From assembly GCF_900100205.1 (NCBI RefSeq), contig NZ_FNEQ01000008.1:1-64000 (forward strand): a stretch of DNA of 64,000 bases. The letters run 5' to 3'. This document shows positions 1-64,000 of the stretch, in pieces. Under the pieces are notes generated by a model. It saw only the letters and a program-made list of their open reading frames with translations, searched no databases and was not told where the DNA came from. Source of the stretch: Duganella sp. OV510. GTDB taxonomy: Bacteria; Pseudomonadota; Gammaproteobacteria; Burkholderiales; Burkholderiaceae_D. Numbering within the stretch: position 1 is the first letter of the stretch; every line of letters starts with the position of its first letter. The position numbers and the translations under genes are program-made.

Positions 1-87
1 AACTGGATACGGCCGCATCAGTTCAACCAGGGACTGGCACCGGCCGTCGTCGAAGAAAAACTTAACATAGTGTCCGGGATGGGTTGA
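1..87 (+). CDS. IS3-family transposase OrfB, last 28 residues
   Basis: Frame 1 from base 1 reads 28 codons to TGA at 85-87. The tail contains RPHQFNQGLAPA followed by a VEEKLN-type helix and ends in SGMG. That is how the C-terminus of IS3-type DDE transposases commonly looks (an RPH motif after the last catalytic residue, then AP-A-EEKLN). The catalytic core lies outside the window. The stop is 8 bases from the proposed end of the element, a normal distance for IS3 OrfB. Confidence 0.6.
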   Translation, partial: NWIRPHQFNQGLAPAVVEEKLNIVSGMG

Positions 88-95
88 CCACTACA
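1..95 (+). mobile_element. Right end of an IS3-family element (partial)
   Basis: The element enters from outside the window. Its transposase stops at 87, and the next bases run to ACTACA at 95, giving the CA-3' end usual for IS3-family elements. Read inward on the minus strand the terminus is TGTAGTGGTCAACCCATCCC, a plausible inverted repeat. The other end lies outside the window, so the boundary at 95 is inferred from the CA end and from the interruption of the neighbouring gene. Confidence 0.6.
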
Positions 96-525
96 CTGGG
101 ATCAAGATGACTTCTTGGTTCCACGTCACCGCACACCTGAGTAGCACCGTCTTGGTCAGCTCAGGCAACAGATTTCGGCACTCGGGTGGCACGGCATAAA
201 TCTCTTTTTCCCTTTTTAGTTCGATAATGCTGGTCAGGAATGTCCACTCATTCGATTCATGCACCTTAAAAAACTCATCCTTGCCCGGCTTACGAATCTG
301 CACGCGGTTCAACACTTCGGTAACACCAAATTTGGCGCCAAAACTAGGAGCTAGGCGCAGCCTATTGATATCTAGTTTGTTGATTGAACGACTGGGGGGC
401 GCAATCGCAGGTTCGTAGCGGGAACTGAGCACTTCGTTAGGGCCGGTCGTGCCCGCTAAAACTCGCTGATTTAATTGCTGAGGGATTGTGGTGTATCCTT
501 CTGAGGGTTTTTTTCGTTGATCCAT
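91..525 (-). pseudogene. Small island protein, C-terminus cut by the IS3 end
   Basis: The frame opens with MDQRKKPSEG and reads 144 codons leftward. Its middle (RVQIRKPGKDEFFKVHES, then a KREKEIYAVPPECR stretch) resembles a family of uncharacterised phage and integrative-element proteins of perhaps 160-190 residues, with an RKP-x-EF-RVH core and a later 'E-YLV-P' strand; this is from memory and was not searched. The frame ends at a TAG formed by the terminus of the IS3 element (91-95), so the last residues are not native. The rest of the gene should lie beyond the IS outside the window. No strong ribosome binding site precedes the ATG. No enzymatic function can be assigned. Confidence 0.5.
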
Positions 526-669
526 GGTGATATCTATATAGGTTGATGTGTATTCGCGACAGTAAGGTGTAAAAAATATTTACCGCTGCGGGATGGACAC
601 AACTGTAGGGGGTTTCGAAGAGATGGATCAGCGGCGAAATTACGAGATCAGTAAACTTTTTAGGAATCG

Positions 670-1941
670 ATGGTGCAAGAGATACGGACACAGTCAGCTG
701 CGCATGGTGTTCTGAAGGCAATGGAAAAGCCGCGCAAGCCCTTCATTTCCTACATGGCACAAGTTAATGATTTTTCGACTATGCTTGCGTACGAAACCAG
801 TGCCAGTTCCACCGCTCATGGCTACATCAAAGATGCGATCGCTAGACTCGATCAAGCGGTTATATCGCAGGCCGGGACAGCAAAGCCTGTGGCATTTATT
901 GAGTCTGGCATTGGTGGCCATGGAGTTATCTTCGGCAATCGGTCGGTTTGGTCTGTCGTGACAAAGTTCTTGGACCCTGCACTTAAAAGGCTCTATGCCG
1001 AAATCTCTCTCTTAGAGCGATCTGAGGATTTTTCGCTCACGCCGATTTCTCTAAAAGATCGATTGGTTTCAAGGGATTCTGCGCGCCATATTGCGAACAT
1101 GCTACTAGCGCACCAGAAATTTATGGCAAGGCTCTTTGAAGATACTGCGTGCAATGACAACCTAAACTTAATCAATAGGCATGGTGATAGTTTCCATGCT
1201 GTCGCATCGATCCTCGATGGTGTGCGTAACATTGTTGGAAGAGGACCAGCGCACAACGATGACTTGATTTCTTGGTGCCAATTTTGCTTTCGTCGAGCGG
1301 GCGTGAAGGGTTTGTACTGTACTGTTCACTCAGCAAATGATGGGGTGGGTGGACATACTGAATATGACGCCGGGAAACGAATTCGCGCGCTTGGCGACGG
1401 AGAATTTGCGCAGCCTTGGGCAGTCATCAGGTCGAAGAGGCGAGTGATGCTGGACAGCTTTAGACTGGTCTCTAGTCCTGAGGACATCACCGCTTGGGAA
1501 CTTGAAGGAACCGGCGAGCCATGCATGAATGTTACTCGCGACCTTCGAGATTTTATGTTTCAAACCAAGCATGGGAGCTGGATTAGTATTGCAAAACACT
1601 GGGATGCCTTCCTGCTCCAATTTTGTCCTGCGGTCGCAAAAGTGTTGGAGGCAGATGCCAGTAGTTTCCTCTCCTGGCATGCTTTTGTTGAGCACGCTCT
1701 ACGGCGCCTCGACAATCGATTCGAGGGTACTGTCGAGCCGTTCTGGATCTTTTACATGCTGAAGGAAGCTGATGATTGGCTCAGTGCTGAGTCCAAGTTC
1801 AGAGACGCGCGACGAACTGATAAAGCCGCAGAAATCTTTCGGTTACATGCCGAAGGTTTGAAGCAGGTGCAAATCGCCGAGAAGTTGAGTCTCTCGAAAG
1901 GGTATGTGTCCCGAATATTGAAAAGTGGACCTGGAACGTAA
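670..1941 (+). CDS. Unrecognised protein with C-terminal helix-turn-helix
   Basis: This is a 423-residue protein of unknown function. The only recognisable part is a C-terminal resolvase-like helix-turn-helix at about residues 385-418 (AAEIFRLHAEGLKQVQIAEK, then LSLSKGYVSRIL). The preceding 380 residues are mixed alpha/beta with several Trp and His and no motif I can name. The ATG at 670 has an AGGAA six bases upstream; an in-frame ATG at 721 is an alternative. It lies 340 bases before the GHKL/PRTase-like pair on the same strand and could be its regulator or DNA-binding component, but the gap argues against tight coupling. Codon use is less GC-biased than in the chromosomal genes to the right, consistent with island DNA. 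Confidence 0.6.
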   Translation: MVQEIRTQSAAHGVLKAMEKPRKPFISYMAQVNDFSTMLAYETSASSTAHGYIKDAIARLDQAVISQAGTAKPVAFIESGIGGHGVIFGNRSVWSVVTKFLDPALKRLYAEISLLERSEDFSLTPISLKDRLVSRDSARHIANMLLAHQKFMARLFEDTACNDNLNLINRHGDSFHAVASILDGVRNIVGRGPAHNDDLISWCQFCFRRAGVKGLYCTVHSANDGVGGHTEYDAGKRIRALGDGEFAQPWAVIRSKRRVMLDSFRLVSSPEDITAWELEGTGEPCMNVTRDLRDFMFQTKHGSWISIAKHWDAFLLQFCPAVAKVLEADASSFLSWHAFVEHALRRLDNRFEGTVEPFWIFYMLKEADDWLSAESKFRDARRTDKAAEIFRLHAEGLKQVQIAEKLSLSKGYVSRILKSGPGT

Positions 1942-2280
1942 CAGAGGAACTCAGCCGGTTAGAGCCACAACATATATTTATAGAAGACATATAAGACAGG
2001 CGGGTGTTATAGGACTTAACCGCCGGTGGTTAAAATTTTTGACAGCAGCTGCCTGTTCTCAGGGACGTCAAGGCCGGCGAACGTGGCCCTTCTTACGCGT
2101 TAGCCGCCAGGTTTTTCAAACCAGTGGGCCAGCTTCGCGCATGTAAGGTGAAAAGTGCATGCATAATGGAAATCTTTTGACTGTTTGGATAGATAAATGG
2201 ACAATGGGCCCAAATCGTGAGTCTGTTCTCATTCGCAACCATACATTTCGCTTAGCGACATATCGACGATTACCGACAAG
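1942..2280. other. Intergenic region before the GHKL gene
   Basis: This 339-base stretch holds no convincing gene. It has an AT-rich segment (about 1969-1998) and a GGTTAAAATTTTTGAC run near 2028-2044 that could serve as promoter. The frame of the downstream gene stays open back to a stop at 2218-2220, but only ATT- or ATA-type codons would give an earlier start, so the true start of the downstream gene is slightly uncertain. Confidence 0.4.
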
Positions 2281-3456
2281 ATGCTGCGCTTCCCAAGTAA
2301 AACCGCTCCGCTAATACTTGAAGACTTTCTCCGCGAAATTCGGTTGGATGAGGCCGCCTCGCTAAGCTTGCCGATTAAGCTCGATATGGGGGGCGCTCTG
2401 GGCGCGGCAAACCTAGCAGTCCAAATTGTTGCAACCTGGGCTCGTACACGCTCTGCCAGCACGACGCTCAATCTTAATCGGGCGTTTGCTGAGAATGAAG
2501 CGACTCGAGCGCGCTTCGCTTCTACCTTGCCAGGGATGGCGGCACTGTACTTCGCTGAGTCGGTAGAGTGCGAACAACGCACGATGGACCGGTTCCATGC
2601 GCTAACCGCAGTCGTGCCTTACGTCGAGGCCATGCAGCAGGAAGATTACGCGAATACACTGCGCGGTATCGGCGCGGCGCTTTGCTGCTTCGCTGGCGCT
2701 CGAAACGAGTTCCTGAAGCCGCTCTACGCTGTACCCGCACCGCAAGGGGTCAATTCAGAATCGGTCTTTCGCGTTCTCATCCCGCGCATGCTCGAAGCGC
2801 TCAACAGCGGCCGAACCTTCGCAATCAACGAGGGGCAGTTGGACTATCTGAGCGCCATGGTGTATCAGCTCTTTTTAAATTCAGACCAGCACGGGGCCTA
2901 TGACATCCGAGGTGGCAGATACAAAGTTGGGATGCGAGGAATTTCTGCACGCCTGACTTCGCTTCAGGACCTTCCTACTATTGTCGCCAATGCCGGCGAT
3001 GATCCACACCTACGTTCCTACCTGTCACGCGCTGCGTCAAAGTCAGCCATGCCGGCTGCCAAGACGATCAAGTCCGCCCATCAACAGATGCAAATTTTGG
3101 AAATTTCAGTCTTCGACACGGGACCTGGACTGGCGCTGCGGTGGTTAGGAGACAAAAAAGGGGCAACAAGATATGACGACTTCTCTCTCGATGAAGAATT
3201 AGAAGCAGTCCAAACCTGCTTTGAGAAACATACTTCAACTAAGGCGGGTAATCTGTACGGGCAAGGACTTCCCGTTGCGTTACGTGCTTTGCAGCAGCTC
3301 AAAGCATTCATGACACTCAGAACCGGCCGCCTTAGTTTGTATCAGGACTTCTCCCACTCCAAGACGGCGGACTTCGTCCCGCAGCGTCGTTTCCAGGGCA
3401 AGGACCTTGCTGAGATTGCTGGTGCAACTTACACCATCTGGTTTAGGGTGAGATAG
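2281..3456 (+). CDS. GHKL-family ATPase-like protein
   Basis: This 391-residue protein carries the three landmarks of a Bergerat (GHKL) ATP-binding fold. An N-box-like LFLNSDQHG lies near residue 199, a G1 box VFDTGPGL near 278, and a G2-type YGQGLPVAL near 325 after a KHTST stretch. The first 190 residues are alpha/beta and unassigned. There is no phospho-acceptor His box or receiver, so a sensor kinase is unlikely; GHKL proteins of this build are known from MORC/Hsp90-like conflict systems and topoisomerase-like ATPases. The stop at 3454-3456 is one base from the ATG of the next gene, which indicates translational coupling. The ATG at 2281 lacks a clear ribosome binding site. The ATPase-fold call is fairly secure; the role is inference. 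Confidence 0.7.
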   Translation: MLRFPSKTAPLILEDFLREIRLDEAASLSLPIKLDMGGALGAANLAVQIVATWARTRSASTTLNLNRAFAENEATRARFASTLPGMAALYFAESVECEQRTMDRFHALTAVVPYVEAMQQEDYANTLRGIGAALCCFAGARNEFLKPLYAVPAPQGVNSESVFRVLIPRMLEALNSGRTFAINEGQLDYLSAMVYQLFLNSDQHGAYDIRGGRYKVGMRGISARLTSLQDLPTIVANAGDDPHLRSYLSRAASKSAMPAAKTIKSAHQQMQILEISVFDTGPGLALRWLGDKKGATRYDDFSLDEELEAVQTCFEKHTSTKAGNLYGQGLPVALRALQQLKAFMTLRTGRLSLYQDFSHSKTADFVPQRRFQGKDLAEIAGATYTIWFRVR

Positions 3457-3457
3457 T

Positions 3458-5710
3458 ATGCTGGGAAACGCAGGTTACTTCCGATATCAGTTCCCGGCCG
3501 TCGTTTCGGTTGGCGAATTGCGCTTTAACGTCATCTATAAGCCACCGGGCGTGGTCCGCAGCGATGTCCTTGAAGACTTGGTCATCGACGTCTGTGGTGG
3601 GCCGTTAGTTCCGGATGCGTTGGTTTTTGTGAGCTTGTTCGAGGACGACTACGGTTCACTGCCACAAGTGCTACGTGGACCTGGCGGACACGCGGCCCGC
3701 ACTCGGTTAGCACACCGCATCCCACTGGTGTGTACGACGTTCTCCCTGATCACTGGTGCGGTCGTCGCCGAGGTAATCAATGATGGATTTGCTCAACAGG
3801 TCCGTAAGAACATCACCGACGAGGTCAAACGCCAGTTTGATGCTATTTTAAAGGCTGGACTACCGGCCGCGTTCCCAGAAGAGCATGTCCTACTTTCTGC
3901 GCCTCCAGGGTACTCCTACCAAAAGCCGTCGGGCGCTAGGTATGACACCTTCCTCAAGCCAGAGATGGGCTTGACGACCTCTGCAGCAGTCGGCTTTGTT
4001 GCCCTGCATCTGTTTAACGAATTCTTTGGTGGGCGACTCGCTCGGTTGAAGCAGCTTCGCACCATCTACGTGGATACCATGGCAATCGCGCCGCTAGCAT
4101 ACGGGATTCGGGAGCTGATTGTACTTAGTGGCCATCGCGTGATGGCATCGATAGAGAGCTTTCACTCATATGAGGGTTTCGACAGCGTCGCACGACCATT
4201 GCGCGGCACGTCCATTTGCCTGATTTCCGCGTCCTCGTCCATGGCCCTGCATCGACGCTGGGTCAACGAGAAACTGGTTGATCATTCCGATGTCGTGACG
4301 CTTTTGACGTTTGAAGCGGCGCCCAACCAGACACCGCCTGGCGCGTTGTTGGCCATTCCACGACCGGGGAGTAGGGCATCAGAAGGCCCTCCCCAGTTGG
4401 TGATCCGCATCAAGGGTGAGACGTTTCAGGCGATTCAGGAGCCGGACAAGAAAGTGTTGTTGCGCGAGCAGATCCACGGGGCGAGGAAAGAAGTCAAACT
4501 ATTCCGTGAACTGGCGGGAAAAGGCATCTTCGACCTTTGGCGTCGCCCTGGATCCGCAAATTCGAAAATACGTGCACTGTACGTCGATGGCACAGTTCTC
4601 CTGCAGCACAAACAATTCCAGGATTGGCTAGCACTGCATTTACCGCGTCGGGTCCGGGCATCGACCACTCAGATCATATATCAGTCCGATGCTGCCTCGC
4701 GTACCATGGCTGAATACGTCGCTGGATACTGCGCCAACATACTGCATTTGAAGCCCACTCCTGCCACGCTTGATGCTGCGGCCCTTAACAGTATTCGAGA
4801 AATCACATCCGACAATCTGATCATTTGCGCTGCGGTTGTAGGGAAGGGATCGCAATTGCTGGATATCAGCCGAAATCTGCGTGATATTCACGATGGCTCT
4901 CGTCTCTACATGATTGGTTTTCAAGTCACCGAAACGCGCAGTGAGTTGGTCAGCTTGCCCGCGAATTTGCGTCACGACGGTGTGCTGCCGCACGAAGTGA
5001 GCCGATTCGGAGAGGCGGCTATCGGCACGCAACTCGCGGCTAGCTACCATTTAGAGCGAAAGCGTCTATTCCCCGGGGATCAAGATCGCCGCACGATGCC
5101 TGACCAATTAAGGGAGCGAAGCGAGCGATTGGGTGAAACTTTGCCCATCCAGTCGCAAGCGTTGCTTCCGCACGGCGCCAATGTTGACCAAGCGATGCAA
5201 ATCAGGGAAGGGTGGGCATTCTGGGCCGGCGGCAAGTATCAACCCGGTCCTTACCACGCAGAAGTCTGTGCGACGACAGCAGTTTTGCTGCAGCGCGCAC
5301 GAGAAGATACGAAGACTGTCCCCGAAGAGCACAGTCTGGGAAGCCGAACGTTCCGCCATGTGGTACTTGATCCAGAAAATTTCGCGCGGTTCAACGATGG
5401 CATCCTTCAAGCGGCGTTGCTGCGATGCGCGTTCGCTTCCGAGCTGGACTTTCGAGCGGACCTGGCAGCCTCTGACTTTATGAAGTCGCTGATCATCCGA
5501 GCGCTGCAACGTTCTCCTACAACTGATGGTGAAGCGGTCTTGGAGTTTATTGCCGCGCTTGCCAGCCAGAAGTTGCAGCTGATGCCCGATCACCAGGCAG
5601 AAGTCTATGCGGTGGCCGAACGGGAAACCCACGCTTACCCCGCATTGCATGGCGTAGTGCTGCATTTATTACACGGTCCTAAAAACTCAAGTGGTAGTTC
5701 ACCGATTTGA
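3458..5710 (+). CDS. Large partner of the GHKL protein, PRTase-like patterns
   Basis: This 750-residue cytosolic protein is not recognised as a named family. Two stretches look like phosphoribosyltransferase-type alternating strand-loop-helix units. One contains ICLISASSSMALHRRW near residue 255. The other is LIICAAVVGKGSQLLDISRN near residue 455, where a hydrophobic strand is followed by a VGKGSQ loop at the place of a PRPP loop. The acidic pair usual before that loop is replaced by AA, so PRPP chemistry may be lost. The last 130 residues are largely helical. It follows the GHKL gene by one base, with the preceding GAGATAG as a possible ribosome binding site. The two proteins probably work together, perhaps as ATPase plus nucleotide-binding effector. 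Alternative: an unrelated alpha/beta fold. Confidence 0.6.
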   Translation: MLGNAGYFRYQFPAVVSVGELRFNVIYKPPGVVRSDVLEDLVIDVCGGPLVPDALVFVSLFEDDYGSLPQVLRGPGGHAARTRLAHRIPLVCTTFSLITGAVVAEVINDGFAQQVRKNITDEVKRQFDAILKAGLPAAFPEEHVLLSAPPGYSYQKPSGARYDTFLKPEMGLTTSAAVGFVALHLFNEFFGGRLARLKQLRTIYVDTMAIAPLAYGIRELIVLSGHRVMASIESFHSYEGFDSVARPLRGTSICLISASSSMALHRRWVNEKLVDHSDVVTLLTFEAAPNQTPPGALLAIPRPGSRASEGPPQLVIRIKGETFQAIQEPDKKVLLREQIHGARKEVKLFRELAGKGIFDLWRRPGSANSKIRALYVDGTVLLQHKQFQDWLALHLPRRVRASTTQIIYQSDAASRTMAEYVAGYCANILHLKPTPATLDAAALNSIREITSDNLIICAAVVGKGSQLLDISRNLRDIHDGSRLYMIGFQVTETRSELVSLPANLRHDGVLPHEVSRFGEAAIGTQLAASYHLERKRLFPGDQDRRTMPDQLRERSERLGETLPIQSQALLPHGANVDQAMQIREGWAFWAGGKYQPGPYHAEVCATTAVLLQRAREDTKTVPEEHSLGSRTFRHVVLDPENFARFNDGILQAALLRCAFASELDFRADLAASDFMKSLIIRALQRSPTTDGEAVLEFIAALASQKLQLMPDHQAEVYAVAERETHAYPALHGVVLHLLHGPKNSSGSSPI

Positions 5711-5732
5711 AGATGAAGGTGTTTTGGCGCGC

Positions 5733-5840
5733 TAGCTTGTGGCCAGACGAAGCGCCCGCGCTCAAACCGCTTGGCTAACAGGCACTGGTCATCATCTGTC
5801 CACCACAGTAAATTGATGAGGTCGCTGCGTCGCCCTCGGT
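5733..5840 (-). pseudogene. tnpB: Relic of IS66 tnpB, 3' half
   Basis: Read leftward, the strand encodes RGRRSDLINLLWWTDDD and then [14 protein letters not shown]. This matches the second half of the TnpB in the intact element ([17 protein letters not shown], then [14 protein letters not shown]). Similarity stops near 5733 and no tnpC follows, so the older copy is truncated on this side. The matching 5' half lies at 12516-12654, on the other side of the 6.67-kb transposon. Confidence 0.8.
5833..5840. repeat. Target-site duplication, left copy
   Basis: The octamer CCCTCGGT directly abuts the left end of the transposon. The identical octamer abuts the right end at 12508-12515. Eight bases is the duplication length made by IS66-family transposases. 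Confidence 0.9.
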
Positions 5841-5879
5841 GTAAGCGTCAGCCCTGTACCGTCTTGATCCGACCGAAAA
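5841..5879 (+). repeat. Left terminal inverted repeat of the transposon
   Basis: It begins GTAAGCGTCAGCCCTGTACC and continues through CGTCTTGATCCGACCGAAAA. The outer 24 bases match the right end with two differences; the inner part resembles the internal end at 10037. Confidence 0.85.
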
Positions 5880-5967
5880 ATTGCTTTCCGGGAAGCTTCT
5901 AGGGCAAGCTTCTTAAGTCGCCGAATCGATGAAGCGTTCGGCCTGTCCACGATGGTCAGCACAGTCA

Positions 5968-6855
5968 CTATGCACCCCGGAGTTTCTGCGTGGCTTTTAG
6001 AATATCCCTGGAAGGCGGCAGGCCGAACAGGCGAGCATATTCCCGGCTGAACTGATTCGGGCTTTCGTAGCCGACGCTGAATGCGATCGACGTCGCGCTG
6101 CCTTGGCCGGCGATCAGTTGTGAACGCGCGTGTAACAAGCGGATGCGCTTCTGATATTGCAGCGGGCTCAACGATGTCACCGCTTTGAAATGACGATGGA
6201 ATGCTGAAACGCTTAATGCCGCCATCTCAGCCAGTGCGTCCACCCTCATCTGTTCGGTAAAGTTGCGACGTATCCAATTGATGGCAACACCGATACGCGC
6301 GAGCGCCGTGTCCGGCGATGCGATGTCTCGCAGCATCCAGCCGAGCGGCCCCTGAAGCACGCGGAATAATATTTCCCGTTCATAACAAGGCGCGAGCACC
6401 GCGATCTCGTCAGGTCGTTCGATTAGCCTGAGCATTCGAATCCAAGCATCGAGAAGCTCGCCACTGACCGGCGCAACCGAAAATCCTGATCCGAACAGCG
6501 TGCCGCAGACCTCAGACGGCAAGTCGCGGATTAACGCCGCGACGATAGCGGAGTCGAGAGTCAGGCTCACTGCAAGATACGGCTCGCCCGTGGCGGCGGG
6601 ATGAACTGACCCGACGGCGGGAAGATCCACGGACATGACGAAGTAGGTTGCCGGATCATAGTGAAAGCTCCGGTCACCAACGGTCATGGTCTTGGATCCC
6701 GTGAGAATCAGGTTGACCATAGGAGCATAGACGGCGGCGAGCATATGCTCCGGGATTTCACCCTGGACCATTGCGACACGCGGGATACCGGTTTCCGTGC
6801 GTTTGTTCTCGGCCCTGGAGGCCAGCGCTCTCAGTTCTTGCAATTGCTGTTCCAT
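5968..6855 (-). CDS. AraC-family transcriptional regulator
   Basis: This 295-residue regulator has an N-terminal AraC_N-type sensing half (about 20-175, with a cupin-like HYDPATYFVMS strand) and a C-terminal pair of helix-turn-helix motifs. The first reads MRVDALAEMAALSVSAFHRH near residue 205 and the second is an IAFSVGYESPNQFSREYARL type near 260. The layout fits the YqhC-like group that commonly controls neighbouring aldehyde or short-chain dehydrogenases. It is divergent from the SDR gene, and the 139-base gap between them probably holds both promoters. It lies within the IS66-type transposon as a passenger gene and most likely controls the five genes that follow it. Confidence 0.9.
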   Translation of the reverse strand: MEQQLQELRALASRAENKRTETGIPRVAMVQGEIPEHMLAAVYAPMVNLILTGSKTMTVGDRSFHYDPATYFVMSVDLPAVGSVHPAATGEPYLAVSLTLDSAIVAALIRDLPSEVCGTLFGSGFSVAPVSGELLDAWIRMLRLIERPDEIAVLAPCYEREILFRVLQGPLGWMLRDIASPDTALARIGVAINWIRRNFTEQMRVDALAEMAALSVSAFHRHFKAVTSLSPLQYQKRIRLLHARSQLIAGQGSATSIAFSVGYESPNQFSREYARLFGLPPSRDILKATQKLRGA

Positions 6856-6994
6856 CGTCCGACATTAACAGATCTTCGCCCAGACATGCAATGCGAAAGC
6901 AGAAATAGGCAAGCTTGGAGGAAGATTGGGTGAGTGCGGCGTCGGCGGCACTCGTATCATTGCCCTCACCATACAGACACACAGGAGAGTCGTA

Positions 6995-7738
6995 ATGAAG
7001 ATTGTCATCGTGACCGGGAGCAGCCGTGGCCTTGGCGCCAGCACCGCACTCGAATGCGCCAAGCGTGGAATGGGCGTGATCGTCACCTACAACAGTAATC
7101 CAGAAAAGGCGGAACAGGTCGTGAAAGACATCACCGGGATCGGTGCGAAGGCGGTCGCTCTGAAACTCGACGTTGGTGACAGTCGATCGTTTCCCGATTT
7201 CCGAAAATCGGTTTCTGCACAGCTCAACGACGTGTGGAACAGGGAGACCTTCGACTTCCTTGTCAACAACGCTGGGTACGGGCTGTATGCGCCGATCTCG
7301 GAGGTAACCGAGGAGCAATTCGAAGGCTTGTTTAACGTCCACCTCAAGGGGCCGTTCTTCCTGACACAGACGCTGCTGCCGCTCATCGAAGTCGGCGGCC
7401 ACGTGATCAACGTCACCAGCGCCACCAGCCGCGTTGCCACTGCGGGCGTGGCGCCTTACGCCGCCTTCAAAGGCGGTCTGCAGGTTCTAACGCGCTACAT
7501 GGCCAAGGAATTCGGCGAACGCCGAATTCGGGCGAACTCGATCGCGCCGGGCGCGATCCGCACTGAGCTTGGCGGTGGATTGAGCGAGGATTTCGAGGCG
7601 ATGCTTGCGGATCAGACGGCGCTCGGCAGGGTTGGTGAGCCGCAAGAGGTCGGTGGCGTCATCGCCGCCTTACTGTCCGAGGAGAACCGCTGGATCAACG
7701 CCCAAAACATCGAAGTAGCGGGCGGCTACATTATCTGA
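6995..7738 (+). CDS. Short-chain dehydrogenase/reductase
   Basis: This is a classical SDR of 247 residues. It has the cofactor motif TGSSRGLGAS near residue 7, the NNAG motif, a catalytic Ser in NVTSATSR and the active-site YAAFK. An earlier in-frame start at 6926 was rejected: the ATG at 6995 follows AGGAGAG by six bases and begins the first beta strand directly (MKIVIVTGSS). The reaction is an NAD(P)-dependent carbonyl/alcohol conversion on an unknown substrate. It is the first gene of a rightward cluster with the VOC, saccharopine-dehydrogenase-like and SnoaL-like genes, spaced by 1-16 bases at first. Confidence 0.9.
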   Translation: MKIVIVTGSSRGLGASTALECAKRGMGVIVTYNSNPEKAEQVVKDITGIGAKAVALKLDVGDSRSFPDFRKSVSAQLNDVWNRETFDFLVNNAGYGLYAPISEVTEEQFEGLFNVHLKGPFFLTQTLLPLIEVGGHVINVTSATSRVATAGVAPYAAFKGGLQVLTRYMAKEFGERRIRANSIAPGAIRTELGGGLSEDFEAMLADQTALGRVGEPQEVGGVIAALLSEENRWINAQNIEVAGGYII

Positions 7739-7754
7739 ATCAGGAGAAAGCATC

Positions 7755-8150
7755 ATGCTCGACCACGTCTTCATATCCGTCAGCGATATTGATCGCTCGA
7801 TCGACTTCTATGAAAAGGCACTCGCACCGCTTGGGATTGCCCATGCGCTTGATTACGACGGCCGGCAAGGCCCTGCCGGCCACCCCGATCTCAAGGGGTT
7901 CGGCGCGAGCGGTCGCGTGTTCTTCTGGCTGCGAGAAGGTACGGTAGAGGGCCGCGCCGCGCATGTGGGTTTCGTCGCGAATGACAAGAGCGCGGTCGAT
8001 GCGGCCTTCGCGGCGTCAATGGCTGCAGGTGCCACCGAAATCCATCCGCCCGGACCGCAGCTTCACTATGACCCGCGCTACTACGCGGCTCAGGTTCGCG
8101 ACCCGGACGGCTATAGCCTGGAATTCGTCTACAAGGAATGGCAGCATTAA
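7755..8150 (+). CDS. VOC-family (glyoxalase/bleomycin-resistance fold) protein
   Basis: This 131-residue protein has the glyoxalase fold. MLDHVFISVSDIDRSIDFYE is the typical first beta-alpha unit with a metal-ligand His, and VRDPDGYSLEFVYK is the usual last strand with the metal-ligand Glu. An AGGAGAAAG precedes the ATG. Members are metal-dependent isomerases, dioxygenases or drug-binding proteins; the substrate cannot be told. It lies in the passenger operon, one base before the ATG of the next gene. Confidence 0.9.
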   Translation: MLDHVFISVSDIDRSIDFYEKALAPLGIAHALDYDGRQGPAGHPDLKGFGASGRVFFWLREGTVEGRAAHVGFVANDKSAVDAAFAASMAAGATEIHPPGPQLHYDPRYYAAQVRDPDGYSLEFVYKEWQH

Positions 8151-8151
8151 T

Positions 8152-9135
8152 ATGAAGAAACTGATGATTTATGGCGCGACGGGCTACACCGGTCGCATGG
8201 CGGCGGAACGCGCCTCGGCAGCGGGCACGCCGCTCATCCTGGCAGGACGCAACGAGGCTGCGCTCGTATCGCTCGCCACAAGCCTCGATGTCGAATACCG
8301 GGTCTTCCCGCTCAAAGACATTGCCGTGATTGATCGATCACTGCGCGGCGTCGCCGTCCTCCTCAATTGCGCGGGGCCATTCGTCAGGACCGCCGATGTC
8401 CTGATGAGAGCCGGCATTCGCAATGGCGTGCATTATCTGGACGTCGCTGCGGAACTTGACGGCTATCGACTGGCCGAAGTGCTCGACGTCAAGGCCAGAG
8501 CTGCAGGTGTGATGCTTCTGCCAGGCAGCGGTGGCAGCGTTGCGATGCTTGGTTGCCTTGCCGGGCACACCGTTGCGAGAACGAGTAATCCATTGAGCCT
8601 TAGCGTGGCCATGCATGTCGCGGGTGGTCTATCGAGAGGCTCAGCCGTCAGCGCAATGGGAAGCGTCACCGCCGAAACGCTAGCACGCGCCGACGGCACG
8701 CTCGTTGCCCAAACTGCCGGAACGATCCGGAAACTCGACTTCGGCAAGGGGCCCGTCGACTGCTTCCAGGTGACGCTTCCCGATCTCATCACGATCTGGC
8801 GCTCGACCAACATTCCTAATATTGCAGCGTTCGTCCACCTGTCAGGTATCGGATTTCCACAAGGTGATCTCTTGGCGCTTCCCGATGGACCGAGTGAGCA
8901 GGAACGGTTGGCCAATCGGTATCAGGCCGTTGTCGAAGTCACCAGTTCCGACGGCAATGTCGTGCGATCGGTTCTCGATACGGTCAACGGCTACACGTTC
9001 ACGGCAAGCGCTGCGGCGGAGGCAGGCCGCCGCGTTCTCGCCGGTGAGAATCGTCCGGGCTTCCAGACCCCTGCGATGCTGTTCGGCAACGGCTTTGCCG
9101 GGACGATCGCTGACACCACCATCGTCGACTTCTGA
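8152..9135 (+). CDS. Saccharopine dehydrogenase-like NAD(P)-binding protein
   Basis: The start at 8152 gives 327 residues beginning MKKLMIYGATGYTGRMAAER, a Rossmann strand with the GATGYTG loop of the trans-acting enoyl-reductase/saccharopine dehydrogenase-like family. A second marker is LLNCAGPFVRTADVLMRAGI near residue 65, then HYLDVAAELD. A longer in-frame opening at 7963 lies inside the VOC gene and is rejected. The substrate is unknown; such proteins often act on quinone- or lipid-like carbonyls. It is translationally close to the VOC gene and belongs to the passenger operon. Confidence 0.85.
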   Translation: MKKLMIYGATGYTGRMAAERASAAGTPLILAGRNEAALVSLATSLDVEYRVFPLKDIAVIDRSLRGVAVLLNCAGPFVRTADVLMRAGIRNGVHYLDVAAELDGYRLAEVLDVKARAAGVMLLPGSGGSVAMLGCLAGHTVARTSNPLSLSVAMHVAGGLSRGSAVSAMGSVTAETLARADGTLVAQTAGTIRKLDFGKGPVDCFQVTLPDLITIWRSTNIPNIAAFVHLSGIGFPQGDLLALPDGPSEQERLANRYQAVVEVTSSDGNVVRSVLDTVNGYTFTASAAAEAGRRVLAGENRPGFQTPAMLFGNGFAGTIADTTIVDF

Positions 9136-9144
9136 GGAGCAACC

Positions 9145-9471
9145 ATGGAGAAGCTCGTTGCTACATTCATACAAACCGTCAACGCCTTCGACGTCGAAGG
9201 CGCGTTAGCCATGTTTAAGTCCGATGCAGTCATCGACGACGTTTCGGTTGGGCGCGCCTTCGTCGGCGCCGATGGGATTCGCCTTTACCTTGAGCAGTTC
9301 TTCGTAGGTTATAAAACCGTCAGCAAACTTCTGTCGCTGGAGCCGCTGGACGATTTCGCAGCAATTGTTCGCGTCGATTTCACCGGCGACTTTGGCCACG
9401 AGACCGGGTCTCTGAGAATCAAAATTAGCTCTGACGGTCTGATCGAACGCATCAAGGCCAATCTCGACTAA
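9145..9471 (+). CDS. SnoaL-like (NTF2 fold) protein 1
   Basis: This 108-residue protein has the NTF2/SnoaL layout: helix FIQTVNAFDVEGALAMFKSD, strand with AVIDDVSVGR, then FVGADGIRLYLEQFF, and antiparallel strands ending LIERIKANLD. Members are small hydrolases, isomerases or ligand-binding proteins. An AGGAGCAACC precedes the ATG, ten bases after the preceding stop. The substrate is unknown. Confidence 0.8.
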   Translation: MEKLVATFIQTVNAFDVEGALAMFKSDAVIDDVSVGRAFVGADGIRLYLEQFFVGYKTVSKLLSLEPLDDFAAIVRVDFTGDFGHETGSLRIKISSDGLIERIKANLD

Positions 9472-9563
9472 CGACCACAGAAAACACCAAATTGCGCTTG
9501 CAAGAGCGCGAATGCCGGAGATGGCTTCACTTTGCAAGCCTCCGGAACACCAAGGGAATACTT

Positions 9564-10034
9564 ATGACCATATCACCATCTCTCACCAACGAGGCCGCAG
9601 ACAAGCTTGCGGTCGTCGACGCCCTCTATCGTTTTGCCGCTGGCATCGATCTTCGCGACAAGAGCCTTCTGTCGTCCGCTCTTGCAGAAAACGCTGTATC
9701 GGACTTTGGTCCGGCTGCGGCCAAAGCCGGGTTTGAATATCCGGTTATCGAGGGCCGGGATATTATTGTTGCGACCCTTACAGCGTCTCTCTCGAAATTG
9801 GATACGACGCACTCTGTGACGAATCCGCGTGTCACTATCAACGGTGACACGGCGCGCTTGGACGCACTTGTGGAAGCCCAGCATGTCTCCCGGGATGATC
9901 ATACCCTCAGCTATCTCATGAAGAACCGTTACGATGTCGAGCTTGTAAGGATGGGCGACGGCTGGGTCATCACGCGTAACACGGTCGACAACGTCTGGCG
10001 TTCTGGAGATATTTCTGTTCTTTCTGCCATATAG
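9564..10034 (+). CDS. SnoaL-like (NTF2 fold) protein 2
   Basis: The ATG at 9564 opens MTISPSLTNEAADKLAVVDA and gives 156 residues; AAGGGAATACTT upstream supports it over the open frame from 9492. The helix DALYRFAAGIDLRDKSLLSS, the IEGRDIIVATL helix and the closing GWVITRNTVDNVWRSGD are typical of the SnoaL_4/ring-hydroxylating-dioxygenase-beta-like group. It is the last passenger gene. Three bases after its stop lies the internal IS66-end-like sequence at 10037. Confidence 0.8.
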   Translation: MTISPSLTNEAADKLAVVDALYRFAAGIDLRDKSLLSSALAENAVSDFGPAAAKAGFEYPVIEGRDIIVATLTASLSKLDTTHSVTNPRVTINGDTARLDALVEAQHVSRDDHTLSYLMKNRYDVELVRMGDGWVITRNTVDNVWRSGDISVLSAI

Positions 10035-10036
10035 AC

Positions 10037-10077
10037 GTAGCCGCACTCCCAGCGCTGTCTTGATCGGCCGAGCGAAA
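10037..10077 (+). repeat. Internal IS66-end-like sequence
   Basis: GTAGCCGCACTCCCAGCGCT followed by GTCTTGATCGGCCGAGCGAA resembles the left transposon end at 5841, most clearly over GTCTTGATC-G-CCGA. It lies 38 bases past the end of tnpC, where the end of an ordinary IS66 would be. I read it as the former or second left end of the core element; the outermost bases differ from the active ends. Confidence 0.6.
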
Positions 10078-10114
10078 AGCCAGATGATGCTCGCACAACG
10101 CTGGGAAGCGGAAT

Positions 10115-11677
10115 TTAGCCGGCGAGCTTGGCGGCACAGTTCCAAGGTAGAAAGACGTGCACCCGGTTGACGGGATGCTCTGCGATGCGCTCTAGCACGT
10201 GGCGCAGCCAAGCTTCGGGGTCAACCCCGTTCAGCTTGGCGGTGCCGATCAGCGAGTAAACCGCTGCGGCCCGCTCGCCGCCACTGTCGGCGCCGGCGAA
10301 CAAGTAGTTGCGGCGGCCGATGGCAATGCCGCGTAGCGCCCGTTCGGCTGCCGAGTTGTCGATCTCGATGGCGCCATCATCGCAGTAGCGTGTCAGTGCC
10401 GGCCACAGATTGAGCGAGTACAGAATGGCTGCCGAGGCATCGGATTTGCGCGACAGCTTCTCAAGCGCGGCGCGTAGCCAGCGTTCAAGGTCGTCGAGCA
10501 AGGGTCTGGCCCTGGTTTGCCTGGCTTGTCGTCGTTGATCGGGAGGCTTGCCTCGGATATCGGCCTCGATGACGTAGAGCTCGGCGATTCTGCGTAGCGC
10601 TTCCGTCGTGAGCGCCGAAGGCCGCGCTTCATGCAGGTCATAGAATTTGCGCCGGGCATGAGCCCAGCATGCGGCTTCGTGGATCGCGCCGTTTTCGTAA
10701 AGCGCGTTGAAACCGGCATAGGCATCGGCTTGCAGCACGCCACTGAAACCAGTCAGGTGGGTTTGTGGATGGACGCCTTTGCGATCCGGCGAGTAGGCGA
10801 ACCAGACAGCGGCTGGCGCCGTGTCGCCGCTTGGCCGGTCATCGCGCACGTACGTCCACAGCCGCGCAGTTTTAGTTTTGCCATTGCCCGGAGCGAGCAC
10901 CGGGATCGGCGTGTCGTCGGCATGCAACTTGGTGGCGGCCAGCACGTGGCGCCGGATGGCATCGACCAACGGGCGCAACAAGGCGCTGGCGGCACCAACC
11001 CAGCTTGCCAGCAGTGCGCGATCCAGATCCACGCCTTCCCGTGCATAGATCACGCTCTGGCGGTAGAGCGGCAAGTGGTCGGCGAACTTCGCCACCAGGA
11101 CATGTGCCAGCAAACCGGGGCCGGCGATGCCGCGTTCGATCGGGCGGCTCGGCGCCGGCGCTTGCACGATGGCGTCGCAGCAGCTGCAAGCAAGCTTGGG
11201 GCGCACATGGCGAATTACTCGGAAACTGGCCGGTACATATTCGAGCTGTTCGGCCACGTCCTCACCCAAAAAGCGCAGTCCACCACCGCAAGACGGGCAC
11301 GCGTCGGCGGCGGGCAGATGGACCTTTTCATCGCGAGGAAGGTGGTCAGGCAGCGGCTTGCGTACAGGCTTGTTGCGTGGCGCCCGGTCAGTTTCAGGTA
11401 TCGCCTTCACCACTTCGCCTTCATCGGCTTGCAGACCTTCCAGTTGCAGTTCCAGCTGCTCGATCTGGTGGTCCAGTTTCTCGGACTTGCGGCCGAACTG
11501 CATGCGCCGCAGCTTGGCGATCCACAGCTTGAGATGCTCGATCTCGGCGGCGCGCGTGTTCAACTGCGCTTCCAGCCCTGCGACTTGGTCATCGCGCTCT
11601 TGAACGCGACGTTCGCTTGCCAATAGCAATGCCTTCAGGGCAGCGATATCGTCAGGGAGGTCGGCGGCAGTGAGCAT
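10115..11677 (-). CDS. tnpC: IS66-family transposase TnpC
   Basis: This is the 520-residue IS66 transposase. It has an N-terminal coiled-coil helix (residues 10-85) that includes [15 protein letters not shown] zinc-ribbon follows ([15 protein letters not shown], later ACSCCDAIV), then the DDE core: Asp in [12 protein letters not shown], Asp in [14 protein letters not shown], and Glu in [16 protein letters not shown]. All core motifs are present, so the enzyme looks intact. It acts with TnpA and TnpB on the ends at 5841 and 12507. It reads leftward, as do tnpA and tnpB. Confidence 0.95.
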
Positions 11678-11706
11678 GAAGCAAGTTTACGCGAGGCCGA
11701 TGACGT

Positions 11707-12053
11707 TTACAAGGCCGACGTCGGCCGCCAGGTGCGCTCTGGTCGGCGCCAGTCGATTCCCTCCAACAGCATGAAAGCTGGGCTTGCGTCAGTGCCACGC
11801 TACCGCTGTCGGCCTGCGGCCAGACGAAGCGTCCCCGCTCAAGACGCTTGGCCAGCAAGCACAGGCCATCGCCAGTCCACCACAGCACCTTAATCATGTC
11901 GCCGCGCCGGCCACGGAACACGAAGACGTGGCCGCTGAAAGGATCTTCGGCCAGCGCAGTCTCCACCTTGGCCGCCAGCCCGTTCATGCCAGCGCGCATA
12001 TCGGTGATGCCGGCGGCGAGCCAGATCCGGGTGCTGGCAGGAAGGCCAATCAT
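11707..12053 (-). pseudogene. tnpB: IS66 TnpB accessory protein, frameshifted near the end
   Basis: It opens [20 protein letters not shown] and carries the family core ([17 protein letters not shown], then [13 protein letters not shown]). After ALTQAQLS the frame is wrong. Shifting by one base near 11772 restores [15 protein letters not shown] and a TAA at 11707, giving the normal 115 residues. As written, the frame runs on for 18 extra residues (133 in total) into tnpC. A single missing base explains this, either real decay or a sequencing error. The start overlaps the stop of tnpA by four bases, as usual in IS66. Confidence 0.85.
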
Positions 12054-12424
12054 GCGCGCAGGCTTTGCAGTACCAGCCGCAGCAACGCCGCGTCCGCGCC
12101 GGCGCAGACTCGCACAGTGGCATCGGCAATGGTGATCTCGATAGCACCCCCGCGAGCGGCGCCGCTGGCCGGCTTTGCTGCCGGTGAAGACGGCTTCAGC
12201 AATACCGGCAGCAGCTTGGTTTCACTCGTGGCCGGCCCGGTCAGCAGGCCGGCGCGCAGGTCGCGCCGCCATTTGAACAGCATGTTGGTGTTGATGCCAT
12301 GATCCTGGGCCAGTTTCGATACCGAAACGACAGGCTCGCATGCCGCCACCGCGAGTCGATGTTTAAACTCGGGCGAATAGTTTGGCCGTCCTCTACGATT
12401 GCCCGACTCCACTTCAGTGTCCAC
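12050..12424 (-). CDS. tnpA: IS66 TnpA accessory protein
   Basis: This 124-residue protein has an IS66/IS3-type helix-turn-helix ([16 protein letters not shown], then [20 protein letters not shown]). It ends in a beta-rich tail with [20 protein letters not shown] that is typical of IS66 TnpA. It is the first gene of the tnpA-B-C operon. A long perfect hairpin (12425-12458) lies immediately upstream of its ATG. Confidence 0.9.
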
Positions 12425-12458
12425 AGTAGTTCCCGCTAAAAAAGTAACGGGAACTACT
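12425..12458. promoter_or_regulatory. Perfect 11-bp hairpin in the tnpA leader
   Basis: AGTAGTTCCCG and CGGGAACTACT pair across a 12-base A-rich loop directly upstream of tnpA. It would form in the transcript entering from the right end and could hide the tnpA start from read-through messages or terminate them. The function is inference. Confidence 0.5.
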
Positions 12459-12482
12459 TTGGCAGATGCTACTCGCTATGAA

Positions 12483-12507
12483 CAGACGGTGCAGGGCCGA
12501 CGCTTAC
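12483..12507 (-). repeat. Right terminal inverted repeat of the transposon
   Basis: On the minus strand it reads GTAAGCGTCGGCCCTGCACC followed by GTCTG, matching the left end at 5841 except at positions 10, 17 and the last base. Confidence 0.85.
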
Positions 12508-12515
12508 CCCTCGGT
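12508..12515. repeat. Target-site duplication, right copy
   Basis: CCCTCGGT lies directly outside the right transposon end and is identical to 5833-5840. Confidence 0.9.
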
Positions 12516-12895
12516 GCGCAAAAACACGTTATCGCTGAACGGATCGTCCTCCAGCGCCGTCTGCACTTTCGCAGCTAGGCCATTGAAGCCGGAGCGCATG
12601 TCTGTGATGCCGGGCGGCGAGCCAGACTTTATTGCCGGCGGGGAGGCCGATCATCGCAGCACCCGGTCCAACACCTGCGCCAATATGGACCTTCGATCCG
12701 AACGCGGACCTCGCCCAACTCAAACACGATATTGCCGCCGACATCGGAGCTGCTATTGCTCGGTGCAGGCCGTTGGCGCCAACACCACCGGCAACAGGTC
12801 ATCGTCTCGCATCAATGCAGGTACGCCAAGGCGTCCTTGTTGATACAGCCGACGCCAGCTGATGACTCGGTTATTGATTTGCACGAACTTTTGAC
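12516..12895 (-). pseudogene. Relic of an older IS66: tnpB 5' half and tnpA
   Basis: Reading leftward from about 12895 there are pieces of TnpA (INNRVISWRRLYQQGRLGVP, then DDDLLPVVLAPT, then ELGEVRVRIEGP) in shifting frames. The tnpB start follows at 12654 (MIGLPAGNKVWLAA, then after a frameshift a TALEDDPFSDNVFLR stretch). The tnpB text breaks exactly at the transposon border and resumes at 5840. The relic therefore predates the 6.67-kb insertion. It has several frameshifts and stops and cannot be functional. Confidence 0.8.
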
Positions 12896-13041
12896 CCAAC
12901 CTCAGTCATAGATTTGCATCGCCGGATGCGCCATGCAAATAGGTGCGCAGAGCATCCCTCGCCAAGATTGGCGGCTAGAAGGTGGGTCAATCATGCCGGG
13001 TCAAATCGGCGCGCAAACGAACATACAGGGTATCTTCCCGG

Positions 13042-13170
13042 CTACTTGATGTACGTTGGTGGTGGTCCGTATTTAGCCAGCAGTTCGGGCTTGCGATCTG
13101 CGGGGGCAAAGATATGCGTCGGCGCCTGCAACTCGCTATGGCATTTTTGGCAGTACCCCAGCGCCTTGCT
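13042..13170 (-). other. Coding-like in-frame tail after the stop of the next gene
   Basis: Directly after the TAA of the 102-residue gene the same frame continues for 42 codons to TAG. It gives KALGYCQKCHSELQAPTHIF and then PELLAKYGPPPTYIK, which looks like protein (a CxxCH motif, balanced composition). It may be the remains of a longer protein, a fused fragment or a separate small gene without a usable start. Confidence 0.3.
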
Positions 13171-13479
13171 TTATCGAGAGCAGAACCTGGCCCACGCCGC
13201 TTCAAATTTCGGTTGAGTGCCATCGTCAATCAAGACCGTTCCCTTGGATACTATGAAGCGCCGAAACCCTACATAGGCTCCAAAACTATTTTTACCATTG
13301 AACTCGCCGCAGCTCATCGTGGAATCTTCCGGAGAGGTGCGCTCGTTCCTGAACTTGAGTGAGTCCGTGTCCTTGCTTATCGCACGTAACTTGGCTCGGG
13401 CGCTGGGCTGATCTGCGCCGACAGCGATACCAGTGATGCCGAGGAAAAAGACAGTCGCAATCAGGGATGGAATTTTCAT
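13171..13479 (-). CDS. Small exported protein of the array
   Basis: This 102-residue protein begins with a clear signal peptide (MKIPSLIATVFFLGITGIAV, cut near GADQ). The mature part has two Cys, one in MSCGEFNGKNSFGAYVGFRR and one near the C-terminus. I associate the CGE-N-KNSFGAY-GF core with a widespread uncharacterised family of small periplasmic proteins; the function is unknown. It is the last complete gene of the leftward small-gene array. A GGAAAA ribosome binding site precedes the ATG. Confidence 0.75.
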   Translation of the reverse strand: MKIPSLIATVFFLGITGIAVGADQPSARAKLRAISKDTDSLKFRNERTSPEDSTMSCGEFNGKNSFGAYVGFRRFIVSKGTVLIDDGTQPKFEAAWARFCSR

Positions 13480-13494
13480 ACTATTTTCCGTGGT

Positions 13495-13923
13495 CTATGC
13501 CAGAAAGCCGTAGAGCTGCGCGTTCAGCCGCACGCTACAAGCAGTAAATCGATCCGCCGCGTCGTTAATCATTTCTACTGACCAGGCTGCGCCATGTCGG
13601 AACAATCGCTGACCACCATCGGTATCGGTGCCTGGCTTACCGTGCATCAGTTCGTTGCGGTCTTCGACCAATGCCTCAAAATCTTTAGCTGCGGCCAAGA
13701 GGTCCGCTTGGTGAGTGGACGACGGCATCCCCTCTGCGAGCTTCACAAAACGCTTAGCAATTGCCCCCGCTGTCTTGGCAGGCAGGGTATTGATAGCGCC
13801 GGGTGCTATACGCTCGCAACACCAAACGGCGTTCCATTCAAGGGTGGCAAACGCGTAAGTGGCTAAGCCGATAGCATGCACGTAGACATCATCTACCGGC
13901 ACTCTAAGTCGATCATCTCTCAT
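13495..13923 (-). CDS. Small helical protein, HEPN-like RxxxxH motif
   Basis: This 142-residue, mostly helical protein contains DRNELMHGKP near residue 87, an R-x4-H motif as in HEPN-type proteins, after a helix with AAAKDFEALVE. HEPN folds include many toxin RNases, but the motif is short and this assignment is only a suggestion. The start follows AGGAAAATC. Its stop is 16 bases before the exported-protein gene. Confidence 0.65.
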   Translation of the reverse strand: MRDDRLRVPVDDVYVHAIGLATYAFATLEWNAVWCCERIAPGAINTLPAKTAGAIAKRFVKLAEGMPSSTHQADLLAAAKDFEALVEDRNELMHGKPGTDTDGGQRLFRHGAAWSVEMINDAADRFTACSVRLNAQLYGFLA

Positions 13924-13937
13924 GATTTTCCTTGATC

Positions 13938-14234
13938 CTAACGTCGCTGACTAGCGGGTTGGTAAGGAAGCTGAGGCGTTGTAACTCCAGCTTGCGCACA
14001 CTCTTTCGAGCGAATAGACATCCACTCGTCGTACTTAGCGCGGTTTGACGCTTTGCCATATGCGTCTCCGGTAAGATCAGCCATTGCGCACCGATCCATC
14101 TGGTCCTTAGATTCATCGTACTTTTGCGCAAAATGTCGCGCATCGGATTCCGGTCCATAGTTCCAAAACGCCAGCGCTGCAATCGCCACTAACGCGAGTA
14201 GTGCGAACGAGATCATATTGTTTTTCGACAGCAT
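13938..14234 (-). CDS. Small single-pass membrane protein
   Basis: This 98-residue protein has one N-terminal hydrophobic segment (ISFALLALVAIAALAFW) followed by a charged soluble part with two Cys (MDRCAMADLTGDAYGKASNR, then RSKECAQAG). It probably sits in the inner membrane with its C-terminus in the periplasm. No family is recognised. TTAGGAAATCT precedes the ATG. Confidence 0.65.
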   Translation of the reverse strand: MLSKNNMISFALLALVAIAALAFWNYGPESDARHFAQKYDESKDQMDRCAMADLTGDAYGKASNRAKYDEWMSIRSKECAQAGVTTPQLPYQPASQRR

Positions 14235-14252
14235 AGATTTCCTAAGTATCGT

Positions 14253-14987
14253 TCATACAATCGGGGAAGCGCTGTTCCAAAGCAGTTCATACGCGCCAAT
14301 TTTCAGGTCTGCCGTTTCGTCCGCTTTTATAATTTCTGCAGGCGATCGCTTAGCGAAATCTTTTAGCGACTGCGTCAGGGTCCACGCGAACTTTTCATCG
14401 ATGAAGATTGCCCTGTCATGGAGTGTGCGCGCCGGAGAAAGGCGAACACTGAGCGGTCGAGTCTGCGCATACTGAGTTGTCCATTTAACTGATGCTGGCC
14501 GCAACGTGGGCTTGCACGCTGTTTCATCAGCAAGCAATCTGAGTGTCACCCCGTCCGGTACCGCGAGTCCAAATTCAGTAAGCGCTGTCTCGTCCATGTA
14601 CGGGTCCACAATAAAAACATCCCTTTTCGCGGTTTGGAAGATCTTGGACAGTGCTGCATAGGCATCAAAACTGCTGCCGACCGGGATAAAAGAGCCGGCC
14701 GCTGCACTTGGGACTTTCAGTTCGCAGTGCGCCAGAGCTCTATGTAAAATGGTAAAGACCTGTTCGAGTCCATTGCTATAGACACCTGCTGGTATATTCT
14801 TGACCGCCGTGGTGTACTCGATTGCATCCATTCCTGTTGCTACTCCGACCTCAGTAACCAGAGCATGGCCTCTTGCGAGCCATTGCTGGCCTGCTGGCGT
14901 CGAGAACTGCTTACGGTCATTGATATCAGGCGCTGTTTCGAGAAGGCGTCCAAGTTGTGTGTAAAGGTACTGGTAATCCTTGCTCAT
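14253..14987 (-). CDS. PLD-like protein with divergent HKD motif
   Basis: This 244-residue protein ends in a phospholipase D-like half. DVFIVDPYMDETALTEFG lies near residue 130, and a single HDRAIFIDEKFAWTLTQSLK near 190 stands where H-x-K-x4-D is expected, with Arg replacing Lys, then a SPAEIIKAD helix. One such half-motif would need a dimer for activity. The N-terminal half is helical and unassigned. The ATG at 14987 follows AGGAAAACAATTG, which is why it is preferred to the TTG one codon earlier. It is the largest gene of the array. Confidence 0.65.
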   Translation of the reverse strand: MSKDYQYLYTQLGRLLETAPDINDRKQFSTPAGQQWLARGHALVTEVGVATGMDAIEYTTAVKNIPAGVYSNGLEQVFTILHRALAHCELKVPSAAAGSFIPVGSSFDAYAALSKIFQTAKRDVFIVDPYMDETALTEFGLAVPDGVTLRLLADETACKPTLRPASVKWTTQYAQTRPLSVRLSPARTLHDRAIFIDEKFAWTLTQSLKDFAKRSPAEIIKADETADLKIGAYELLWNSASPIV

Positions 14988-15014
14988 CAATTGTTTTCCT
15001 ATTTCATTACGATA

Positions 15015-15362
15015 TTACTTCAGCCGATTCTTGAACCAATAGATGTCCAACAGCACCCATGTTCCATCTATGTTCTTCTGAATTACGCAACTAAAATCGG
15101 AGCGTAACATCGCACCGTAGCTATTTTGGGAGTCCACCCAAGAAATCGAATCCCAAACATTCGGTTTTCCCTTCCAGCGTTTATCTGTGGAAAGCTGAGC
15201 AGCTGCCTCTGCAACTGGCTCAAACCTCGCGGTCGCCGGCGACTTCAACTCGCGAAGTGCGAAGTCCTGACACGCCGCTTTAGCTGCTTGGTGATCATCC
15301 GCCCATGCCGTCGACGCGATTAGTAAGAGCAGAAGGACGACGAGCGGTCGTGCCTGATTCAT
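15015..15362 (-). CDS. Small exported protein
   Basis: This 115-residue protein has a signal peptide (MNQARPLVVLLLLLIASTAW, cut after AWA). Its mature domain contains ACQDFALRELKSPATARFEP and a later FSCVIQKNIDGTWVLLD strand. The layout (a Cys helix, SPATA-F, a C-terminal beta strand with Cys) recalls small periplasmic proteins of unknown function and is similar in style to the 13171-13479 product. TAGGAAAATCTAT precedes the ATG. Confidence 0.7.
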   Translation of the reverse strand: MNQARPLVVLLLLLIASTAWADDHQAAKAACQDFALRELKSPATARFEPVAEAAAQLSTDKRWKGKPNVWDSISWVDSQNSYGAMLRSDFSCVIQKNIDGTWVLLDIYWFKNRLK

Positions 15363-15372
15363 ATAGATTTTC

Positions 15373-15600
15373 CTATTTAGTCTTCTGCGAACGCCGCTCT
15401 ATCTTAAACATCAAAATAGCATTTGCAACCTTCACCGAAAATATTGCGTAGCCTATCGCCAGACCTGCCACCGATAGCCAAAATTTCAGAGCACTCAAAT
15501 TCGTTGGTTCGACGCTAGCAACATGCAGCAGGTATGTGCCTAAAACCGCACCTACGAGAGTTCCCAAAGCGTCCAAAACTGCCTTTGCAAATGCGCTCAC
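15373..15600 (-). CDS. Small two-pass membrane protein
   Basis: The GTG at 15600 follows TAGGATAATT and gives 75 residues; the longer open frame from 15684 overlaps the preceding gene and is rejected. Two hydrophobic segments are visible (AVLDALGTLVGAVLGTYLL and FWLSVAGLAIGYAIF), with a basic C-terminus. It is a membrane protein of unknown function. Confidence 0.6.
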   Translation of the reverse strand: MSAFAKAVLDALGTLVGAVLGTYLLHVASVEPTNLSALKFWLSVAGLAIGYAIFSVKVANAILMFKIERRSQKTK

Positions 15601-15610
15601 AATTATCCTA

Positions 15611-15838
15611 CTAGGTAGGATTGTTGAAGGGCTTGCGTTGGTCGCTGCCTGGCAACTGAACTTTAAACGGCACCTTTTTAGCATCCAACATCACCTGTAC
15701 CGCTTGCCACTCCAGATCGGACAGAAGGCATTCGAATACATGCTCTCGGCCGGGAGTCGGGCCGCCGGCTCCGATTAGAGCATACGGCTGATAGTCCAGA
15801 GCGACGGCATAGGGTAGCTCTAAAGCGATTAGCGACAT
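15611..15838 (-). CDS. Unrecognised 75-residue protein
   Basis: It opens MSLIALELPYAVALDYQPYA after AAGGAAAAGCC and contains a helix ECLLSDLEWQAVQVMLDAKK. It is soluble, weakly acidic, and resembles no family I can name. It belongs to the array by strand, spacing and ribosome binding site. Confidence 0.6.
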   Translation of the reverse strand: MSLIALELPYAVALDYQPYALIGAGGPTPGREHVFECLLSDLEWQAVQVMLDAKKVPFKVQLPGSDQRKPFNNPT

Positions 15839-15876
15839 GGCTTTTCCTTATAAACCGTTTATACGGTATTTTCCGG

Positions 15877-16080
15877 TTACAGCCGCTTCGGCTCCATACG
15901 AATTTGCTCAAGCGGCGACTTAACCACATTGCGCAGTATTCGCGCCTGGCGGCGAGCTTCTAATTCATCGGCGGCACCAGGTACTCCAAAGCGCACCTTT
16001 TGACGGAGTAGCTTTATTTGCTTGAGATCTTCACGAGATTTCAACATTGCTTTCCGTTGTTCAGTCATTTTCTTGCTCAT
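15877..16080 (-). CDS. Small basic helical protein
   Basis: This 67-residue, strongly basic, helical protein opens MSKKMTEQRKAMLKSREDLK. The ATG at 16080 is preceded by ATAGGAAAACC, which decides it over the open frame from 16095. It could bind nucleic acid, but no motif proves this. Confidence 0.6.
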   Translation of the reverse strand: MSKKMTEQRKAMLKSREDLKQIKLLRQKVRFGVPGAADELEARRQARILRNVVKSPLEQIRMEPKRL

Positions 16081-16087
16081 GGTTTTC

Positions 16088-16453
16088 CTATTCATCCCTT
16101 GATTGCAAAAATCCGGAGAAGTCCAGTGATAAATCGCTGTGGATAAATTTACCGGTGACCCGTACCTCAGATTGAGTGTGGTCTTCCACGGTGAATTCGA
16201 CTCTCGCTCGAGCGTCGACTTTTAACGCACTGCCGTCCTCGCATGTTAACCCTATCCAGGGCGAACGATAACTACGGCCCGACAACAATTCCGCAACGCC
16301 CAACAAGCGGGTTGTCAACTGGCCTGGTGCTGTACTGACCAAATCGAAAAGAACCGTGTGAGAATCGATGAAATCAAACCGGCTTACAACCGATCCAGTT
16401 CGGAGGGTTTCGTACGAAATCGCCCCGCGATATCGCAACTGTTTTTGAGCCAT
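16088..16453 (-). CDS. Unrecognised 121-residue beta-rich protein
   Basis: It starts MAQKQLRYRGAISYETLRTG after GAGGATAAAT. It is beta-rich throughout and closes with VTGKFIHSDLSLDFSGFLQS. Alternating hydrophobic residues suggest a small beta-barrel or sandwich, possibly a domain-of-unknown-function protein. No Cys pattern or catalytic motif is visible. Confidence 0.6.
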   Translation of the reverse strand: MAQKQLRYRGAISYETLRTGSVVSRFDFIDSHTVLFDLVSTAPGQLTTRLLGVAELLSGRSYRSPWIGLTCEDGSALKVDARARVEFTVEDHTQSEVRVTGKFIHSDLSLDFSGFLQSRDE

Positions 16454-16529
16454 ATTTATCCTCGCTAGCCAACATCGCGCTGGCCATCTCAATGCATCAA
16501 GCCCATCAATGCGGGCCGTGGGTGCTGCT

Positions 16530-16860
16530 GTGTACAGATTTTCCTATTGGTGCAAACTACCGTGCACATCCGGGTTGTAACTCGGCCTCAACCCGGCATC
16601 CTTTGCAGCCGTGAACTGCTTCAGCATTCGTTTGTAGCGCAAAAGCTGGAGGTAGGCTTGAGAGAATTTATCGAAGCCGTGTCCCAGCTCATCGACATCG
16701 CGCTTGCGCCCTCAATACCAGCCTGCAAGTGCAGCTTGCGGAAGAGCTGGCTGAGGCTGTCGCACGAATAGCTGATCGCACCCGTTCCGGTACGCCTTGG
16801 CGTCAATTTGTACGGCTCGCCTTCGTCAGTTAGAAAAATCGGGGCGTCTGGGTCCAAACT
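16530..16860 (-). pseudogene. Tyrosine-recombinase fragment joined to an unknown tail
   Basis: From a TTG at 16857 the frame reads DPDAPIFLTDEGEPYKLTPR, then SLSQLFRKLHLQAGIEGASA. This is the segment just before the catalytic HxxR box of many phage-type integrases (FRxLHRQAGxEG-S). The box itself is missing. In another frame the text continues coding-like (DELGHGFDKFSQAYLQLLRY, then YNPDVHGSLHQ) up to a TAG at about 16546, so two gene fragments are fused. It interrupts the small-gene array and splits it in two. Confidence 0.6.
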
Positions 16861-16876
16861 TCTGTACGCAGTTTTC

Positions 16877-17344
16877 CTAGAAGAAGACTTTTTTGGTGAC
16901 TTCCCATTCTCGCTTTAATAGTTCTCGTCCCAGCCTAACCGAGTTGTCGGCGAGAGCACGCCAGCTGGTACCTGGCAAAGCACCGGGATCCAGCAACTTC
17001 CACAAGCTGGTCAGAAATTCTTTGTCATCATCTTCAAATTTGTTTTTGCGAGGATTTATTCGCAATTCGATTCGATGTAGGATGATTCTTGCCTCGTTAG
17101 ACAACTTCTCCGAAGCAGGGGCCAGTTGCTGGCGTTTGTCATGAGGAGCTTCGTTAAGTTCGTTTCGTGCAGTCATCCAACGATCCGCCGCGCCAATGTA
17201 GGCAGCGATATCGGCGCGTAATTCGTTGATCCATTCCTGCCTGAACTCAGAAATCTTTGTCCTGCGCGTCAACCATGCCGCGACGATTGCGCCCAGCCCT
17301 ATCGCAACCCCGCTCCAAATTGCAAGTGAAAGCACATTGTTCAT
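16877..17344 (-). CDS. Membrane-anchored helical protein
   Basis: The ATG at 17344 follows GGAAAATGAAT and gives 155 residues starting MNNVLSLAIWSGVAIGLGAI. One N-terminal membrane segment is followed by a long, charged helical part (EFRQEWINELRADIAAYIGA, later LSNEARIILHRIELRINPRK). Single-pass proteins of this type with an FRQ-WINELR helix are common next to phage and island genes. The function is unknown. Confidence 0.65.
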   Translation of the reverse strand: MNNVLSLAIWSGVAIGLGAIVAAWLTRRTKISEFRQEWINELRADIAAYIGAADRWMTARNELNEAPHDKRQQLAPASEKLSNEARIILHRIELRINPRKNKFEDDDKEFLTSLWKLLDPGALPGTSWRALADNSVRLGRELLKREWEVTKKVFF

Positions 17345-17363
17345 ATTCATTTTCCGAGGACGT

Positions 17364-17693
17364 TCAACCAAGTTTCTTCTTATCGTTGTCGGAATAATCC
17401 CAAGAGTATGGGATACCAATTTCATCCAAGTCCGTAGCTAGTAGCTGTAACTTATCTTCAGACAGCGGTACGACAACATCAGGAGTGGAATCTTGTGGTG
17501 AGACAGTGGAAGTGATCAGGGTGCCGTCTGACATCACGCCGATGTGGATGGATACATCCCCATACTCCAGCTTGATTGGAAGACCTTCGCCTGGAGGAAC
17601 CGATTTTCCACGTGGAAGGTTTTCGACAGCAGCGACAAGTTCGTCCTGCGACTTGCCGTAGATTACGAGGCTGCGCATATTTTGAGTTGCCAT
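17364..17693 (-). CDS. Unrecognised 109-residue protein
   Basis: It opens MATQNMRSLVIYGKSQDELV. It appears to have an alpha/beta start followed by a beta-rich, acidic C-terminal half. GCGGATAAAAA precedes the ATG. Upstream (17694-17774) lies a spacer with a stable hairpin. No family is recognised. Confidence 0.6.
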   Translation of the reverse strand: MATQNMRSLVIYGKSQDELVAAVENLPRGKSVPPGEGLPIKLEYGDVSIHIGVMSDGTLITSTVSPQDSTPDVVVPLSEDKLQLLATDLDEIGIPYSWDYSDNDKKKLG

Positions 17694-17725
17694 TTTTTAT
17701 CCGCTTCAAAGCGGCCTTTCAATTC

Positions 17726-17751
17726 GCTGGCTTCCGGCCAGCACGGTACGC
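17726..17751. repeat. Array hairpin repeat, copy 1
   Basis: GCTGGCTTCCGGCCAGC forms a 6-bp stem and is followed by ACGGTACGC. A nearly identical 26-base sequence occurs at 19259-19284. Both lie in gaps between array genes. Confidence 0.6.
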
Positions 17752-17774
17752 CAAGCGGCGCGGGATTTTACTCG

Positions 17775-18005
17775 TTAAAGCGGCCCCGCATAGAGCGGCT
17801 GATTGTCACTTATGAGAGCCAACGCTTTTGCAGCCTTGCAGCCGCCTTCGGTTGTGATGTAACACAAGGTTAGCAGATGCAAATACCGCGATTCACGGCG
17901 CGGTTCTAACAGGTGCTGCTTTAAGCTCGTTTCAATGGCATCGACTGCGCTTTGCGCGTCAGCGCCTCTCATGTCGAGCCGGTAGCGAAGCATGAACTTG
18001 CGCAT
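17775..18005 (-). CDS. Unrecognised 76-residue protein
   Basis: It starts MRKFMLRYRLDMRGADAQSA after TAGGAATGCAC; an ATG two codons earlier is possible but too close to the ribosome binding site. The C-terminal half has two Cys (LCYITTEGGCKAAKALALIS). It is helical and of unknown function. Confidence 0.55.
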   Translation of the reverse strand: MRKFMLRYRLDMRGADAQSAVDAIETSLKQHLLEPRRESRYLHLLTLCYITTEGGCKAAKALALISDNQPLYAGPL

Positions 18006-18013
18006 GTGCATTC

Positions 18014-18211
18014 CTATTCATCAGCGGTCATGATAGGGATGACCACGCAAATCACGGCGATAGCTGCAAGCACGAGACCGGGAATCATAGCCGCTCGCTC
18101 AGACCAGCCAAGCTTGGCGCCGAGAGCGGTGACAAATACACCTACAACGACGGCAAGGACAAAACAGACTAGTGACCGCCGCTCCCAAACTTTCTCGTTT
18201 TCGCGCGTCAT
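18014..18211 (-). CDS. Small two-pass membrane protein
   Basis: The ATG at 18211 follows AAGGAAAATC and gives 65 residues. Two hydrophobic helices (LVCFVLAVVVGVFVTALGA and AMIPGLVLAAIAVICVVI) flank a short basic loop. It is an inner-membrane protein of unknown function. Confidence 0.6.
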   Translation of the reverse strand: MTRENEKVWERRSLVCFVLAVVVGVFVTALGAKLGWSERAAMIPGLVLAAIAVICVVIPIMTADE

Positions 18212-18231
18212 GATTTTCCTTGGGTCCGGGG

Positions 18232-18582
18232 TTAGCAAGGATTGGCCGGCTTGCGCGGCATCGGAACCATGAAAATCAGGTAACCGTCTGCCGTATAGGT
18301 GGCCACCTCCGCTTGCGGTTCACAACCAGACATGTTCATGTCTTCGCATCCCTTATAGATGCTCCAGGAAGTTTCGAACTCGATCTCGACTTGTGTTGGG
18401 TAATCTGGATCGATACTGACTGTTTCGATATCCACGGAATGGATATCCGCCCGATCATCATTGTGCTCGACGAGTAAAGCATGGGCGACCTCTTTTAATT
18501 TCATGCCACTGCCCTGGCGAAGCAAAGCCTTAATCTGCTCATCTCCAAGGCTAGGGCCGACATAAACCTTCAATTCACGCAT
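18232..18582 (-). CDS. Unrecognised 116-residue protein
   Basis: It opens MRELKVYVGPSLGDEQIKAL after AAGGAAAATAAGCG. The C-terminal half is beta-rich with two Cys (YKGCEDMNMSGCEPQAEVAT). It shows no signal peptide and matches no family I know. Confidence 0.6.
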   Translation of the reverse strand: MRELKVYVGPSLGDEQIKALLRQGSGMKLKEVAHALLVEHNDDRADIHSVDIETVSIDPDYPTQVEIEFETSWSIYKGCEDMNMSGCEPQAEVATYTADGYLIFMVPMPRKPANPC

Positions 18583-18601
18583 CGCTTATTTTCCTTGAGG
18601 G

Positions 18602-18949
18602 TCAGCCAGGCAGTTCCGTCTCCGCAAATTCGAGCGTACCGGCCAGCATTTCTGCGAATGCGATGCGGTATTCGCCGGAGGCAGGCCAAACGTGCTTCAC
18701 ACGCTCGGAACCAGGTACTTCCTGCTCCCAAATGAAGTTCATATGCACCATGTTTTGCGAGTTCGGGATACTAGCGCTGAAATCCGGCGTGATATTCAAA
18801 GCCGCGCCTTTTGGGGCAATAAAGAACCCGGCTTGGATAGAAAATTCCGCTGGCCAGTCCAGATTGCTCACAGGCTTGGGACCGGGAATAACAGCCGAGG
18901 CTGCGCCGCTACGACCATTAAAGCCGAGGTGTCGAAACTGTAATTTCAT
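18602..18949 (-). CDS. Unrecognised 115-residue beta-rich protein
   Basis: It opens MKLQFRHLGFNGRSGAASAV. The rest is beta-rich with aromatic strands (QNMVHMNFIWEQEV, later VWPASGEYRIAFAEML), which looks like a small jelly-roll or lipocalin-type fold, but this is a guess. A GGATTACC precedes the ATG. Confidence 0.55.
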   Translation of the reverse strand: MKLQFRHLGFNGRSGAASAVIPGPKPVSNLDWPAEFSIQAGFFIAPKGAALNITPDFSASIPNSQNMVHMNFIWEQEVPGSERVKHVWPASGEYRIAFAEMLAGTLEFAETELPG

Positions 18950-18994
18950 GGTAATCCTATTTTGGTCGGCAGCGCGCCGACCTTCTTAATCCCA

Positions 18995-19015
18995 ATGCCA
19001 GCTCTTGGCTGGCAT
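18995..19015. repeat. Intergenic hairpin in the array
   Basis: ATGCCAGCTCTTGGCTGGCAT is a perfect 8-bp stem with a 5-base loop in the gap between array genes. Its GCCAGC/GCTGGC stem matches that of the hairpins at 17726 and 19259. Confidence 0.5.
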
Positions 19016-19042
19016 CGGTCCTACTATTGGCGTTTTTCCGAG

Positions 19043-19213
19043 TCAAGTACGCTTATTCGGAGGAAATCCAATGGGTGCCTTCTCGGTGTGCCCGCAGTGC
19101 TTGCAAACGTAGGTCAAGTTGGTTGAGGAATCTCGATCTTCACCGTCACCATATTCGTGATCGTAATCCTTTCCGCACGTTCCTATTTTCAAAATCTCTT
19201 TAACTATCGACAT
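19043..19213 (-). CDS. 56-residue zinc-finger-like microprotein
   Basis: Start ATG at 19213, stop TGA at 19043-19045, preceded by the strong AAGGAG site at 19219-19224. The product opens MSIVKEILKIGTCGKDYDHE and later reads TYVCKHCGHTEKAPIGF. Cys13, Cys37 and Cys40 with His19, His39 and His42 could bind one zinc. It is real by ribosome binding site, frame and motif, though small. It is likely soluble; the function is unknown. Confidence 0.65.
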   Translation of the reverse strand: MSIVKEILKIGTCGKDYDHEYGDGEDRDSSTNLTYVCKHCGHTEKAPIGFPPNKRT

Positions 19214-19258
19214 ATATGATCTCCTTGTCCGACACCACTGGAGCCGGCCTGTCAGTTA

Positions 19259-19284
19259 GCTGGCTGCCGGCCAGCACGGTGCGC
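19259..19284. repeat. Array hairpin repeat, copy 2
   Basis: GCTGGCTGCCGGCCAGC followed by ACGGTGCGC is the near-identical partner of 17726-17751, located between the zinc-finger gene and the next array gene. Confidence 0.6.
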
Positions 19285-19309
19285 GGGGTAGCGCTATGTT
19301 TTCCGAGGG

Positions 19310-19537
19310 TTAGTCTGCGCCACCAACGGGGCCATAGACCTCGCCGACCAATTCCTCGTCGTCCGGTGCCCCAGGTCCACGTTCGTCTGGACGCCACGTC
19401 GGGTTCAGTTGCTTACCCCGATTACCCTGTGCCTTGTCATAAGTGACATTGGTTCCTGGAGAACCAATATTCGCGTTCGCCATATCGGACTCGTTCTTGT
19501 TGCTATAAATCTCGCCGAGCAATTTTGTGAGGTCCAT
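19310..19537 (-). CDS. Unrecognised 75-residue protein
   Basis: The ATG at 19537 lies eight bases after TAAGGTGA; a GTG four codons earlier overlaps that site. The product opens MDLTKLLGEIYSNKNESDMA, is rich in Gly, Asn and Pro, and is probably disordered in its second half (RGKQLNPTWRPDERGPGAPD). The function is unknown. Confidence 0.55.
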   Translation of the reverse strand: MDLTKLLGEIYSNKNESDMANANIGSPGTNVTYDKAQGNRGKQLNPTWRPDERGPGAPDDEELVGEVYGPVGGAD

Positions 19538-19576
19538 ACGTTCTTTCACCTTACGGCTGCCGGCCGTCTCGGGGTG

Positions 19577-19843
19577 CTATTGCCACCTGTTAATTTTCCG
19601 AGTTAGTTGTCGTTCAAAACTGGCACGCTCACGCCGCCTAAAGTTCAACTCTCCAGCGGCAGCGCTCATGGCCGCGATGAAGTTGGCCTCCGTCGCGCCA
19701 TGCGTTGCAATGTCTGGATTGGATTGCACCACGGTGAGCGATGCTAGTTACAGTTTTTGAAGCACATCCAAGGAGGGCACGAAGAGTCCACAACCACCGC
19801 AGCGGTTTTCGTAGTCCTTCTCAGTCAAAATTGGGTCGCCCAT
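19577..19843 (-). pseudogene. Zinc-ribbon-like gene with in-frame stop
   Basis: From an ATG at 19843, behind CAGGAAAAT, the frame reads MGDPILTEKDYENRCGGCGL and stops at TAA (19748-19750) after 31 residues. The same frame then stays open and protein-like for 55 codons (VQSNPDIATHGATEANFIAA, then SFERQLTRKINRW) to TAG at 19577. Either one 87-residue gene has acquired a nonsense codon, or a 31-residue peptide is made and the rest is relic. It is the first gene of the array. Confidence 0.5.
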
Positions 19844-19995
19844 ATTTTCCTGATTGATGCTGGGCCACCTTGCGGAAGCCATTTATAGGATTCGGTTTCA
19901 AGTCTTAGCCCGAAACCGTCGCCTTGCCAATGAAGTGTTTCCAAATAGAAAGAAGAATTTTATATTATTTGTAATGTATTGAATCTCACCAAATA

Positions 19996-20667
19996 TCACA
20001 ACACGTCGGCGAATGCTTCACGAAGTTGTGCAGGAGATACGTCCAGATACGGGTCGACGTGGTCCAGCTCGGCATGGCCCAACATCAACTGCACGGTGCT
20101 CAGCTCGACGCCGTTGGCTAAGAGCCGTGACGCCATAGTGCGCCGACCACTATGCGAAGTACCGCCCTTGATCCCGGCATCCCGGTACAACTTCGTTACG
20201 TGCGCTTGCAGGGCATCGCAGGCTGCGTAATCGACTTGCTGGCCAGCCTGATTGATTCGGCGCTTGGTGTTCATGGAGTAGCGATAGCCCTTGAAGGTGA
20301 GCACCAGCGCGCTATCTGGCCGCAGACCACGATACCGCTTCGGATCCTCGCTCATACGCAAGCGCCGCTCGACGCGCAGCGCGAGGTAGTCATCTATCGC
20401 GGCGACCAGATCGCGGTTTGTGGGATAGATGCAGCGCTGCCGCAGCCCCTTCGTGATGCTTGCCCGGAGCGATACCTCTGACCGGATCGCCCCGGATGGA
20501 AACAGCACGTCGCCGACCTCGATCTGAGCGATTTCGGACACACGCATCCCTGTGTGGATGCCCAGCAGTAGGACAAGAACATCGCGCTCTGGATCTCGGC
20601 TGGTGGCTTTGGTGACACGGAGAAGGTGCCGGTATTGGCCCGACTTCAAGACTGCGGCTTGCGGCAT
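19996..20667 (-). CDS. Short tyrosine recombinase (site-specific integrase)
   Basis: This 223-residue integrase is essentially the catalytic domain. It has Arg in [16 protein letters not shown], Lys in [10 protein letters not shown], the HSGRR box, and [15 protein letters not shown] with the nucleophile Tyr near the end. The N-terminal SAM-like arm-binding domain is absent, as in several short island integrases, and all catalytic residues appear present. It reads leftward into the small-gene array and is the likely integration enzyme of this island part. Its product opens [16 protein letters not shown]. Confidence 0.85.
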
Positions 20668-20904
20668 GGTGGTCCTCTGAATAGGGTTGAAAACGGCTTT
20701 ATTCAGAGTGAGAACCCGTCAGGCTCTTTTTCGAGTGTAGCACCGCATGAACCCTCGCGTCCTCGGAAAAGCTAGTCGCGCCTATTTCCGAAACAGTCGC
20801 ATTAATTTCGGATAGTCACATCTGAGGCTGCAATCGGCAGGCGTAAGCCGCCGCTCGGAGTACGCCTCGCATCAGAACATGCCATTTTTAGGTGGCGGTT
20901 TGGC
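20668..20904. other. Integrase upstream region
   Basis: This 237-base gap between divergent genes has an imperfect inverted pair TATTTCCGAAACAG and ATTTCGGATAG (about 20780-20815) and a CAGGCGTAAGCCGCC stretch. It could hold the integrase promoter or recombinase sites. No gene is visible. Confidence 0.3.
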
Positions 20905-21303
20905 ATGCGAATCACTGGCGGGTCTGCGACGCTAAACGGTGGTGACCGCGAAGAACAATCCGATGCATTGACGGAGCTTCAAGAGTTTGGAAGTCTTGAC
21001 TTAGGCGCGGCCGCTTTGCGGTCTCCAACGGAGTTGCCTACCTTGGCTGCGAGTCGCACGCTAGGAATTTCTCAGGCTAACGCCATGATGGAATCAAGGC
21101 CGACTTGTATGGTGGGCATTGTGGGCCTGCCGGGTGCCGGAAAGACGGCATGTCTTGTCAGCGCATATTTGTTGTTAGCCAAGGGGCAATTCGAGGGGTT
21201 CAGTTTTGCGGATAGCGATACTCTACGTGCCTTCGAGCACATTTCTCGAGGCAGTCGCATGTGGGTGAAAGGCAATCCGAGCCCGTTTCATAAGCTTAAG
21301 TGA
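20905..21303 (+). pseudogene. Truncated P-loop GTPase (double-GTPase-like), N-terminal part
   Basis: A 132-residue frame contains a Walker A CMVGIVGLPGAGKTACLVSA near residue 70, then YLLLAKGQFEGFSFADSDTL and RAFEHISRGSRMW. The order (GLPGAGKT, a helix, GFSFADS-TL-AFE) resembles the start of TRAFAC-type double-GTPase proteins found in bacterial conflict operons. It ends after KGNPSPFHKLK with no Walker B or NKxD, so most of the protein is missing. It was probably cut by island rearrangement next to the 21470 attachment-like site. Confidence 0.55.
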
Positions 21304-21469
21304 CACTTTCCCGATTTCGTGTTGGAGCTGAGTGTAACCCAGATGTTGGAACCTGAAATTTGGGAACACTTTTGGGAACACTCCAGCCCAGCTAGGCATA
21401 TCTCAGATCATCAATTTCCGACAATATGGGCGAAAAGTCGGCTATAAGCGGGCTGGAAGCCCTGGTGGG

Positions 21470-21497
21470 GCAAGTTCGAAACTTGCACTTCCCACCA
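21470..21497 (+). other. tRNA 3'-end-like sequence, possible attachment site
   Basis: GCAAGTTCGAAACTTGC has the shape of a T-arm with a TTCGAAA loop and is followed by ACTTCCC-A-CCA, like an acceptor strand with CCA end. No matching 5' acceptor half (GGGAAGT) or other arms lie upstream, so a full tRNA is not present. Integrases often target tRNA 3' ends, and a terminator follows, so this may be an att copy. Confidence 0.35.
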
Positions 21498-21531
21498 AGA
21501 ATTCTAAGTGAAATCAATCACTTACCGCGAA

Positions 21532-21560
21532 AGCCGATCTTTAAACAGATCGGCTTTTTT
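21532..21560 (+). terminator. Rho-independent terminator
   Basis: AGCCGATCT and AGATCGGCT pair across TTAAAC and are followed by six T. It stands 35 bases after the tRNA-like 3' end. Confidence 0.85.
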
Positions 21561-21585
21561 GTTGAGTGTAATTTTCCAGTGTAAT

Positions 21586-21921
21586 TTAATTTTCCCCTAA
21601 CAACTGCGAGAGCTTATCCAGAGCGGCGCGTTGAGCGTCGACCTGGAGGTGCGCGTAGCGCTGCTTCGATTGCCCATTAGCGTGGCCGAGGATCTTGCTG
21701 ATAGTGTACCCGCGTCGTACTGATAGCGGCGATCGTACTCGACTGTCATGTCGATAAAGTGCCACGCGTCGCGGCGCGTCTTCTCGCTGTAACCCGTTAC
21801 CCATCGGCCGTAGGCGTAGAGGTCTCGCGCGCCCAGATAGATGAGTAGCACATCGGACCGGCCTGCGGTCGCTGTCAGGTGTAATCACGCTGATCCAGGT
21901 GACGGGGCCGGTTGCCAGCAT
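21586..21921 (-). pseudogene. Integrase C-terminal relic in a mosaic
   Basis: The last 40 codons before the stop at 21586 read ISKILGHANGQSKQRYAHLQ, then DAQRAALDKLSQLLGEN. This is the end of a phage-type tyrosine recombinase (LGHA, then the RYAHL with its nucleophile Tyr). Upstream in a different frame (about 21710-21850) lies DLYAYGRWVTGYSEKTRRDA, a coding-like piece of another, unrecognised protein. This relic is distinct from the 19996 integrase and testifies to an earlier integration. Confidence 0.6.
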
Positions 21922-21993
21922 CCTTTGCCTAATTTTGGCTCAGGAGTGTCTACAATAATCGTGGCGATTCAACCGAAACTTCGGATCATCGGA

Positions 21994-22761
21994 TCAGTCT
22001 GCGATAAGTAGCTCAATACCGGCATTGACTAGACCATCCCGGTATTCGTCACTGATGCGTGCGTCGGTGATGACAGTATGCACGCGGTTGAGTTGAATGA
22101 TGCGGTGCAGGCTGACGCAGCCGAACTTTGAGGCATCTGTCAACACGATGACTTTCCTGGCGCGTTCCACCATCTTGTGATTCAGGGTCGCTTCAGCCTC
22201 GTGGTGGGTGGTCACGCCAAACTGCAGGTCGAAGCCGTCAACGCCGAGAAAGAGCTTGTCGAAGCTATAGGCTTGCAGGCAGGCTTCCGCCTGCAGTCCC
22301 TGTAGCGAGAGCGATTGCTTGCGCAGCAAGCCGCCGGTAAGGATCAAGTCAACGCCGGGCGCTTCTGCCAACTCCCACGCGATGTTCAGTCCGTTCGTCA
22401 TCACCGTGACATTTTCCGCGTCGCGAAGGTGGCGCGCCAGCGTTATGGTGGTGGTGCCAGAATCGATGATGACGTTGTCACCGGGCTTTACCATGGTTGC
22501 GGCAAGCGCGCCGATACGCTCCTTCTGGTCATGGTTGATAGCATCTCTCTGCGGAATCGCGTGCTCGGTCGGCGGCGTCCGGGCCGCAGTGGCACCCCCA
22601 TGGCTGCGAATTGCCAGCCCCTGCGACTCAAGCTTGCAGAGGTCGCTGCGGATCGTTACTGCGGAGACACCCAATTGCCTGACCAGTTCATTGACTTGCA
22701 CCGAGCCGTGCTCGGTGAGTGCTTTCATTATCATAGCGCGGCGATGACCGGTCTTTGCCAT
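21994..22761 (-). CDS. DeoR/AgaR-type sugar regulator
   Basis: This 255-residue DeoR-family repressor has a winged helix-turn-helix at residues 1-58 (SVQVNELVRQLGVSAVTIRS, then GLAIRSHGGA). A sugar-phosphate-sensing domain follows, with IDSGTTTITLARHL, LTGGLLRKQSLSL and LFLGVDGFD in the usual order. It is divergent from the GH27 gene and separated by 295 bases that hold a CTTTC repeat site. The context suggests it senses a phosphorylated galactose derivative and controls the alpha-galactoside locus. It marks the return to ordinary chromosomal DNA. Confidence 0.9.
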   Translation of the reverse strand: MAKTGHRRAMIMKALTEHGSVQVNELVRQLGVSAVTIRSDLCKLESQGLAIRSHGGATAARTPPTEHAIPQRDAINHDQKERIGALAATMVKPGDNVIIDSGTTTITLARHLRDAENVTVMTNGLNIAWELAEAPGVDLILTGGLLRKQSLSLQGLQAEACLQAYSFDKLFLGVDGFDLQFGVTTHHEAEATLNHKMVERARKVIVLTDASKFGCVSLHRIIQLNRVHTVITDARISDEYRDGLVNAGIELLIAD

Positions 22762-22875
22762 GGTTGGGCGATATTCTTTAACAAAACAGCATCTTAACAG
22801 ATGTGGTACGAGCCCAATGCAGTACAGCTCTTCCAGGTAGATTGCGTGGTAGGTAACAAATAACGAAAAGAAAAA

Positions 22876-22895
22876 TACTTTCGAATACTTTCTTT
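22876..22895. promoter_or_regulatory. Probable DeoR-type operator upstream of the GH27 gene
   Basis: TACTTTCGAATACTTTCTTT is a tandem of ACTTTC units, as in operators of AgaR/GlpR-type repressors. The same ACTTTCGAAT core recurs before the TonB receptor (25085). It lies in the gap shared by the regulator and the galactosidase. Confidence 0.55.
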
Positions 22896-23056
22896 ATTTG
22901 TCGTTTTTTACGCATATTTTGCCTATCGGCGAAAATTCATGTGAAAATCCTCACAGTCACCCAATTTTTTGCTTCTCAATTCGATTCTGCCTAGCCATTG
23001 TTTCCTTTTGGCATATGTTTCGACAATGAGGGTTTGAGTACAACAAGGAGATATGT

Positions 23057-25024
23057 ATGCCATACAGGCGGTTCAGCAACATTACGCGTCATCGATCTGC
23101 GATGATAAACAGCCTCGTCACGGCGGCACTGCTCGTGTTCGCCATGCCGACTGTCACCCACGCGGGCACAGATCCGCTGGCGGCAGCGGGGCGGTGGGAA
23201 GGCAATACGACTGGCGGCGCCCGGACGCCGCCGATGGGCTGGAATAGCTGGAACGCGTTCCGCACGGAAGTCGACGAGGGCAAGGTGATGGGCGCGGCAG
23301 GCGTGCTGGTCGATAGCGGCATGGCCCGGCTCGGCTACAACCACGTCAATATCGACGACGGCTGGTGGCTCAAACGCCGCCAGAGCGACGGGCGCTTGCA
23401 GATTCGCACCAATATATTCCCGTCGGCAGCGACCGGGGGGGCGGCCGGCAGCAGTTTCAAGCCCTTTACCGACAAGCTCCACGCGATGGGCCTGAAAGCC
23501 GGCATCTACACCGACATCGGCCGTAATGCTTGTTCGCAAGCCTACGATCTGCATTCCCCCAATCTGCCGCAGGGCACAACGGCAGAGCGAGAAGTGGGGC
23601 TCGATGGGCATGTTACGCAAGATATCAATTTGTATTTCAAGGAGTGGGGTTTCGATTACATCAAGATCGACGCTTGCGGACTTGCCGATTTCACACCCGG
23701 CTCCAAGCTGGTGAAAGATCAGGATTATCGTGCGCTGGCGCCGCTGATTGATCGCAGCGCCATCAGTCGCACCGACATCAACGCGGTGCGCGGCCGCTAC
23801 GAGGCAGTCGCAGCGGCACTCAAGGCGGCCAGGCCCGCCAACGACTATGTGCTGTCGATCTGCGCGTGGGGCATGGCAAATGTTCGCTCCTGGGGCAAAG
23901 ACGTCGGCAACCTGTGGCGCACCAGCAGTGATATCACGCCGAGCTGGACCAGCATGCTGCATAACTTTGACAGCGCGGCGAAACGAGCGCTGTACGCCGG
24001 CCCCGGCCATTGGAACGACCCGGACATACTGCATATCGGCCACGGCGAGTTTGATGCGGACCATCTGGTCGAGGCCCGCTCGCACTTCAGCTTATGGGCG
24101 ATGATCAATGCGCCGCTGCTGGTCAGTTATGATCTGCGCAACGGCCCGCCGGCGCTGCTGGAGGTGCTGCGCAATGAAGAGCTGATACGGGTCAACCAGG
24201 ACCCGGCCGGGCATCAGGGCATCGTCACGTACGACTCCGACGACGCGCAAATCATTGTCAAGACGTTCGGCGACGGCAAGCGCAAGGCGGTGGCGTTGTT
24301 CAACCGTGGTGCGGCGCCGGTGCCGGTCATTTTGCTGGCCAGGCACCTGAAGCTGGCGGACGGCGCGCCGATCGTCCTCAGGGATCTCTGGTCGAAGAAA
24401 ACCCTGACATTCACTGGCGAGCAAGCATTCACGCTGGCGCCGCATGAGACGCTGGTGTTTGAAGCGACCGGCAAGCGCCTGCTTGAGAGTGGACTCTACC
24501 TTTCGGAAATGCCCGGCGCAGTGAATATCGCTGTCGACGGCACCCGGCGCCCGGAACTCGATCCCACCATCCACCGCATGATCGATCCCTGGAGCCTCAC
24601 GCGCTCTGCCGGATCACGGGCGCAATACGCCGGCTGGGGCGGTGCACAGGCCGACGCGACGCCGTTCGGTCAAACTTTGCAGATCGCCGGGCAAGCCTTC
24701 GATTCGGGCATCGGCGTGCTGTCGAATTCCCGTATTCAGGTCATGAACGCGCCAGCCCATGGGCAGCTGAAGGCAAGCGTGGGCGTCGATGATACGGCCG
24801 TAGAGGCAGGCCGGGCGGTGCGTTTTTACGTCTACGGCGATGGCAAGCTGCTAGCCCAAAGTCCGCAGATGACATTGGGTAGCAGGGCGCAACAGATCAC
24901 GGCAAACATCAAAGGCAGCAAGGTCATCGAACTGGTGGTGCGCGAGGTGAAAGCGGGAAGTGCCACGCCTGTGGTGGCAACATGGGGCGACGTGCGCCTG
25001 GTCAGCGACGCCGCCGCGCGCTGA
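23057..25024 (+). CDS. GH27 alpha-galactosidase with NPCBM domain
   Basis: This 655-residue secreted enzyme has a signal peptide (residues 1-36, ending near THA). The GH27 barrel opens with TPPMGWNSWNAF. The nucleophile Asp lies in FDYIKIDACG, matching YxKxD-C of the family, and the acid/base Asp in GPGHWNDPDILHIG. A beta-sandwich (about 400-480) follows, then an NPCBM-type carbohydrate-binding domain (about 495-650; GQAFDSGIGVLSNS, TLQIAG). It hydrolyses terminal alpha-galactosyl residues of oligo- or polysaccharides in the periplasm or outside. AAGGAGATATGT precedes the ATG. It is probably controlled by the divergent DeoR regulator. Confidence 0.9.
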   Translation: MPYRRFSNITRHRSAMINSLVTAALLVFAMPTVTHAGTDPLAAAGRWEGNTTGGARTPPMGWNSWNAFRTEVDEGKVMGAAGVLVDSGMARLGYNHVNIDDGWWLKRRQSDGRLQIRTNIFPSAATGGAAGSSFKPFTDKLHAMGLKAGIYTDIGRNACSQAYDLHSPNLPQGTTAEREVGLDGHVTQDINLYFKEWGFDYIKIDACGLADFTPGSKLVKDQDYRALAPLIDRSAISRTDINAVRGRYEAVAAALKAARPANDYVLSICAWGMANVRSWGKDVGNLWRTSSDITPSWTSMLHNFDSAAKRALYAGPGHWNDPDILHIGHGEFDADHLVEARSHFSLWAMINAPLLVSYDLRNGPPALLEVLRNEELIRVNQDPAGHQGIVTYDSDDAQIIVKTFGDGKRKAVALFNRGAAPVPVILLARHLKLADGAPIVLRDLWSKKTLTFTGEQAFTLAPHETLVFEATGKRLLESGLYLSEMPGAVNIAVDGTRRPELDPTIHRMIDPWSLTRSAGSRAQYAGWGGAQADATPFGQTLQIAGQAFDSGIGVLSNSRIQVMNAPAHGQLKASVGVDDTAVEAGRAVRFYVYGDGKLLAQSPQMTLGSRAQQITANIKGSKVIELVVREVKAGSATPVVATWGDVRLVSDAAAR

Positions 25025-25084
25025 CGCCGCCCGGCAGTAAAGAAGGCGCTGGGCGACTGTTCATGCGAAACCGTTTTTCTGAAT

Positions 25085-25102
25085 AACTTTCGAATGAAAG
25101 TT
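25085..25102. promoter_or_regulatory. Palindromic CTTTCGAATGAAAG operator-like site
   Basis: AACTTTCGAATGAAAGTT is a near-perfect palindrome sharing ACTTTCGAAT with the site at 22876. It is the best candidate for a common DeoR-type operator. Confidence 0.55.
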
Positions 25103-25280
25103 AAAAGCCAGTCAGATCACAAAAAAACAACATGTAAATACGAAAAACGTAAGATTTAAACGCTGGCGTAAGGTTTCGATATAGACTTAATAACGCTTCA
25201 ACCATAGACAACGATCCACGGGCTTTCGATTTATTCGAACGCATTAGCCAGGGGTTTTGGATACTCCAATATGAAAATAT

Positions 25281-25296
25281 CCGAAAGTTCGAAAAC
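25281..25296. promoter_or_regulatory. Second CGAAAG-type site before the receptor
   Basis: CCGAAAGTTCGAAAAC repeats CGAAA with an 8-base period, matching in reverse the ACTTTCG units above. It lies about 110 bases before the receptor ATG. Confidence 0.4.
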
Positions 25297-25404
25297 CCAT
25301 CAGCGGGATGCCGGCTTTGTGCGAGACGGGTTATCGCACCGGCCGACCTTCTCGGTTACTGCAGTGCTTGTGCTTCACCAATAACTTATAAAAGGAACCG
25401 TTTC

Positions 25405-28245
25405 ATGAGAGAGCTGCAACGCCGTCCGCGCACTAAATATCCCCAACTTGTGCTGCATCCGCTGACCTCGGCCTGCTTGCTTGCGCTAGCTACTTTCGCT
25501 ACGCCGACACGTGCCCAAGATGATCTAGCCACGGCAGATGGCGAGCAAGTTTCCAAGGTGGTCGTCACCGGCACGCGTGCAAGCTTGAAGGAGGCCTTGG
25601 CGCTCAAGCGCAATTCCGCTGTGGTGCAGGATAGTATTAGTGCGACCGAGCTCGGCCGTTTCCCCGATAACAACGTGGCGGACTCGCTGAGCCACATTAC
25701 CGGCGTTTCGGTCAGCCGTACTGCCGGCGGCGAGGGGCAAAAGGTCAGCATCCGCGGACTGGGTCCGGATTATACGATTACGACGTTCAATGGCCGCTTG
25801 CTGGGCACCGACAGCGCGGGCCGCTACTTTGCTTACGACGTGTTGCCGGCTGACGTCATCAGCGGCGCCGACGTTGTCAAGTCGACCCAGGCGCAGCTGA
25901 TCGAGGGTGCCATCGGCGGTTTGGTGAACCTGCGCTCCGCCAGCCCGTTCGACCAGAAAGGCCAGCACGGCCTGATGCGTGTGGAGGCCGACCGCAACCA
26001 GCTGAGCAGCCTGAACGGCAAAAAGCTGTCAGGCACTTACAGCAATACCTTCAATGACCAGGTTGGCGTGCTGCTCGGCGTGGTGTACGCCAAGCGCGAT
26101 GTCCGCACTGATACGGCCGGCAACGATGGCGGCTGGTCTCGCAACCCTATTCCAAGCGACCCAAGCCAGTTCTGGGAGTATGGCAATACCTGGGGCGGCG
26201 CCATCGATCCCAATGGCAACGGCATACTCGACCGCAACGAAGAAGGCCTGATCGGGCCGGGACAGTTCCGCTTCGGCTCCATCATGGAGAAAAAGGAGCG
26301 CATGGCGCTCTCCGGCAAGGTGGAGTGGCGTCCCAGCAGCGACGTAAAGATTGTGGTCGACGGTTTCAAAACTCGGCTGGACTCGCCCCAGGTCGGCTAC
26401 CAGCTTTCGTTCTATCCGCTGTACTCGCCGGGCCGCTGGTCCGATATGAAGGTCAACAACGGCGTGGTGACCGACCTGACCTTGTCCAATCCAGACCCTG
26501 AGATGCGGCTCAATCCCGAGGTGCTGAATAAGACCGAGTATCGCGTGGTGGACACTGCGATGTACGGCGCCAAGGGGGATTGGAAGATTTCGCCCACGTT
26601 GAAAGTGACAGGCGACGTCTATCTGTCCACGTCAAAACGCAACTCCGGCGGTAAAGACAGCTATGTCGTGCTGCGGATGAATCAGCCCAACGTAACGCGT
26701 GTCCAGCTCACCGGCGCTGCCGTGCCCGACGTCAAGACCACCCTGGCCGACGGCCGCGACCTGCAAAGCGGCCTGGCTCAGGGCCTGTTCAAAGACAGCG
26801 ACTTCAATACCCACTTCTACAGCCGGGCGGGCGATAACATCGACGATCGTATCGGCGGTGCAAGCGCGAATGCCGAATGGAAGCTGGACCGTTTCAATAT
26901 CGATCAGTTGAAGTTCGGCCTTGGCCAGACCAATCGCAAGAAAAAACGCGACATGATCAACAACGCGTTCAACGCCGGCCAGGATCACTATTCCGGCGAG
27001 AACGCGATCAATGTGGGCGCCCTCGGCGGTAACGTGATCAACCAGACGTTTAGCCCGAGCGGCTTCCTGTCTGACGTGAGCGGCAACTTCCCGCGCAGCT
27101 TCCTGGGTTTTGATGTCGACAGCTACGCGCAGGCGTTGAAGTCCTACGACGGCAAGCCACGCCCTGGGGGCGGCGTCTACAGTTCGGCCTTGTCTGCGCC
27201 CGCCTGGAATCCATTGGAAAGCTATCGCGTAACCGAAAAGACCACTACCGCATTTGTGCAGGCCGATCTGGCCGGCGATAGATGGAATGCCGACGTCGGC
27301 GTGCGCCTTGTGAACACCAAGACCACGGCGCAGGCTTGGGACGCGAAGATAAACGACATCATACAGAACGGCGCGTTCAACTTCACCGCCGTCTACGCCG
27401 ATCCGTCCGTCGTGCAGCAGGATGCCAGCTACACCTTCGGGCTGCCGTCGGCTAACTTCAGCTACCAGATTACAGACACCCTGCAGCTGCGATTGGGCGC
27501 CGCCAAGACGATGGCGCGACCGTCAGTGGACAAACTTGCGCCGTCGAGCACCACAGCCAGCATATCGTGGGGCGACTTTACGCAGATTTACGGCGGCAAT
27601 GCCGAGCTCAAGCCGTACACCGCGCGCCAGGCTGACATCTCGCTTGAGTGGTATTACGCCAAGAACTCTGCACTAACTTTTGCTGTCTACCAAAAAAACA
27701 TCAAGAACCAGATTACCACCCTGTGGCTGACTGGACAGGACATTGGGGCCCCCGGCGGCCGTCTGTTCAACGTTCAGCGTCCTATCAACGGCGACAGTGC
27801 CAAGGCGCGCGGTATGGAGATCGGCCTGCAGCACCTGTTTGATAACGGCTTCGGCGTGCGAGCGCAGTACACGCGCAATCTGTCGAGCAGCTGGGTTAAC
27901 GGCGTCGAACGCCCGCTGGAAGGCATCGCGCCAGCAACCGCGTCGGTGGGCTTGCTATACGAGCGCGGTCCATGGAGCATGAGCACCACGGCCGACTATA
28001 CCGATGCCTTTGTCACCGCCACCAATGTGATCGGCTCCGGCTTCAACGAGACCGCCAACGCCATGACCTGGCTGACAGCTCAGTTCGCGTATGAGGTGAA
28101 CAAATCGCTGCGCATCAGCATCGAAGGCAATAACCTCACCGATGCTGTGCAGAAGCCCAAGCTGGGCAACGGCTCCATCAGTCTTCCCAACGGCTACTAT
28201 CGCTACGGCCGTTCCATCACCCTGGGGGCAAGCCTGAAGTTCTGA
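25405..28245 (+). CDS. TonB-dependent receptor, carbohydrate type
   Basis: This 946-residue outer-membrane receptor has a signal peptide (about 1-37), a TonB box-like QVSKVVVTGTRASLKEAL, a plug with ELGRFPDNNVADSLSHITGV and GGEGQKVSIRGLGPDY, then the 22-strand barrel ending in an aromatic (SITLGASLKF). The ASL-x-AL-x-K and PDNNVA-SL signatures are those of the Xanthomonas/Caulobacter sugar-receptor type. With the GH27 enzyme and mutarotase nearby, its cargo is probably an alpha-galactosyl oligosaccharide. AAAGGAACC precedes the ATG. A strong terminator follows. Confidence 0.9.
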   Translation: MRELQRRPRTKYPQLVLHPLTSACLLALATFATPTRAQDDLATADGEQVSKVVVTGTRASLKEALALKRNSAVVQDSISATELGRFPDNNVADSLSHITGVSVSRTAGGEGQKVSIRGLGPDYTITTFNGRLLGTDSAGRYFAYDVLPADVISGADVVKSTQAQLIEGAIGGLVNLRSASPFDQKGQHGLMRVEADRNQLSSLNGKKLSGTYSNTFNDQVGVLLGVVYAKRDVRTDTAGNDGGWSRNPIPSDPSQFWEYGNTWGGAIDPNGNGILDRNEEGLIGPGQFRFGSIMEKKERMALSGKVEWRPSSDVKIVVDGFKTRLDSPQVGYQLSFYPLYSPGRWSDMKVNNGVVTDLTLSNPDPEMRLNPEVLNKTEYRVVDTAMYGAKGDWKISPTLKVTGDVYLSTSKRNSGGKDSYVVLRMNQPNVTRVQLTGAAVPDVKTTLADGRDLQSGLAQGLFKDSDFNTHFYSRAGDNIDDRIGGASANAEWKLDRFNIDQLKFGLGQTNRKKKRDMINNAFNAGQDHYSGENAINVGALGGNVINQTFSPSGFLSDVSGNFPRSFLGFDVDSYAQALKSYDGKPRPGGGVYSSALSAPAWNPLESYRVTEKTTTAFVQADLAGDRWNADVGVRLVNTKTTAQAWDAKINDIIQNGAFNFTAVYADPSVVQQDASYTFGLPSANFSYQITDTLQLRLGAAKTMARPSVDKLAPSSTTASISWGDFTQIYGGNAELKPYTARQADISLEWYYAKNSALTFAVYQKNIKNQITTLWLTGQDIGAPGGRLFNVQRPINGDSAKARGMEIGLQHLFDNGFGVRAQYTRNLSSSWVNGVERPLEGIAPATASVGLLYERGPWSMSTTADYTDAFVTATNVIGSGFNETANAMTWLTAQFAYEVNKSLRISIEGNNLTDAVQKPKLGNGSISLPNGYYRYGRSITLGASLKF

Positions 28246-28340
28246 TGCCTGCCGGAGCGATTACCGCAGGGGCCAGTTTCTGATCAGCTCTTACTGCGCA
28301 ACCGTCACCGGCTTTCTTGCGAAATTGTTGTACTCTCCTT

Positions 28341-28370
28341 GGCCGCCAGCTATTCGGGCGGCCTTTTTTT
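28341..28370 (+). terminator. Rho-independent terminator after the receptor
   Basis: GGCCGCC and GGGCGGCC pair across an 8-base loop and are followed by seven T. It separates the receptor from the epimerase gene. Confidence 0.9.
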
Positions 28371-28458
28371 CTGGGAGCTTCAGGGCGATCCCAACGCCAT
28401 CTGGGCTGTTTCAAGCTATGCTGCCAGAAACAGACTGAAAACCAAACATGGATACACA

Positions 28459-29622
28459 ATGAGACACATAAAACTCTTCTTGCTTACCACATTACTTGGA
28501 CTGACTGCCTGCAGCCAATTGTCGCATCGCGCTCCGGTGTCATCCGGGTTATCAGTCTCGCGAACCGGCTTCGGTACATTGTCGAATGGTGCCGATGTGG
28601 ATGCCGTCACATTAAAAAACGCCCATGGGATGTCGGTCACACTGATCTCGTTTGGAGCGACAGTGCAAAGTCTGCGTTTTCCTGACAAACATGGCAGCGT
28701 CGCCGACTTGGCCGTGGGTTATGACACATTGGCCGGTTACGAAACCACACCTGGCTTTACGAATGTTACCGTTGGCCGTTACGCCAACCGCATCGCCAAC
28801 GGCAATTTAGTGCTGGACGGTCAGAAATACGCATTGTCGCTGAGCGAGCCGCGCAACACGCTGCATGGTGGCAGCATCGGCTGGGACAAGCGCAACTGGA
28901 CGGTAAAAACAGTGGAGCAGACTGCGGACAAGGTGTCGGTCACATTTACGCTGACCTCGCCGGATGGCGACCAAGGATTCCCCGGCACTGTCGTAGCGGA
29001 TGTGAAGTATGAGCTTGATAATAATAACGATCTGTCGGTCAGCTACGGCGCCACTACCGATAAGCCCACGGTGGTCAACCTGACCTATCACAGCATGCTT
29101 AACCTGTCGGGCATTCCTGCCAAGAACCTTGCCACGGATGCGGAGTTGACGATCGAATCGGACGCCTTTCTGCCGGTGAACGAGGTGCTGATTCCCACCG
29201 GTCAGCCGTTGCCGGTGGCTGGCACGCCGTTCGACTTCCGCACTCCCGCCGGCGTTACCCAACGCGCCCGCGCCACGCACCCGCAGCTTGCACTGGCCAA
29301 TGGCGGCATCGACCATAACTACATCATTCGCGGAGGCAAAACAGCGACGCCAAAGCCCGCCGTCACTTTCGAGGATCGCCAGTCCGGCCGAGGACTGAAA
29401 ATCGCGACCACCGAGCCGGGCATGCAGGTGTACACCGGCAACTTCCTTGATGGCAAAATCGTTGGCAAGGCGGGGCAGCGCCTGACCAAGTACCAGTCCA
29501 TTAGCTTCGAGGCGCAAGGCTATCCCGATAGCCCGAACCAGCCGGCATACCCGTCCACACGCCTTGACCCGGGCCAGGCTTACGCCCAGACCACCGTGTT
29601 TCATTTCTACCTGCTGCCCTGA
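28459..29622 (+). CDS. Aldose 1-epimerase (galactose mutarotase), lipoprotein form
   Basis: Starting at 28459 the product has 387 residues and a lipoprotein signal (LLTTLLGLTAC, Cys18 lipidated). The galactose mutarotase domain has TVGRYANRIANG, the catalytic His in NTLHGGSIGWDK and LTYHSMLNLSG, GGIDHNYI and the base Glu near SISFEAQGYPDSPN. It interconverts alpha and beta anomers of galactose released by the GH27 enzyme, here in the periplasm. Earlier frame openings (28339) run through the terminator and are rejected. No strong ribosome binding site is visible. Confidence 0.9.
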   Translation: MRHIKLFLLTTLLGLTACSQLSHRAPVSSGLSVSRTGFGTLSNGADVDAVTLKNAHGMSVTLISFGATVQSLRFPDKHGSVADLAVGYDTLAGYETTPGFTNVTVGRYANRIANGNLVLDGQKYALSLSEPRNTLHGGSIGWDKRNWTVKTVEQTADKVSVTFTLTSPDGDQGFPGTVVADVKYELDNNNDLSVSYGATTDKPTVVNLTYHSMLNLSGIPAKNLATDAELTIESDAFLPVNEVLIPTGQPLPVAGTPFDFRTPAGVTQRARATHPQLALANGGIDHNYIIRGGKTATPKPAVTFEDRQSGRGLKIATTEPGMQVYTGNFLDGKIVGKAGQRLTKYQSISFEAQGYPDSPNQPAYPSTRLDPGQAYAQTTVFHFYLLP

Positions 29623-29951
29623 CGCTGCGCGTTGCAGAACGCGAAATACTGTGCCAGACCTGCCAGCCATTCCGCCATGTTGGCGCTGCGTGAGCGCCGC
29701 ACGGCGTACGCCGGTTCGGTGATTTCCGCGCGCACGTAGCGGCGGTGTTTCTTGCGTTGCGTTAGCGTCTCGCATCCTGGCGCGCGATGACCTGATGTCA
29801 GGCCGGCTGGTGCGGACTTTTCGGTGACGGGATATCCGACCACCTTGTTCTTCGACGCCAATGGCACGCTGGTATATCAACACATGGGGCCGCTTTCGGA
29901 GGCGGCGCTGCTAAGCCGGTTGGAAAGCGTGTTCCAAGCGGTGGCTGCCGA
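29623..29951. pseudogene. Gene scar with thioredoxin-like C-terminal fragment
   Basis: Between the epimerase and the beta-lactamase-like gene lie two fragments. On the plus strand (29815-29944) VTGYPTTLFFDANGTLVYQH and then MGPLSEAALLSRLESVF form the end of a TlpA/thioredoxin-like protein with its cis-Pro (GYPTT) but no CxxC. On the minus strand (about 29625-29815) an RRSRSANMAEWLAGLAQYFA stretch is coding-like but unassigned. Both lack starts and appear to be relics. Confidence 0.45.
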
Positions 29952-31091
29952 CTACCGCACGCTTTCCATGGATTCCACGGTGTCGAAAATATGCGCCAGC
30001 GCGCTTTCCATGGCGTCGGCAGTGGCGTCGCCGCTCTGGTTGGTGATGATGAAGACGCCCAGCTGATATTTAGGAACGACATAGGCGTAGCTTTGTGCGC
30101 GCGGTACGCCGCCATGGTGCACATAATGCGTGTCCAACTGGCGATTGGTGCCAATGTTCCAGAAATAGCCAATGCTGAAGTCGTCCTGAAAGCGTACCAG
30201 CGGCTGGTGCGATTCGATCACGGCGGGTTTGCTGCTCAATTGCAGGCGCAGGTACTTGGCCATGTCCGGCATTGTCGACTTCAGGTTACCGGCAGCACCC
30301 CAGGGCAGTGGTGGCATCGGTGTCGTGATGACGGGGTTGTCGCTGTGGTAGCCGGGCGCTAGCCGGCCAGCGTCCTTGGCGGTGATTCTCAGCTTGGTAT
30401 CTTGCATGCCGGCTTCGCGCGCAACAAATTGCGTGAGCAGGACTTCATACGGCATTCCGTAGATTTTTTCGAGCGTGTGCGCAATCAGTTCGGTGCCGGC
30501 GCTTGAATAGGCGTAGTCCTTGCCAAGCGGACCTTTGATGCTGACTGTGTGCAGGTCCTGCCAGAATTGCGGCTGTCCGTAGTTGGCGTAGGCCGCATTG
30601 AGCTTTGCAGGCGTGGTGTGGGCGGTGAAATCGTTTAAAACCGTGTTCACCTGCAATGGCAGCATGCCTGGCATATTGCTGGTGTGGGTGACCAAATGGC
30701 GGAGGCGAATTGGCTGTCCCTGCGACTGCAGGTTCGGGTAATCGGCGGCCAGGTACTTTTGGATGGGATCGTCGAGCGCCGCCTTCCCGTCCAGCACGGC
30801 ATTCGCCAGGAGCAGGCCAGCAAAAGTCTTGCTGACCGAGCCGATTTCATAAAGCGTAGTGTCGTTCGGCGGATTGGCTTTGCCGGTTTCCAGCTCGCCT
30901 TGATGCAGAATGAATTGCTGGTCGCGATACACCACAGCAATCGAGGTCGCGTGTAGCAGTTTCGATTGCAGCAGGGTGGTCGCGGTTTGGCGCATAGCGG
31001 CCGGAATGTCTTGCGCGGTTGCGGTGGCTGCCGGCTTGCAGGCCGCCAGCCCGAGTGTCATTGCCGTTATGGTTGCAGCGAATTTTGTCAT
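29952..31091 (-). CDS. Serine beta-lactamase/penicillin-binding-like lipoprotein
   Basis: This 379-residue protein has a lipoprotein signal (TLGLAAC) and the serine beta-lactamase fold. SxxK lies in YEIGSVSKTFAGLLLA, the second motif is YAYSSAG (Y-x-S position), and HHGG near the end stands for KTG. The HLVTHTSNMPGMLP segment is typical of class C/EstB-like members. It could be a D-Ala peptidase, esterase or AmpC-like lactamase; lactamase activity cannot be told from sequence. The ATG at 31091 or the GTG three codons earlier may be the start. Confidence 0.8.
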   Translation of the reverse strand: MTKFAATITAMTLGLAACKPAATATAQDIPAAMRQTATTLLQSKLLHATSIAVVYRDQQFILHQGELETGKANPPNDTTLYEIGSVSKTFAGLLLANAVLDGKAALDDPIQKYLAADYPNLQSQGQPIRLRHLVTHTSNMPGMLPLQVNTVLNDFTAHTTPAKLNAAYANYGQPQFWQDLHTVSIKGPLGKDYAYSSAGTELIAHTLEKIYGMPYEVLLTQFVAREAGMQDTKLRITAKDAGRLAPGYHSDNPVITTPMPPLPWGAAGNLKSTMPDMAKYLRLQLSSKPAVIESHQPLVRFQDDFSIGYFWNIGTNRQLDTHYVHHGGVPRAQSYAYVVPKYQLGVFIITNQSGDATADAMESALAHIFDTVESMESVR

Positions 31092-31115
31092 CACGCGCAC
31101 TAAGCAGCTACTATG

Positions 31116-31517
31116 TTAATGCTTGGGGGCAGGTTCGGCGATGGTGATGACGCCCAGCAGGGACTCGCCAGCGACATATTGCGCATGCAGTTCCTCGAAG
31201 GTATAGGATTCCTCGTATTTGTAGCGAATGCAGGCGGCATTCAGAAGGCGCCAGGCACTACGCAATGCATTTGCCTTGCCGCCCATGTTGAACGTGCCGA
31301 TCCACGCCAGCGAGGCAGTGCCGACAAAGGCAACCACCCTGATCGATCCCGTCAGCGCTGCATCCGTTCCGACAAAGGTGGCAACAAACAGCGAGCAGGA
31401 CACACTTAATGCTCCCAGCAGCGCATACAGACGCGTGAGCCGCACTGCCATGCGGTCCCATTCGTGCAGTGCGACTTTCATCTCTTCAGGTATCGATCGA
31501 TTGTGCGGCTCGGTCAT
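31116..31517 (-). CDS. Two-pass membrane protein of unknown function
   Basis: This 133-residue protein has two membrane helices (LYALLGALSVSCSLFVATFV and VVAFVGTASLAWIGTF) and a helical C-terminal tail (AWRLLNAACIRYKYEESYTF). The pattern resembles SLATT-like two-helix proteins that often accompany conflict genes, but no decisive motif is seen. It is 24 bases upstream of the beta-lactamase-like gene on the same strand, so they may share a transcript. Confidence 0.6.
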   Translation of the reverse strand: MTEPHNRSIPEEMKVALHEWDRMAVRLTRLYALLGALSVSCSLFVATFVGTDAALTGSIRVVAFVGTASLAWIGTFNMGGKANALRSAWRLLNAACIRYKYEESYTFEELHAQYVAGESLLGVITIAEPAPKH

Positions 31518-31594
31518 CGTACGTCTCCAGTAGTGAGCGGTGCCGATGATAATAGAACGAAATTATTGGTTTCGCAATGAAAGCCGCAAGGATG

Positions 31595-31960
31595 CTATCG
31601 CTTTGACTTGGTGGCGCGAAGGACATTCGAGTCCTGCGAGCGGATCAGGTCCGCCATCGCCTCGCTTGGCTCGGTACCCAGCGTCCATTGACCCGCCACA
31701 ATCTCGGCCGGGCGCTCATCAAGCTGGCCGCCGAAATTGACGCCGAAGCTGTAGCGCATGTCAGGGTTGCGCGCGGAGAGGCGTTCCAGCGCCTCAAACA
31801 GGATGCGCATGTCGATTTCATTCGAGCTTTCTGCCAGACTACGTTCTAGTCGGGCCACCAGCTCGGCATTGGCACTGCGTTTGGAACGGCCGGCCTCCAG
31901 CTTCAATTTCTCGAAGAGCGCGACAGGCATGCGGAATTGGCTGCGGTAGATATCGGACAT
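31595..31960 (-). CDS. Arc-type ribbon-helix-helix regulator
   Basis: This 121-residue protein has an N-terminal Arc-like RHH domain (RSQFRMPVALFEKLKLEAGR, then SANAELVARLERSL). The C-terminal part is unassigned and includes YSFGVNFGGQ. Such proteins bind DNA as dimers and repress mobile-element or toxin genes. No partner toxin is evident. The target is unknown. Confidence 0.8.
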   Translation of the reverse strand: MSDIYRSQFRMPVALFEKLKLEAGRSKRSANAELVARLERSLAESSNEIDMRILFEALERLSARNPDMRYSFGVNFGGQLDERPAEIVAGQWTLGTEPSEAMADLIRSQDSNVLRATKSKR

Positions 31961-32233
31961 TCCATTATATTGTCACTTACCGAACCAACTGGCTAGTGAC
32001 TGAAAACAAAGAAATAGTGACAACCTGATGTAATCGGTACCATTTTCGATGCCAGCAAGCAGCATCCGAACGGTTGGTGGTGTCGGCAAATTTGACATTG
32101 CCCGCCCATCCGGTGTGCCGGCACACGCTAAGCCCCTGATTTCAAAGCAAGCGCAACACATGGCATGAGTCATGCGACACAGCGTCGCGTATCTGCCCTG
32201 TGCGGATTCCTGTTCAGCCGGAAAGGATATCGT

Positions 32234-34927
32234 ATGCGCACTGCTTTATCGTTGTTGCTGGCGTCGCTGCTGCTGCTCGTCAGTCTCCCAGGTAACGCCT
32301 TCTGTCCCAAGAACGGCTTTGTCTGCTACATCACGTCCAAGTCGGGCGGCAGCCTGACGCACCAGGACATCACCCAGCGCGGCATCGAGGAACTCGACAA
32401 GCGCTATTTCGCCGTGCCGAAGCTGAGCGCGTCGATGCAAAAGGCGCTGGACCAGATCATCGAGGCCAACGCCAAGGTCGACGAGGATCAAACCAGCTCG
32501 GCCAAGCATTTCGACGGCGAAAACGCCGCTGGCGCGCAGCTGCGGCTGGCGACGCTGAAGCAAAACATCCTTGACGCCTTGCGCAGCGAACCGATGAATG
32601 TCATCGGCGCGCGTGACAATCTCGGCAGCGCCTTGCACACCATCCAGGATTTTTACTCGCACAGCAATTGGGTCGAGCTGGGCAACAGCAGCGCCCACCC
32701 TGGCGTCGGCCGGCCTGGCGCATTGTCGTTTTCCGGGCCGGCGGCAACCAGCTGCTCGGGCTACACCGACACCGGCCTGACCTGCGCCAACTCGTCCAAT
32801 CTGGTGGGAACCTTGCTGACCAGCGGCTATTACGGCGGGGAAGACCGCGTCAAGCCGGGCGCCTTCAAATGCAGCCACGGCGGACCACTGGACAAGAGTT
32901 CGCCATCCAGCGATCCGATCGGCTATTTCCGCGAGGGCATCAACAAGGACACGCGCTACTGCGACATCTCGCCGCACAGCGCGGATCACGGCACGGCGGC
33001 CGGCGCCGCCATCGCCGGCACCCAGCAGTTTGTCGAGGATATCAAGGCGGAAATCACGCAGGCGCAGCTGAAAGCCTTGCTCGGCGCCGGTCCGACACTG
33101 GCGTTCTCGATCGACACCACCGGCAGCATGGGCGGCATCATTGCCGGTGTGCGTGCTTCGGCCACCAGCATCGTCGATGCGCGGCTTGGCACCGACGAGG
33201 AACCGTTGCAATATGTGCTGGCGCCGTTCAACGATCCCGGCACCGGGCCGACTACCGCCACCAATGATGCCGTGCTGTTCAAATCGGAAATCGCCAGCCT
33301 GTTCGCCACCGGCGGCGGCGATTGCCCTGAACTGGCGATGACCGGCATGTACAACGGCTTGTCGCTGGCCGATCCAGGTGGCGATTTGTTCATGTACACC
33401 GACGCCACCGCCAAGGATGCGTCGCTGGCGGGCGCGGTCATCAGCCTTGCCAAGAGTAAGGACATCAAGATTTATCCGATGTTGTTTGGCAGTTGCTCGC
33501 CGCTGACGCCAGGCTTCCTGCAAGCAGCGGCGGAAACCGGCGGCCAGGTATTCTTCCTGTTTGGCAGCGAGGCCGGCGCCGTCACCCAGCTGGCGGACCT
33601 GGTGGGCCGCAACAACGTGGTGCAGATCCTGTCCACGGTCGATACTTTTAGCAGCAGCCGCAGCTATACGGTGCCGGTGGATGGCAGCCTGACGCGCCTG
33701 ACGGTGTCGGTCAGCGGCACGCTGGCCGGCGTGCAGCCGACGGTGACGCTGACGCGGCCGGACGGCGTGGTGGTCAGCGATGCGACTGCCGCGACGTATT
33801 TGCGCTTGTCCAGCGGCACCATCATTTCTGTCGATACGCCGTTGCGCGGTGCCTGGAAGCTGGAGGTCAGTGGCTCGCCGGACGTCACCTATGTGAATGT
33901 CAACGGCATCGCCGATCTTGCCTTTAATTCGTTCAAGCTGGCGCGTTTCGGCGCCATGCCACCGCATCAGGGCTTGATGACCATCGATGGTGAGCCGGGG
34001 CCGGGCCAGGTGCTGTACGCGATCGCCGCCCTGACTGGCATCGCCAGCGCACCGCAGTTCCAGCTGCGCCGCAAGAACTTCGATGTGCTGGCGCCGCTGG
34101 CGCTGGAACAGGACCAAACCGATAACGGCAAGTTCTTCGGCGCGCTGACGGTGCCCAATGAACCGTTCGTGGTCTACGCCAGCGGCACGGACAGTTCCGG
34201 CTTTGCGTATCAGCGGCTGGTCAGTGTGATGGTGACGCCGCAGACGGTGTCGGTCACGCCGCCATCGCGCCAGGATTTGCGTCCCGGCGTCAGCACGACG
34301 CTGGTGTACCGGGTGCGCAACGATGGACCGGCTGATGTGTTCACCATCAGTGCCACGGATGACCGGCGCTACATCACCTCGGTATCGCCGTCCACGCTGA
34401 CGCTGGCGCATGGCGCCAGTGCCGATGTCAGCGTGACGCTGACGCCGCCGGCGGACGCCCGCATCGGCAGCGCGGACAGCCTGACCGTCACCGCGCAAAG
34501 CACCGGCGTGGCCACGCTGCACAACAGCGCCTCGCTGACCGTGCTGGTTACAGGTGTCGCGCAAGCGCCGGGACGGCCGGACTTCGCCACTGAAATCGTT
34601 GGACAGGAAAACGTCGCGCCTGGCGTGATCGGGCTGGATGTGCGCTTCACCAACACCGGCATCGGCACCGCGCGCGACATGCGCCTGGGCTCGCTGGCGC
34701 TACGCACGCTGGCCGGCAGCGGCGCTGTGACCTTGAATACGGCGTTGTCGCCGCCGCTGCCGTTGGTGACGCCGAATGTCGATGTCGGCAGCTTCTTTAC
34801 CGTGCGGCTGACCTTCAATGTGCCGTCCACGGTGAAGCGCTTCAGCCTCAGCGAGAGCGGCAATGTGACCGACCTCGCCGGCGTGACTTACGCCTATTCG
34901 CAAGCACAATCGATTATTCCCAAATAA
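32234..34927 (+). CDS. Secreted VWA7-like protein (phospholipase-C-like plus VWA)
   Basis: From the ATG at 32234 (AAGGATATCGT upstream) the product has 897 residues and a signal peptide (1-22). Residues about 35-290 have a His-rich, zinc phospholipase C/HET-C-like arrangement: LTHQDITQRGIEEL, AKHFDGENAAG, LGSALHTIQDFYSHSNWVEL. A von Willebrand A domain follows at about 300-500 with a MIDAS-like SIDTTGSMGGI. The remainder is beta-sandwich, Ig-like repeats. The order matches animal VWA7/hemicentin-related proteins and their bacterial counterparts. It is exported and likely adhesive or matrix-binding; it lies next to a PEP-CTERM-like protein. Confidence 0.8.
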   Translation: MRTALSLLLASLLLLVSLPGNAFCPKNGFVCYITSKSGGSLTHQDITQRGIEELDKRYFAVPKLSASMQKALDQIIEANAKVDEDQTSSAKHFDGENAAGAQLRLATLKQNILDALRSEPMNVIGARDNLGSALHTIQDFYSHSNWVELGNSSAHPGVGRPGALSFSGPAATSCSGYTDTGLTCANSSNLVGTLLTSGYYGGEDRVKPGAFKCSHGGPLDKSSPSSDPIGYFREGINKDTRYCDISPHSADHGTAAGAAIAGTQQFVEDIKAEITQAQLKALLGAGPTLAFSIDTTGSMGGIIAGVRASATSIVDARLGTDEEPLQYVLAPFNDPGTGPTTATNDAVLFKSEIASLFATGGGDCPELAMTGMYNGLSLADPGGDLFMYTDATAKDASLAGAVISLAKSKDIKIYPMLFGSCSPLTPGFLQAAAETGGQVFFLFGSEAGAVTQLADLVGRNNVVQILSTVDTFSSSRSYTVPVDGSLTRLTVSVSGTLAGVQPTVTLTRPDGVVVSDATAATYLRLSSGTIISVDTPLRGAWKLEVSGSPDVTYVNVNGIADLAFNSFKLARFGAMPPHQGLMTIDGEPGPGQVLYAIAALTGIASAPQFQLRRKNFDVLAPLALEQDQTDNGKFFGALTVPNEPFVVYASGTDSSGFAYQRLVSVMVTPQTVSVTPPSRQDLRPGVSTTLVYRVRNDGPADVFTISATDDRRYITSVSPSTLTLAHGASADVSVTLTPPADARIGSADSLTVTAQSTGVATLHNSASLTVLVTGVAQAPGRPDFATEIVGQENVAPGVIGLDVRFTNTGIGTARDMRLGSLALRTLAGSGAVTLNTALSPPLPLVTPNVDVGSFFTVRLTFNVPSTVKRFSLSESGNVTDLAGVTYAYSQAQSIIPK

Positions 34928-34939
34928 GGAGCAACGACC

Positions 34940-35539
34940 ATGAAACGCCGATTTTTGCGGGCCATGCTGGCCTTGTGCTTGAGTGTGCTGATGCCATTGA
35001 GCGCCATGGCGCTGCCGTTCACTTTTACGTTGACGGCGAATCCCGCCGGCGGCGGCATCAGCGGTCTGCCTGGAGAAACCGTCGGCTGGGGCTATGCGCT
35101 GGTGAATACCGACAGCAGCAACTGGTTCGTGCCGACGCTGCTGAATGCGTCATCGTTCAGCCTCGGCTCGCCGGACGCCAGCTATTTTGACTTCCCGGTG
35201 CTGGCGCCGGGCGCCACGGCGAACGCGTCGTTCGATGCGTTGCTGCACACCGGCTTGTATGGCGTGCAGCTATTCCCGTTCGTACTGCCGGGGCAACGCG
35301 ATAGCGGTTTCTTCACCTTGTCGGGCGAGTGGTGGAGCGGTGATCCGCTGGCTGGCGGCACGTTCCTGCAAGTGTCGGATGCGGTGCAGGTGGCGCTGAC
35401 GCTGGACGTGGCCGGCGTTGCCGCCTTGCCGCTGCCGGGCAGCCTGCCGTTGCTGGCGCTCGGCCTCGGGCTGGTGCTACTGCTGGCGCGCCAGCGCCGC
35501 CGACAGGAAGCTGCGCAGCTCGGCCTCCGCCTGGGCTGA
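34940..35539 (+). CDS. Exported protein with PEP-CTERM-like sorting tail
   Basis: This 199-residue protein has a signal peptide (1-25, ending SAMA) and a beta-sandwich body. Its C-terminal LPLPGSLPLLALGLGLVLLL is followed by ARQRRR, the tripartite layout of PEP-CTERM/exosortase substrates (P-rich motif, hydrophobic helix, basic cluster). Eleven extra residues follow the basic cluster. They overlap the end of the convergent gene. AAGGAGCAACGACC precedes the ATG, and the gene follows the VWA7-like gene by 12 bases, so the two form an operon. Confidence 0.75.
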   Translation: MKRRFLRAMLALCLSVLMPLSAMALPFTFTLTANPAGGGISGLPGETVGWGYALVNTDSSNWFVPTLLNASSFSLGSPDASYFDFPVLAPGATANASFDALLHTGLYGVQLFPFVLPGQRDSGFFTLSGEWWSGDPLAGGTFLQVSDAVQVALTLDVAGVAALPLPGSLPLLALGLGLVLLLARQRRRQEAAQLGLRLG

Positions 35540-36058
35540 CGGCGCGGTGGGCCGCAGCTGCATATAGCGGCCCGGCCCGGTGCGGCCCAGCAGTTCGAAG
35601 CGCTTGCCGGCGTATTCGGTGGGACGCACCTGTAGCACGGTCAGCCGCGTCCCGCCGCCGTCGGCTTCCAGGTGCAGGATGAACTGGCAACTGAACTGCC
35701 GGCCTTCGGCTGGCCAGTAGTGATCGATGTCCGGCGTTAGCAGCACGTCGTGCCGGCGTTGCGCGGCCGGCAGGGCAAGCCAGCCGGCAAGCGTGGCGGA
35801 CAGCGGTGGGTTGGCCAGATCGGCCTCTGGCGGGAACAGCGGCGCACCATAGGGCAGGGCCATGCGGTAGCGCCGGTGTTCCTCGCTTTGCGGCGCAATT
35901 TGCCCGACGGCGCGCAGGACTGCCTGTTGCGCCAATGGCGGCGGTATCGGCACGGTGAGCGATGGCGGCGTGGCGGCGCTAGTGCACTGAAAAGCAAGCA
36001 ACAGGCCGCAGCAAGCCACGCCCAGGCGCCAGATCTGCAGATTGTGCAGTGTTATCAT
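35477..36058 (-). CDS. Exported hypothetical protein
   Basis: This 193-residue protein has a signal peptide (LGVACCGLLLAFQCTSAA) and a beta-rich body with RYRMALPYGAPLFPPEADLA and VLLTPDIDHYWPAEGRQFSC. AAGGGGGCAATC precedes the ATG. It overlaps the 3' end of the convergent PEP-CTERM-like gene by 63 bases. No family is recognised. Confidence 0.65.
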   Translation of the reverse strand: MITLHNLQIWRLGVACCGLLLAFQCTSAATPPSLTVPIPPPLAQQAVLRAVGQIAPQSEEHRRYRMALPYGAPLFPPEADLANPPLSATLAGWLALPAAQRRHDVLLTPDIDHYWPAEGRQFSCQFILHLEADGGGTRLTVLQVRPTEYAGKRFELLGRTGPGRYMQLRPTAPSAQAEAELRSFLSAALARQQ

Positions 36059-36089
36059 GATTGCCCCCTTGGCATCACTGTAGCACCCG

Positions 36090-36287
36090 GTGGGCGTTGC
36101 GGGAGGAGGGTATGCTCATACAATTGCGGCCCTTGGAGTGTTTTTGCCCGCATTATTGCCCAGACCGCGCAATGCGTATGTGTCGGCGCTGATCGAGTCG
36201 GTCAAGGGCAAGGCTCAGGCCGCCGACGTTGAAAAACCGAAAAAACCGCGCGCCCCGCGCAAGCCGAAAGCAGCGGCCGCCGCCTAA
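36090..36287 (+). CDS. Small Lys/Ala/Pro-rich protein
   Basis: The frame from a GTG at 36090 gives 65 residues. The tail KPRAPRKPKAAAAA and the preceding ESVKGKAQAADVEKPKKP are basic, repetitive and probably disordered, like a histone-H1-type DNA-binding tail. The real start may be a TTG after GGAG near 36137. It ends four bases into the convergent lipoprotein gene. Moderate to low confidence. Confidence 0.4.
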   Translation: MGVAGGGYAHTIAALGVFLPALLPRPRNAYVSALIESVKGKAQAADVEKPKKPRAPRKPKAAAAA

Positions 36288-36946
36288 TTCGCGCCAGCTT
36301 GCTGTTGCAGGGCCGAGATCCGCTCGGCCTGCTCGAAGACGCCGCGCGCCGTCAGGTTGAAGCTCGATACCGGCAGGCCGGCGGTGCGTAAGGCGTCGCT
36401 CATCCACGAGTTACAGTTGTTGAAAACGCTGTAATTGCCGGTCGCGCGATAGAAGCGGTCCGGATGTTCTCCCGGCGTGCCGAGGTAAATCGGCTTGCCG
36501 CCGGCATCGGCGGCGATGCTGCGGTCGATATATTCCACCAGTTGTTGATAGCCGTGCTCGGTAATCGCCAGCGCCACGATGTCGCGCGCCTGCGCGCCGA
36601 GCGGCGGATTGGTGCTGCGTTCGCCCACCTGCAAGGCTGGGTAGTCGGACGCCACCAGCGCCTTGACCGCCTTCGACCAGGGCGCGTGTTCCGATACAAA
36701 ATATTCGCCATCGCCCCAGCCGACCAGCAGGTAGCGCGTGTCATGGAAATCGGCGGCCAGTTTTTTGCTGTGTGCCAGCGCCGAGGCGCCGTCCAGCAGC
36801 AAGGCGGTGTGCCAGCCATATTGCACCAGGTAGATCGTATGCGGCGTTGGGCCGGCCGGCAGGTCGGCGCGGCGCGGGACGCCGGCGCAACCGGCAAGAA
36901 TCAGGGCAAGGACAACAATGACAAGCTGCTGGACGACGGATTTCAT
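36284..36946 (-). CDS. DUF2459-family lipoprotein
   Basis: This 220-residue protein has a lipoprotein signal (VVLALILAGC). The family markers HTIYLVQYGWHTALLLDG, LVGWGDGEYF and FNNCNSWMSDALRTAG are in order. The conserved His in YGWHT and Cys in NNCNSW suggest a papain-like or NlpC-type hydrolase fold, but the function is not established. It is periplasmic and membrane-anchored. Confidence 0.8.
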   Translation of the reverse strand: MKSVVQQLVIVVLALILAGCAGVPRRADLPAGPTPHTIYLVQYGWHTALLLDGASALAHSKKLAADFHDTRYLLVGWGDGEYFVSEHAPWSKAVKALVASDYPALQVGERSTNPPLGAQARDIVALAITEHGYQQLVEYIDRSIAADAGGKPIYLGTPGEHPDRFYRATGNYSVFNNCNSWMSDALRTAGLPVSSFNLTARGVFEQAERISALQQQAGAN

Positions 36947-37011
36947 TAATTTCCGGAAACATGGCTAGGGCCGGCAATTTTACCTGACCGGCCCGCCTGG
37001 CATGCCCAGAC

Positions 37012-37275
37012 TCAAAAATCGAAGATATCGCTGAGGAAGCTTTCGCGTTTCTTCTTGTGCTGCGGATACTGGCTTTGACTGTGGCCGGGCTGCTGCTGGT
37101 AGCGCGGCTCCGGCGCGCGTTGCCGTGGCTGCTCGGTGGCAGCGGAGCGCTCGATGATCTTGTCGAGCTCGCCACGGTCCAGCCACACGCCGCGACAGCC
37201 CGGGCAGTAATCGATCTCCACGCCCTGGCGCTCACTCATCACCAGGCTGACATTTTTGCAAACTGGGCAATCCAT
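37012..37275 (-). CDS. zf-TFIIB domain protein
   Basis: From the ATG at 37275 the product has 87 residues. It starts MDCPVCKNVSLVMSERQGVE and continues DYCPGCRGVWLDRGELDKII, a classical CPxC-x19-CPGC zinc ribbon with the LDRGELD helix. A Gln/His-rich linker and KKKRESFLSDIFDF follow. The earlier opening at 37398 lies in the neighbouring gene. It is soluble; the role is unknown. It lies 18 bases after the TerB-like gene. Confidence 0.85.
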   Translation of the reverse strand: MDCPVCKNVSLVMSERQGVEIDYCPGCRGVWLDRGELDKIIERSAATEQPRQRAPEPRYQQQPGHSQSQYPQHKKKRESFLSDIFDF

Positions 37276-37292
37276 GTTTTCTTCCTTTACAG

Positions 37293-37667
37293 TTAAGCCC
37301 ACTTGGCGCGGGCGCGGCTCAGCAGCGTGACTTCGGCCTCGGCCAGCACGCCGTCGGCGTTGGCGATCTGCCACAGGGCGCGCAGCAGTTGCTGGCACAG
37401 CAGCGGATCGCGGATTTCGTCGAGCAGGGCGTCAATCACCGCCGGCGGCAGTTCGACGTGCAAACCCTGCCCGGCGCTGGCCAGCATGTCCTGGCACAGC
37501 TCCTCGACCAGTACATGAAAGGCATCGATGTCGATATCGATGTATTCCAGCAGGCGCGAGTGCTGCAGCGCCCGCAGCTCGGACGGCGACAGGTTGCCGT
37601 CCACCACCATGCACAGGGCCACGATGCGCCCAGCGGCGCTGGGGCTGTCGGTCATATAACTACGCAT
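37293..37667 (-). CDS. TerB-like protein
   Basis: This 124-residue, all-helical protein has acidic VVDGNLSPSEL and ADGVLAEAEVTLL motifs spaced as in TerB-type tellurite-resistance domains, where they bind metal. Its ATG overlaps the TAA of the TerC gene by one base (TAATG), and AAGGAGAAAAAGTA provides the ribosome binding site. The coupling to TerC supports the assignment. It is probably a membrane-associated partner of TerC. Confidence 0.65.
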   Translation of the reverse strand: MRSYMTDSPSAAGRIVALCMVVDGNLSPSELRALQHSRLLEYIDIDIDAFHVLVEELCQDMLASAGQGLHVELPPAVIDALLDEIRDPLLCQQLLRALWQIANADGVLAEAEVTLLSRARAKWA

Positions 37668-38629
37668 TACTTTTTCTCCTTGCGGGTCGAGTACAGGCTG
37701 GCGATGACGCTACCAGCGATCAGCGTTGCTACCACGGTCAGCGAAATGTGCACCGGAATGTGTATCCACGGCAGCAGCAGCATCTTCGCGCCGATGAAGC
37801 ACAGCACCAGGGCCAGGCCGTATTTGAGCAGGTGGAAGCGGTCGGCGATGTCGGCCAGCAGGAAGTACAGCGCCCGCAGGCCAAGAATTGCAAACAGGTT
37901 CGACGTGAACACGATGAACGGGTCCTTGGTGATGGCGAAGATAGCCGGGATCGAGTCCACCGCGAACACCACGTCGGTTGCTTCGATCAGCACCAGCACC
38001 AGCAGCAGCGTGGTGACGTAGCGCTTGCCGTTCTTGACGATGAAGAATTTCTCGCCATGGTCGCCTTCATCCACCGGCAGCGTGCGGCGCGCCAGCTTCA
38101 GTACCGGGTTGTTCTTGACGTCCGGTTCCTCATCCACCGCCTTCAGCATGCGCACGCCGGTGTATAGCAGGAAGGCGCCGAACAGATACAGTACCCAGCT
38201 GAATTCGGTGACCACCCAGGCGCCGGCCAGGATCATGATGGCGCGCATGACGATCGCACCCAGCACGCCGTAAATCAGCACGCGGCGCTGGTATTCAGGC
38301 TTGACCTGGAAGGCCGAGAAAATCAGCAGGAAAACGAAGACGTTGTCGACCGACAGCGCTTTTTCGATCAGGTAGCCGGACAGGAATTCCAGCGATTTCT
38401 GCTCGGCGATCTCGGGGCCTGCTGCGCCTTTCAGATACCACCACAGGCCGAAGTTGAACAGCAGCGCCAGCGAGAACCAGCCGAGCGACCACATCCCGGC
38501 CTCCTTGACCGACACCTTGTGCGCTTTATTGCCGCCGAAGACCCACAGGTCCACCGCCAGCATCACTAGCACGAAGGCAATGAATCCGGCCCACATCGGG
38601 CCGGTTGCCATGCTCTCTAATCCATTCAT
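37667..38629 (-). CDS. TerC-family integral membrane protein
   Basis: This 320-residue protein has nine or so membrane helices and the two TerC signatures: IEKALSVDNVFVFLLIF near residue 90, and ATDVVFAVDSIPAIFAIT near residue 215, with acidic residues in membrane context. Members (Alx, TerC) export Mn2+ or protect against metal and tellurite stress. It is the first gene of the TerC/TerB-like/zf-TFIIB transcript and divergent from the NhaR-like gene. I looked for a yybP-ykoY Mn riboswitch in the leader and saw none. Confidence 0.9.
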   Translation of the reverse strand: MNGLESMATGPMWAGFIAFVLVMLAVDLWVFGGNKAHKVSVKEAGMWSLGWFSLALLFNFGLWWYLKGAAGPEIAEQKSLEFLSGYLIEKALSVDNVFVFLLIFSAFQVKPEYQRRVLIYGVLGAIVMRAIMILAGAWVVTEFSWVLYLFGAFLLYTGVRMLKAVDEEPDVKNNPVLKLARRTLPVDEGDHGEKFFIVKNGKRYVTTLLLVLVLIEATDVVFAVDSIPAIFAITKDPFIVFTSNLFAILGLRALYFLLADIADRFHLLKYGLALVLCFIGAKMLLLPWIHIPVHISLTVVATLIAGSVIASLYSTRKEKK

Positions 38630-38743
38630 TGTCGCTCTCCAGGCTTTTTGAAAATAATGGGGCTATGATAGGGAGGCTCAATTCATCGCACAATTCGAAT
38701 ATACTTGAATAAGTCATCCAAAAAATCGATGTAAAGGCTGTGC

Positions 38744-39670
38744 ATGTCGAATCTCAACTACAAACATTTGCGGTACTTCTGGATGGTGGCACGCAGCGGC
38801 AGCATCGCCAAGGCCGCTGAACAGCTCCATCTGACGCCACAATCGATCTCCGGTCAACTGACCGAGTTTGCCGACACGCTGGGCGTGGAATTGTTCCGCC
38901 GCGTCGGCAGGCGGCTGGAGCTGACCGACACCGGCAGTCGCATCCTGCGCCACGCCGAGGACATCTTCAGCGCTGGCGATGCCTTGCTGGATGTGGTGCG
39001 CGACCAGGCCGCCACGCAGGTCAGCGTGTTTCGCGTCGGCGTGTCAGATTCGGTATCGAAGGCGGTGGCCTGCCAGCTGGTGGCACCGGCGCTGACGCTG
39101 GATGAACCGACCCGGCTGGTGTGCCGCGAAGGCCGTTTGTCGGCGCTGCTGGCGGACATGGCGGTGCACCGGCTGGACCTGATCATCACCGACCGTGCCA
39201 TGCCCAGTCACCTGAGCGTGCGCGCCTACAGCCACCTGCTCGGCGAAAGCGAACTGGGCGTGTTTGGCACGGCGGCGCTGGCGGCCACGCTGGACGGCCC
39301 GTTCCCCGAATGCCTGAACCACGCACCGCTGCTGTTGCCGGGCGAGGATGTGGCGGTGCACGCCAAGCTGATGCAGTGGCTGCATACCCATGTGCCGCGC
39401 CTGCGGGTGGTCGGCGATTTCGACGACAGCGCCATGATCAAGGCCTTCGGCCAGTCCGGCGCCGGGCTGTTCTTTGCGCCGGCGGCGATCGCCGACACCA
39501 TTTGCGCGCAGTACGACGTGATCATGCTTGATACCATACCGTCGCTGCGCGAGCAGGTCTACGCGATCACCACCGAGCGGCGCATCAGCCATCCGGCCAC
39601 GCAGGCAATCCGCGAGGCGGCGCGCGAAGCGCTGTCGTCGGGAACGATGGTGGCCACAACCATAACTTAA
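38744..39670 (+). CDS. nhaR: LysR-family regulator, NhaR type
   Basis: This 308-residue protein has the NhaR-type start NYKHLRYFWMVARSGSIAKA and AEQLHLTPQSISGQLTEF, and an effector domain ending with SHPATQAIREAAREAL. NhaR activates sodium/proton antiporter genes in response to Na+. Here a cation/proton antiporter (chaA-like) follows 57 bases downstream, which fits that role. It is divergent from TerC. Confidence 0.85.
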   Translation: MSNLNYKHLRYFWMVARSGSIAKAAEQLHLTPQSISGQLTEFADTLGVELFRRVGRRLELTDTGSRILRHAEDIFSAGDALLDVVRDQAATQVSVFRVGVSDSVSKAVACQLVAPALTLDEPTRLVCREGRLSALLADMAVHRLDLIITDRAMPSHLSVRAYSHLLGESELGVFGTAALAATLDGPFPECLNHAPLLLPGEDVAVHAKLMQWLHTHVPRLRVVGDFDDSAMIKAFGQSGAGLFFAPAAIADTICAQYDVIMLDTIPSLREQVYAITTERRISHPATQAIREAAREALSSGTMVATTIT

Positions 39671-39727
39671 ATGTTTTCATAAGATTCATGTGGTATCGTC
39701 CCGCTGTTACCAGAGAGATAAGAGCCC

Positions 39728-40825
39728 ATGAAAATACAAAACTCCCTGCCGGTGTGGACCATTGCCGCGCCTGTTCTTGGTTGGCTGGCCCTGGGCGGCA
39801 AGTCGCTGATGGGCGGCGACGGCGCGCCCGGCCTGCTGTTGCTGATCGTGCTGGCGGCCTGCCTGTTTGGCGGCGTGCTGGCAGCGGTATTCCATGCCGA
39901 ACTGGTGGCGCACAAGATCGGCGAGCCGTTCGGCACGCTGGTGCTGGCGGTGGCGGTGACGTCGATTGAGGTGGCGCTGATCGTCTCGCTGATGGTGGCC
40001 GGCGGCGCCGAGACCACCGGCCTGGCGCGCGACACCGTGTATGCGGCGGTGATGCTGATCCTGAACGGCATGGTCGGCATCTGCCTGCTGGTCGGTGGCC
40101 GCAAGCACGGCGAGCAGAGTTTTACCGCGACCGGCGTGTCGGCCGCGCTGGCGACGCTGGCGGCGATCTCGGTGCTGACCATGGTGCTGCCGAACTACAC
40201 CACCACTACGCCCGGCCCGTCCTATAACACCAGCCAGCTGATTTTCATCGCCGTCATCTCGCTGGTGCTGTACGGGACCTTCGTGCTGGTGCAGACAGTG
40301 CGCCACCGCGACTACTTTCTGCCGGCGCAACCGGTCGCCGACGAGGATGACCATGCGCCGGCGCCGCCGGTGCGCATGGCCTGGATCAGTGGCGCGCTGC
40401 TGCTGGCCTGCCTGGGCTGCGTGGTGCTGCTGGCGAAAGCGCTGTCGCCATCGCTGGAAAAAGCAGTGCTGAGCATGGGGGCGCCGAAGGCGCTGGTGGG
40501 GATTATTATCGCGGCGGTGGTGCTTCTGCCGGAGGGGATTGCGGCCTACCAGGCGGCGCGCGCCAACCGCTTGCAGACCAGCCTGAACCTGGCGCTCGGC
40601 TCGGCGCTGGCCAGTATCGGCCTGACGATACCATGCGTGGCCATCGTGGCACTGCTGAATGGCTGGACGCTGACGCTGGGTATTGACGTCAAGTCGACCG
40701 TGCTGCTGGTGCTGTCGCTGATCGTTGCCTCGCTGTCGTTGACGGGCGGGCGCACCACCATCATGCAGGGCACTGTCCTGCTGACCATCTGCGCGGTCTA
40801 CCTGTTTGTCACCATCGTGCCGTAA
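39728..40825 (+). CDS. chaA: Ca2+/H+ (Na+/H+) antiporter ChaA
   Basis: This 365-residue protein has about 11 membrane helices and the two CaCA repeats. The first holds HKIGEPFGTLVLAVAVTSIE with the family GExxGTLxLaxxVTxIE core, the second VGIIIAAVVLLPEGIAAYQA. The size and order fit ChaA, which expels Ca2+, Na+ or K+ at high pH. A GAGATAAGAGCCC precedes the ATG. It is probably activated by the adjacent NhaR. Confidence 0.9.
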   Translation: MKIQNSLPVWTIAAPVLGWLALGGKSLMGGDGAPGLLLLIVLAACLFGGVLAAVFHAELVAHKIGEPFGTLVLAVAVTSIEVALIVSLMVAGGAETTGLARDTVYAAVMLILNGMVGICLLVGGRKHGEQSFTATGVSAALATLAAISVLTMVLPNYTTTTPGPSYNTSQLIFIAVISLVLYGTFVLVQTVRHRDYFLPAQPVADEDDHAPAPPVRMAWISGALLLACLGCVVLLAKALSPSLEKAVLSMGAPKALVGIIIAAVVLLPEGIAAYQAARANRLQTSLNLALGSALASIGLTIPCVAIVALLNGWTLTLGIDVKSTVLLVLSLIVASLSLTGGRTTIMQGTVLLTICAVYLFVTIVP

Positions 40826-42862
40826 TCAGTTCTGGGCGGCGGCGCTCCAGATGAAGCGCACGCCGTCGCTGCGGTCCGGGATCGGGCCGGGGCTGTCGGC
40901 CAGCAGCGCGCCGCTTTGCGGATGCACGCGCAGGTAGAAGTTGGTCAGCAGCGACATCAGCAGCAGTTCGCCGGTCGGCGTCTCCATCCACTGGAAGCTT
41001 TGGGCAATGCCCGGTCTGGCGGGCTGTAGCGTGGCGCTACCATCCAGGCCCACGCTCAGATAGTTGTCGCCGGAGCGCAGCGCGATCCGACCCAGGCCCA
41101 TGTCCTGCACGGTGAAGTTCAGTGGCAGCGCGGGTGCGCGCCCGGCGGCGGCCTTGAGCACGATGCGCTCGTCGTATGGGATGGCGCGCATCAGGCCGCG
41201 CGGGTAGGGCTGGTGGATGTCGATGCTGTCGAAGTCCGCCATGCCGCCTTGCTGCTTGCCGGTGTTGTAGGCGAACAGTCCATAGCGCACGCCCTGGAAG
41301 GTGGTCAGCTGGAAGATCATCGTGAATTCCGCGCCGATGGCCTGGAAGGTCTGGCCGTCGGTCGAGTAGCTGAAGCGCGCTTTCTCCGTCATGAAGTCGC
41401 ATTCGGCGCGCAGCCATACGCGGGTGGCGTTGAGCGCCACCCGCGTGGTGCTGTTGCGCGCCTGGTCGAACAGCGCCAGCGACAGCTTGCTGTCCTTGCG
41501 CTCGACGCCCAGCGTGGCGTAAGGCAGGTTCAGTAACGCCAGGCCGGCGACGTCGTTGTTCAGCAGACCGGAGGCGTCCAGCACCACCGTCGGCGACGAC
41601 TGCGGCCCGATGGCGCGCTGCGTCAGCGTATTGCGCGCCTCCCAGAACGAAGGGGCGGACAGCGCCTGCAAGCGCAGATAGCCGGGACGTTCGGTCAGCG
41701 ACCATTTATCATCGACCGGCACGTGGTTCCATTGCCAGACCGGTTTCAGCGACGGTTCGGTGAAATCGTCGCTGCGCGTGAATGGCACGCGGATCTGCTG
41801 CGCCTCCTTGACGCGCGGCTTGACCCAGGTGCGCGGATTGCGCAGCAGGTTGCCGGGCAGGCCGAAATATGGCCAGCCGTCTTGCCAGGTCACCGGCGCA
41901 AGGCTGAGCAGGCGGCCGACCGAGTTATAGTCCATCATCGAAAAGCCCCACCATTCGCCGGCCTCGGTCAGTACGATGCCCCCCTGGTGCATGGCGGTGG
42001 CGTCGCGCGAGGCGGGATTCGGCGGCGACACCTCAAACGGATACTGCTTGTTGTTCAGCCGGTAGCCGCGCACCAGGCCGAACCCTTCGTCCTTGCTGAT
42101 CGCCTGGTTGACTTCATACGGGCCAAACACATGGCTGGCGCGCGCAGCCGGCATGCGGAAGCCGCCGGCGTAATTGGCGCTGAGGATGTAATAGCGGCCG
42201 CCGATCTTGTAGAAATGCGCGCCTTCGCCCATGCCATCGGTCTTGGAAAACAGCACCTGCTCGGTACTGGGGACGATGTCCAGCAGGTCGTCGGTCAGTT
42301 GGGCGATGTGCATGTCCTGATGGCCCCAGACCGCGTAGGCCTTGCCATCATCGTCGAACAGCACCGACAGGTCGTGCAGGCTGCGCTTCATCTCCCAGTG
42401 CGTCCACGGGCCGCGCGGATTGAGGGCGGAATAGATCTGCGTGCCGCGCCCATTCACATTGGTGAAGATGTAGAACACGCCGTTGCGGTAGCGCAGGCTG
42501 GGCGCCCAGATGCCCTGGCCGTAGATGTTCTTGCCGTCTTCCAGCCGGTAGGCGGGGCCGAAATCCAGGCGTTCGGCGGCGTAGCTGAGGAATTCCCAAT
42601 TGACCAGGTCCTTGGAGCGCAGCACCGGCAGGCCGGGCATGGCGTGCATGGTGGTGCCGGTCAGGTAAAACCACTCGCCGACGCGGATCAGGTCCGGGTC
42701 CGAGAATTCATCGTAGAACAGGGGATTGGTGAAAGTGCCGTTGTTGTTATCCGGCGTCCAGGTGCGGTGGGAAAGCGGCGAGTCGGTGCGCGGTTCTGGC
42801 TGTGCCGCCGCTGGTAATGCCAGCAAAGCGAGCATGGTTGCGGCAAACATGGCATTCTTCAT
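40826..42862 (-). CDS. GH43-family glycoside hydrolase (secreted)
   Basis: This 678-residue protein has a signal peptide (1-20, LALPAAAQ). The five-bladed propeller has base Asp in FYDEFSDPDLIR, pKa-tuning Asp in SLHDLSVLFDDDGKAYAVWG, and acid Glu in TDGMGEGAHFYKIGG. Residues about 355-555 form the beta-sandwich of GH43 beta-xylosidase-type enzymes (RSDDFTEPSLKPVWQWNH, FDSIDIH). About 125 C-terminal residues form a further beta-trefoil-like domain. The substrate is likely xylo- or arabino-oligosaccharide. It is divergent from a LacI regulator that probably controls it. Confidence 0.9.
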   Translation of the reverse strand: MKNAMFAATMLALLALPAAAQPEPRTDSPLSHRTWTPDNNNGTFTNPLFYDEFSDPDLIRVGEWFYLTGTTMHAMPGLPVLRSKDLVNWEFLSYAAERLDFGPAYRLEDGKNIYGQGIWAPSLRYRNGVFYIFTNVNGRGTQIYSALNPRGPWTHWEMKRSLHDLSVLFDDDGKAYAVWGHQDMHIAQLTDDLLDIVPSTEQVLFSKTDGMGEGAHFYKIGGRYYILSANYAGGFRMPAARASHVFGPYEVNQAISKDEGFGLVRGYRLNNKQYPFEVSPPNPASRDATAMHQGGIVLTEAGEWWGFSMMDYNSVGRLLSLAPVTWQDGWPYFGLPGNLLRNPRTWVKPRVKEAQQIRVPFTRSDDFTEPSLKPVWQWNHVPVDDKWSLTERPGYLRLQALSAPSFWEARNTLTQRAIGPQSSPTVVLDASGLLNNDVAGLALLNLPYATLGVERKDSKLSLALFDQARNSTTRVALNATRVWLRAECDFMTEKARFSYSTDGQTFQAIGAEFTMIFQLTTFQGVRYGLFAYNTGKQQGGMADFDSIDIHQPYPRGLMRAIPYDERIVLKAAAGRAPALPLNFTVQDMGLGRIALRSGDNYLSVGLDGSATLQPARPGIAQSFQWMETPTGELLLMSLLTNFYLRVHPQSGALLADSPGPIPDRSDGVRFIWSAAAQN

Positions 42863-42968
42863 CGCTTCCCCTGTCTGTAATGTCCAGCGATTGTACCTGT
42901 GTGCGGCAGTTGTGGTGTGAATGTCAATTCGATAGAATGATTACGCTATCAACATCCGGAAAGAAACA

Positions 42969-43973
42969 ATGGCCGCAACCCCTGTCACCCTGATCGATGT
43001 CGCCAAGGCGGCGGGCGTGTCGCCGATTACCGTGTCGCGGGCGTTGAATGAGCCGCAACTGGTGAAGCCGGCCACGCTGGCCAAGGTGCAGGAGGCGGTC
43101 AAGCGCACCGGCTACGTCAAGAACATGCTGGCTGGCGGCCTGGCGTCCAGCCGCAGCAAGCTGGTGGCGCTGGTGCTACCGACAATTTCCACGCAGACGT
43201 TTGCCGACATGGTGCAGGGCGCCACCGACCGCCTGACGGCTGCCGGCTACCAGCTGCTGCTGGGCATTGTGGGTTATGAAACCTGGCGCGAGGAGATTCT
43301 GGTTGAGACCATCCTCAGCCGCCGTCCCGACGGCATAATCCTGACCGGCGCGCTGCACACCGACAGCACGCGCCAGCGGCTGTTGCAGATCGGTACACCG
43401 GTGGTGGAGGCATGGGACCTGACACAGCACCCGATCGATATGGCGATCGGCTTTTCGCACGAGGAAGTCGGCCATGCGTGCGCCCAGCATCTGCTGAAGC
43501 AGGGCTATCGGCGTTTCGGCATGCTGACGGCCAACGACCCGCGCGCCAGTCAGCGTTCGCAGGGCTTCCAGGTGGCGCTGGCCAAGCAGGGCGTCAACGT
43601 GATCGCCTCGCATGTGGTGCAGGCGCCGGGCGCGCTGCCGCTGGGACGCAAGGGCGCGGTGCAGCTGCTGGACGCACATCCTGAACTGGATGCGATCTTT
43701 TGTAGCTCAGACACGCTGGCGCACGGTGCGCTGATCGAGGCGCAAAGCCGTGGCCTGCGCGTGCCGCAGGATTTGGCCTTGATGGGTTTTGGCGATCTGA
43801 ATTTTTCGGAGTACACCAATCCGCCGCTATCGACCGTCAAGGTGGATGGCGCCCGGATCGGCGCGCTGTCGGCGCAAGCCTTGCTGGACCGCCTGGCTGG
43901 CAGTGCCGCCGAAGCGCCGCCGGCACGCGTTCTCAATACCGGCTTTGAGCTGATCCAGCGCGGCAGCACCTAA
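42969..43973 (+). CDS. LacI-family regulator, GntR-like
   Basis: This 334-residue protein has the LacI helix-turn-helix (TLIDVAKAAGVSPITVSRAL, then hinge residues) and a periplasmic-binding-protein-like sensor, with FCSSDTLAHGALIEAQSRGL and GFGDLNFSEYTNPPL as family markers. The GFGD-(N/D)F signature is that of the gluconate-repressor subgroup. It is divergent from GH43 across 106 bases, where GATAG and CTATC flank a 10-base spacer near 42930, a weak operator candidate. It ends with a 4-base convergent overlap with the photolyase. Confidence 0.9.
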   Translation: MAATPVTLIDVAKAAGVSPITVSRALNEPQLVKPATLAKVQEAVKRTGYVKNMLAGGLASSRSKLVALVLPTISTQTFADMVQGATDRLTAAGYQLLLGIVGYETWREEILVETILSRRPDGIILTGALHTDSTRQRLLQIGTPVVEAWDLTQHPIDMAIGFSHEEVGHACAQHLLKQGYRRFGMLTANDPRASQRSQGFQVALAKQGVNVIASHVVQAPGALPLGRKGAVQLLDAHPELDAIFCSSDTLAHGALIEAQSRGLRVPQDLALMGFGDLNFSEYTNPPLSTVKVDGARIGALSAQALLDRLAGSAAEAPPARVLNTGFELIQRGST

Positions 43974-45496
43974 AGTTCCGCGACGCGGGCACGCAAGTCC
44001 GCCGCCCGTTCGCGCAACGCGGCCAGCGCGCCGTCATCCATGCGCTGCAACTGCTGGTAGACCATGCCGAGGCGCTGATTGCCCTGCAATTTGTCCCGGT
44101 TCCTGTCGAAGAAATCCCAGTACAAGGCGTTGTACGGGCAGGCCCGTTCGCCCAGCCTGGCCTTCTTATCGTAATGACAGCCCTTGCAGTAATCGCTCAT
44201 GCGTGAAATGTAGGCGGCGCTGGAGACGTAGGGCTTGGTGGCCAGCAGGCCGCCATCGGCAAACTGGCTCATGCCCAGCGTGTTGGGCAGCTCCACCCAT
44301 TCGAAGGCGTCGATGTAGATCCCCAGATACCAGCGGTGCAGCTCCTGCGGCGACAGGCCGGCCAGCAGCGCGAAGTTCCCGATCACCATCAGGCGGTTGA
44401 TGTGGTGGCTGTGCGCGTGTTCCAGCGACTGTCCGATCGCCGCCGCCACGCAGCGCATGCGCGTCTGGCCGTCCCAGAACCACCAGGGCAGCGGTGTGTG
44501 GTGATCGAAGGCGTTCAACTGGTCGTAGCCCGGCATGCGGTGCCAATAGACGCCACGCACGTATTCGCGCCAGCCGAGAATCTGGCGGATGTAGCCTTCG
44601 GCCGACTCCACCGGCACGGCGCCGTCGCGCCATGCGGCCTGCACCCGCTCGACCACGGTGCGCGGCGACAGCAGCTTGACGTTCATGGCGAACGACAGCA
44701 AGGAGTGGAACAGCCGCCAGGCCTTGACGCTCATCGCATCCTGGAAGCGGCCGAAGTGGGGCAAAGCCAGTTCAACGAAGCGTTCCAGCTGCTGCAATGC
44801 TTCCTCATGGTTCAGCGGCCAGGCGAAGCTGGCGGCGTTTGGCTCGCCGAAACTGCGCGCACCGGAGGCCTGGATGGTGTCCCACAGCGCGCTGTGGTCA
44901 TGTTTGAAGCGGATGTCTGCGGACTCCCACGGCATGCCGCTCCAGGCTTCGCGGTTGTCGTGGTCGAAGTTCCACTGGCCGCCAGCTGGCTTGCCGGTGG
45001 CGGACATCAGCACGCCATGCTTGCTGCGCATGCGGCGGTAAAAGTGCTCCATCAGCCAGTGCTGGCGGCCTTCGAAGATGCCTGCCGCTTCATCGCGCGC
45101 GGTGTAGAAATGTTCGGTGTCGTCCATCCAGGCCGTAATGGACAGGCCGGCAGCGTAGTCGGCCAGTTGCCGGTCCAGCCGCCATTCGTCCGGCGCCTGC
45201 CAGGCGAATTCGCTGGCGCGGTAATGCGTCAGCAGATAGTCAAGGTTGGCGGGCAGGGACTGGCGGTTGTCGGCGTCGTCGATCGCCAGGTAGTGCACGC
45301 GGTGTCCCTCCGCGCGTAGCCGCCGGGCGAAATCGCGCATGGCGGCAAAGATGGCAATGATCTTTTGCGCGTGGTGCAGCACGTAGTCGGTTTCCTGCCG
45401 CACCTCCATCATGACGAAGACCTGGTCTTCATCGGGTTGGACGAACCAGCTATGTTGATGATTGAGCTGGTCGCCAAGTATCAGTTTGAGTCTCAT
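43970..45496 (-). CDS. FeS bacterial cryptochrome/photolyase
   Basis: From the ATG at 45496 the product has 508 residues and the layout of the FeS-BCP/CryPro group. An N-terminal alpha/beta domain (MRLKLILGDQLNHQHSWFVQ) is followed by a helical FAD domain with LGWREYVRGVYWHRMPGY and HHINRLMVIGNFALLAG. Four Cys suited to a 4Fe-4S cluster are seen (MRCVAAAIG, CKGCHYDKK, ACPYNALYW). Members repair (6-4) lesions or act as blue-light sensors. It is 11 bases downstream of the MerR gene. Confidence 0.9.
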   Translation of the reverse strand: MRLKLILGDQLNHQHSWFVQPDEDQVFVMMEVRQETDYVLHHAQKIIAIFAAMRDFARRLRAEGHRVHYLAIDDADNRQSLPANLDYLLTHYRASEFAWQAPDEWRLDRQLADYAAGLSITAWMDDTEHFYTARDEAAGIFEGRQHWLMEHFYRRMRSKHGVLMSATGKPAGGQWNFDHDNREAWSGMPWESADIRFKHDHSALWDTIQASGARSFGEPNAASFAWPLNHEEALQQLERFVELALPHFGRFQDAMSVKAWRLFHSLLSFAMNVKLLSPRTVVERVQAAWRDGAVPVESAEGYIRQILGWREYVRGVYWHRMPGYDQLNAFDHHTPLPWWFWDGQTRMRCVAAAIGQSLEHAHSHHINRLMVIGNFALLAGLSPQELHRWYLGIYIDAFEWVELPNTLGMSQFADGGLLATKPYVSSAAYISRMSDYCKGCHYDKKARLGERACPYNALYWDFFDRNRDKLQGNQRLGMVYQQLQRMDDGALAALRERAADLRARVAEL

Positions 45497-45507
45497 TGCT
45501 TCCCATG

Positions 45508-46431
45508 TCATTTGACTGGCATGGGGAGTCCCTCCGCGTATGCCAGCCGTTCCAGTGCGTCTTCCATCATCATGCGCGCGTGACCTGCGCTGCGCGCCAG
45601 GTCTTCGTGCATGGCGGCGTCCATCGCGTTGCGGTTCGCGCATTGGGCGCTGTAGCGCTCAAAGCTGGCCAGTATCATCAGGATGTCGGCCAGGTGGCGC
45701 GGGCATTCGCAGTTGATGCTGGTTGAGGCGTTGGCCAGCGCCGCCAGTTCCTCATCGCTCAAGCGGCGCGGCGTCGCTGGCTGGGTGGGGCCCGGCGGCG
45801 GCAGCGAGGTGCCAGTCAGCGCGGTATTGCACAGCACCGCGACCTCCGAGGCGTCCGACGGCGAACGCGCCACCAGGCAGCCATGCTCACGCAGCCGCCG
45901 CACAGTGGCGCTGTCGCAGAAGCGGTACAGCACCACCACCGCCTTGGCTGGCACGGCGCGCCGCAAAGCCTGAATCTGCGGCATGGCGTCAGCCGTCATT
46001 TCCGGCGCTTCGATCAGCAGCACGTCGGCGCTGGCGCCGGCCAGCGTGCCGGCGGCATCTTGCAACTGCGGGCACACGGCGACGATCTCCAGCAACGGCG
46101 CGGTACGCGTGGCGCCAAGCCGCTGGGCGAGGGCGGCGCCAACCACCGCCAGCTTCAGTGCTTGCACACCGGTGGCGACCGGCGTCCCAGCCAATGCCGC
46201 CAGTTCATCAACATCCAGCCGGGCGACAGTGCCGATGGCGTGGCCCTGGTCCACCACGCGCTTGATCAGCCCAAGCCGGTGCACCTGTTCTGCGGAGTAC
46301 AGCCGCTGCCCATGCGGCGATCTGTCCGCCTCAGATACGCCATAACGGCGCTCCCATACGCGCAGTGTTTCCACCGGCAGTCCGGCCAGGCGCGCGGCAA
46401 CGCCGCTGCGATAACCTTTGATCAATTTCAT
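45508..46431 (-). CDS. MerR-family regulator, LitR/CarH-like
   Basis: From the ATG at 46431 the product has 307 residues. The N-terminal MerR winged helix reads YRSGVAARLAGLPVETLRVW, ERRYGVSEADRSPHGQRLYS. The C-terminal half has the size and strand order of a B12-binding-type domain (LLEIVAVCPQLQDAAGTLAG, VLLIEAPEM), but the E/DxHxxG cobalamin ligand motif of light-sensing CarH/LitR is not seen. Such regulators control photolyase genes, and here the photolyase follows in the same transcript. Confidence 0.8.
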   Translation of the reverse strand: MKLIKGYRSGVAARLAGLPVETLRVWERRYGVSEADRSPHGQRLYSAEQVHRLGLIKRVVDQGHAIGTVARLDVDELAALAGTPVATGVQALKLAVVGAALAQRLGATRTAPLLEIVAVCPQLQDAAGTLAGASADVLLIEAPEMTADAMPQIQALRRAVPAKAVVVLYRFCDSATVRRLREHGCLVARSPSDASEVAVLCNTALTGTSLPPPGPTQPATPRRLSDEELAALANASTSINCECPRHLADILMILASFERYSAQCANRNAMDAAMHEDLARSAGHARMMMEDALERLAYAEGLPMPVK

Positions 46432-46525
46432 TGTAACGAGTCCTCCCGGCCAAAATGCTAGCATGAACCGGGAATGAACCGGCCTTGTTACGTTTCTTGC
46501 CGGATCGCGCCGATATACTCCGCGC

Positions 46526-46978
46526 ATGAACGCTATTTCTTTTCATGTGGCGGTGGTCGGCGCCAGCAGCGCCGGACTGGCGTGCGCACAGCTTCTGCGG
46601 GACTGCGGCGGCAGCGTGAGCATGTTCGATCCGGCGCAAGGCGCAACCATCCTGGATATCTGGCACGACGAGGGCTGGCGGCTGGCCTCACGGGAGCAGG
46701 GCACGAGTACCGGCCGGCATGACGCGCTAGTGCTGGCGCTACCTGCCATGAAGGCGGTTGAGTTGCTCGAACCGCTGTTGCCGATGACGGCCATGCGGGC
46801 ATTCACCATGGCGCCTTCGCGTGACAACTGCCTTTGGCTGCCCGCTGTGCATGTGGGCCTGTGCGGCGATTGGCTGTGTTCCGGGAAGGTGCGGGACGGT
46901 GCACTGAGTGGCCGCGCGCTGGCTGCACGGCTGCTGCATGATCGCGCAACCTTGACAACTTCGTCATCATACAACTAG
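46526..46978 (+). pseudogene. Amine-oxidase-like FAD protein with internal deletion
   Basis: The 150-residue frame joins both ends of a renalase-like FAD/NAD(P)-binding oxidoreductase. A dinucleotide motif VAVVGASSAGLACAQLLRDC stands at the start, and the C-terminal VGLCGDWLCSGKVRDGALSG with SGRALAARLL at the end. Full-length members have about 320 residues, so the central substrate domain is missing without a frameshift. It might be a small flavin-binding remnant, but activity is unlikely. Confidence 0.6.
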
Positions 46979-46998
46979 AATGAGAATAATTATCAATT
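46979..46998. promoter_or_regulatory. Fur-box-like site
   Basis: AATGAGAATAATTATCAATT matches the Fur consensus GATAATGATTATCATTATC well in its GAGAATAATTATC core. It lies about 47 bases before the iron-uptake operon. Confidence 0.7.
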
Positions 46999-47044
46999 AC
47001 ATTTAAGCTTACCTTCCCCCGCCGGCAATCAGGTAGCTCCCTCT

Positions 47045-47329
47045 ATGATGCAAATCCTGATGAATTACCGCCTGGGCGTCGCTTCACGCGCGCTGGCGGC
47101 AATTGGCGGCGGCTACGCTGTCTCCGCGCTGGCAGTCGCCGCCCTGGCAATCTGCTTGCCGGGCCGTGATGTCGACCGCGTGGTCACCGCCACGCTGACC
47201 GGCCTGGTGGTTTATCCCTGTGCCGTAATGTGGTGCTTCGCTACCAGCAGCGCCTGGCGCGCCTGGGCCGGCCTGCTCGCAACCGGACTGTTGCTGGGCG
47301 CTGTCATTTTTGCCGGAGGCCAGGCATGA
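47045..47329 (+). CDS. DUF3649 membrane protein of iron uptake
   Basis: This 94-residue protein has three membrane helices (LGVASRALAAIGGGYAVSAL, VVTATLTGLVVYPCAVMWCF, AGLLATGLLLGAVIF), as in DUF3649 proteins that precede PepSY and DUF3325 genes in siderophore operons. It overlaps the next gene by four bases (ATGA). Its exact role is unknown. The Fur-box-like site upstream indicates iron control. Confidence 0.8.
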   Translation: MMQILMNYRLGVASRALAAIGGGYAVSALAVAALAICLPGRDVDRVVTATLTGLVVYPCAVMWCFATSSAWRAWAGLLATGLLLGAVIFAGGQA

Positions 47330-48930
47330 AAGAGGGCTTCCGCCAATCCATGGCGTGGCTGCACACCTGGTCCGGCCTGCTGGTCGGCTGGGTGCTGTTC
47401 ATGGTGTTCGCCTGCGGCACCGCCAGCTATTTCCGCGATGAGATCACACTGTGGATGAAGCCCGAGTTGCACCGGGCTTCGCACACCGTGGTCGACCAGG
47501 GCGTTGCCACCGCGCAGATCCAGAAGCTATTGGAGCAGCGCGCGGCGCACAGCCCGCGCTGGTTCATCACCTTGCCGAACGAGCGCGAACCGTCGGTGCG
47601 CGCCAGCTGGGCGCCGCCACCATCCAAGCAGGAAGGCAAGCCACGCGGCCGCCGTCGCTTTGAAAACGCCAGTGTTGATCCGGTCACCGGCGAGGAACTC
47701 AACGCGGCGCGCGCCACGCGTGGCGGCGACTTCTTCTACCGCATGCACTTCGACATGCACTACATGCCGGTACTGTGGGCGCGCTGGATCGTCGGCGCCT
47801 GCGCCATGTTCATGCTGGTGGCGATCATTTCAGGCATCGTCACGCACAAGCGCATCTTCAAGGACTTCTTCACCTTCCGCCCGAACAAGGGCCAGCGCTC
47901 CTGGCTGGACGCGCACAACGCCACCGCCGTGCTGGCGCTGCCGTATCACCTGATGATTACCTATACAGGCCTGGTGACGCTGATGTTCATGTACTTGCCG
48001 CAAGGCTTGAGCGCGGTATATCCGGAGCGCGATGCCTTTTATGCGGACCTCAACGGCGGCCCGAAAGCGGAAGCCAAGGCCTCCGGCGTACATGCGCCGC
48101 TGACCCAACTTGCGCCGCTGGTGGCGCAGGCCAGCCAGCAGTGGAACGGCGCACCGGTCGGTCGCATCGCCGTCAGCTTGGCGGGCGACAGCAACGCCAC
48201 CGTTACCGTGACGCAGCAGGAGGGCGGGGGCCTGAACAGCAGCCTGCCGACGCTGACCTTCGACGGCGTCACCGGCAAGCTGCTGACGGAAGCCGACAAG
48301 AGCGGCGCCGCAGTCGAAACGCGCGGCGTCATGGTCGGCCTGCACATTGGCCGCTTCGCCAGCCCGCTGCTGCGTGGCCTGTTCTTCCTGTCCGGCCTGG
48401 CCGGCTGTGCGATGGTGGCAACCGGCGTGTTGCTGTGGGCGGTCAAGGAGCGTCCCAAGCACCTGAAAGCCAGGGCCAATGGCCGCATAGGTTTCGGCCT
48501 GCGGCTGGTGGATGGCCTGAACCTGGGCGGCATCGCCGGCCTGCTGATCGCCATGAGCGTGTTTTTCTGGGCCAACCGCTTGCTGCCGGTTGGCTTGCAA
48601 GGGCGGCCGGACCTGGAAATCCAATGCTTCTTTACCGCCTGGGGCATTGCCGCCTTGCTGGCATTGGCCTTCCCGGCGCGCTGGATGTGGCGCATCCAGC
48701 TGGCGGTGGCCGGCCTGCTGTTCGCGCTGCTGCCGATAGTGAATCCGCTGACCGGCGGCTCGGGCCTGTTCGCCAGCATGGCGCAGGGCTTGTGGCCGGT
48801 GGCCGGCTTTGACCTGGTGTCGCTGCTATTGGGCTGCACCTTCCTGTGGGCCAGCAAACGGCTGGGGACTGTCAAGTCCTCGGCCAAGGCGCCAGCCAAA
48901 GTGAAAACCGAGAAAGAGGTGGCGGCATGA
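47326..48930 (+). CDS. PepSY-associated membrane protein (ferrisiderophore reductase-like)
   Basis: From the ATG at 47326 the product has 534 residues. It has an N-terminal PepSY_TM helix (SMAWLHTWSGLLVGWVLFMV) and a large periplasmic PepSY-like part with FFYRMHFDMHYMPVLWARWI. Central helices carry His ligands (LDAHNATAVLALPYHLMITY, VGLHIGRFA), then four more helices. FoxB/PiuB-type members reduce ferric siderophores at the inner membrane. It is the core of the DUF3649-PepSY-DUF3325-receptor operon. Confidence 0.85.
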   Translation: MKEGFRQSMAWLHTWSGLLVGWVLFMVFACGTASYFRDEITLWMKPELHRASHTVVDQGVATAQIQKLLEQRAAHSPRWFITLPNEREPSVRASWAPPPSKQEGKPRGRRRFENASVDPVTGEELNAARATRGGDFFYRMHFDMHYMPVLWARWIVGACAMFMLVAIISGIVTHKRIFKDFFTFRPNKGQRSWLDAHNATAVLALPYHLMITYTGLVTLMFMYLPQGLSAVYPERDAFYADLNGGPKAEAKASGVHAPLTQLAPLVAQASQQWNGAPVGRIAVSLAGDSNATVTVTQQEGGGLNSSLPTLTFDGVTGKLLTEADKSGAAVETRGVMVGLHIGRFASPLLRGLFFLSGLAGCAMVATGVLLWAVKERPKHLKARANGRIGFGLRLVDGLNLGGIAGLLIAMSVFFWANRLLPVGLQGRPDLEIQCFFTAWGIAALLALAFPARWMWRIQLAVAGLLFALLPIVNPLTGGSGLFASMAQGLWPVAGFDLVSLLLGCTFLWASKRLGTVKSSAKAPAKVKTEKEVAA

Positions 48931-49304
48931 TGGCCCTGATGAACACCATGGCGATCGTTGCTGCGTTGTCCAGCGCCGCCGGCGGCTTTGCCGCGCTTAG
49001 CCTGGCGATGGACCGTCACTGGGAAAGCCTGCATGGCCGGGGCAATCTTCCCAGCGGTCGCACGCGCAATATGCTGCGCTGGTCGGGTGGCGGCGGACTG
49101 CTGCTGTCGCTGCTGGTCTGCCTGGCTGTATGGGGCGCATCCCAGGGCTGGGTCGCCTGGGCCGGCATGCTGACCGCTGCGGCGATCAGCCTGGTGCTGC
49201 TGCTCAGCTATGCCGCGCGCGCGATTGTGCGCGTGAGCTGGGCTGCCGCCGGTGTCAGCGTCGCCGCTATCGCGCTCGGGCTGTTGAGCCGCGCCTTTAT
49301 TTAA
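48927..49304 (+). CDS. DUF3325 membrane protein
   Basis: From the ATG at 48927 the product has 125 residues, overlapping the stop of the PepSY gene by four bases (ATGA). It has three helices; the first, with AAGGFAALSLAMDRHWESLH, carries the conserved AMDRHW motif of DUF3325. It is a companion membrane protein of PepSY siderophore reductases; the role is unknown. Confidence 0.85.
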   Translation: MMALMNTMAIVAALSSAAGGFAALSLAMDRHWESLHGRGNLPSGRTRNMLRWSGGGGLLLSLLVCLAVWGASQGWVAWAGMLTAAAISLVLLLSYAARAIVRVSWAAAGVSVAAIALGLLSRAFI

Positions 49305-49331
49305 ACCCTTACTTATCAAGGAACCCTTACG

Positions 49332-51488
49332 ATGTTACGTCGTTGCCCTCGCACGTCCCTGCCACTTACCGCCATCATGTTTGCCGTCAGCCTGCTGGCG
49401 CATGCCGAAGAAGATGACAAGCTGATGCCAACCGTGGAAGTTGTCGGCGCCGCCGACAATTCCTTCGCCGCCAAAAAAGCCAGCGTTTTCAAAGGCGTCG
49501 ATTCGATCCGCGATATTCCGCAGCCGGTCACCGTGCTGACGCGCCAATTCCTTGATGACCGCCTGCTGCCCGATCTGCATGATGTGATGAAGAACACGCC
49601 GGGCGTCACTGTCGACTACACCGACAGCGAACGCGTAGGTTACTACTCGCGCGGCTTTTCGATCGATGCGCTGCAAATTGACGGCTTCACCATGAATCAG
49701 GGCGGGTCGATCTTCGTGCAGCCGGATACGGCGGTGCTGGAGCGCGTCGAGATCCTGCGCGGCGCCTCGGGCATGCTGCGCGGTTCCGGTAATCCGTCGG
49801 CGGCGGTCAACCTGGTGCGCAAGCGCCCGACCAAAACCTTCCAGGCCAACCTGAACCTGATCGCCGGCACCTGGGACCGCAAGCGTGGCGAGGCCGATAT
49901 CTCCGGCGCGCTGAACGAGGCTGGCACGCTGCGCGCCCGCGCGGTGGTGGTCAAGGATAAAAAGGAATTTTTCCAGCAGGCCCGTAACGAAGACCGCGAA
50001 GTGATGTACGGCGTAGTGGAAGCCGACCTGACGCCACGCACGCTGCTGACCGCAACGCTGCAGCATACCGACCTGGATTCCACCGGCGCCTGGGGCAACC
50101 TGCCACCCAACTTCGACGGCACCTCGCTGAACATGCCGATCGATACCTATCTGGGTGCGACGTGGAACCGCTGGAACCGTTATAACGACCAGGCCTCGCT
50201 GGAGCTGGAACATCGTTTTGACAACGACTGGAGCGTCAAGCTGGGTGCCGCCTGGACCGGCCTGCACATGAAGCCGTGGGGCTTCAAACAGACCTCGTTC
50301 TCGCGCACCAGCACCACCAATCCCTACCTGGTCAACGTCAGCGTATCGGCTTATTCCGGCGACACCAGCAACCAGCGCGTGCTGAGCGCCACCGCCAATG
50401 GCCCGTTCCAGCTGTTCGGCCGCAAGCACGAGGCGACCTTTGGCGTCGAGTCGCAGGAAGTGGACACCATCGGCACCTCGGGCTACTTCGGCCTGGGCGT
50501 GATGACCAACGTCGACATCCGTAGCTGGAATCCGTACACCGTGGCGGAACCGGAAGTTGGCCCCGGCTCGGGCACAGCTTACGCGGCGGCAGGCAACAAG
50601 ACGCACCAGCAGGGCGCCTATGCCACCACGCGCCTGTCGTTGGCCGATCCGCTGAACGTGTTGCTGGGCGCGCGCCTGAGCTGGTGGGACTATCAGGTGC
50701 CCGGCGCGCCGGCCAGCAGTTACAAGGTGACGCGTGAAGTGACGCCATTCGCTGGCGTCACCTACGACATCACCAGGCAAATCAACGCCTATGCCAGCTA
50801 CACCGAGATCTTCACGCCGCAGAACTACAAGGACACCAGCGGCGCCATCATCGCGCCGGTGCGTGGCGAAGACTATGAGGCCGGCTTCAAGGGCGAGTTC
50901 TTTGGCGGCGCGCTGACCGCGTCGCTGTCGGCCTTCCGCATCAATAACAACGGCAAGGCGGCACTGGACACCAGCACGCCGAATCCGTGCATGCCGTACT
51001 ACCCGACCAGCTATTGCTATACCACCGGTGGCAAGCAGCGCAGTGAGGGTTTTGAGGCGGAGATCAGCGGCGAAGTGCTGCCAGGCTTGCAGCTGACCGG
51101 CGGCTACACCAATACGCGGACCAAGTACCTGAGCGACAGCAGCGCCGCCAATGTCGGCCAGCCGCTGCGCAGCATCGATCCGCGCCACCTGTTCCGGGTG
51201 TTTGCGACCTACCGGCCGGACGGTGCGCTGCAAGGCCTGAGTATCGGCGGCGGCGTGCAGGCGCAAAGCGAAACCTTTGTGAAGTCGGGCGCGGTAACGG
51301 CGAGTCAGGGCGGCTACAGCATCGTCAACGCGATGATCGGCTACCGCTTCAACAAGACTTATGCGTTGCAGGCTAACGTCAACAACCTGTTCGACAAGTT
51401 CTACTTCGCGAAGTATGCGGCCACCGGCTTTGGCAACTACTACGGCGATCCGCGCAACGTGCAAGTGTCGCTGCGCGTCACGCTGTAA
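49332..51488 (+). CDS. TonB-dependent siderophore receptor
   Basis: This 718-residue receptor has a signal peptide (MFAVSLLAHAE), a plug with DSIRDIPQPVTVLTRQFLDD, YYSRGFSIDALQIDGFTMNQ and VEILRGASGMLRGSGNPSAA, and the barrel ending VQVSLRVTL. The plug signatures fit FhuE/FpvA-type hydroxamate or mixed-type siderophore receptors. It lacks an N-terminal signalling (STN) domain, in contrast to the receptor at 58969. It is the fourth gene of the Fur-controlled operon, with a CAAGGAACCCTTACG leader. Confidence 0.9.
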   Translation: MLRRCPRTSLPLTAIMFAVSLLAHAEEDDKLMPTVEVVGAADNSFAAKKASVFKGVDSIRDIPQPVTVLTRQFLDDRLLPDLHDVMKNTPGVTVDYTDSERVGYYSRGFSIDALQIDGFTMNQGGSIFVQPDTAVLERVEILRGASGMLRGSGNPSAAVNLVRKRPTKTFQANLNLIAGTWDRKRGEADISGALNEAGTLRARAVVVKDKKEFFQQARNEDREVMYGVVEADLTPRTLLTATLQHTDLDSTGAWGNLPPNFDGTSLNMPIDTYLGATWNRWNRYNDQASLELEHRFDNDWSVKLGAAWTGLHMKPWGFKQTSFSRTSTTNPYLVNVSVSAYSGDTSNQRVLSATANGPFQLFGRKHEATFGVESQEVDTIGTSGYFGLGVMTNVDIRSWNPYTVAEPEVGPGSGTAYAAAGNKTHQQGAYATTRLSLADPLNVLLGARLSWWDYQVPGAPASSYKVTREVTPFAGVTYDITRQINAYASYTEIFTPQNYKDTSGAIIAPVRGEDYEAGFKGEFFGGALTASLSAFRINNNGKAALDTSTPNPCMPYYPTSYCYTTGGKQRSEGFEAEISGEVLPGLQLTGGYTNTRTKYLSDSSAANVGQPLRSIDPRHLFRVFATYRPDGALQGLSIGGGVQAQSETFVKSGAVTASQGGYSIVNAMIGYRFNKTYALQANVNNLFDKFYFAKYAATGFGNYYGDPRNVQVSLRVTL

Positions 51489-52766
51489 TTACTTCGCCAG
51501 CGGGGCGTCCAGGCCGCGCACGCCGACCAGCCCAAGCACCGTCAACATGGCGTTTTGCGGGCCGGTGTGAGCATTCTGCGGCGCCCACCATTCCAGTTTT
51601 TCCGAATGGTAGCCGCCGGAAGTGCCGCCACCGGACATGGTAACCGCCGGAACGCCAAGGCTCATCGGCAGGTTGGCGTCGGTCGAATGCGCGGCGTCCA
51701 GCAGCGCCGGGCGGCCTTGTACCTTGGCTGCCGCCAGCGCGGTGCGGACGATTACGGCGTCTTCCGCCATCTTGCCAGCCGGGCGGTCGCCGATCAGCGC
51801 CACATCGGCGCTGATCGCCTTGCTGTTCCAACGCTGGTTGGTGTCATTCACACCTTGCTGAATGGCGTCCTTGATCTGCTGCTCAACCTTGGCCAGCAGC
51901 GCCGCGTCGGCGGAACGGATATCGATCAGCAGCGAGGCTTCGGCCGAGATGCTGTTGACCGATTGCCCGCCTTGAACCACACCCACATTGAACGTCACTT
52001 TAGGCTGCGCCGGGACGCGCACATCGTCGATGCGTGCGATCACGCGGCCGGCCGCATGCACCGCCGAAGGCAGGCCAAAGCTCTCGTAGCTGTGGCCACC
52101 CGGTCCGTGGATGGTCACCTTGAAGCGGCGGCTGCCGGCGCCCATGTAGGTTACCGGATCGCCATGTGTGCCAAGTGCCGGCTCCAGGCCGACAAAAGCC
52201 TTGATGTCCTTGCGCTGCCTGAACAGATGCTTGACGCCTTTCAGGTCGCCCAATCCTTCCTCGCCGACATTGGCGACAAACAGCACGTCGCCCTCGGTCT
52301 GCACCTTGGCGTCGCTGAGCGCCTGGGCGATGGCCAGCATCGCGGCCAGCGAACGGCCGTTGTCGGCGATGCCTGGCGCGTACAGCCGGCCGTCCTTTTC
52401 GCGCACGGTGAGATCGGTGGCGGCCGGGTAGACGGTGTCCAGGTGCGCGGCCAGCACCACGGTAGGGCCTTTGCCGCTGCCGCGCCAGAAGCCCAGCACA
52501 TTGCCTGCTTCATCGATGTGCACGTCGGCCAGGCCTGCCGCTTTCAGGCGCTGTTCGTAGTCGCGGGCGCGCGCAGCCTCGGCAAACGTTGGCGCCGGGA
52601 TGGCGTTAATCGCCAGCATATTCTTCTGCGTCAGCGGCTCGTTCTTTTCAATGTAGGCCAGTGCCTGTTTGACGGCCGGCTGCGCGGCGATGCGCGCCAG
52701 GGCTTGTTCTTGCGCCTGTGCCGGCAGGGCGGCTGCGATGGCGAGGCAGAGTAGCAGGTGTTTCAT
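51489..52766 (-). CDS. M20-family metallopeptidase, exported
   Basis: This 425-residue protein has a signal peptide (1-19, LPAQAQ) and the M20 di-zinc ligand set: VLAAHLDTVYP, GIADNGRSLAAML, VANVGEEGLGDL and GGTSGGYHSEKLE. A dimerisation domain with GPGGHSYESFG is present. It removes N-terminal or dipeptide residues, similar to PepT/CPG2 types. In the periplasm it may process peptides. It lies nine bases downstream of the histidine kinase. Confidence 0.85.
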   Translation of the reverse strand: MKHLLLCLAIAAALPAQAQEQALARIAAQPAVKQALAYIEKNEPLTQKNMLAINAIPAPTFAEAARARDYEQRLKAAGLADVHIDEAGNVLGFWRGSGKGPTVVLAAHLDTVYPAATDLTVREKDGRLYAPGIADNGRSLAAMLAIAQALSDAKVQTEGDVLFVANVGEEGLGDLKGVKHLFRQRKDIKAFVGLEPALGTHGDPVTYMGAGSRRFKVTIHGPGGHSYESFGLPSAVHAAGRVIARIDDVRVPAQPKVTFNVGVVQGGQSVNSISAEASLLIDIRSADAALLAKVEQQIKDAIQQGVNDTNQRWNSKAISADVALIGDRPAGKMAEDAVIVRTALAAAKVQGRPALLDAAHSTDANLPMSLGVPAVTMSGGGTSGGYHSEKLEWWAPQNAHTGPQNAMLTVLGLVGVRGLDAPLAK

Positions 52767-52775
52767 GAAGCTCCG

Positions 52776-54980
52776 TCAGGGAAGCCGGGCGATCAGCGCC
52801 AGCAGCGCGTCGACATCGACTGGTTTAACAAAATAGTGGTCAAAGCCCGCCGCCGTGGCCTGGTCACGATCCTCGCGGCGGCCGTAGCCGGTTACCGCCA
52901 CCAGCGTGGCGTGGGCGGTGTGCGGCAAGGCTCGCAAGCCGCGTGCCAGGTCGTAACCGCTGATGTCGGGCAGGCCGATATCGAGCAGGCACAGTTCCGG
53001 CGATCTGGCCTGGGCGATCTCCAGCGCCGCCAGCGCGGTATGCGCCACGCTGACGTGGTGGCCGCCGGCCTCCAGCAAAAGCTGCAGCGTTTGCGCGGCG
53101 TCGATATTATCGTCAACCACCAGCACGCGCAACTTGCGCGCCGGCGCGGCGGTGTGGCCGGGCAGGACGGCGGCCGGCTGCTGATGCGTGGCGGGCAGGA
53201 TGATGGTGAAGGTGCTGCCCTGCTGCTCGCCTTCGCTGTCGGCTGCCACCGCACCGCCGTGCAGCTCCACCAGCGACTTGACCAGCGCCAGTCCCAGCCC
53301 CAGGCCGCCTTGCGAGCGATCCGGATTGCGATCCGCCTGCGCGAACAGTTCAAACACGCGGCTGCGTAACTCCGGCGACATGCCGATGCCGTTGTCGCTG
53401 ACGATCAGCTTGACGTTGCTGCCTTCAGCACGCGCGGTCAGCCTGATGGCGCCGCCGTCCGGTGTGTATTTGGCGGCGTTGTTCAGCACATTGGCCAGCA
53501 CCTGCACCAGCCGCTTATGGTCGCCAGTCACCATCAGCGGCGTTTCTGCCAGCACCACTTCAAGCCGGTGCTGGCGCGATTTGAGCAGCGGATCAACCTG
53601 TTCGATGGCGTCGGCGACGATCCTGCTCACGTCCAGCGGCACCCGCATCAGCGTGACCAGGCCGCGCGTGACGCGGGAAACATCCAGCAGGTCATCGACC
53701 AGTCGCGTCATGTGGTGCACCTGGCGCACGATGATGCTGGCGGTGCGCTGCACGGCGGCGTCACTGGCATGGCCGCTTTGCAGCAGCTGCGCGCCGGCGC
53801 TGATCGGCGCCAGCGGGTTGCGCAGCTCATGTGCCAGCATGGCGAGAAATTCGTCCTTGCGGCGGTCGGCTTCGCGCAACTGCTGTTCGGCGCGCAGGTG
53901 TTGCAGTTCCTTTTCCTGTAGGGAGGCGGCCATGGCGTCGAGTGCGCGCGCCAGTTCGCTGATTTCCTCCTTGCCGTAGCTGATGCCGCTGCGCGCTTCC
54001 AGCGTGCCGGAGGCGATGCTGTTGGCGGTGCTGGCCAGCCGTTTCACACGACGCAGCACCAGCACGTCGCCGACAAACCAGGCGGCCAGCACGGCCAGGC
54101 CAATGGTGGCAGCCAGCGCCAGGAAGTCCAGCATCTGGTCGTTGCGCGCGTTGGCGGTGATGTCGTCCGCCGGTATGCCGATCGTTAGCGTATAGTCGGA
54201 CAGGCCATTGGTGCCGACCCGCGCAAAGCGGTGCAGCCGTTCGACGCCGTCCGGCCCCGTCAGCAGCACCGGCTTGCCTGGTTCGGCGGCCATGGCCAGT
54301 CGCATCTCGGGCCATACCGGCTTGCCGAACCACTGCTCCGGATTGGGCTTGCGCGAAATGATCTGGCCTTCGGAGTCGGCGGTCAGCAGCAGCGATCCTG
54401 GCGGCAGCTTGATGTCGGCGACAAAGCGATCCAGCTTGGTCAGGTCGAGCGCGGCGAATACCACGGCGCGCACCTTGTCTTCGTCATCCAGCACCGGATA
54501 GGTCAGATTGACGGTGTGCTTCTGGATCACGCGGCCGAAGATGTAGCCGCCGGCGACAAAGCGCTTCAGGTGCACGGCGCGGCGGAAGTGCGCGCGGTCG
54601 GCCAGATTGACCGGCGCCTTCGACGGCACGGCGCTGCAGGTGACATCGCCATTCAACTGAATCAGCCCGAGGTTGACGTAGTCCGGATTCTGCCGCTGTA
54701 TCCGCGCCAGCAGGCGGCTGCATTGCGACTGGTCGCCCATCAGGTCGGGAATGCTGGCCAGGTCGCGCAGCAACTGGCGCGCGCCGGCGATCGACTGCGC
54801 CTCGTTGGCGGCGGCCAGGTTGGTCAGGCGTTGCAGATTGTCTTCCGCCACCTCGACCGCGTGCGCGCGTTCGCGGGCGCCGTTAATCATGGTCATGATG
54901 GCGCTGGGTGCGATCGCCAGCATCACCAGCAGTATCAGGCGGCTGCGCAGGCTGTTCAGCTGGAGGAGCAGGAAGGCCAC
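52776..54980 (-). CDS. Hybrid histidine kinase with receiver domain
   Basis: From a GTG at 54980 the product has 734 residues; the frame is open further upstream but there it overlaps the aminotransferase. In order: a membrane helix (LILLVMLAIAPSAIMTMI), a dCACHE-like periplasmic sensor (about 45-300), a second helix with HAMP, HisKA (MLAHELRNPLAPISAGAQLL, phospho-His), HATPase (IGMSPELRSRVFELFAQAD, GGLGLGLALVKSLVEL) and a receiver with LCLLDIGLPDISGYDL (phospho-Asp) and YFVKPVD. No separate response regulator gene is adjacent. The signal is unknown. Confidence 0.85.
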   Translation of the reverse strand: MAFLLLQLNSLRSRLILLVMLAIAPSAIMTMINGARERAHAVEVAEDNLQRLTNLAAANEAQSIAGARQLLRDLASIPDLMGDQSQCSRLLARIQRQNPDYVNLGLIQLNGDVTCSAVPSKAPVNLADRAHFRRAVHLKRFVAGGYIFGRVIQKHTVNLTYPVLDDEDKVRAVVFAALDLTKLDRFVADIKLPPGSLLLTADSEGQIISRKPNPEQWFGKPVWPEMRLAMAAEPGKPVLLTGPDGVERLHRFARVGTNGLSDYTLTIGIPADDITANARNDQMLDFLALAATIGLAVLAAWFVGDVLVLRRVKRLASTANSIASGTLEARSGISYGKEEISELARALDAMAASLQEKELQHLRAEQQLREADRRKDEFLAMLAHELRNPLAPISAGAQLLQSGHASDAAVQRTASIIVRQVHHMTRLVDDLLDVSRVTRGLVTLMRVPLDVSRIVADAIEQVDPLLKSRQHRLEVVLAETPLMVTGDHKRLVQVLANVLNNAAKYTPDGGAIRLTARAEGSNVKLIVSDNGIGMSPELRSRVFELFAQADRNPDRSQGGLGLGLALVKSLVELHGGAVAADSEGEQQGSTFTIILPATHQQPAAVLPGHTAAPARKLRVLVVDDNIDAAQTLQLLLEAGGHHVSVAHTALAALEIAQARSPELCLLDIGLPDISGYDLARGLRALPHTAHATLVAVTGYGRREDRDQATAAGFDHYFVKPVDVDALLALIARLP

Positions 54981-54985
54981 GGCGT

Positions 54986-56140
54986 CTATCGGGTAGCGTG
55001 GTACATGGCGTTGCCGAAGCCGATGATGGCTTGCACGCCACGGCGCAAGGTAGCGATATCGTCTGAAATATAGCCGATGCGGATGTAGCCGGGCACGCCC
55101 AGCGCATCGCCCGGCATGACAGCAACGGCGCATTCGGCCAGCAGCTTTTCGCTGAAGTCCGCCGTGTCCATCGTCAGCGGCGAGACGTCGGCCCACAGGT
55201 AAGGTCCGGAAGCCGGACAGCGCATGCTCAGCCACGGCAGGCCGTGCACAAGGTCCAGCACCAGGTCGCGGCGCTGGCGGTAGTCGGCCATCATGGCGCG
55301 CGGTTCGCCGGATTCGAAGGCTGCTGCCATGGCCAGCTGCATCAGCATCGGCACGGCGGCGGTGATCGGGCCTTGCAGCGTTTCCATCGCTGTGACCAGC
55401 TGCGCGGGCGCCACCGCGAAGCCGGCGCGCCAGCCCATCATGGCGTAGCTTTGCGAGGTCGAGAACAGCGTGACGATGCCCAGTTCACGCCAGTCCGCCC
55501 GCGCTGCAAGGCTGGTGTGGACGCCGTCGAAGATCAGCTTTTCGTAGCTCTCGTCGACGATGGCGCGGGTGTCGGTGCGTTTCAGCCAGCCGGCGATGCG
55601 GTCCAGTTCCGCCTCGCTGAGCACCGCGCCAGTCGGATTGTGCGGATTGTTGATGATGAGGATGCGCGCTGGCGGCAGGCTGTCCAGCACCTGATCGGTG
55701 ATTTCGGCCGGCAGGTCAAGCAGCACCGGCTCCAGTTCCAGCAGCTTGCAGGTAGCCACATAGGCGGGCCAGTGCGGTTTGAAGATGATGACCGCGTCGC
55801 CCGGATCGGCCATTACGTACAGCGCCTGATACAAGGCCTGCTTGCAGCCGTTGGTCACCAGGATCTCGGCAGGCGTGGCGGGAATGCGGTTGTCGTTGAC
55901 TACCTTGGAGGCCAGCCGGGCGCGGACTTGCGCGTCGCCGCCGACGGCGGTGTAGGGCAGGGAGGGCAGCCGCAGGCCTTGCTGCACCGCGTCCAGCACC
56001 ATGTCCGGCGCCTGAAAATGCGAGATGGCGATGGAAAAATCGATGATCTGTTGGCCGCCTTCCTTCATGGCTTCCACGCGCCCGTGCATGGCGGTCGTGG
56101 CCAGCGGTCTGGAACGTGCAATGCGGCGCGAGAGGTGCAT
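54986..56140 (-). CDS. Class I/II aminotransferase-fold protein lacking the PLP lysine
   Basis: This 384-residue protein has the aspartate-aminotransferase fold-type I pattern: VTNGCKQALYQALYV, the INNPHNPTGAVL motif, the Asp/Tyr of AIVDESYEKLIFDG, and YIRIGYISDD near the end with the carboxylate-binding Arg. The PLP site reads FSTSQSYAMMGWRAG, where S-K-(S/T)-Y/F is expected; Gln (codon CAA) replaces the Schiff-base Lys. A normal transamination is therefore doubtful. It may be an inactive or altered enzyme, or the base may be a sequencing error (AAA to CAA). It precedes the kinase by five bases. Confidence 0.85.
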   Translation of the reverse strand: MHLSRRIARSRPLATTAMHGRVEAMKEGGQQIIDFSIAISHFQAPDMVLDAVQQGLRLPSLPYTAVGGDAQVRARLASKVVNDNRIPATPAEILVTNGCKQALYQALYVMADPGDAVIIFKPHWPAYVATCKLLELEPVLLDLPAEITDQVLDSLPPARILIINNPHNPTGAVLSEAELDRIAGWLKRTDTRAIVDESYEKLIFDGVHTSLAARADWRELGIVTLFSTSQSYAMMGWRAGFAVAPAQLVTAMETLQGPITAAVPMLMQLAMAAAFESGEPRAMMADYRQRRDLVLDLVHGLPWLSMRCPASGPYLWADVSPLTMDTADFSEKLLAECAVAVMPGDALGVPGYIRIGYISDDIATLRRGVQAIIGFGNAMYHATR

Positions 56141-56268
56141 ATTGATTCTCTTTTGGAAATATTTATTCTACTTCAATCGGCCCTGCAAGTGAGAGGGAGA
56201 TTTGGCAATCGTGCGCGAAGGTCTGGTATGCTTACGCCCTTATTTAATTCGGTATGTATGAGGAATTG

Positions 56269-57426
56269 ATGCAATTAATAACAAAAACAGCTTGCCGCGC
56301 CGTGGCGCTGGCCTTTGTCGGCACGATGGCTGCCGCACACGCACAGGACACCATCAAGATCGGCCACGTCGCCGCAACATCCAGCGCCATCGCCCACCTG
56401 GGCAAGGATAATGAAAACGGCGCGCGCATGGCGGTGGATGAGCTGAACGCCAGGGGCCTGATCATCGGCGGCAAAAAATACAAGATCGCGCTGTTGGCGG
56501 AGGACGATGCCGGCGATCCGAAGCAAGCCACCACCGCCGCGCAGAAGCTGGCGGACGCCAAGGTGGTGGGCGTGGTCGGCCACCAGACTTCCGGCACCAC
56601 CATTCCAGCCTCGCGCATTTACTATGACGCTGGCATTCCGCAGATTACGCCATCGGCCACCTCGCCGCAGTACACGCGCCAGCGCTACAACACCACCTTC
56701 CGCAACATCGCCAACGATGAGCAGCTTGGCCCGGCCCTTGCGCGCTATGCGATGCAAACCTTGCAGGCCAAGCGCATCGCCGTGGTGGACGACCGCACCG
56801 CGTACGGCAAGGGCCTGGCCGACGAATTCGCCAAGACCGTCAAGCGCACCGGCGCGGCCAGCGGTAGCAGCGTGGTATCGACCCAGTACACCAACGACAA
56901 GGCCACTGACCTGATGGCCATCCTGACCGCGATCAAGGCGACCAAGCCGGACATGATTTTCTTCGGCGGCATGGATGCGGTGGCGGCGCCGATGCTGCGG
57001 CAGATGAAGCAGCTGGGTATCCCCGTCAAGTTCATGGGCGGCGATGGCATGTGCTCGGACTCGGTGCCGCGCCTGGCCGGTGAAGGCATGAACGACGGCC
57101 AGGTGATCTGCGCCGAAGCGGGCGGTATCGAGCCGGCGCAGGAAAAGGGCATGGCAGATTTCCGCGCGGCGTACAAGAAGCGCTTTGGCGTCGAGGTGCA
57201 GACCTATGCGGCGTATTCATATGATGCGCTGATGACGCTGGTGGACGCGATGCAGCAGGCGGGTTCGCCGGAACCGGCCAAGTATCTGCCGTTCCTGGCC
57301 AGGATCAAGCACAAGGGCATCACCGGCACCACCTCGTTTGACGCGCGCGGTGATGTGCAGGATGGCGCCATCACCATCCACACCTTCAAGGGCGGCAAGC
57401 GCCAGAAGCTGGCTGTAATCAAATAA
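56269..57426 (+). CDS. Branched-chain-amino-acid-type substrate-binding protein
   Basis: From the ATG at 56269 (GAGGAATTG upstream) the product has 385 residues and a signal peptide (to AHA). The LivJ/LivK-type fold shows TIKIGHVAATSSAIAHLGKD, NGARMAVDELNARG, GVVGHQTSGTTIPAS and FRNIANDEQLGPALARYA. It binds an amino acid or amide in the periplasm. No permease or ATPase genes are adjacent, so it is an orphan or works with a remote transporter. A hairpin follows. Confidence 0.9.
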   Translation: MQLITKTACRAVALAFVGTMAAAHAQDTIKIGHVAATSSAIAHLGKDNENGARMAVDELNARGLIIGGKKYKIALLAEDDAGDPKQATTAAQKLADAKVVGVVGHQTSGTTIPASRIYYDAGIPQITPSATSPQYTRQRYNTTFRNIANDEQLGPALARYAMQTLQAKRIAVVDDRTAYGKGLADEFAKTVKRTGAASGSSVVSTQYTNDKATDLMAILTAIKATKPDMIFFGGMDAVAAPMLRQMKQLGIPVKFMGGDGMCSDSVPRLAGEGMNDGQVICAEAGGIEPAQEKGMADFRAAYKKRFGVEVQTYAAYSYDALMTLVDAMQQAGSPEPAKYLPFLARIKHKGITGTTSFDARGDVQDGAITIHTFKGGKRQKLAVIK

Positions 57427-57440
57427 GCCCTATCCAAAGA

Positions 57441-57465
57441 CAGGCTGCCGCAGATTGGCAGCCTG
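57441..57465 (+). terminator. Hairpin after the binding-protein gene
   Basis: CAGGCTGCC and GGCAGCCTG form a perfect 9-bp stem with a 7-base loop. No T run follows, so it is a weak or Rho-dependent terminator or an mRNA-stabilising end. Confidence 0.5.
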
Positions 57466-57482
57466 CTACGGTTTGTGTAATA

Positions 57483-57502
57483 ATAGGAATGATTCTTATT
57501 CC
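57483..57502. promoter_or_regulatory. Fur-box-like site before the FecI-type gene
   Basis: ATAGGAATGATTCTTATTCC contains GGAATGATTCTTATTCC, which has the imperfect dyad of Fur sites, and lies 15 bases before the sigma-factor start. Confidence 0.6.
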
Positions 57503-57516
57503 TTGCTAACCCGACT

Positions 57517-58023
57517 GTGTCCACTCTTGTGCCTTCCCATCATGACGCCGGCTCGCTGTACAGCAGCCATCATGGCTGGCTGCACAACTGGCTGTGGCGC
57601 AAACTCGGCTGCCGCGACGGCGCGGCCGATATCGCCCATGACACCTTCGTGCGCGTGCTTGATGCCGGCACGCTCGACGCCCTGCGCGAACCGCGCGCCT
57701 ACCTGAGCACCATCGCCAACGGCCTGCTGGTCAACCACTGGCGCCGCCTGACGCTGGAACGCGCCTACCTGGACGCGCTGGCGCAGCAGGAGGAATCGCT
57801 GGCTTCGTCGCCGGAGGAGCGCGCGCTGGTGATCGAAGCGCTGGTGCAGGTCGATGCGATGCTCGACAAGCTGTCACCGAAGGCGCGCGAAGCCTTCCTG
57901 CTGTCGCAGTTCGACGGCCTGACCTACAGCGCCATCGCGGCGCAGTTGCAGGTGTCCGAGCGCATGGTGAAAAAGTACATGGCGCAGGCAATGCTGCAAT
58001 GCCTGTTGATCGCCAATGGCTGA
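57517..58023 (+). CDS. FecI-type ECF sigma factor
   Basis: This 168-residue protein starts at a GTG (another GTG is four codons later). Region 2 shows WLHNWLWRKLGCRDGAADIA and HDTFVRVL; region 4 shows LSPKAREAFLLSQFDGLTYS, then IAAQLQVSERMVKKYM. It belongs to the iron-starvation sigma group. It overlaps the FecR-like gene by eight bases and directs transcription of the receptor gene. The Fur-like site suggests induction by low iron. Confidence 0.9.
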   Translation: MSTLVPSHHDAGSLYSSHHGWLHNWLWRKLGCRDGAADIAHDTFVRVLDAGTLDALREPRAYLSTIANGLLVNHWRRLTLERAYLDALAQQEESLASSPEERALVIEALVQVDAMLDKLSPKAREAFLLSQFDGLTYSAIAAQLQVSERMVKKYMAQAMLQCLLIANG

Positions 58024-58966
58024 ACCGGCAATCCTTGAATACAACGTGCTGGAACAGGCGGCTGAATGGTTCGCTGTCCTTGGCGCGCCCAACGCCAGCA
58101 TCGCGGAGCGCGAAGCCTGGCAGCGCTGGCTGGACGCCGCGCCCGCCCACCGCGAAGCGTGGCGTCGTGTCGAAGAAATCAACGCCCAGCTGCATGGCTT
58201 GCCCGGCGTGCCTGCGCGCGCAGCGCTGGCGGCAGCGCCGCGTCGTCGCCGTGCGGTGAAGGCGCTGCTGTTGCTATGCGCCGGCGGCGGCATGGCCGGC
58301 CTGGCGCTGCGGCGCGAGCAGGCCGGCGAGTATCTGGCAGCGCTGAATGCGCAGCATCGCAGCGGCATCGGCGAGATCGCCGCGCTGCCGCTGCCGGACC
58401 GCACGCTGGCCTGGCTGAATACCGACAGCGCCGCCGATGTCGCCTATGGCGAAGACCAGCGGCGCATCGTGCTGCGGCGTGGCGAAATCCTGCTGCACAG
58501 CGGTCACGATGGCCATCTGCCTGCGCGTCCGCTGGTGGTCGAGGTGCGTGGCGTGCGGCTGCGCGCTCTGGGCAAGCGTTTCGCGGTGCGCATGACGGAG
58601 CAGGGCACGCGGCTGGCGGTGTACCAGGGCGCGGTGGAAGTGGGTGGCCAGAGCGTGGTGCCGGCTGGTTCGCAGGTCGACATCATCGACGGCCGCCCCG
58701 GCGCGCTGACGCCGGCGCATGAGGACAGCAGCGCATGGTCGCGCAAGCTGTTGATTGCCACGCAGATGCGGCTGGAGAATTTCCTCGCGGAGCTGGCGCG
58801 CTACCGTCATGGCCATGTGAGTTGCGATCCATCGCTGGCCGATCTGCGGCTGGTGGGTAGCTATCCTTTGAACGACACCGACCAGGCGCTGCAAATGCTA
58901 CAGGCCGCGCTGCCGGTGCGCGTCGAGCGCACGCTGTCGTGGTGGGTGACTGTCAAACCGCGCTGA
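58016..58966 (+). CDS. FecR-type anti-sigma regulator
   Basis: This 316-residue protein has an N-terminal DUF4880 part (AAEWFAVLGAPNASIAEREA, WQRWLDAAPAHREAWRRV) facing the cytoplasm. One membrane helix follows near residue 82 (ALLLLCAGGGMAGLAL), then the FecR periplasmic domain (RIVLRRGEILLHSGHD, GTRLAVYQGAVEVG). It carries the signal from the ligand-bound receptor to the sigma factor. It lies between FecI and the receptor, two bases before the receptor ATG. Confidence 0.9.
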   Translation: MAEPAILEYNVLEQAAEWFAVLGAPNASIAEREAWQRWLDAAPAHREAWRRVEEINAQLHGLPGVPARAALAAAPRRRRAVKALLLLCAGGGMAGLALRREQAGEYLAALNAQHRSGIGEIAALPLPDRTLAWLNTDSAADVAYGEDQRRIVLRRGEILLHSGHDGHLPARPLVVEVRGVRLRALGKRFAVRMTEQGTRLAVYQGAVEVGGQSVVPAGSQVDIIDGRPGALTPAHEDSSAWSRKLLIATQMRLENFLAELARYRHGHVSCDPSLADLRLVGSYPLNDTDQALQMLQAALPVRVERTLSWWVTVKPR

Positions 58967-58968
58967 CC

Positions 58969-61251
58969 ATGAAGAGATTGTTCTTGCTGGCCCTGCTGCC
59001 ATCGCTGGCGGTGGCGGCGCCCGTCATTCCCGCCGGCTCGCTTGACCAGGTGCTGCGTGACTATATGCTGGCCAGCGGCGCCTTGCTGAGTGCCGACGGC
59101 CGCCTGACGCTGGACCGGAGCAGTCCAGGCCTGGCCGAATTGTCGGCGCCAGAGCGCGACCTGCCGCGCATTCTCAACGGCACCGGACTGGAAGCGGTGC
59201 GGCTGGCCGACGGCAGCTATCTGTTGCGCGGGCAGACGCCACCACCTGAAGCCGAGCTGCTGCCGGAAGTGGTGGCGCGGCCGGCAGCGCAGGCGCCGTT
59301 CGATGCGATCAGCTATTTCGCGGTCAAGGGCGGAGCACCGCTGCGCGACGTACCGCAGGCTTTGAGCGTGGTGGAGGCGACGCAACTGCACGAACGCGGT
59401 CTGCTCAGCATGGGCGAAATGCTGGCCTACGTGCCAGGCGTGCAGGCGACGCTGGGTGAGGGTAATCGCGACAGCGCCGTCTTCCGGGGCTATAACACCA
59501 GCGCTGATTTCTTTGTCAATGGGCTGCGCGACGACGTGCAGTATTACCGCGATTTCTACAATACCGAAACGGTGGAGGTTCTGAAAGGGCCGAACGCCAC
59601 GGCGTGGGGGCGTGGCGGTTCCGGTGGCGCCGTCAACCGCACCACCAAGCAGGCCCAATGGCGCGATATCGGCGAGGCTGATGTGCAGCTGGGGACGTGG
59701 CAGGACCGGCGCGTCAGCGTGGATGTCGGCGGCGCCTGGAATCCGCAACTGGCGTGGCGGCTGAACGCTGTCGACGAAAGCGCGCGCTCGTATCGCGATG
59801 GCGTGTGGCTCAAGCGGTATGGCGTTGCGCCATCGCTGTCCTGGCGCGATGCCGGCGGCACGCTGGTCCAGCTGAGCTATGAGCATTTTCACGACCGGCG
59901 CACGACTGATCGCGGCGTGCCTTCTTATGCGGGCCGTCCCGTGGACAGCGATCCATCCACCTTCTTTGGTGACGCCGCCAACAGCTACAACGGCGTGGAT
60001 ATCGATGCGATGACGCTGCGGGTCGAACGGCAGCTGGCGCCGTCGCTGAAATGGAGCAGTCAGCTGCACTATGCGGTCTACGACAAGTATTACCAGAACG
60101 TGTTCACCGGCGGCGTGGTGGACAACGGCGCGACTGCGCTGCTGATGGCCTACAAGCGCAGCGCGAGGCGCAGCAACCTGCTGTACCAGGGCGAGCTGGA
60201 AACCGTGGTGGACACGGGCACCCTGCGGCATCGCCTCAACGTTGGTATGGAACTTGGCCGACTGCGTACCGATAACGCCCGTGCCACCGGCTATTTCGAC
60301 AGCCTGGGCACGGACGTGCAGTATGCCTATGTGCCGGTGGCGCAGCCGGCCATCCATCTGCCGGTGAGCTTCCGCCCCACCGCGACCGATATGCAGAACG
60401 CCAGCCGCGCAGAGAATGCCTCGTTGTACATCCAGGACCAGATCACGCTGTCGCCGCAGTGGCAATTGCTGGCCGGCTTGCGCGCGGAGGCGGTAAATGT
60501 GGATTTCCGCGATATCCGCAACGCACAGCAACTGGCTAGCCATGATCGCCCGCTGGCGCCACGGCTGGCCTTGACCTATCGTCCGCTGCCGCCGCTGTCG
60601 CTGTACGCCAGCCTGAGCAAGACCTATGTGCTGCGGGTCGGCGAGCAAATGACATCGCTGACGGTCGATAATCAGTCGCTGGTGCCGGAAGTGGTGCGCA
60701 ATCAGGAGATCGGCGCCCGCTGGGATGATGGCGGGCTGTCGGCCAGTGTCGCGCTGTACCAGCTGCGGCGCGGGAATGTGCTGGTCGAGGACCCGCTCAA
60801 CGCCGGCGAGACCATGCTGGTGGAAGGGCAGCGCGGCCATGGCGTCGAGATGGAGCTGGCGGCACGCATTCATCGCGGCTGGCGGCTGAACCTTGGTTAC
60901 GCGCGCCAGCATTCGCGTCTGTCATCGGTACTGGATGGCGCGCAAATGCCGCATACGCCGCATCAGACCCTGTCTGCCTGGAGCAGTCATGCGCTGGTGC
61001 CGGGAGTGGAGGCGGCATTTGGTGTGATCGCGCGTAGCGCCATGTACACCTCGACCAGCAATGCGGTGCAACTGCCAGGTTATGCACGGCTGGATGCCAG
61101 CCTGGCGTGGCAGCTTGACCAGCGCAGCCGCTTGCAGATCCGCGTTGAAAACCTGACGGACCGCGCTTATTTCGGGGCGGCGTACAGTGACAATAATATT
61201 ATGCCGGGTTCTCCGCGCGCCGTGCGGATAGGGCTCAACAGCCACTTTTGA
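58969..61251 (+). CDS. TonB-dependent siderophore receptor with STN domain
   Basis: From the ATG at 58969 the product has 760 residues. It has a signal peptide (1-17, VAAP) and an STN signalling domain (about 20-85, GSLDQVLRDYMLASGALLSA), which links it to FecR. The plug shows APLRDVPQALSVVEATQLHE, FRGYNTSADFFVNGLRDDVQ and VEVLKGPNATAWGRGGSGGA, and the barrel ends in GLNSHF. The plug is of the catecholate type (Fiu/CirA-like). Its ligand both enters and triggers FecI. Confidence 0.9.
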   Translation: MKRLFLLALLPSLAVAAPVIPAGSLDQVLRDYMLASGALLSADGRLTLDRSSPGLAELSAPERDLPRILNGTGLEAVRLADGSYLLRGQTPPPEAELLPEVVARPAAQAPFDAISYFAVKGGAPLRDVPQALSVVEATQLHERGLLSMGEMLAYVPGVQATLGEGNRDSAVFRGYNTSADFFVNGLRDDVQYYRDFYNTETVEVLKGPNATAWGRGGSGGAVNRTTKQAQWRDIGEADVQLGTWQDRRVSVDVGGAWNPQLAWRLNAVDESARSYRDGVWLKRYGVAPSLSWRDAGGTLVQLSYEHFHDRRTTDRGVPSYAGRPVDSDPSTFFGDAANSYNGVDIDAMTLRVERQLAPSLKWSSQLHYAVYDKYYQNVFTGGVVDNGATALLMAYKRSARRSNLLYQGELETVVDTGTLRHRLNVGMELGRLRTDNARATGYFDSLGTDVQYAYVPVAQPAIHLPVSFRPTATDMQNASRAENASLYIQDQITLSPQWQLLAGLRAEAVNVDFRDIRNAQQLASHDRPLAPRLALTYRPLPPLSLYASLSKTYVLRVGEQMTSLTVDNQSLVPEVVRNQEIGARWDDGGLSASVALYQLRRGNVLVEDPLNAGETMLVEGQRGHGVEMELAARIHRGWRLNLGYARQHSRLSSVLDGAQMPHTPHQTLSAWSSHALVPGVEAAFGVIARSAMYTSTSNAVQLPGYARLDASLAWQLDQRSRLQIRVENLTDRAYFGAAYSDNNIMPGSPRAVRIGLNSHF

Positions 61252-61324
61252 AAATATTTTTGTATTTGTGGTTCCCTTTTTTGCGTCTCGCTTGGCAAAG
61301 GAGATGTAAGGAGGAGAGTGACAT

Positions 61325-61786
61325 ATGCAACAGCCGACGCATGGAAGCGCAGCGCACCAACGGGTGCAGGAATGGATACGCAAATCGCCGTTGCGCATCA
61401 CGAAGGCCCGGTCGGCCGTCGCCAGCGTGCTGCTGCGCCAGACGGAGCCGATCAGCGCCGAGGTGGTGTTCCGCCAGTTGATCGAAGATGACAAAAATAT
61501 CAGCCTAGGCTCGGTCTATCGCATCCTCAAACAAATGGAGGACGAGGGACTGGTGCTGCGCGACCGCCATGTGACCTCGGGCGGCATCAAGGCGATCTAC
61601 TCCATCCAGTCCGACACGGCGCACAACCGCAAGTATGTGTTCCGCTGCGATGTCTGCGGGCGCCAGCAGCGCATTGCCGATGCGGTACTGGCTGGCCAGC
61701 TGGCGAATGTGGCAGCGCTGGAAAGCTTCGATCTGCCGGAAGAGATATTGATTCCCGCCCGTTGCCGGGGATGCAACCCGGCCTGA
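61325..61786 (+). CDS. Fur-family metalloregulator
   Basis: This 153-residue protein has a winged helix (LRITKARSAVASVLLRQTEP, NISLGSVYRILKQMEDEGLV) and the Fur C-terminal domain with HNRKYVFRCDVCGRQQRIAD and CRGCNPA, giving two CxxC zinc pairs. It may sense iron, zinc or peroxide; the N-terminal GxxRITKxR is closer to Fur/Zur than to PerR. AAGGAGGAGAGTGACAT is a strong ribosome binding site. It lies 73 bases after the receptor gene and may control it. Confidence 0.9.
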   Translation: MQQPTHGSAAHQRVQEWIRKSPLRITKARSAVASVLLRQTEPISAEVVFRQLIEDDKNISLGSVYRILKQMEDEGLVLRDRHVTSGGIKAIYSIQSDTAHNRKYVFRCDVCGRQQRIADAVLAGQLANVAALESFDLPEEILIPARCRGCNPA

Positions 61787-61792
61787 AGGCTT

Positions 61793-61809
61793 TTTAACTC
61801 GCCGTTAAT
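61793..61809 (+). promoter_or_regulatory. PmrA box before arnT
   Basis: TTTAAC-TCGCC-GTTAAT is two TTAA half-sites 11 bases apart, fitting the PmrA consensus YTTAAK-N5-YTTAAK with small deviations. It is 47 bases upstream of the arnT start. Confidence 0.7.
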
Positions 61810-61856
61810 GATGGCTGAAATAGACTGCGCGCTTTCCTACGCAATCTGGTTCGTCC

Positions 61857-63476
61857 ATGCCTGTCTTTTCCCGCTCTGCGGTCGCGCTGCTCGCGCTGGC
61901 TACCGTCTTCATCGTCTGCTCGCTATTGGTGCTGGACGTCCGTACGCTGATCCCTCCTGATGAGGGCCGCTACGCCGAAATGGCGCGCGAGATGTTCCTC
62001 ACTGGCGACTGGGTTACCACCCGCCTGAACGGCATCAAATATTTCGAAAAGCCGCCGCTGCATTCCTGGATGAGCGCCGTGGCGTTCACCTTATTTGGCC
62101 TGGGCGATTGGCAGGCGCGTCTGTGGAATGGCTTGTGCGGCATCGCTGGCGTGTTCATGGTGGCCTACACCGGGCGGCGCGTGTTTGGCGGTCGCGCTGG
62201 TTTGTACGCGGCGCTGGTGCTGGGCTCCATGCTGTTCTGGGCGGCGGCGTCGCAATTCAATTCGCTGGACCTGCCGGTGGCCGCTACCATGGCGCTAGCC
62301 CTGTGCGCGCTGCTGCTGGCGCAGCGGGATGGGGCCAGCGATGCGCAGCGGCGCAACTGGATGCTGGTGTGCTGGGCGGGCATGGCGCTGTCTGTGCTGA
62401 CCAAGGGCCTGATCGGCGTGGTACTGCCGGGAGGCGTGCTCGCGATCTACCTGCTGGTGAGTGGCGATCGCACCATTCTGCGCCGCCTGCATCCGCTAGC
62501 CGGGCTGGCGTTGCTGCTGCTGATCGCCGTCCCGTGGTTCCTGCTGGTTGGCGCGCGCAATCCGGAGCAGCCCCAGTTCTTCTTCATCCACGAACATTGG
62601 GATCGCTTTTTCCTCAAGACCCATCATCGTGAAGGTCCGTGGTACTACTTCCTGGTGCTGATGCTGCCGGCGGCGGTGCCGTGGCTGCCGTTGCTGCCGA
62701 CAGCGCTGGCTGCCGCGCGCAAGCGGGTGGCAGGCCGCTTCCAGCCGATGCAACTGTTGCTGGTGTGGACGCTGTTCATCCTGTTCTTCTTCAGCTATTC
62801 GAGTTCAAAGCTGCCGGGCTATATGCTGCCGGTGTTTCCCGCCATGGCGCTGCTGATCGGCGTGCATCTTGAACGGACCACACGCGCAATGGCCGTTCTG
62901 GCTGCGGTCCTGCTGGCAGTGGTGGGAGTGGTCGGGCTGGCGTGCGCGCCATTTATCACCACCCTGGATACGCCGTTCCTGCACGCCGGCTTCGCGGCGG
63001 CGCTGCTGTGCGGGCTGGCGGCCTGGCTGGCGGAAGTACGAGGACAGCGCCTCGGCATGGTGCTGGCGGTGGCGCTTGGCGGCTGGCTGATGACGCAATT
63101 GCTGATGGCGTCGCACGAGCCGTTTGGCCGCCGCAAGGCCGGCCTGGATGCGGCCATGGCGATCCGCAGCGAACTGCGCGCCGATACGCCGGTCTATTCG
63201 GTCGGCACCTACGAACAGTCAATGACGTTCTACATGGGCCACACGGTGATTCCGGTGGCCTATGAGGGCGAGCTGGAGTTCGGCCTGGCACAGGAGCCTG
63301 TGCGCGGTATCGTGTCCCTGGAAGAGTTCTACAAGCGCTGGCGTACCGCCGCCGCGCATGGCCAGCCGCAGTACGCCATCATCCGCAACGACCTGTATTT
63401 CGAGGCACGCAGGCTAGGCTTGCCGATGCGCGAACGGGCGCGCGGCAACGAGATGATCGTCATTTCGTCGCCTTAA
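61857..63476 (+). CDS. arnT: ArnT-like lipid A 4-amino-4-deoxy-L-arabinose transferase
   Basis: This 539-residue GT39-type inner-membrane enzyme has about 12 helices. LIPPDEGRYAEMAREMFLTG with GDWVTTRLNGIKYFEKPPLH carries the catalytic Asp-Glu and the KPPL loop. Later motifs are FFFIHEHWDRFFLKTHHREG and FSYSSSKLPGYMLPVFPAMA. It moves L-Ara4N from undecaprenyl phosphate to lipid A in the periplasm, lowering affinity for polymyxin. Overall it fits ArnT well; some relatives move other sugars. The PmrA box argues for arnT. Confidence 0.85.
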   Translation: MPVFSRSAVALLALATVFIVCSLLVLDVRTLIPPDEGRYAEMAREMFLTGDWVTTRLNGIKYFEKPPLHSWMSAVAFTLFGLGDWQARLWNGLCGIAGVFMVAYTGRRVFGGRAGLYAALVLGSMLFWAAASQFNSLDLPVAATMALALCALLLAQRDGASDAQRRNWMLVCWAGMALSVLTKGLIGVVLPGGVLAIYLLVSGDRTILRRLHPLAGLALLLLIAVPWFLLVGARNPEQPQFFFIHEHWDRFFLKTHHREGPWYYFLVLMLPAAVPWLPLLPTALAAARKRVAGRFQPMQLLLVWTLFILFFFSYSSSKLPGYMLPVFPAMALLIGVHLERTTRAMAVLAAVLLAVVGVVGLACAPFITTLDTPFLHAGFAAALLCGLAAWLAEVRGQRLGMVLAVALGGWLMTQLLMASHEPFGRRKAGLDAAMAIRSELRADTPVYSVGTYEQSMTFYMGHTVIPVAYEGELEFGLAQEPVRGIVSLEEFYKRWRTAAAHGQPQYAIIRNDLYFEARRLGLPMRERARGNEMIVISSP

Positions 63477-63488
63477 TGCGCCGTTAAT
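63472..63488 (+). promoter_or_regulatory. PmrA box before the ArnA-type gene
   Basis: CTTAAT-GCGCC-GTTAAT is a near-perfect PmrA box that overlaps the arnT stop codon. It is 39 bases upstream of the next ATG. Confidence 0.7.
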
Positions 63489-63527
63489 GATTGCTTCGGC
63501 AGAATCGCAGACTTCAATGATTACCTG

Positions 63528-64000
63528 ATGGTGCAGCAAGTGAAAAAAGTATTGATCCTTGGCGTGAACGGCTTTATCGGCCACCACCTGTCGAAACGCA
63601 TCCTGGAAACGACCGACTGGCATGTGTATGGCATGGACATGAATACCGACCGTATTCCGGACCTGCTGGCGCATCCGCGCATGCATTTCTTCGAGGGTGA
63701 CATCACCATCAACAAGGAGTGGGTTGAATACCACGTAAAGAAGTGCGATGTGATCCTGCCGCTGGTGGCGATCGCCACGCCATCGACCTATGTGAAAGCG
63801 CCGCTGCGCGTGTTCGAGCTGGATTTCGAGGCCAATCTTCCCATCGTGCGCTCGGCAGCCAAGTACGGCAAGCATCTGGTGTTCCCATCGACGTCGGAGG
63901 TGTATGGCATGTGCCATGATGACGAATTCGATCCGGAGAATTCGGAACTGATCTGCGGCCCGATCAACAAGCCGCGCTGGATCTATTCGAACGCCAAGCA
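63528..64000 (+). CDS. ArnA-type UDP-glucuronate decarboxylase, N-terminal part
   Basis: The frame starts [20 protein letters not shown], runs past the window end and gives 157 residues. It has the Rossmann loop [14 protein letters not shown], the [20 protein letters not shown] segment and STSEVYGMC with the catalytic Ser/Thr and Tyr region. These are features of the ArnA dehydrogenase domain. The N-terminal formyltransferase domain is absent, so it is a stand-alone form. It oxidises and decarboxylates UDP-glucuronic acid for L-Ara4N synthesis. The start could also be the GTG five codons later. Confidence 0.85.

Follow-up and report, generated by a model that had tools for sequence, protein, structure and literature searches.

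A probable IS66-family transposon of Duganella sp. OV510 with a regulator-controlled six-gene operon between its ends

Members of the IS66 family of insertion sequences are defined by ends starting with GTAAGCGTC and by an 8-bp duplication of their target. In a 64-kb stretch of the Duganella sp. OV510 genome (hereafter the window; forward-strand numbering) six genes of other kinds lie between two such ends, which raises the questions of whether these genes and the IS66 body moved as one unit and, if so, how an insertion sequence came to enclose an operon.

The boundaries of the element, an IS66-family unit spanning positions 5841-12507 (Table 1), bear on the first question. Its terminal inverted repeats, GTAAGCGTCAGCCCTG at 5841-5856 on the forward strand and GTAAGCGTCGGCCCTG on the reverse strand at the tnpA side, are identical at 15 of 16 positions, and the 8-bp sequence CCCTCGGT is repeated perfectly on the two sides, abutting both repeats exactly. 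With up to three mismatches the inverted-repeat pattern has four matches in the 64 kb (shuffled sequences: mean 1.27, at least four in 8 of 100), so that the match count alone is not unusual; the only matches free of mismatches are the two termini of the unit. The outer-end pattern (two mismatches at most) is present in 17 of 392 genomes of the family, with zero in the reversed-control columns.

The unit interrupts the remnant of an older IS66 tnpB. A virtual empty site, made by script by joining the flanks at one copy of the duplication, aligns through the junction to the intact tnpB of an IS66 copy in a different genome of the genus (220 of 251 positions identical, 3 gap positions), the nearest gap being one of 2 bases about 8 bp to the right of the junction. 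An orthologous empty locus was not found among 73 other genomes of the genus: with window positions 2281-5840 as query (E<=1e-20), seven matched and only over the last 110 bases, i.e., the tnpB remnant, so the empty site holds only against other IS66 copies. The empty-site tnpB that an earlier, sequence-only reading of this DNA had proposed to look for in relatives was recovered in this form, as a matching gene but not as a locus. IS66 matches are abundant across the genus, and the cluster might merely sit between two unrelated IS66 ends; with a perfect duplication exactly at both ends and a tnpB match that is uninterrupted once the flanks are joined, such a chance neighbourhood is highly improbable and was rejected. 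Direct reading, the pattern scan and Pfam agree with that reading on the inverted ends, the perfect duplication and the six non-transposition genes inside, and the ends, duplication and empty site support its view that an IS66-type unit moved as one piece.

Table 1. Features of the IS66-family unit and its borders in the window.
Feature	Position	Strand	Basis
Older IS66 tnpB remnant, left part (insertion target)	5735..5832	-	comparison with own genome and intact tnpB
Target-site duplication, left copy (CCCTCGGT)	5833..5840		direct reading
Outer IS66 end, tnpC-proximal type (GTAAGCGTCAGCCCTG...CCGTCTTGATC)	5841..5869	+	end pattern; end-profile score 38.0
Non-coding stretch, outer end to araC	5870..5967		weakly similar in Janthinobacterium relics, within shuffle range
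Cargo 1: AraC-type regulator, 295 aa	5968..6855	-	Pfam (AraC_N + HTH_18)
Operator-like site GAAAGCAGAAATAGGCAAG, conserved, between regulator and enzyme genes	6895..6913	+	intergenic alignment
Cargo 2: short-chain dehydrogenase/reductase (SDR), 247 aa	6995..7738	+	Pfam; matches to solved carbonyl and ketoacyl reductases
Cargo 3: VOC/glyoxalase-fold protein, 131 aa	7755..8150	+	Pfam
Cargo 4: saccharopine-dehydrogenase-like NAD(P)-binding protein, 327 aa	8152..9135	+	Pfam
Cargo 5: SnoaL_2 (NTF2-like), 108 aa	9145..9471	+	Pfam, 28.3 bits (cut-off 27)
Cargo 6: SnoaL_4 (NTF2-like), 156 aa	9564..10034	+	Pfam
Decayed inner IS66 end, probably left from the former tnpC-side terminus	10037..10065	+	end profile; 2 bp after cargo-6 stop codon
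tnpC, DDE transposase, 520 aa	10115..11677	-	Pfam; NCBIfam NF033517 above cut-off
tnpB, frame of the C-terminal part differs from that of an intact relative	11652..12053	-	Pfam; frame comparison
tnpA, 124 aa	12050..12424	-	NCBIfam NF047595 above cut-off
Terminal inverted repeat, tnpA side	12492..12507	-	direct reading; pattern scan
Target-site duplication, right copy (CCCTCGGT)	12508..12515		direct reading
Older IS66 tnpB remnant, right part (insertion target)	12516..12660	-	comparison with own genome and intact tnpB

The transposition proteins carry the Pfam domains DDE_Tnp_IS66, TnpB_IS66 and HTH_Tnp_1. TnpC matches the IS66 DDE domain (PF03050, E 1.7e-104) and NF033517 (494.9 bits, cut-off 180), and the accessory genes tnpA and tnpB are present (NF047595, 97.2 bits, cut-off 74; NF033819, 120.6 bits, cut-off 50). 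Its ends start with GTAAGCGTC and it is bordered by an 8-bp duplication, as is also seen in neighbouring IS66 copies; its non-transposition genes lie within the ends, downstream of tnpC, which is the arrangement of a tIS66 in the usage of PMC12888890, and it has a single IS66 body where a composite transposon has two complete IS copies around the cargo. Very probably 5841-12507 is a tIS66 carrying a self-contained, regulator-controlled six-gene operon.

Its present mobility is doubtful, given that tnpB looks frameshifted close to its 3' end (frame comparison with an intact relative) and that no second intact unit was found in its own genome, elsewhere in the genus (73 genomes, four candidates scored in each, among the matches listed), in 399 genomes of the order evenly drawn from a larger group (E<=1e-200) or among 72,556 plasmid records (none covering 80% of the query at a single place); in the search of the 392 family genomes the query was the cargo alone. 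A second copy of the whole unit, whose absence the sequence-only reading had counted against its view, did not emerge in intact form from these searches; three broken Janthinobacterium relics have other outer-end flanks. Of the "portable" module it had proposed, past movement is supported, but with the out-of-frame tnpB end the element may now be dead.

The operon between tnpC and the far end encodes an AraC-type regulator, SDR, VOC and saccharopine-dehydrogenase-like proteins and two SnoaL proteins; none of their Pfam domains (AraC_N and HTH_18, adh_short_C2, Glyoxalase, Sacchrp_dh_NADP, SnoaL_2, SnoaL_4) is related to transposition, and they confirm the regulator and oxidoreductase-type cargo recognized earlier. 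Among the matches listed (for the SDR, the best 25 of 226 families) no NCBIfam family scored above its cut-off for any cargo protein, and the saccharopine-dehydrogenase-like and both NTF2-like proteins had no NCBIfam model at E<=0.001. The operator-like site has an AGGCA core that is invariant across 32 aligned intergenic regions, and a single match in the window at up to three mismatches. By binding this putative operator the regulator would switch on the SDR, VOC, saccharopine-dehydrogenase-like and two NTF2-like proteins. The cargo is probably an inducible module for detoxification or catabolism, with substrate and induction deduced from the protein families only; as to the substrate, the enzymes encoded allow a guess at an aldehyde, a ketone or another carbonyl compound. 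The literature search found no account joining at least four of the five cargo gene types.

A third, decayed end separates the cargo from tnpC, roughly at the point where a standard IS66 terminates. A profile derived from 19 IS66 ends scores 19.2 at position 10037, a value reached by none of 300 flank shuffles, compared with 38.0 at the outer end. This inner relic matches an IS66 end only in part; it is too decayed for the end pattern of the spacing analysis and was missed by that pattern in the window. In the spacing analysis an end-like match lies 83-111 bp from the tnpC match in 29 of 37 tnpC copies (matches reaching the C-terminus, identical 3' ends collapsed, window included; a biased sample, partly fetched by the outer-end pattern and counting at least one doubtful match, L025), and by the same measure the inner relic lies at 81 bp. 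Scanning 17 chosen cargo loci with the profile revealed same-orientation ends flanking the cargo in four, the window and the three Janthinobacterium relics (L066, L067 and L069), and no comparable ends in the other 13 (best other score 4.7). The right side of one end-less locus, L059, gave a p of 0.047 at this low score of 4.7, as expected given the number of tests.

It seems that an ordinary 2.47-kb IS66 has switched to an end farther away, and the apparent scar of the old end between transposase and operon suggests a route of cargo capture. An ordinary IS66 (10037-12507) would have lain directly downstream of the operon, with a second end of the tnpC-proximal type beyond the regulator gene; once the inner end had decayed or was skipped, TnpC would have used the far end, the whole 6.67 kb would have moved, and the unit would then have inserted into the old tnpB remnant. 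IS66 copies whose tnp genes are full-length, such as L134, have a tnpC-side end similar to the outer end of the window unit. A variant of this route specifies the source of the far end: of two same-orientation IS66 copies flanking the operon, the left one would have lost everything but its end by deletion, and what is present now moves as a single tIS66. The tnpC-proximal type of the outer end and its direction, the same as that of the inner relic, are as expected for tandem IS66 copies, and the two ends of the Pseudomonas element ISPa75 likewise resemble different IS66 elements (PMC12888890, in the part available); however, no transposase match was found between 5841 and the cargo, the outer stretch used as query matched, besides itself, only Janthinobacterium outer ends over 43 bp (best 14 rows), and the tnpB remnant to the left of 5841 belongs to the insertion target rather than to the unit. 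Such a composite origin has somewhat less than an even chance, and the far end may also have a different source.

In many Proteobacteria the operon is also found free of IS66. At 39 cargo loci compared, the core four genes are found in 30, all six in 8 and IS66 transposase matches in 3. A second cargo copy in the same genome, C10, has the same gene order without IS66 ends and is closest to the window cargo in the cargo trees. The end-profile scan detected no end-like match beside C10; SDR- and MFS-like fragments lie next to it, resembling genes that neighbour the operon at some other loci (among the matches listed). Descent of C10 from the window element was rejected for want of an end-like match beside it, later end loss being possible. 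The sequence-only reading had named the same genes in the same order at a fixed site without the ends as evidence against it; the order does recur without IS66 ends, C10 included, which is that outcome in part, the single fixed site excepted.

The Janthinobacterium relics, present in 3 of 40 genomes, repeat the layout of the window: outer end, cargo and inner end follow one another in the same sequence and direction, all six cargo genes are there (in L066 the last is cut short), and in two of the three the inner end is followed by a remnant of tnpC. They differ in their decayed ends, mostly lost transposase genes and a cargo that is not the sister of the window's. Beside their outer end the 8 flanking bases are not those of the window, but a few hundred neighbouring bases are common to all three relics, which may go back to one insertion. 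A single ancient capture could have given rise to the Duganella-group and Janthinobacterium elements, C10-like copies having lost their ends or the cargo having been swapped by recombination. It would agree with the shared operon and orientation, with the place of the inner end, which in the window comes 2 bp after the final stop codon and in L067 and L069 overlaps that codon, with the distance from outer end to araC (127 bp, about 135-141 bp in the relics) and with the weak similarity of the outer non-coding stretch, which past its first 40 bp is not decisive, scoring 11.5, 10.0 and 12.5 against maxima of 12.5, 14.0 and 14.0 in 200 shuffles. The cargo trees, in contrast, reject a clade of window and Janthinobacterium (whole cargo p-AU 1.2e-5, n=13 loci), in a test chosen after the initial tree of 21 loci had been seen; forcing this clade on four cargo segments gave p values of 0.042 (columns 0-750), 3e-57, 6e-5 and 5e-5, the last two segments containing 12 and 9 rows only. 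The surroundings of C10 also speak against a single capture. Cargo identity is mosaic, L069 and L063 reaching about 90-94% over alignment columns 750-2250 and 73-82% elsewhere; one recombined segment was rejected as the cause of the conflict, as every one of the four segments recovers the pair of window and C10 (supports 94/98, 97/98, 83/81, 96/95) and either rejects or disfavours the forced clade. Several end losses or cargo exchange may have intervened, and we lean mildly against a single capture; two captures, or one followed by cargo exchange or end loss, are possible. A wider generalization, that IS66 transposases acquire entire operons by passing over their own end next to tnpC in favour of a second end of the same type, with three-end anatomy as the signature, and that the same regulator-plus-enzyme operon was captured at least twice independently in Oxalobacteraceae with a near-identical junction at the last stop codon, seems unlikely.

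The expectation that IS66 elements usually hold only tnpA, tnpB and tnpC has to be qualified, passenger genes being carried by 7 of 25 Pseudomonas IS66 entries in ISfinder (PMC12888890, in the part available). This was the only clear tIS66 study identified in the literature search on IS66 passengers; in their available portions, PMC7371123 and PMC11092175 have other subjects than IS66 cargo. ISPa75, a tIS66 with fosZ downstream of the transposase, shares with the window unit, besides two ends that resemble different IS66 elements, IS66 tnpA, tnpB and DDE transposase genes, the position of the passenger, a GTAAGCGTC-type end on one side and chromosomal cargo relatives outside IS elements (PMC12888890, same part). 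It measures 2,996 bp with one passenger gene, whereas the window unit has 6,667 bp and six genes including a regulator; fosZ is found within ISPa75 in 159 strains, against one full-length window unit, and the available text describes no inner relic end such as the decayed one reported here (PMC12888890). Classic IS66 elements of Oxalobacteraceae (e.g., L011, L017, L018, L021, L100) have the same tnpABC-type body, GTAAGCGTC ends and matching 8-bp duplications but are about 2.45-2.5 kb long, and their end, 83-111 bp from the tnpC match, leaves no space for a passenger. Set beside these systems, the window unit extends the tIS66 from the one passenger gene of ISPa75 to a complete regulated operon, the decayed inner end near its expected place offers a readable trace of how an insertion sequence may become a transposon, and the Janthinobacterium relics provide a comparison set for one capture with later exchange versus repeated capture.

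The element lies between the end GTAAGCGTCAGCCCTG and its inverted partner GTAAGCGTCGGCCCTG, both read in the window, and the 8-bp target duplication CCCTCGGT abuts the outer side of each; its transposition genes and cargo are located inside these ends (see table). Its assignment to the IS66 family is supported by Pfam and NCBIfam models. Since the target is duplicated, the unit has moved at least once. When the flanks were script-joined at one copy of the duplication, 220 of 251 positions were identical to the intact tnpB of another genome, with a 2-base gap about 8 bp to the right of the junction. As this alignment runs across the junction, the element sits in an older IS66 remnant.

Features of the IS66-family element (window coordinates)
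Feature	Position	Strand	Remark
Outer end	5841-5856		GTAAGCGTCAGCCCTG
Six non-transposition genes	5968-10034		inside ends
Conserved site, regulator-enzyme intergenic region	6895-6913		AGGCA core in alignment; putative operator
Inner relic end	10037-10065		end-profile match
tnpC	10115-11677	-	inside ends
tnpB	11652-12053	-	inside ends
tnpA	12050-12424	-	inside ends
Inverted partner end	12492-12507		GTAAGCGTCGGCCCTG

Searches for a second unit that covers the query were negative in the genome itself (28 contigs, 6,428,745 bases), among the matches listed for 73 other genomes of the genus, in plasmid records or among 399 genomes of the order (E<=1e-200). The tnpB frame departs near its 3' end from that of an intact relative, which makes it doubtful that the element is still active, unless it is served in trans by related proteins. 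The plasmid match spanning most of the transposase part (L100, Massilia sp. WG5) is a standard IS66 with an 8-bp duplication, neighbored by genes annotated with phthalate- and aromatic-type degradation functions. Two neighboring ORFs of 391 and 750 aa at 2281-5710 had no Pfam match, and a DNA search of the 73 other genus genomes found nothing similar to this stretch at E<=1e-20.

The cargo comprises a regulator with AraC_N and HTH_18 domains, an SDR, a VOC protein, a saccharopine-dehydrogenase-like protein and two SnoaL-type proteins (Pfam). Among 39 genome loci gathered with the saccharopine-like protein as query, 30 hold the core four genes, eight hold all six and three (the Janthinobacterium loci L066, L067, and L069) have IS66 transposase matches. 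The same operon occurs on a Paraburkholderia caribensis plasmid and, minus the last gene, on one of Agrobacterium vitis. In the large P. caribensis plasmid the six-gene operon (L098) is near a tyrosine recombinase gene, and the end-profile scan gave no IS66 end-like matches beside it. A second copy in the window's own genome (C10) is 87% identical to the window cargo, the similarity ending at the first and last stop codons; its flanks gave no IS66 end-like match in the same scan, and SDR- and MFS-like fragments adjoin its araC (among the matches listed). The operon seems to carry its own control, because a conserved site lies between the regulator and enzyme genes, its AGGCA core being invariant in an alignment of 32 intergenic regions (30 genome loci, the window and C10); the AraC-type regulator would bind at this putative operator.

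A profile built from 19 IS66 ends scored the outer end at 38.0 and a weaker match at the inner relic at 19.2, a value reached by none of 300 shuffles. The relic starts 2 bp past the stop codon that closes the cargo. The distance from the tnpC match to an end-like match beyond it is 83-111 bp in 29 of 37 tnpC copies, a biased sample that was partly fetched with an end pattern and contains one or more doubtful matches (such as L025). Measured likewise, the window relic lies at 81 bp; the pattern used for this count missed the relic itself, which is too decayed. In the simplest reading, an ordinary IS66 would once have terminated at 10037 and the element would now use the end at 5841 instead. The outer end belongs to the tnpC-proximal type, has the same orientation as the relic and resembles the end at which IS66 copies that have full-length tnp genes (e.g., L134) terminate; it may have come from a second IS66 formerly present.

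Outer end, cargo and inner end recur in the same order in 3 of 40 Janthinobacterium genomes, as relics whose outer end now begins with GA instead of the canonical GT. A tnpC remnant stands behind the inner end in two of them (L066, L069), and in L067 this end is followed by 134 bp resembling the L066 end region. The three may descend from one insertion, as a few hundred bases left of the outer end are common to all. In L066 (10470-10490) the truncation point of the last cargo gene coincides exactly with the inner IS66 end, a pattern that an IS-driven adjacent deletion could have produced. Overall, ends occur on both cargo sides in four of the 17 loci scanned and nothing comparable in the other 13.

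Two groupings in the cargo tree have 100/100 support: the window joins C10, which is end-less, and the relics from Janthinobacterium join Duganella levis. A single clade of the four end-bearing cargos was rejected in a forced tree (p-AU 1.2e-5), a test picked after an earlier cargo tree had been inspected. Cargo identity is mosaic along the alignment; the window and C10 nonetheless group in all four separate segments (supports 83 to 97), and the forced clade is rejected or disfavored in each (p 0.042, 3e-57, 6e-5, and 5e-5). The end-less D. levis operon (L063) shares about 90-94% identity with L069 at alignment columns 750-2250 only, against 73-82% elsewhere, and these columns look like a recombined segment. 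This split of the trees would speak for two captures, one in the window element and one in the relics. Three features argue against two captures: the inner junction is nearly identical (the window's inner end lies 2 bp past the stop codon, those of L067 and L069 overlap it), the distance between outer end and araC is alike (127 bp in the window, about 135-141 bp in the relics), and the outer stretches share a similarity that is weak and statistically undecided. End loss, or cargo exchange through recombination, could reconcile the trees with the matching junctions.

IS66 elements with passenger genes (tIS66) account for 7 of the 25 Pseudomonas IS66 entries of ISfinder according to PMC12888890, which also describes ISPa75, an IS66 that has fosZ downstream of its transposase. 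A second tIS66 of the genus is probably represented by a copy of about 3.6 kb (L013/L131, G072:C36; L013 ends at 294 and 3876) with a matching 8-bp duplication, ACAGATTG, and about 1.1 kb past tnpC holding a 139-aa ORF that had no Pfam match at E<=0.001. The present element fits the tIS66 kind and, compared with ISPa75, adds an operon-sized, self-regulated cargo and an inner relic end.
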